A stretch of 13,039 bases of DNA, from the NCBI GenBank assembly GCA_027051265.1, contig JALTZH010000152.1:1-13039 (forward strand), read 5' to 3'. The position numbers and the translations under genes are program-made. The DNA is from an archaeon. Its GTDB lineage: Archaea; Hydrothermarchaeota; Hydrothermarchaeia; JALTZZ01; JALUTC01. The notes beneath the pieces are model-generated. The model did no database searches. It saw nothing but the letters and a program-made list of their open reading frames with translations, and was not told the DNA's origin. Below, piece by piece: positions 1-13,039 of this stretch; position 1 is the stretch's first letter, and each line of letters starts with the position of its first letter.

Positions 1-220
1 CTTGAGAAGATTTTCTTAATGTCCATAGTTATAATACCTACCTCTTCTAAATAAAAATTTAAGATTATAATTGAAGAATTTCTTGCGCAAAAATATCTTT
101 TGGAACATCCTCTGCTTACTTTATTCACCTTAATAATTCTTAACACACTTACCTATTAAGTTTGGAGATTCTTAGCTGTATATTTTCTTTTAAAGAAAAA
201 ACTTCAGATTAGTTAGAACT

Positions 221-230
221 ATGTATAAAC
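221..230 (+). promoter_or_regulatory. TATA box of the 112-aa membrane protein gene
   Basis: The sequence ATGTATAAAC lies with its TATA core about 24 nt before the ATG at 250. This is the spacing of an archaeal TATA box to a transcript that starts at or next to the start codon (leaderless). No Shine-Dalgarno is seen before 250, which agrees with that reading. It is a single short match in AT-rich DNA. Confidence 0.4.
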
Positions 231-249
231 CGGTCTTAAAATAAATATT

Positions 250-588
250 ATGAAAAGAAATATTAGAGAATTTTTGCCCGAGATAATAATTTCCGTATAT
301 ATATTAGTGATAAATTTAATGTGGAAGAACTTAATCAAACTTATGTGGGCGATGCTTCTTATATGGATAATTTTTTATACATCGATGGTTTTAAGGAAGC
401 TTTACGAATTAAGAACAATTTTTCTTCTCTATATCTTACTCCTATTTTATGGCATATCTTACTATATTGTAACAACGGATTTGGAAATACTAACAATTCT
501 ACCGTTCCTATTCCTTCTGTCCATTTATAAATATAAAGATGAAATCTTCACGAAAATAAAAACGGTAGAGAGAGATGGACATTGGTAA
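250..588 (+). CDS. Small membrane protein of unknown function (112 aa)
   Basis: I do not recognise this protein. It is strongly hydrophobic, with about four likely membrane helices (near residues 12-29, 31-48, 57-74 and 80-93) separated by short Lys/Arg-bearing loops, and a charged C-terminal tail. The ATG at 250 has a TATA-like box about 24 nt upstream and no Shine-Dalgarno, fitting a leaderless archaeal gene. A 28-codon ORF starts inside its last codons at 575 in another frame. It sits beside a decayed toxin-antitoxin pair and could belong to the same accessory region. By size and topology it resembles the four-helix protein at 6409-6720, but I see no convincing sequence match. Composition and promoter support a real gene; the function is open. 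Confidence 0.6.
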   Translation: MKRNIREFLPEIIISVYILVINLMWKNLIKLMWAMLLIWIIFYTSMVLRKLYELRTIFLLYILLLFYGISYYIVTTDLEILTILPFLFLLSIYKYKDEIFTKIKTVERDGHW

Positions 589-661
589 GATTGCTGTTAG
601 AATAGTTTACTTAGCGATAGTTTCTCTAAAATATTTTTCGAACCAACAACGATATTTTTAA
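575..661 (+). CDS. Possible 28-aa single-helix membrane peptide
   Basis: An ATG at 575 overlaps the end of the preceding gene by 14 nt and opens a 28-codon frame with one hydrophobic stretch (KIAVRIVYLAIVSLKYF) after a short MDIG start. The purine-rich GAGAGAG just upstream could act as a weak ribosome binding site, and the overlap would allow translational coupling. Very short ORFs occur by chance in AT-rich DNA, so this is only a candidate. Confidence 0.25.
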   Translation: MDIGKIAVRIVYLAIVSLKYFSNQQRYF

Positions 662-722
662 AGTTCAATCATTGTTACTTTAATAACAAAAGTTTTTAAA
701 TATCGTTTTTTATTAAGGTTTT

Positions 723-938
723 ATGGGGATAGAAATAATTCAAGATCCTGATATAAGATTTGGAAAACCCGTAATTAAAGGAACGAGAATATCTGTTTAT
801 GATATTTTAGAAGCTCTAAAACGTGGTTAGACGATTGATGAAATTGCAGAGGAGTTTAAGATTTCGAAGGAGGATATGATAAAAGCAATAGAATTCGTGG
901 AAGAGAAACTGAACGAAATAACTTTAATTGAAGTATGA
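723..938 (+). pseudogene. DUF433-family antitoxin gene, broken by an in-frame TAG
   Basis: The reading frame from ATG 723 matches DUF433 antitoxins: IIQDPDIRFGKPVIKGTRIS, then YDILEALKRG, and after the break TIDEIAEEFKISKEDMIKA. A TAG at 828-830 falls between RG and TIDEIAEEF, where family members have one ordinary residue, often Lys or Arg. The frame then stays open to TGA at 936-938, giving the expected length of about 71 codons. In the family this small helix-turn-helix-like protein pairs with a DUF5615 PIN-like toxin, and the remnant of one follows with a 4-nt ATGA overlap (935-938). A TTTTTAAATA box at 693-702, about 25 nt before the ATG, suggests the promoter survives. The single stop makes this a recent pseudogene unless TAG is read through. 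Confidence 0.75.
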
Positions 939-1166
939 TTTTAGCGGATGAAAATGTTCATTATAGTTTGATCAAGGAGTTAAAGAAATTGGGATAGATA
1001 TAATCTTTCACTACGAGTAGCGAGTGATTTCCGCAAAAAATATTTCAACTTCGCTGCTTCGCAACGGCTTCACCGTTTGTGTTTGTATCATTAAGCACGA
1101 TAGTTTTTATTAAATCTCGTAGCTGTAGGGATTATTAACGAAGATTCACGAATTAAGATTGTTTAA
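935..1166 (+). pseudogene. DUF5615-family PIN-like toxin remnant
   Basis: The ATG at 935 overlaps the DUF433 stop (ATGA). The first 20 codons read MILADENVHYSLIKELKKLG, which is the N-terminus of DUF5615 PIN-like nucleases; the ADEN motif carries the first acidic active-site residue. TAG at 995-997 ends this frame. Shifting by one base restores GIDIIFHYE before another stop at about 1018. Near the end, 1110-1166 reads NLVAVGIINEDSRIKIV and stop, which resembles the usual C-terminal strand of the family. The whole remnant is about 230 bp where an intact gene would be roughly 330 bp, so the middle, including the other catalytic acids, appears lost. The family's role would be RNA cleavage held in check by the DUF433 partner. 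The N-terminal match is strong and the C-terminal match tentative. Confidence 0.65.
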
Positions 1167-1605
1167 CTCCGTTTTTACAATAAAAATATAGAAGAAGAAA
1201 CCTCCACACATCATATATTGTCATATTTAAAAAGATCCTCATAAATAGCATTAAGAATGGATTGGTTGAGATCATTTTAAAGAGAATACTATCATAAATA
1301 CTTTTCAATAAAAAAATGAATGGAGTTTCTATCTTAAAATTATTTATAACAACATCCGTCTTGAAAAGGGGATATGCCAAGAGAATCATCAACTTCTTTG
1401 ATGCATTTATTCTTAGGATTTCTCTAAAGAGAAAGTATGTTAATATAAATCTTAAAGAAAATATAAATATGAAAAATAATAATATAAGAATAATTGCCGG
1501 AAATTTCATTGGAACACGACCTACAGGAAAACTCATTTCGATAAAACTCATAAAGCATAAAATAAGAATAATTTTCGAAGATAGAAGAAATTTATTGAGT
1601 TTCAT
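1153..1605 (-). CDS. Membrane protein, tandem paralogue 2 (150 aa)
   Basis: This is the last gene of the minus-strand operon that begins at 3110. I take the ATG at 1605 as the start because it lies 1 nt after the stop of the preceding gene; an upstream ATG at 1653 would overlap that gene. The protein has about four hydrophobic segments (near residues 10-30, 36-60, 72-82 and the C-terminal third) and ends with RFLLLYFYCKNG. It aligns by eye with the preceding gene: FIFSLRFILTYFLFREILRI here against FIAARVMLSWLLLKKLLEIS there, followed by similar Ile/Leu-rich stretches, and RFLLLYF against RVLLIYF at the end. The pair therefore looks like an old duplication. No known family is recognised. Its place behind an exported protein suggests a partner or self-protection role, which is inference. 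Its 3' end overlaps the DUF5615 remnant by 14 nt. Confidence 0.65.
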   Translation of the reverse strand: MKLNKFLLSSKIILILCFMSFIEMSFPVGRVPMKFPAIILILLFFIFIFSLRFILTYFLFREILRINASKKLMILLAYPLFKTDVVINNFKIETPFIFLLKSIYDSILFKMISTNPFLMLFMRIFLNMTIYDVWRFLLLYFYCKNGVKQS

Positions 1606-1606
1606 A

Positions 1607-2077
1607 TTATTTCTTCCCGATGAAATATATAAGAAGTACTCTTGAAGCCTCACAGAGCAAGATTCCCAGTAAAATCACCATAGTTTCCGGTAAATTTTTC
1701 TCGAACAATATCTTTGAAAAAATTGTATATGCTCCTATACCCTCTTTGTTTATTATTTCGGTTGCTTTCTCAATGCCGAAGACTATATCCCTGATTATGG
1801 CTTCAGTAGTAATGATCGGTATCGATAAAAAAACAATGTAAATTTTACCACTTATTTCTAACAGTTTTTTCAAGAGAAGCCATGAGAGCATGACTCTTGC
1901 TGCAATAAATACTATAAAAATATTTATAAACGGCATTGTTCCCATTATCTTAGTCCAGTGCTCAATATTTGCAATTCTATCACGTATCTCTAATAAATAA
2001 CCGACAAAAGACAACAGGTCAAGGATGAACATTGCGATTAAAATTAAAAAAATAAATATTATTCTATGGCTTTTCAT
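1607..2077 (-). CDS. Membrane protein, tandem paralogue 1 (156 aa)
   Basis: This is the middle gene of the operon. The longest frame starts at 2125, deep inside the upstream gene. The ATG at 2077 is better: it follows AAGGA at 4-5 nt spacing and overlaps the upstream stop by only 14 nt, implying translational coupling. The protein (MKSHRIIFIFLILIAMFILD onwards) has about four membrane segments, with a conserved central block (RVMLSWLLLKKLLEI, then Ile-rich) and a C-terminal SRVLLIYFIGKK. The same pattern recurs in the next gene, so the two are probably paralogues. I know of no family for them. Tight linkage to the exported 348-aa protein suggests that they help secrete it, anchor it or protect against it; none of these is shown by the sequence. 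Confidence 0.65.
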   Translation of the reverse strand: MKSHRIIFIFLILIAMFILDLLSFVGYLLEIRDRIANIEHWTKIMGTMPFINIFIVFIAARVMLSWLLLKKLLEISGKIYIVFLSIPIITTEAIIRDIVFGIEKATEIINKEGIGAYTIFSKILFEKNLPETMVILLGILLCEASRVLLIYFIGKK

Positions 2078-3110
2078 ATATTCCTTCATTAAGATATTCA
2101 TAATTACTATAGTCATTCTCTGCATCCATTCTGCTTCCCGTGGTATAACTTAACCATGTGTCATGCTTTGTTTTTGTCATCGAAGGGTTATTATCCTCTT
2201 CACCAATTGCATGGTTCCATACGTTAACGTAAAGTATCGGATGCTGGTAATATTTCATGAAAGTTGTTATTTTAGCTCGAAGATGAGGACCTATAAATGC
2301 ATTCCATGTCTCGTCCCCGCTGTAACATGCAGATACATCAAGAACTTTTCTTTCACCTTCTGTATATCTCAATAACCATAATTCTATGAATGAAAGTCTT
2401 TCCGATGTCCATGTTCGTTTATCAACCACGATAAAGAACGTTTCTATGTCTTCCATTCTACCCCATGTTGCTAATCTTAGAGTGTCATATATTATGTCTA
2501 AAATAGGATTTGGATAATCCTCATCAGCGAACACGAAAGTCACCTCGATAATATATTTTCCCGGCAGACTATAGCCATAGATTTTTTCATCGAAAACTTT
2601 TGCATATGTATCTATTAAACCGTTTCCATTATTTATATCTATAACTGGTTGATAAAGCCTAGGAAGGTATGCCGATGCTATTGAAGAACTTACGGTTGAG
2701 GAGATTTCTACAGATTCTGTAGACATTGTTCTATAATAAGTATATGCTTTAAATTTCTTAGCTTCTGCTTTAATAATTTCCTTAAAAGATTCAAATACTT
2801 TATCATCAACTCTTATACCGTAAAGTTTCATTAGAATCCTGTTGAATCTCTTTTTAAATTCTTGCCAATTTGCTCCTGTAAATTCCTCTTTTTCAACTAA
2901 AAGTTTTCTAATTTTATTTACATCTTCCCTGAATTCTTTATCTTTACTATAAAGCTTTATAAATTTTTGCTCAATCTTATCTAAATTTTTTATTTCTCGT
3001 TTGGTTATATCTTTTGGTTTATTGCCTATGGCAAAAACTGAAGCTAAACTACTTCCCAAAAACATCAATACCAAAAACACCACGCCCACGGCTTTGCTCA
3101 TACCATTCAT
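2064..3110 (-). CDS. Exported protein of unknown function (348 aa) from promoter cassette A
   Basis: The start at ATG 3110 is set by GGTGAT (3116-3121) 5 nt upstream, a good match to the archaeal anti-Shine-Dalgarno. Residues 1-28 are a Sec signal peptide (MNGMSKAVGVVFLVLMFLG, small residues, then SVFA before IGNK). Residues 30-115 are highly charged and helical. From about 130 onward the protein is mixed, rich in Tyr, Trp and Ser, with one cysteine (SACYSG) and a C-terminal block LYVNVWNHAIGEEDNNPSM. No catalytic motif or known family is evident. The signal peptide start, leader and promoter are nearly identical to those of the Cys-rich protein at 6734-7378, although the mature parts are unrelated. 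Two paralogous membrane proteins follow with tight overlaps. I infer a secreted effector or surface protein with dedicated partners. It is confidently a real exported gene; the role is unknown. Confidence 0.8.
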   Translation of the reverse strand: MNGMSKAVGVVFLVLMFLGSSLASVFAIGNKPKDITKREIKNLDKIEQKFIKLYSKDKEFREDVNKIRKLLVEKEEFTGANWQEFKKRFNRILMKLYGIRVDDKVFESFKEIIKAEAKKFKAYTYYRTMSTESVEISSTVSSSIASAYLPRLYQPVIDINNGNGLIDTYAKVFDEKIYGYSLPGKYIIEVTFVFADEDYPNPILDIIYDTLRLATWGRMEDIETFFIVVDKRTWTSERLSFIELWLLRYTEGERKVLDVSACYSGDETWNAFIGPHLRAKITTFMKYYQHPILYVNVWNHAIGEEDNNPSMTKTKHDTWLSYTTGSRMDAENDYSNYEYLNEGIYEKP

Positions 3111-3247
3111 TGTGCATCACCTTAATATTAATTAAACGAGTATATCCTATTTATTTATTTTGGAGCTAAAAGTTTTAGTTTATAGCTAAACGATTTAGTT
3201 TATAACTAAAACCTTTAAATGGAAAATAAAAATATATGATTTATTTA
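3059..3247 (-). repeat. Promoter/leader/signal-peptide cassette, copy A
   Basis: This block is nearly identical to 7322-7506 and, over its upstream part (3197-3247), matches 6361-6411 at 48 of 51 positions. Read on the minus strand it holds, in order, the stop codon of the decayed gene upstream, an AT-rich stretch, an inverted-repeat array with TATAAA, a 5' leader containing AATTAATATT, the GGTGAT ribosome binding site (3116-3121), and the first codons of a signal peptide. Similarity to copy B fades within the signal peptide, after about codon 16. It drives the gene starting at 3110. Confidence 0.85.
3166..3210. promoter_or_regulatory. Inverted-repeat operator/TATA array, copy A
   Basis: Three dyads stand side by side: CTAAAAGTTTTAG (3166-3178), TTTAGTTTATAGCTAAA (3174-3190, one imperfect arm position) and TTTAGTTTATAACTAAA (3194-3210, perfect 7-bp arms). 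The second and third start exactly 20 bp apart and each contains TATAAA on the minus strand, so a protein binding them would cover the TATA box. With a start site about 25 nt downstream, the leader before 3110 would be about 45-70 nt. The arrangement is seen directly; the operator role is inferred. Confidence 0.6.
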
Positions 3248-3567
3248 AATTTTTGATAAATCCAAATAAAACTTTATCATTTTAGCTGCAAGTACTTCGA
3301 GAACATCACTTATACATACAAATGTTCCCAGCATAAATTTTGCAGGAATCTCCAATCTTTTTTTAAGCTTATAATTTTTTCATCAAGCTTCATCTCTAAG
3401 CTTTTCATTTCTTTATCTTTGATTCCGTTTTTAAGTTTATCGATATCATTTTTGGTAGCAACTTCTTTCAGCGCTGCTTTAACGATTAATTTCTCAAAGC
3501 GATTTCCGTTGCTAATATCTCAGCTATCCTCGCTCTTATTTCTTCGTCTCTCAAGCATTTTTTTCAT
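3245..3567 (-). pseudogene. Decayed small coiled-coil/membrane-anchored protein gene
   Basis: Joining frames gives one coherent protein: DEEIRARIAEILATEI, then a shift near 3500, RFEKLIVKAALKEVATKNDI, a charged heptad-like stretch (DKLKNGIKDKEMKSLEMKLD), a second shift in a seven-A run near 3357-3363, and LEIPAKFMLGTFVCISDVLE followed by a hydrophobic end and TAA at 3245-3247. The ATG at 3567 or 3558 is not in frame with the first block, so the start is damaged too. The type is familiar from archaea as short coiled-coil proteins with a C-terminal membrane anchor, but I cannot name the family. The stop codon lies inside cassette copy A. One break is in a homopolymer, so a sequencing error could account for that one only. 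Confidence 0.6.
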
Positions 3568-3598
3568 ATCGAAACTTAAGTCAATGTTTTGAAATAAT

Positions 3599-3619
3599 TT
3601 ACGAATGTTACAAATGTAA
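3599..3619. promoter_or_regulatory. Palindromic operator candidate of the UPF0175/DUF3368 pair
   Basis: A 21-bp imperfect palindrome is centred on T3609. The outer arms are TTAC and GTAA and the inner arms TGT and ACA, with three free positions between them on each side. It lies 8 bp before the ATG at 3628 and just downstream of the AT-rich GAAATAAT (3591-3598), where the TATA box and transcription start are expected. Antitoxins of this kind usually repress their own operon, so this is a likely binding site for the downstream protein. The dyad is seen; its function is inferred. Confidence 0.5.
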
Positions 3620-3627
3620 TATTTAGT

Positions 3628-3924
3628 ATGGAGACAATATCTGTAAGAATTCCAAAAAGAATGAAGGAAGAAATAGAAGAAATTGCTAAGATAGAGAAAT
3701 TGGATAGAGCAAATGCTTTAAGAAAGGTTCTTGAAATGGGGATCAACGAATGGAAAAAGGAATATGCTGTTAAACTTCTTGCTGAAGGAAAGGTAACGCT
3801 TTGGAAAGCCGCATCAATAGCAGGAGTTTCTATTTGGGAGATGCTTGATATTATTGAAGCCAAGGGTATTTCTTTGCCAATAAGGGCTGAAGATGTTTTA
3901 GAGGATATAAAGGCTGCACTATGA
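3628..3924 (+). CDS. UPF0175-family antitoxin (VapB-like, 98 aa)
   Basis: Residues 1-45 (ETISVRIPKRMKEEIEEIAK onwards) look like a ribbon-helix-helix DNA-binding start. Residues 50-98 carry the UPF0175 signature: LLAEGKVTLWKAASIAGVS, WEMLDIIEAKGISLP, and the conserved end RAEDVLEDIKAAL. In this family the protein binds and neutralises a PIN-like toxin encoded just downstream and represses the operon. Here the toxin gene starts in a 4-nt ATGA overlap (3921-3924), the classic toxin-antitoxin layout. A palindrome at 3599-3619 sits on the presumed promoter. The length is normal and the frame intact, so the pair appears functional, unlike the DUF433 pair at 723-1166. The family call is strong; the exact target is not deducible. 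Confidence 0.88.
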   Translation: METISVRIPKRMKEEIEEIAKIEKLDRANALRKVLEMGINEWKKEYAVKLLAEGKVTLWKAASIAGVSIWEMLDIIEAKGISLPIRAEDVLEDIKAAL

Positions 3925-4439
3925 AGCTTATACTTAACGCATCACCTCTTATACACATAATCAGAGCTGGGTTTGGTAAGATTTTTGTTTTATTAAAAGA
4001 AGCTGGAATAGAGCTCATTGTTCCAAAAGAGGTTGTGAATGAAGTTGTTGAGAGAGGAAAGAACTATGCAGATTCTGCCGTTGTTCAAGATCTCATAGAA
4101 AAAGGAGTTATAAAAGTTGCCGAGATGGAAAACGAGAATATTGAAGTTTTTCTGAAGACTTATAGCGAAAAATCTTTACACAAGGGAGAGGTTGAAGTTC
4201 TTTTTCTTGCAAAGAAGCTTAACGGAATTGCTATAATAGATGAAAAACCTGCAAGAGCTGTTGGAAGGATTTTGGGAATAGAAGTTAGAGGAAGCGTTTA
4301 CCTGCTTATGCTTCTTTTCAAAAAAGGTTTCATTAACAAGGAGGAAGTTATTAAAGCATTTAAAAATATGGTGAAAACAGGATATAGGCTTAGTTCAAGA
4401 GATTTTACCATAATTATGGAAGAGCTTGAAAAGCTTTGA
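3921..4439 (+). CDS. DUF3368-family PIN-like toxin (VapC-like, 172 aa)
   Basis: The N-terminus LILNASPLIHIIRAG and the central blocks IELIVPKEVVNEVVERG, LHKGEVEVLFLAKKLNG and IAIIDEKPARAVGRILGIEV place this in DUF3368, a PIN-like nuclease family that serves as the toxin partner of UPF0175 proteins and probably cleaves RNA. Candidate acidic centre residues are the Glu pair in HKGEVEV and the Asp in IIDEKPAR. At the place of the first PIN aspartate this protein has Asn (LNASPLI), a substitution I believe is common in DUF3368. The length is typical. The start ATG overlaps the antitoxin stop, so the genes are translationally coupled. A T-rich stretch at 4468-4480 may end the transcript. Confidence 0.87.
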   Translation: MKLILNASPLIHIIRAGFGKIFVLLKEAGIELIVPKEVVNEVVERGKNYADSAVVQDLIEKGVIKVAEMENENIEVFLKTYSEKSLHKGEVEVLFLAKKLNGIAIIDEKPARAVGRILGIEVRGSVYLLMLLFKKGFINKEEVIKAFKNMVKTGYRLSSRDFTIIMEELEKL

Positions 4440-4467
4440 TATTGATTGTTACAAGTTTCTTTAAAAA

Positions 4468-4480
4468 TTTTTGTCTTCTT
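4468..4480 (+). terminator. T-rich terminator candidate after the toxin gene
   Basis: The run TTTTTGTCTTCTT begins about 30 nt after the DUF3368 stop. Archaeal termination often needs only U-rich RNA, so this is a plausible end point. No hairpin is required or obvious, and T-runs are common in DNA this AT-rich. Confidence 0.3.
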
Positions 4481-4486
4481 GTGATT

Positions 4487-4881
4487 TCATAATATCTCTA
4501 TATTTTTACCTTCAATAATCTTTTCATCTATTTGTCTCTTTATCTTCATCAAACTCCCCGTAGCCTTATAAAATAAGCTTTCACGAATTGTTATATATTC
4601 CTTCGATAGTTTTAAAATTTATTTCATTAACCTTTTCAACGAAATACGTATTGTTTATAACCTTACCTATCTTATATGTTTCATACCATATGGAAATTTT
4701 TCCCCCTTTCTATATACCTCAATTTTATATTTGAACTCGTCTCCTACTCCAAAGGGAAAACAAACAATTTTTTGTTTGTGAAATTATTGATCAGAATATT
4801 TTCGTATTGAGCTTTATCTTCATTAAACATACATCCGGTTAAAAGAAGAATAAAAATAATAATCAGCAATTGCTGTGCCAT
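4487..4881 (-). pseudogene. Decayed second lipoprotein gene
   Basis: ATG 4881 opens MAQQLLIIIFILLLTGCMFN, a lipoprotein signal peptide with lipobox LTGC, then runs into TAG at 4744-4746. The same coding sense continues in other frames: FGVGDEFKYKIEVYRKGEKF, then ETYKIGKVINNTYFVEKVNE and IEGIYNNS with a stop, and finally DEKIIEGKNIEIL with a stop at 4487-4489. At least three frame breaks or stops are therefore needed to read it. Its start and the 19 nt overlapping an upstream reading frame duplicate the junction at 5684-5702, so it is a decayed copy of the same kind of lipoprotein gene. Only the first 45 codons could still be made. Confidence 0.65.
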
Positions 4882-4892
4882 ACATAAACCTC
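4863..4892 (-). pseudogene. C-terminal remnant of a second exported-protein gene
   Basis: In the frame offset from the lipoprotein start, the last codons read EVYVWHSNC and stop. The intact-ended decayed exported gene at 5684 finishes EVYVWHDNC and stop in the same relation to its lipoprotein start. The preceding codons here do not match and soon hit a stop. So the tail of a second copy survives just before the decayed lipoprotein gene, including the same 19-nt overlap. Confidence 0.6.
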
Positions 4893-4937
4893 CATAGCTA
4901 TAGTCTGTAAGGAATGCTATTTTGTCAGCATATAGAG

Positions 4938-5702
4938 TTACTTCATAACTACAACCTTATCTATGACCATGTTATACTTTACACCCGGCCACTCTAAGAT
5001 ATATTCTGCTTTTAGTAACAGTTTTGTTTCTTTATCTATCAATAAAATCTTTTCTAGGTTTTCTGATTTTATTTTAACCTTAAAAACTTCTCTGTTCATG
5101 TAATTCTCTATGCCTATGACCTCAATAACTACATCTTGCTCTCTGAGCTTAAAATTTTCATGCAGATTAAGCATCCAGTATGAAAAGAAAGGAGATGCTA
5201 AAAGCTCATATTTTCTAAGTTTATTCTCATCTTCTATTGTTTCTTTATATCCGTTTCTTTCAAACTCAGCCCGTATTAATCTGCCTTTGGAATTGTAAAC
5301 AAATATCTTTTTTCCTTCAAAATATTCTTCAGATGGCTTCAAAATTCTCCCATTCACCTCTCCAGTTATAACATAACCAATCTTCGTTTTTTCAACAATA
5401 TAAATTTCATGGATTTCAGAAATTTTTTCACCTTTGAGTGCCATCCAATGAGGTTTTATTCCAAAAATTTTGTAAATAAATTTTAATACTTTGAATTTTA
5501 AATTCTCTGGTTCCTTATACCTATATCCTGTCACATTATATTCAACTTTTTTTATAAGTTTCAAAGGATTATCATCTAGATTCCTATCTATCCATATATT
5601 TTCCGTTTTCTTTTCATTAACATTTGCTTTGTCTAAACATGAACTGAAAATGATAAAAATTAAAAAGAAAAAACTAAATACTTTCAACAATTGTCGTGCC
5701 AT
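4938..5702 (-). CDS. Putative lipoprotein (254 aa), candidate partner/immunity protein
   Basis: I choose ATG 5702 over the longer frame from 5726 because it begins directly with a lipoprotein signal peptide, MARQLLKVFSFFFLIFIIFS, then SCLDKAN, with Cys22 as the lipidation residue (lipobox FSSC, slightly off consensus). The mature part is rich in Lys and Glu and in beta-prone segments (VIEVIGIENYMNREVFKVKI, then an EKILLIDKETKLLLKAEYIL-like pair of strands). It would sit on the outer face of the membrane. No family is recognised with certainty. The gene overlaps the exported gene upstream by 19 nt, implying coupled translation, and a decayed copy of the same arrangement follows at 4863-4892. 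An immunity or anchoring function for the exported protein is my inference. The gene itself looks intact. Confidence 0.7.
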   Translation of the reverse strand: MARQLLKVFSFFFLIFIIFSSCLDKANVNEKKTENIWIDRNLDDNPLKLIKKVEYNVTGYRYKEPENLKFKVLKFIYKIFGIKPHWMALKGEKISEIHEIYIVEKTKIGYVITGEVNGRILKPSEEYFEGKKIFVYNSKGRLIRAEFERNGYKETIEDENKLRKYELLASPFFSYWMLNLHENFKLREQDVVIEVIGIENYMNREVFKVKIKSENLEKILLIDKETKLLLKAEYILEWPGVKYNMVIDKVVVMK

Positions 5703-6360
5703 ACATAAACTTCTTCTGGCCACCATCCTCTCAGGAATGCATACCAGTTAAACTCCGGACTTGGCTCTGGTCCCTCACTATGATATTCTGGTTTACCATC
5801 ATTATCAAAATCTCCCCAGTAATGCACTTGATAGCTATAACCATAATCCAACCACCTTCTGTAATCACCACCGTAATAATCAGCCACCTTGTGATAGCTC
5901 TTTAGTATTATTTCGTTTTCAAGCTCGGAAACGTTGCTAAATTCCTTTATGTGCCATCCGAGCACTGGATCTGGATTTGTGCATCCCCAGAGGCATGCCA
6001 CAGCTCCTTCCACTTTGCAGTCTGGATTCGGATCATGCCAACTGCAGGTGCTTGAACTTAAGCCAAGGTCTTCATACTCAGGAATCCCAAAATTATAACC
6101 TATATACCAGCAGGAGTAGGTGTTACTTCTGTTAACAATTTTGCTCTTGCAGGATTAAAATTTTTTCTTTTTCAGCTGTAGGCCAGGCTACAAAATTCTC
6201 TCACTTTTTTGATATCCTCTTTTGTTAACTTCTGTTTGAGTAGCTCGGTGTCTGTTATCTTACAGTGTATCTCTTCTATCTCTCTAACAATTTCTTTGAT
6301 TTTATCCGGTTTTGTCTTTTCTTTTTTCTCTGCGGGTTGATATACTGTTCCTTGTGAATC
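5684..6360 (-). pseudogene. Decayed Cys/Trp-rich exported protein, N-terminus deleted
   Basis: The coding sense starts abruptly at 6360 (DSQGTVYQPAEKKEKTKPDK), right against the cassette copy C fragment, with a stop upstream and no start codon or signal peptide. The frame runs to EDIKKV, then shifts near 6200 to ENFVAWPTAEKEKILI, then shifts near 6155 to SCKSKIVNRSNTYSCWYIGY. It then stays open through SSSTCSWHDPNPDCKVEGAV, ACLWGCTNPDPVLGWH and HYWGDFDNDGKPEYHSEGPE to WWPEEVYVWHDNC and TGA at 5684-5686. It is unlike the other two exported proteins, but has the same type of charged helical N-terminal part. It carries at least seven cysteines and many Trp and Tyr residues. The deletion removed the leader, start and signal peptide, so it should be dead as it stands. 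A GTG at 6013 could start the last 109 codons, but this is unlikely. Confidence 0.7.
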
Positions 6361-6411
6361 AGTTTATAACTAAAAATTTTAAGTGGAAAATAAAAATATA
6401 TGATTTATTTA
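6361..6411 (-). repeat. Promoter cassette, truncated copy C
   Basis: This 51-bp fragment matches 3197-3247 at 48 of 51 positions, including the stop codon TAA of the gene before it (6409-6411). It keeps only the upstream end of the cassette: the AT-rich stretch and most of the third inverted repeat (AGTTTATAACTAAA). It then breaks at 6360/6361 into the body of the decayed exported gene. The rest of the operator array, the leader, the ribosome binding site and the signal peptide codons are missing, a clean deletion junction. Confidence 0.8.
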
Positions 6412-6720
6412 GTGTTTTCGATATCTTTTAATGGTTATTATTAGGAGTGCAACGATAAGAAAAATCGAAAGTATTATGAGGTATGTCTTTTTCCAGAAGA
6501 TTATCGCATAATATATTATAAGGGGAAATAAAACAATGCTGAATAGTCTAAAATATTTTTTAAACTTTGAATGAGCTTCCGATAAGGAATCGAATAATCC
6601 GGATAATCCTATTAATAAGAGAATAACATATTCCTTAGATTCATAAAACATACCAATCGCCCCCAAAAAAATTAAAATAATAGATGTAAAAAATGTATAA
6701 TAATAAAGTTTCCTCTCCAT
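6409..6720 (-). CDS. Four-helix membrane protein (103 aa), candidate immunity protein
   Basis: It lies 13 nt after the Cys-rich exported gene and has its own ribosome binding site (GTGAGG about 9 nt before ATG 6720), so it is the second gene of that operon. The protein has four hydrophobic segments: near residues 8-25 (YTFFTSIILIFLGAIGMF), 30-45, 57-73 (FRLFSIVLFPLIIYYAI) and 80-96 (YLIILSIFLIVALLIITI). A charged loop (SEAHSKFKKYF) and a basic tail (KRYRKH) complete it. Small multi-helix membrane proteins encoded directly after a secreted antimicrobial peptide are often the producer's immunity protein or a secretion helper. That is the likeliest reading if the upstream product is an archaeocin. 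No sequence family is recognised. The stop codon lies within cassette copy C. Confidence 0.65.
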   Translation of the reverse strand: MERKLYYYTFFTSIILIFLGAIGMFYESKEYVILLLIGLSGLFDSLSEAHSKFKKYFRLFSIVLFPLIIYYAIIFWKKTYLIILSIFLIVALLIITIKRYRKH

Positions 6721-6733
6721 AATAAAACCTCAC

Positions 6734-7378
6734 TTATAACATATCACAACACCATTGACTTCCTAAACAGCAACAACACTGTAAACAGACTATTGCAGCA
6801 GCTGGACACCTTGAAAGAAGACAGTATATACATGCTGGTATCGTTGCACCTCCAGCACATGAAGCTGCACAAGCAATACATGAAGCAGCAGCACCTGCAC
6901 ATGCGAGACACGTTAATATACAGCCGCCCGTTATAACTACTGAATAACTATTAGTTTCTAAATTATATGCGTAAATTATTTCTCTTGTTTCGTTTGTAAT
7001 TTTTGATTTAAATGGTATTATTACACCTATAATTTCTATTTCATGAGAATAATTACTTAAGAAGAGTAATACTTTAACAACTTTGGCTTCCTTTATATTT
7101 GGTTTATATCCCTGTTTTATCAACTCTTTCTTAAGCTTCTTTACCTTATCGTTTTTCAAAGCCTCTGCTATAGCTTTGTTTTTTTCTTTTCCGGTTAGCT
7201 CAATTATTGTAACGTTGGTATTTTTTAAGCCGCTACAGCAAGTGTTGCATATGTTTTCGCTGGAGTTTATTGTTATGTTCTCTATTTCATCGCTTATGGC
7301 AAAAGCCGGGGCAAAAATGCCTATAAAAAATATCAATAACAAAAACACCACGCCTACGGTTTTGCTCATACCATTCAT
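6734..7378 (-). CDS. Exported Cys-rich precursor, halocin C8-like archaeocin candidate (214 aa)
   Basis: ATG 7378 follows GGTGAT (7384-7389) at 5 nt. Residues 1-27 are a signal peptide (MNGMSKTVGVVFLLLIFF, then APAFA). Residues 43-48 (ICNTCC) and 55-148 form an N-terminal domain: VTIIELTGKEKNKAIAEALK, KLKKELIKQGYKPNIKEAKV, GVIIPFKSK, and Tyr-rich strands. Then comes ITGG (149-152) and a 62-residue tail with 16 cysteines among Ala, Gly and Ile: CILTCLACAG, SCIACAASC, ACIYC, VCLQCCCC, QWCC. This order, a signal followed by a larger domain and a compact hydrophobic Cys-rich C-terminus, resembles the halocin C8 precursor, where a protease separates an immunity domain from a Cys-rich antimicrobial peptide. 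By analogy the tail may be released near ITGG and stabilised by disulfides. A four-helix membrane gene follows. Metal binding or a surface structural protein are alternatives. Layout is seen; activity is inferred. Confidence 0.75.
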   Translation of the reverse strand: MNGMSKTVGVVFLLLIFFIGIFAPAFAISDEIENITINSSENICNTCCSGLKNTNVTIIELTGKEKNKAIAEALKNDKVKKLKKELIKQGYKPNIKEAKVVKVLLFLSNYSHEIEIIGVIIPFKSKITNETREIIYAYNLETNSYSVVITGGCILTCLACAGAAASCIACAASCAGGATIPACIYCLLSRCPAAAIVCLQCCCCLGSQWCCDML

Positions 7379-7506
7379 TTCACATCACCTTTAATATTAA
7401 TTAAACGAGTATACCCTATTTATTTATTTTGGAGCTAAAAGTTTTAGTTTATAGCTAAACGATTTAGTTTATAACTAAAGATTTTAAGTGGAAAATAAAA
7501 ATATAT
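7322..7506 (-). repeat. Promoter/leader/signal-peptide cassette, copy B
   Basis: This is the second complete copy of the cassette at 3059-3247 and drives the Cys-rich precursor. The leader, GGTGAT site (7384-7389), start codon and first signal-peptide codons are nearly unchanged, apart from a few substitutions and one extra T in the leader. Similarity ends upstream at about 7506, where copies A and C continue as GATTTATTTA but this copy turns into the promoter of the divergent prenyltransferase gene. Confidence 0.85.
7435..7479. promoter_or_regulatory. Inverted-repeat operator/TATA array, copy B
   Basis: The same three dyads as at 3166-3210 occur at 7435-7447, 7443-7459 and 7463-7479, base for base identical and with the same 20-bp step. 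They lie between the minus-strand Cys-rich gene and the plus-strand gene at 7529. Because the dyads read TATAAA or TTATAA on either strand, a bound protein could affect both directions. The conservation of dyads and spacing supports a regulatory role; no binding protein is identified. Confidence 0.6.
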
Positions 7507-7508
7507 AA
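7497..7508 (+). promoter_or_regulatory. TATA box of the UbiA-like gene
   Basis: AAAATATATAAT is centred about 25 nt before ATG 7529, the spacing of a leaderless archaeal transcript. The bases before the ATG (CACCTCCT) are the complement of a Shine-Dalgarno rather than one, which also argues that ribosomes load on a leaderless message. The box abuts cassette copy B. Confidence 0.45.
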
Positions 7509-7528
7509 TCGATACTATATCACCTCCT

Positions 7529-8224
7529 ATGAAGTGTATTCTCGCATCCATACCCACCGCAATTTCCGGAACAATAAGACTTTACATAGCTTTTATCCTC
7601 ACTCAACAGGAACCAAAATATACACTTATACTCGGTGCCTTCTTCCTGATATTAAGCATCTATTCCCTAGATAGACTTAAAGATTACAACGAAAGGACAA
7701 AAATTCCTGCTTTTTTTTATATTTTAGGAACAGTCTTATATTTTATTGAGAATAAATTAGAGGTTCCAATAATTCTTATAATAACTGGCTATCTATATAC
7801 TTTTGGAATGAGAAATCTGAGATTAAAGGCTGGATATGGGATAAAAAACATCGTCGTTGGATTTTCTTGGGGTTTTTCTATAGCATATTCTTTGGAATCT
7901 TTCAATAAGTTTATTTTCATCTTTTATTTCTTCAAACTGTTTATAAATTCCGCATACTTTGATTTAAAGGATATTAAAGAAGATTGCATAAAAACATTAC
8001 CAAAATTGTTGGGAAAAGGATTTAAACCTTTTCTTTTAGTGTTGAACATCTTTTATCATTTAATAGCGATTGTGGAGTTTTCGCTAAACATATTACTAAT
8101 ATCAAGCTTAGTTTTAACGCAAATAGCTATTATGTACAACAATGAGAAACGTTCAAGGCTTATTATTGATTTTGAAGCAATTTTTTCATATCTTTTATAT
8201 TTATTCTATAAGAATTTTTTTTAA
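7529..8224 (+). CDS. UbiA-superfamily prenyltransferase-like membrane protein (231 aa)
   Basis: UbiA enzymes are membrane proteins that move a prenyl chain onto an aromatic or other acceptor using Mg-bound Asp-rich motifs. Here the first motif appears as SLDRLKDYNERTKIP (Asp48, Asp52, with Glu55), somewhat degenerate from NDxxDxxxD. The second is well kept: YFDLKDIKEDCIKTLPKLLG (Asp145, Asp148, Asp152, followed by the typical TLP and Gly). Between them, YGIKNIVVGFSWGFSIAYS matches the conserved middle of the family. Seven or so hydrophobic segments are visible. At 231 aa it is shorter than the usual 280-300, mainly at the C-terminal end. The acceptor (quinone, lipid, heme or other) cannot be told. 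Its 3' end overlaps the convergent regulator gene by 62 bp. It starts from a promoter back-to-back with the Cys-rich operon. Confidence 0.75.
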   Translation: MKCILASIPTAISGTIRLYIAFILTQQEPKYTLILGAFFLILSIYSLDRLKDYNERTKIPAFFYILGTVLYFIENKLEVPIILIITGYLYTFGMRNLRLKAGYGIKNIVVGFSWGFSIAYSLESFNKFIFIFYFFKLFINSAYFDLKDIKEDCIKTLPKLLGKGFKPFLLVLNIFYHLIAIVEFSLNILLISSLVLTQIAIMYNNEKRSRLIIDFEAIFSYLLYLFYKNFF

Positions 8225-8963
8225 CATATTTAAAAAGATCAATTCCCCATATTTTGCATTTCTTGGAGTAGCATATGAAATCCCTTTTATAATCAAAAAC
8301 CCCATTCCTAAAGAAAAATGATATACAGAAAAATATATCAGTAACTATAAATGAAAATTTAAACTTTTTCTTTGAAATATAAAAGGAAACGTTTTCATGC
8401 TTCAAGCCTTCCTCAAGTTCTTTTTTATAGTTTTTAGTTATAAAATCGAATATATCCTTGGATACCACAATCTCGATTTTTCTGTTTTCTTTTGCAAGCT
8501 TTAGGAATAAACCTATATACTCTGGGAAGAATATAGAAGAGTATCCATAGATTTCTTTTGATTTCATCAGATTTTCTATAAATTCTCCATGTGGTGTATA
8601 TATCTCACACTCTTGCTCAATCAATTTCATATCCGAAAGTTCATGAAACCTTACAACGAGGTTTTCCGGTATATCATCCATATAATATAGGTTGAGAAAA
8701 TCTCCAAAAATTTTAAGGAACTTTTCATGGTTTCTCATGATTTCACATATTTTAAGCAAATATTCTCCTTTGGGAAGTATCTTAACAAAATCTTTATCCT
8801 CTTCTATTAGTCCGTAATTTATCATTTTATTTAAAGTTTGTCTGAGAGATGAAGATGAAACGTTTAAAAAATCTCTTAGTTCTCTTCTTGTCAGTGACTT
8901 TTTTAATAAAATTTTTAAGATATCAATCACTCTTTTAGATGATAAAATATTAATGAGTTTCAT
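8163..8963 (-). CDS. Winged-helix regulator of the FilR1/DUF1724 type (266 aa)
   Basis: Residues 1-65 form a winged helix: VIDILKILLKKSLTRRELRD, then FLNVSSSSLRQTLNKMINYG as the recognition part and LIEEDKDFVKILPKGEYLL as the wing. Residues 90-230 match the C-terminal FilR1 domain of archaeal regulators, with IPENLVVRFHELSDMKLIEQ, HGEFIENLMKSKEIYGYSSI, FFPEYIGLFLKLAKENRKIE and IVVSKDIFDFI. This family is common in methanogens and Archaeoglobi and usually acts as a sensor-repressor; the ligand here is unknown. A TATA-like box lies about 25 nt upstream, so the message is probably leaderless. The gene is convergent with the UbiA-like gene and overlaps it by 62 bp. It is the only obvious stand-alone DNA-binding regulator near the cassette operators, so it is a candidate to control them, without direct evidence. 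Confidence 0.85.
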   Translation of the reverse strand: MKLINILSSKRVIDILKILLKKSLTRRELRDFLNVSSSSLRQTLNKMINYGLIEEDKDFVKILPKGEYLLKICEIMRNHEKFLKIFGDFLNLYYMDDIPENLVVRFHELSDMKLIEQECEIYTPHGEFIENLMKSKEIYGYSSIFFPEYIGLFLKLAKENRKIEIVVSKDIFDFITKNYKKELEEGLKHENVSFYISKKKFKFSFIVTDIFFCISFFFRNGVFDYKRDFICYSKKCKIWGIDLFKYVKKNSYRINIKDMKKLLQNQ

Positions 8964-8982
8964 TTTATTATTTATCTTTCTT

Positions 8983-8992
8983 TATTATAAAA
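8983..8992 (-). promoter_or_regulatory. TATA box of the FilR1-type regulator
   Basis: On the minus strand TTTTATAATA is centred about 25 nt before the ATG at 8963 and no Shine-Dalgarno intervenes, the usual picture of a leaderless archaeal promoter. Confidence 0.45.
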
Positions 8993-9119
8993 AATAAAAA
9001 CGTGTTGATTGTTTACTCTTAGAAGAGAAGTTGAAATGTTATTTCTGTACACACTCTTAAGTTTATGAGGAAGAAATTTGGAGCTGAAAATGTTCTCCAG
9101 TCATCAATAGAAGAAGGAT

Positions 9120-9389
9120 ATGCTTAAAAAATCAAAAATCTTAAAATTTCTTAAAGGTTGCGAAGAACAAAAAGAAAAGGTAATAGTTTACTACTATGGA
9201 AGCAACGAGAGAACTGAACACGTCCTTGCTGTATAGTTTATTTATTCAAGAGATATAGAAATAGAAAATGTAATAGATACTGTTATGGAATCCGAGAGAT
9301 ATCTCTATGAGACGATATTTCTTCAGAATTCTAATGAGGAAGATTTGATAGGGCTTTTAATATACTAAGAGCTTAAGAGAAAAGTTTAA
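9120..9389 (+). pseudogene. Unrecognised small gene with two in-frame stops
   Basis: From ATG 9120 one frame reads ILKFLKGCEEQKEKVIVYYY and GSNERTEHVLAV, then TAG (9234-9236). It continues FIYSRDIEIENVIDTVMESE and YLYETIFLQNSNEEDLIGLL, meets TAA (9366-9368), and ends ELKRKV with TAA at 9387-9389. The composition stays protein-like across both stops and no frameshift is needed, so it looks like a 90-codon gene killed by point mutations. It begins in an 8-nt overlap with the end of another short open stretch (9065-9127, MRKKFGAENVLQSSIEEGYA) that may be the tail of a lost upstream gene. The frame ends 2 nt before the next gene, so it was probably in an operon with it. I do not recognise either remnant. 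Confidence 0.45.
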
Positions 9390-9391
9390 TA

Positions 9392-9868
9392 ATGAGAGAG
9401 CATAATTATATGATAGAAAAGAAAGTATATTATTTTGCCTACGGATCAAACATGTATTCTAATAAGCTTTCAGAAAGGATAGGAGAAAAGAATATAAAAG
9501 AAGAAAAAGTAGCAGTTTTGAAGAACTACAGACTCGTCTTCAACAAAAAATGTCGTTTAGGAGCATGTGCAAACATCGTGCCTATGGAAGGTGAGGAAGT
9601 ATGGGGTGTTTTATATAAAATTCCAGAGGAAAAGCTCTCAATACTCGATAGATATGAAGGCTATCCCAAGCACTATAGTAGAAAGATTGTAGAAGTTGAA
9701 ACTGTAGATGGCGAGCGAGTGAAGGCTTGGACTTATATAGCAAATCCAAAATACGTCAACAACAAAATAAAACCATCTGGAGAATACCTCAAATACGTTG
9801 TTGCAGGTGCTGTAGAACATAATTTGCCTCTGTGGTATATTCTCTATATATTAAGCTGGCTAAGATAA
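9392..9868 (+). CDS. Gamma-glutamylcyclotransferase-like (GGCT/AIG2 fold) protein (158 aa)
   Basis: The protein shows the family's two key motifs. VYYFAYGSNMYSNKLSERIG (residues 12-31) contains the YGSN substrate-binding loop, and LSILDRYEGYPKHYSRKIVE (82-101) holds the catalytic glutamate, Glu89, within YEGYP. The segment VWGVLYKIPEEKL between them is also typical. Enzymes of this fold release 5-oxoproline from gamma-glutamyl compounds; several relatives act on modified amines or peptides, so the substrate here is open. The length is normal. The start is uncertain: ATG 9392 lies 2 nt after the decayed gene, while ATG 9410 (MIEKKVYYFAYGSN) would trim six residues and has GAGAG upstream. The C-terminus (LWYILYILSWLR) is hydrophobic. 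No working operon partner remains. Confidence 0.8.
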   Translation: MREHNYMIEKKVYYFAYGSNMYSNKLSERIGEKNIKEEKVAVLKNYRLVFNKKCRLGACANIVPMEGEEVWGVLYKIPEEKLSILDRYEGYPKHYSRKIVEVETVDGERVKAWTYIANPKYVNNKIKPSGEYLKYVVAGAVEHNLPLWYILYILSWLR

Positions 9869-10136
9869 TAATATATACAAACTTTTCTGAATATACTTCA
9901 ATCTTCCAGTAACTCCGAACATAAATTTTAGAGGACACTTTTACAGATAAAGAACAAATCCTGATGGCTAGGAATTGTCTTCCATCTAATTGATATAGCT
10001 GAAAATTAAGTTATCAAATATCTTTGAATTAATTTTAGAAAAATCCTTTCATCCTGAAATTTTTAGGTAGTGTAACACGTTTTGTTTTCTTTATGTAACG
10101 GTATATTAAAAAATTTAAAATTTTTATATTATTATA

Positions 10137-10199
10137 GGGCCCGTAGACATCGCATCGTTGCGGAAGAATGAAACGGGCCATGCCGCGGGGTTATTTTTT
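10137..10199 (+). ncRNA. GC-rich structured RNA candidate upstream of thiC
   Basis: An abrupt GC-rich island stands in AT-rich DNA. GGCCCGT (10138-10144) pairs with ACGGGCC (10173-10179) in a 7-bp stem. Inside it CGCA (10151-10154) and TGCG (10159-10162) close a tetraloop hairpin, leaving an unpaired purine-rich GAAGAATGAA. A second GC-rich segment, GCCGCGGGG (10182-10190), leads into a T-run (10191-10199) that could terminate transcription. An AT-rich TATA-like stretch (about 10107-10130) precedes it. It could be an independent small RNA or a leader controlling thiC 70 nt downstream. It does not show the conserved core of a TPP riboswitch. Bases 9869-10136 before it hold no gene I can support. 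Confidence 0.45.
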
Positions 10200-10268
10200 G
10201 GTACAAACTCCTAACGATTGTTTTTTAATTTAAATATTTGTTCAATGGTTATTTTATTTTAATAATTA

Positions 10269-11528
10269 ATGAGTTTTTTAAGAGAGATTAAGCATGGTAG
10301 TCATAAAGATTTACTTAAAAACATATCCGTAAAAGAAAAAATAGACACTGAAAAGTTACGTAGAAGAATTTTAAATGGTCATATTGTTGTTGTTAAAAAC
10401 TATGATAGGAATATAGAACCTGTTGCTATTGGTACGGGTTTAAGAATCAAAGTCAACGCAAACGTTGGTACAAGCCCTGATTTTGTTAATATACAGGAAG
10501 AAATCGACAAAGCAAGACTCGCTATAGAATATGGTGCCGATACAATAATGGATTTAAGCATAGGAGGGGATTTGGATCTTATCAGAAGACATCTTCTTAC
10601 CTTAAACGTTCCTTTAGGAACTGTACCTATATATCAAGCTGGAATCGAAGCTAGTAGAAAATACGGAAGTGTTGCTGATATAAATGAGGATTTGGTATTG
10701 AACGTTTTGGAAAAACATTTTAAAGAAGTTGATTTTGTAACATTGCATGCAAGTATAACTAAGAGACTAGTTGATATGTATAAAAAAACTAATAGATTAA
10801 CAGGTATCGTATCTAGAGGTGGTTCTTTTATATATTGTTATATAGTTAATAATGAGGAAGAAAATCCTATATATAAAAACTTTGAATATATTTTAGAAAT
10901 GGCTGTCGAGCATAATGTAACAATTAGTCTTGGAGATTCTTTTCGACCTGGATCGTTATTTGATTTGGATAATTTGTATTATGAGGAATTATTGGTGACA
11001 AGAAAATTGGTTGAAAAAGCGAGAGAATATAACGTACAAACCATTGTCGAAGGTCCTGGTCATGTGAGATTTGATGAAATTCCGGATTTGATTAAATTTA
11101 TAAAGAAGATAACTCATAATTCTCCTCTCTATACATTAGGGCCAATTGTTACAGATATAGCTGCTGGATATGATCATATCTCATCCGCAATAGGAGCTGC
11201 TTTGGCAGCGTATTATGGTGCAGATTTTATTTGCTATGTAACACCGGCTGAACATTTATCTCTTCCATCTAAAGAAGATGTAATTCAAGGAGTTATTGCT
11301 GCGAAGATAGCAGCGCATTCAATAGATATAATACGTGGAAAAGATATAGAGAGAGATTATATGATGTCAAAAGCAAGAGGTGAATTAAACTGGAACGAAC
11401 AGGTTAGATTTGCAATAGATAAGAAAAAGTTTCTGGAATATAGGATGAAAAGAAAAACGTTATCAGGTGCTTGTTCAATGTGTGGTAGTTTTTGTGCGAT
11501 GAGATTATCAAAAACTAATAAGATTTAG
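10269..11528 (+). CDS. thiC: Phosphomethylpyrimidine synthase ThiC (419 aa)
   Basis: ThiC is the radical-SAM enzyme that rearranges aminoimidazole ribotide into hydroxymethylpyrimidine phosphate, the pyrimidine half of thiamin. The match is continuous: [86 protein letters not shown] (a metal-ligand histidine region), [15 protein letters not shown] and [14 protein letters not shown]. The C-terminal iron-sulfur motif is CSMCGSFC (Cys402, Cys405, Cys409), spaced CX2CX3C, where the long bacterial enzymes have CX2CX4C. The short length without the bacterial N-terminal extension fits archaeal forms. The ATG at 10269 has an AT-rich TATA-like stretch (10219-10237) about 40 nt upstream and no Shine-Dalgarno. 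The gene is convergent with proS and overlaps its end by 14 bp. The structured RNA upstream may regulate it. Confidence 0.96.
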
Positions 11529-12912
11529 CAATTCTATATATTTTATCCGTTAATTCCTTGCATACAATACATGAGCCATGTTCTTTCTTATCAATAGCTT
11601 CACCTAAAACTCTTAAGCCTGTTTTATCTTCCAGATATTTACCGCATGAATCCTTGCCACAAAGGTTTATTTCATTAACACATCCGGATTTAATATCGTT
11701 TAATGAATATATTCTTACGATTTTTTCCTCAAATCTTTTCCACGCTTTAGACCTTAAGTTATTATAGATATCGTTGAATAAATCGTTGATGAATTTTTCA
11801 ATGGAATCGTTTTCAACCTTTAATCTTTCCTTTGTATCTCTTCTAAATATTGTTACAACGTTTTCCTTTATATCTTTTGGTCCTATTTCTATTCTCAATG
11901 GAATTCCTTTCATCTCCCAGTAATAGAATTTACTTCCTGGTGTTTCATCCTCTCTTAAATCAATATATACACGATACTTTTTTGAAAGACGTTTATATAT
12001 CTCCATTGAATTTTCGAGAACGATTTTTTTACTATCCTTATAAATTATAGGTACAATAACAATTTGATAGGGAGATATATCTGGTAATAATACTAAACCA
12101 TCTTTATCACCATGTATTGCTATAACCGAAGCTACAACACGATCCGATATACCATAACATGTTTGGTACACGTGATCAAAGCTACCATCTATTTTCTCAA
12201 ATTTTATATCAAAAGGTTTGGAAAAATTTTGTCCAAGGTTGTGAATCGTTGCTATTTGTAACGTTCTACCATCTGGAAAGATTGTATCAAAAGCAATTGT
12301 GTAGAGAGCACCTGGAAATTTATCCCAATCAGGTCTTCTGTTTATCATATAAGGTATCGCTAGCTTATCGAAAAATTTCTTATATATTTCTATTGCTTCT
12401 TTAACTTGCTCCTCCGCTTCTTCCATAGATTTATGAAAAGTGTGCGCTTCTTTGAAAGTCGTTATCTCTCTCAATCTTATTAAAGGACGTGTATGTTTTG
12501 TTTCGTATCTAAACACGTTGACTACTTGATAAATCTTTAATGGTAAGTCCTTATGACTTTTTATCCATAAAGCTACTATAGGATATATAGCTGTTTCAGA
12601 TGTTGGTCTTAGTGCAAGTTTTACGTTTAATTCTTTATCACCACCTTTTGTAACCCAATACACTTGTTCCTCAAAACCTTTAATATGTTCGGATTCTTTT
12701 CTTAGAAGATTTTCCGGTATTAGTAGTGGAAAGAGAACCTCCTCATGTCCATGAGCTTCCAATATTTGTTTTATTATTGATATTATATTGTTTCTTATTC
12801 TTAAACCATACGGTAACCATATGTATAAACCTTTAACTGGATATCTTACATCTAATATTTCTGCTTTTTCTATTATTTCGTTATACCACTCGCTAAAGTT
12901 ATTATCTTTCAT
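11515..12912 (-). CDS. proS: Prolyl-tRNA synthetase, archaeal/eukaryal type (465 aa)
   Basis: This cytoplasmic class II synthetase joins proline to tRNA-Pro. Visible blocks are the N-terminal [21 protein letters not shown], the proline/ATP site [20 protein letters not shown], motif 2 [20 protein letters not shown] with FKEAHTFH, and motif 3 region [20 protein letters not shown]. The anticodon-binding domain follows (about 275-385), then the C-terminal domain. Four cysteines (418, 423, 448, 451) make a zinc-type site, and the chain ends in the conserved Tyr465 (IAKSY) that in archaeal-type enzymes reaches the active site. There is no bacterial editing insertion. Length and start (ATG 12912) are normal. 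A TATA box lies about 30 nt upstream. The gene is convergent with thiC. Confidence 0.97.
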
Positions 12913-12937
12913 AAATTAATGTTAATTTATTCTTCGG

Positions 12938-12947
12938 TTATAAAATT
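12938..12947 (-). promoter_or_regulatory. TATA box of proS
   Basis: On the minus strand AATTTTATAA is centred about 30 nt before the start codon at 12912, so transcription should begin within a few bases of the ATG. The rest of 12948-13039 is AT-rich and shows no gene. Confidence 0.45.
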
Positions 12948-13039
12948 AAATGGAATAAGTAAAATATCAGTTAAAACTTTAAAGAAAGAAATATAAAATT
13001 CTCTGTTATAAGTTTAAATAAAATCGATCAATATAGCGA

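Follow-up and report, generated by a model that had tools for sequence, protein, structure and literature searches.

The precursor gene listed in Table 1, located in a window of 13,039 nt (the whole stretch of DNA analysed), probably gives rise, as part of a modular cassette, to an archaeocin, a secreted antimicrobial peptide rich in disulfides; we put the probability of this reading at about 0.75. Comparison of the copies of this cassette showed that they have the predicted operator, promoter, signal peptide and prodomain in common, and that the core and the downstream multi-TM membrane protein vary jointly. The archaeocin cassette is supported by the halocin C8 core of a paralogue on contig C40 of the same genome, matches to cores of a second class (class II) in other genomes, the pairing of cores with TM proteins, the occurrence of leaderless cores, the set of shared operators and the disulfide-exchange genes of relatives. 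To our knowledge, few archaeal antimicrobial peptides are known beyond haloarchaea and Sulfolobus.

Table 1. Features of the window, with positions, strand and the basis of each assignment
Feature	Position	Strand	Basis or remark
Pair of small membrane proteins (172 aa, 166 aa), second cassette	1153..2125	-	G002 orthologues in same order
Exported protein of 348 aa, second cassette, same signal peptide and operator	2064..3110	-	G002 orthologue 78% identical
Two operator copies, upstream of second cassette	3174..3210	.	Pattern search
Predicted lipoprotein of 262 aa, possibly a further operon gene	4938..5726	-	Position and lipobox only
Decayed cassette, with frameshifted ORF fragments and a remnant of the operator/promoter	5684..6404	-	Promoter repeat 6361-6404
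Candidate immunity protein, 103 aa, about 3 TM segments	6409..6720	-	14 nt after precursor
Precursor, 214 aa: signal peptide, prodomain and Cys-rich core	6734..7378	-	ORF, translation, homologues
Cys-rich core, residues 149-214, class II, CC..G.QWCCD motif	6737..6934	-	Similarity to L081 core
Prodomain, residues 28-148	6935..7297	-	Motif ELxGxEKNxxIAxALxxxxVxxL, alignments, model
Signal peptide, residues 1-27	7298..7378	-	Similar or near-identical in further exported proteins of the same genome
Third operator copy, degenerate; overlaps an A/T stretch resembling a TATA box	7423..7439	.	Upstream of precursor
Second operator copy TTTAGCTATAAACTAAA, 20 bp on	7443..7459	.	Upstream of precursor
Operator palindrome TTTAGTTATAAACTAAA	7463..7479	.	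Upstream of precursor
UbiA-like prenyltransferase homologue, divergent from precursor	7529..8224	+	PRK13591 101.6 bits, under its cut-off
FilR1-type regulator (winged HTH and FilR1_middle), candidate operon regulator	8163..8963	-	PF08350 111.8 bits

The precursor ORF starts with ATG, with the sequence GGTGA a short way 5' of it. Its translation agrees with the preliminary description, which had noted a signal peptide, an N-terminal domain, an ITGG segment and 62 residues with 16 cysteines. The signal peptide (about residues 1-27) is of the Sec type, ends in ..APAFA followed by IS, and carries no twin arginine, the number of arginines in these 27 residues being zero. Three cysteines (44, 47, and 48) are present at the start of the prodomain. 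ITGG occupies residues 149-152, and the 16 cysteines of the following segment (residues 153-214) are located at positions 153, 157, 160, 167, 170, 174, 183, 186, 191, 198, 201-204, 210, and 211. The four CxxC pairs and the CCCC run (201-204) reported earlier are indeed present, the pairs becoming five (at 157, 167, 183, 198, and 201) if overlaps are counted. Cysteine accounts on average for 1.0% of the remaining proteins of the window, and at this rate the binomial chance of at least 16 cysteines in 66 residues is about 4e-18, in line with the earlier remark that the composition is very unusual. The same cysteine pattern recurs in homologues from other archaea, indicating that the precursor is a real, conserved gene.

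Searched against NCBIfam, Pfam and PHROGs, the precursor yielded no credible family, and by sequence it has no match in PDB. No relatives of it were found in phage, plasmid and viral collections. The class II protein L081 has no relative among viral contigs. The prodomain was modelled by AlphaFold2 with moderate confidence (pLDDT 67-89 in ten-residue blocks of residues 61-150). The prediction proposed earlier for residues 149-214 yielded no usable core structure, the ten-residue core blocks having pLDDT of 25-43. Foldseek searches gave no significant fold match; a monellin-like fold was among the insignificant ones.

The genome carrying the window is a fragmented MAG of an uncultured archaeon (1.46 Mb, 257 contigs). 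Contig C40 of this genome encodes a paralogue of 245 aa, which is 63% identical to the precursor across residues 1-140 and diverges thereafter, its C-terminus matching the halocin C8 domain TIGR04449 (37.6 bits, cut-off 24). The presence of the same N-terminal part with a different, TIGR04449-matching C-terminus suggests that Cys-rich cores are exchangeable on one leader-prodomain. At the DNA level, the 5' flanking regions and roughly the first 240 coding bases of the window and C40 genes are 80-100% identical and the identity is lower beyond, as expected for module shuffling. A third precursor of this genome is found on contig C74. The first 127 bases are common to contigs C40 and C74, suggestive of a k=127 assembly graph branching at this point, and these contigs may represent further loci, or alleles from co-existing strains.

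In a single-sequence search, the prodomain matched C40 (1.2e-45) and genome G028 (7e-9). The prodomain profile was built of six sequences including that of the window, which therefore matches the profiles by construction; with this profile, matches at E 1e-5 or better were obtained in 33 of the 392 genomes of a different phylum (that of Archaeoglobaceae), some of the weak matches among them being supported by the signal peptide alone. The matching loci include one Archaeoglobaceae MAG and Archaeoglobus sp. UBA230, consistent with the occurrence outside haloarchaea that had been proposed for such precursors. Another prodomain-bearing family, f36, probably represents Methanosarcinaceae.

At least three core classes follow related prodomains, namely the halocin C8-like class, class II, and the class of G28/UBA230. 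The halocin C8-like cores of C40, G104, G62, G250, and G362 cluster together, and the NCBI TIGR04449 profile confirms C40 and L069, the latter a precursor with a similar prodomain that scores 24.0 bits (at the cut-off), L076 reaching 20.9 bits (just under it). Class II comprises the window core and those of five genomes of another phylum (G219, G267, G444, G311, and G193), its signature being a C-terminal CC..G.QWCCD, from which G267 and G311 deviate. The window core is 52% identical over 58 columns to the L081 core of G219 (Z 11.7 versus shuffles); with the five class II cores Z ranges from 5.1 to 11.7, and none of 500 shuffles reaches any of these scores. Against the C40 core Z is only 0.4. 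Thus, the previously noted resemblance to halocin C8 holds for the family, through C40 and the borderline L069, and fails for the window core itself. Likewise, the profile search that had been suggested against halocin C8-like families gave nothing for the window protein: the precursor has no match to TIGR04449 up to E 10, and its prodomain has none to PF22862 (Hac8_like_N). The latter profile has no match in the rest of this genome either, and its match in G267 is weak (16.2 bits, cut-off 27).

Leaderless core ORFs occur at L006:1819-2067 and L050:6834-7031. The second of them, in UBA230, encodes a 65-aa core very similar to the C-terminus of a full precursor (14659-15366) located about 8 kb off, and resembles a stored cassette.

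The TM protein encoded downstream of the precursor scored 23.5 bits (E 2.9e-6) against a profile of five class II-adjacent TM proteins; none of 1000 shuffles reached this score, the best of them giving 7.9. Its similarity to the TM protein of G219 is high (Z 9.7), and to that of C40 negligible (Z 0.3). The membrane protein of C40 does not match the class II-neighbour profile, and the sole other TM protein near significance belongs to G336, the precursor of which is close to class II. Of the 20 full-length precursors tested, 19 are accompanied by a small adjoining ORF that has at least two hydrophobic segments and begins within -52 to +69 nt of the precursor stop, as is one split precursor; the exception by this rule is G231. 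Across 19 loci, and with the contribution of the prodomains removed, similarity of the cores correlates with similarity of the TM proteins (partial rho 0.35, permutation p 0.0005), and a smaller residual effect of the prodomain was also seen (0.17, p 0.03), these p values being guides only, since the loci are partly kin by descent. Judging from these comparisons, each core moves together with its membrane protein, like toxin and immunity. Such an organization, in which a variable effector and a variable neighbour follow a constant N-terminal part, resembles that of polymorphic toxins, which share a common N-terminal export part, swapped C-terminal effectors, a variable partner gene and orphan C-terminal modules. 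In contrast to them, the predicted effector encoded in the window is a small Cys-rich peptide rather than an enzymatic domain, and there is no large carrier protein.

In halocin C8 of haloarchaea, the precursor ProC8 is exported via Tat and processed into the immunity protein HalI and the mature peptide (PMC11509114). A variant of the archaeocin reading, analogous to this, assigns immunity to the prodomain and another role to the membrane protein, as did the preliminary description for the N-terminal domain. This variant is unlikely, since the proteins identical by 63% over residues 1-140 carry unrelated cores, as do related prodomains elsewhere, while the downstream membrane proteins track the core; co-variation of core and neighbour behind a constant N-terminal part argues against the prodomain as a specific immunity factor. 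The window precursor has in common with halocin C8 a predicted export signal, a long N-terminal domain and a C-terminal Cys-rich hydrophobic peptide, and the C40 paralogue combines a TIGR04449 core with a window-type prodomain. It differs in its Sec-like signal, the separate candidate immunity gene, and the position of its core and prodomain outside TIGR04449 and PF22862, respectively. Another related arrangement is the Gram-positive "putative immunity/bacteriocin fusion" TIGR04450: a protein with this name, encoded on a staphylococcal plasmid, can be aligned with 93% of the length of the C40 paralogue (26% identity, E 1e-3), whereas the window protein has no plasmid match, and the cores are unlike.

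The survey of archaeal conflict loci published in mBio by Makarova et al. in 2019 reportedly enlarged the halocin C8 family in archaea. As cited from that work, the transcriptional regulator arCOG02808 is found near archaeocin genes (PMC8416519). The survey is also cited in PMC12352652. Apart from any overlap with those loci in the class II core, the operator and the membrane-protein pairing, the window gene would represent a new form of halocin C8-like Cys-rich archaeocin.

The operator pattern TTTAGTTNNNANCTAAA was found in only five upstream regions of the 1.46-Mb genome, every one of them preceding a gene whose signal peptide is of the precursor's type; the expectation is about 0.3 matches per strand, and searching with the reversed pattern as a control gave 0. 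The tandem operator is also present in 9 of the 392 genomes of the other phylum, all of them Archaeoglobaceae, mostly before genes with such signal peptides. Since the remaining targets of the operator are not obviously peptides, the regulon may reach beyond antagonism. The exported targets in Archaeoglobaceae include a C39-like peptidase with an inhibitor-like prodomain (L086 1498-2607) and its probable relative (L119 281-1405), a 387-aa protein (L116 206-1369), and a protein of 291 aa (L049 4117-4992), in which a hydrophobic stretch is rich in glycine.

The presence of further exported proteins in the regulon is compatible with a different role of the Cys-rich C-terminus, as a module of the cell surface that is structural or binds metal (such as a sheath or matrix peptide held by cross-links), with the membrane protein as its anchor; the cysteine density and the CxxC pairs would also suit metal binding. 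We regard this as decidedly improbable, because halocin C8 domains occur in some of the precursors sharing this prodomain, the cores are swapped among loci and paired with specific membrane proteins, and leaderless cores and decayed cassettes fit conflict systems better.

Relatives of the FilR1-type regulator adjoin precursors or operators in L047 (from the relative G002), L037 (G028), L050 (UBA230), and L106 (G165). In FilR1 of Methanosaeta, DNA is bound through an ArsR-related domain, and its own promoter is under its control (PMC3991700). The regulator of the window would act on the phased operators. The UbiA-like gene has an equal position in L037 and L047 and also adjoins the precursor in L106. 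The two genes lie side by side next to precursors in three lineages (window 7529-8963, L037 3346-4806, and L106 6007-7781), and a prenylated signal is conceivable. That the cores themselves are secreted pheromones, for which the downstream membrane protein and the FilR1-type regulator would be the sensors, is very improbable despite the presence of the UbiA-like gene next to the regulator in these lineages and the role of FilR1 as response regulator of FilI, the maker of carboxyl-acyl homoserine lactones in Methanosaeta (PMC3991700), because varied cores under one operator in one genome better fit effectors, the core of the C40 paralogue is halocin C8-like, and no sensor domain is recognised in the membrane proteins encoded downstream.

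Genes with DsbD_TM and thioredoxin domains are located in the precursor neighbourhoods of three genomes (L095, L096, and L107), and in L037 the membrane protein gene is followed by one for a lipoprotein fused to thioredoxin. At the window locus no disulfide-exchange gene was observed, and VKOR was not found in its genome. A 104-aa protein in L037 was considered as a VKOR-type oxidant and rejected: it is VKOR-like mainly by eye, with 13.2 bits against a cut-off of 27.5 and no PDB match. Given this weak match and the negative result for the genome of the window, VKOR is not counted as evidence for the window. The window precursor has no adjoining transporter or dedicated protease gene. Extracellular serine proteases can activate a haloarchaeal precursor, according to a 2026 study (PMC12893001), and a serine-protease-like ORF in G002 may be relevant here. 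Its motif GDSGSPVF was recognised by eye, and it has no Pfam match. At the orthologous locus of G002 (L047 4966-6081), the operator is followed by two serine-protease-like ORFs, which take the place of the Cys-rich precursor.

In the proposed archaeocin pathway, expression would be controlled by the FilR1-type regulator through the phased operators, and the precursor would be exported by Sec, with the prodomain holding the core inactive or assisting its folding. Oxidation of the core would produce a disulfide-rich peptide, to be released by protease cleavage near ITGG (residue 149). The freed peptide of about 6 kDa would attack related cells, with the membrane as its probable target, and the producer would be protected by the 103-aa membrane protein.

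It may be an even bet that archaea of at least two phyla possess a combinatorial peptide arsenal of this kind, governed by a FilR1-type regulator and phased operators, in which the operator-leader-prodomain unit is recombined onto core/immunity pairs and class II constitutes an undescribed family of peptide antibiotics. A comparable pattern is known from some animal venom genes, in which the leader is conserved and the Cys-rich toxin diversified. A class II core, a candidate immunity partner and a searchable regulatory sequence are here linked in Archaeoglobaceae, the phylum of the window and probable Methanosarcinaceae. Genetically tractable laboratory strains exist in these groups. Antagonism between archaea in anoxic environments is thereby opened to direct tests, and the disulfide-rich peptides could be very stable.

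The remaining genes of the window include the second cassette, the 348-aa protein of which has a paralogue on C40 and a sub-threshold match to the Lsa23 adhesion profile; its model is poor (mean pLDDT 46). The 262-aa lipoprotein was compared with the lipoproteins encoded beside methanogen-type precursors, and homology to them is not supported, its score of 2.4 bits lying under the best shuffle. A possible toxin-antitoxin module, consisting of a UPF0175/VapB-like and a second small protein, is encoded on the opposite strand inside the island (3628-4439, plus strand). The decayed cassette has an apparent parallel in G002, which holds a remnant of the same decayed gene (L047:9065-9775).
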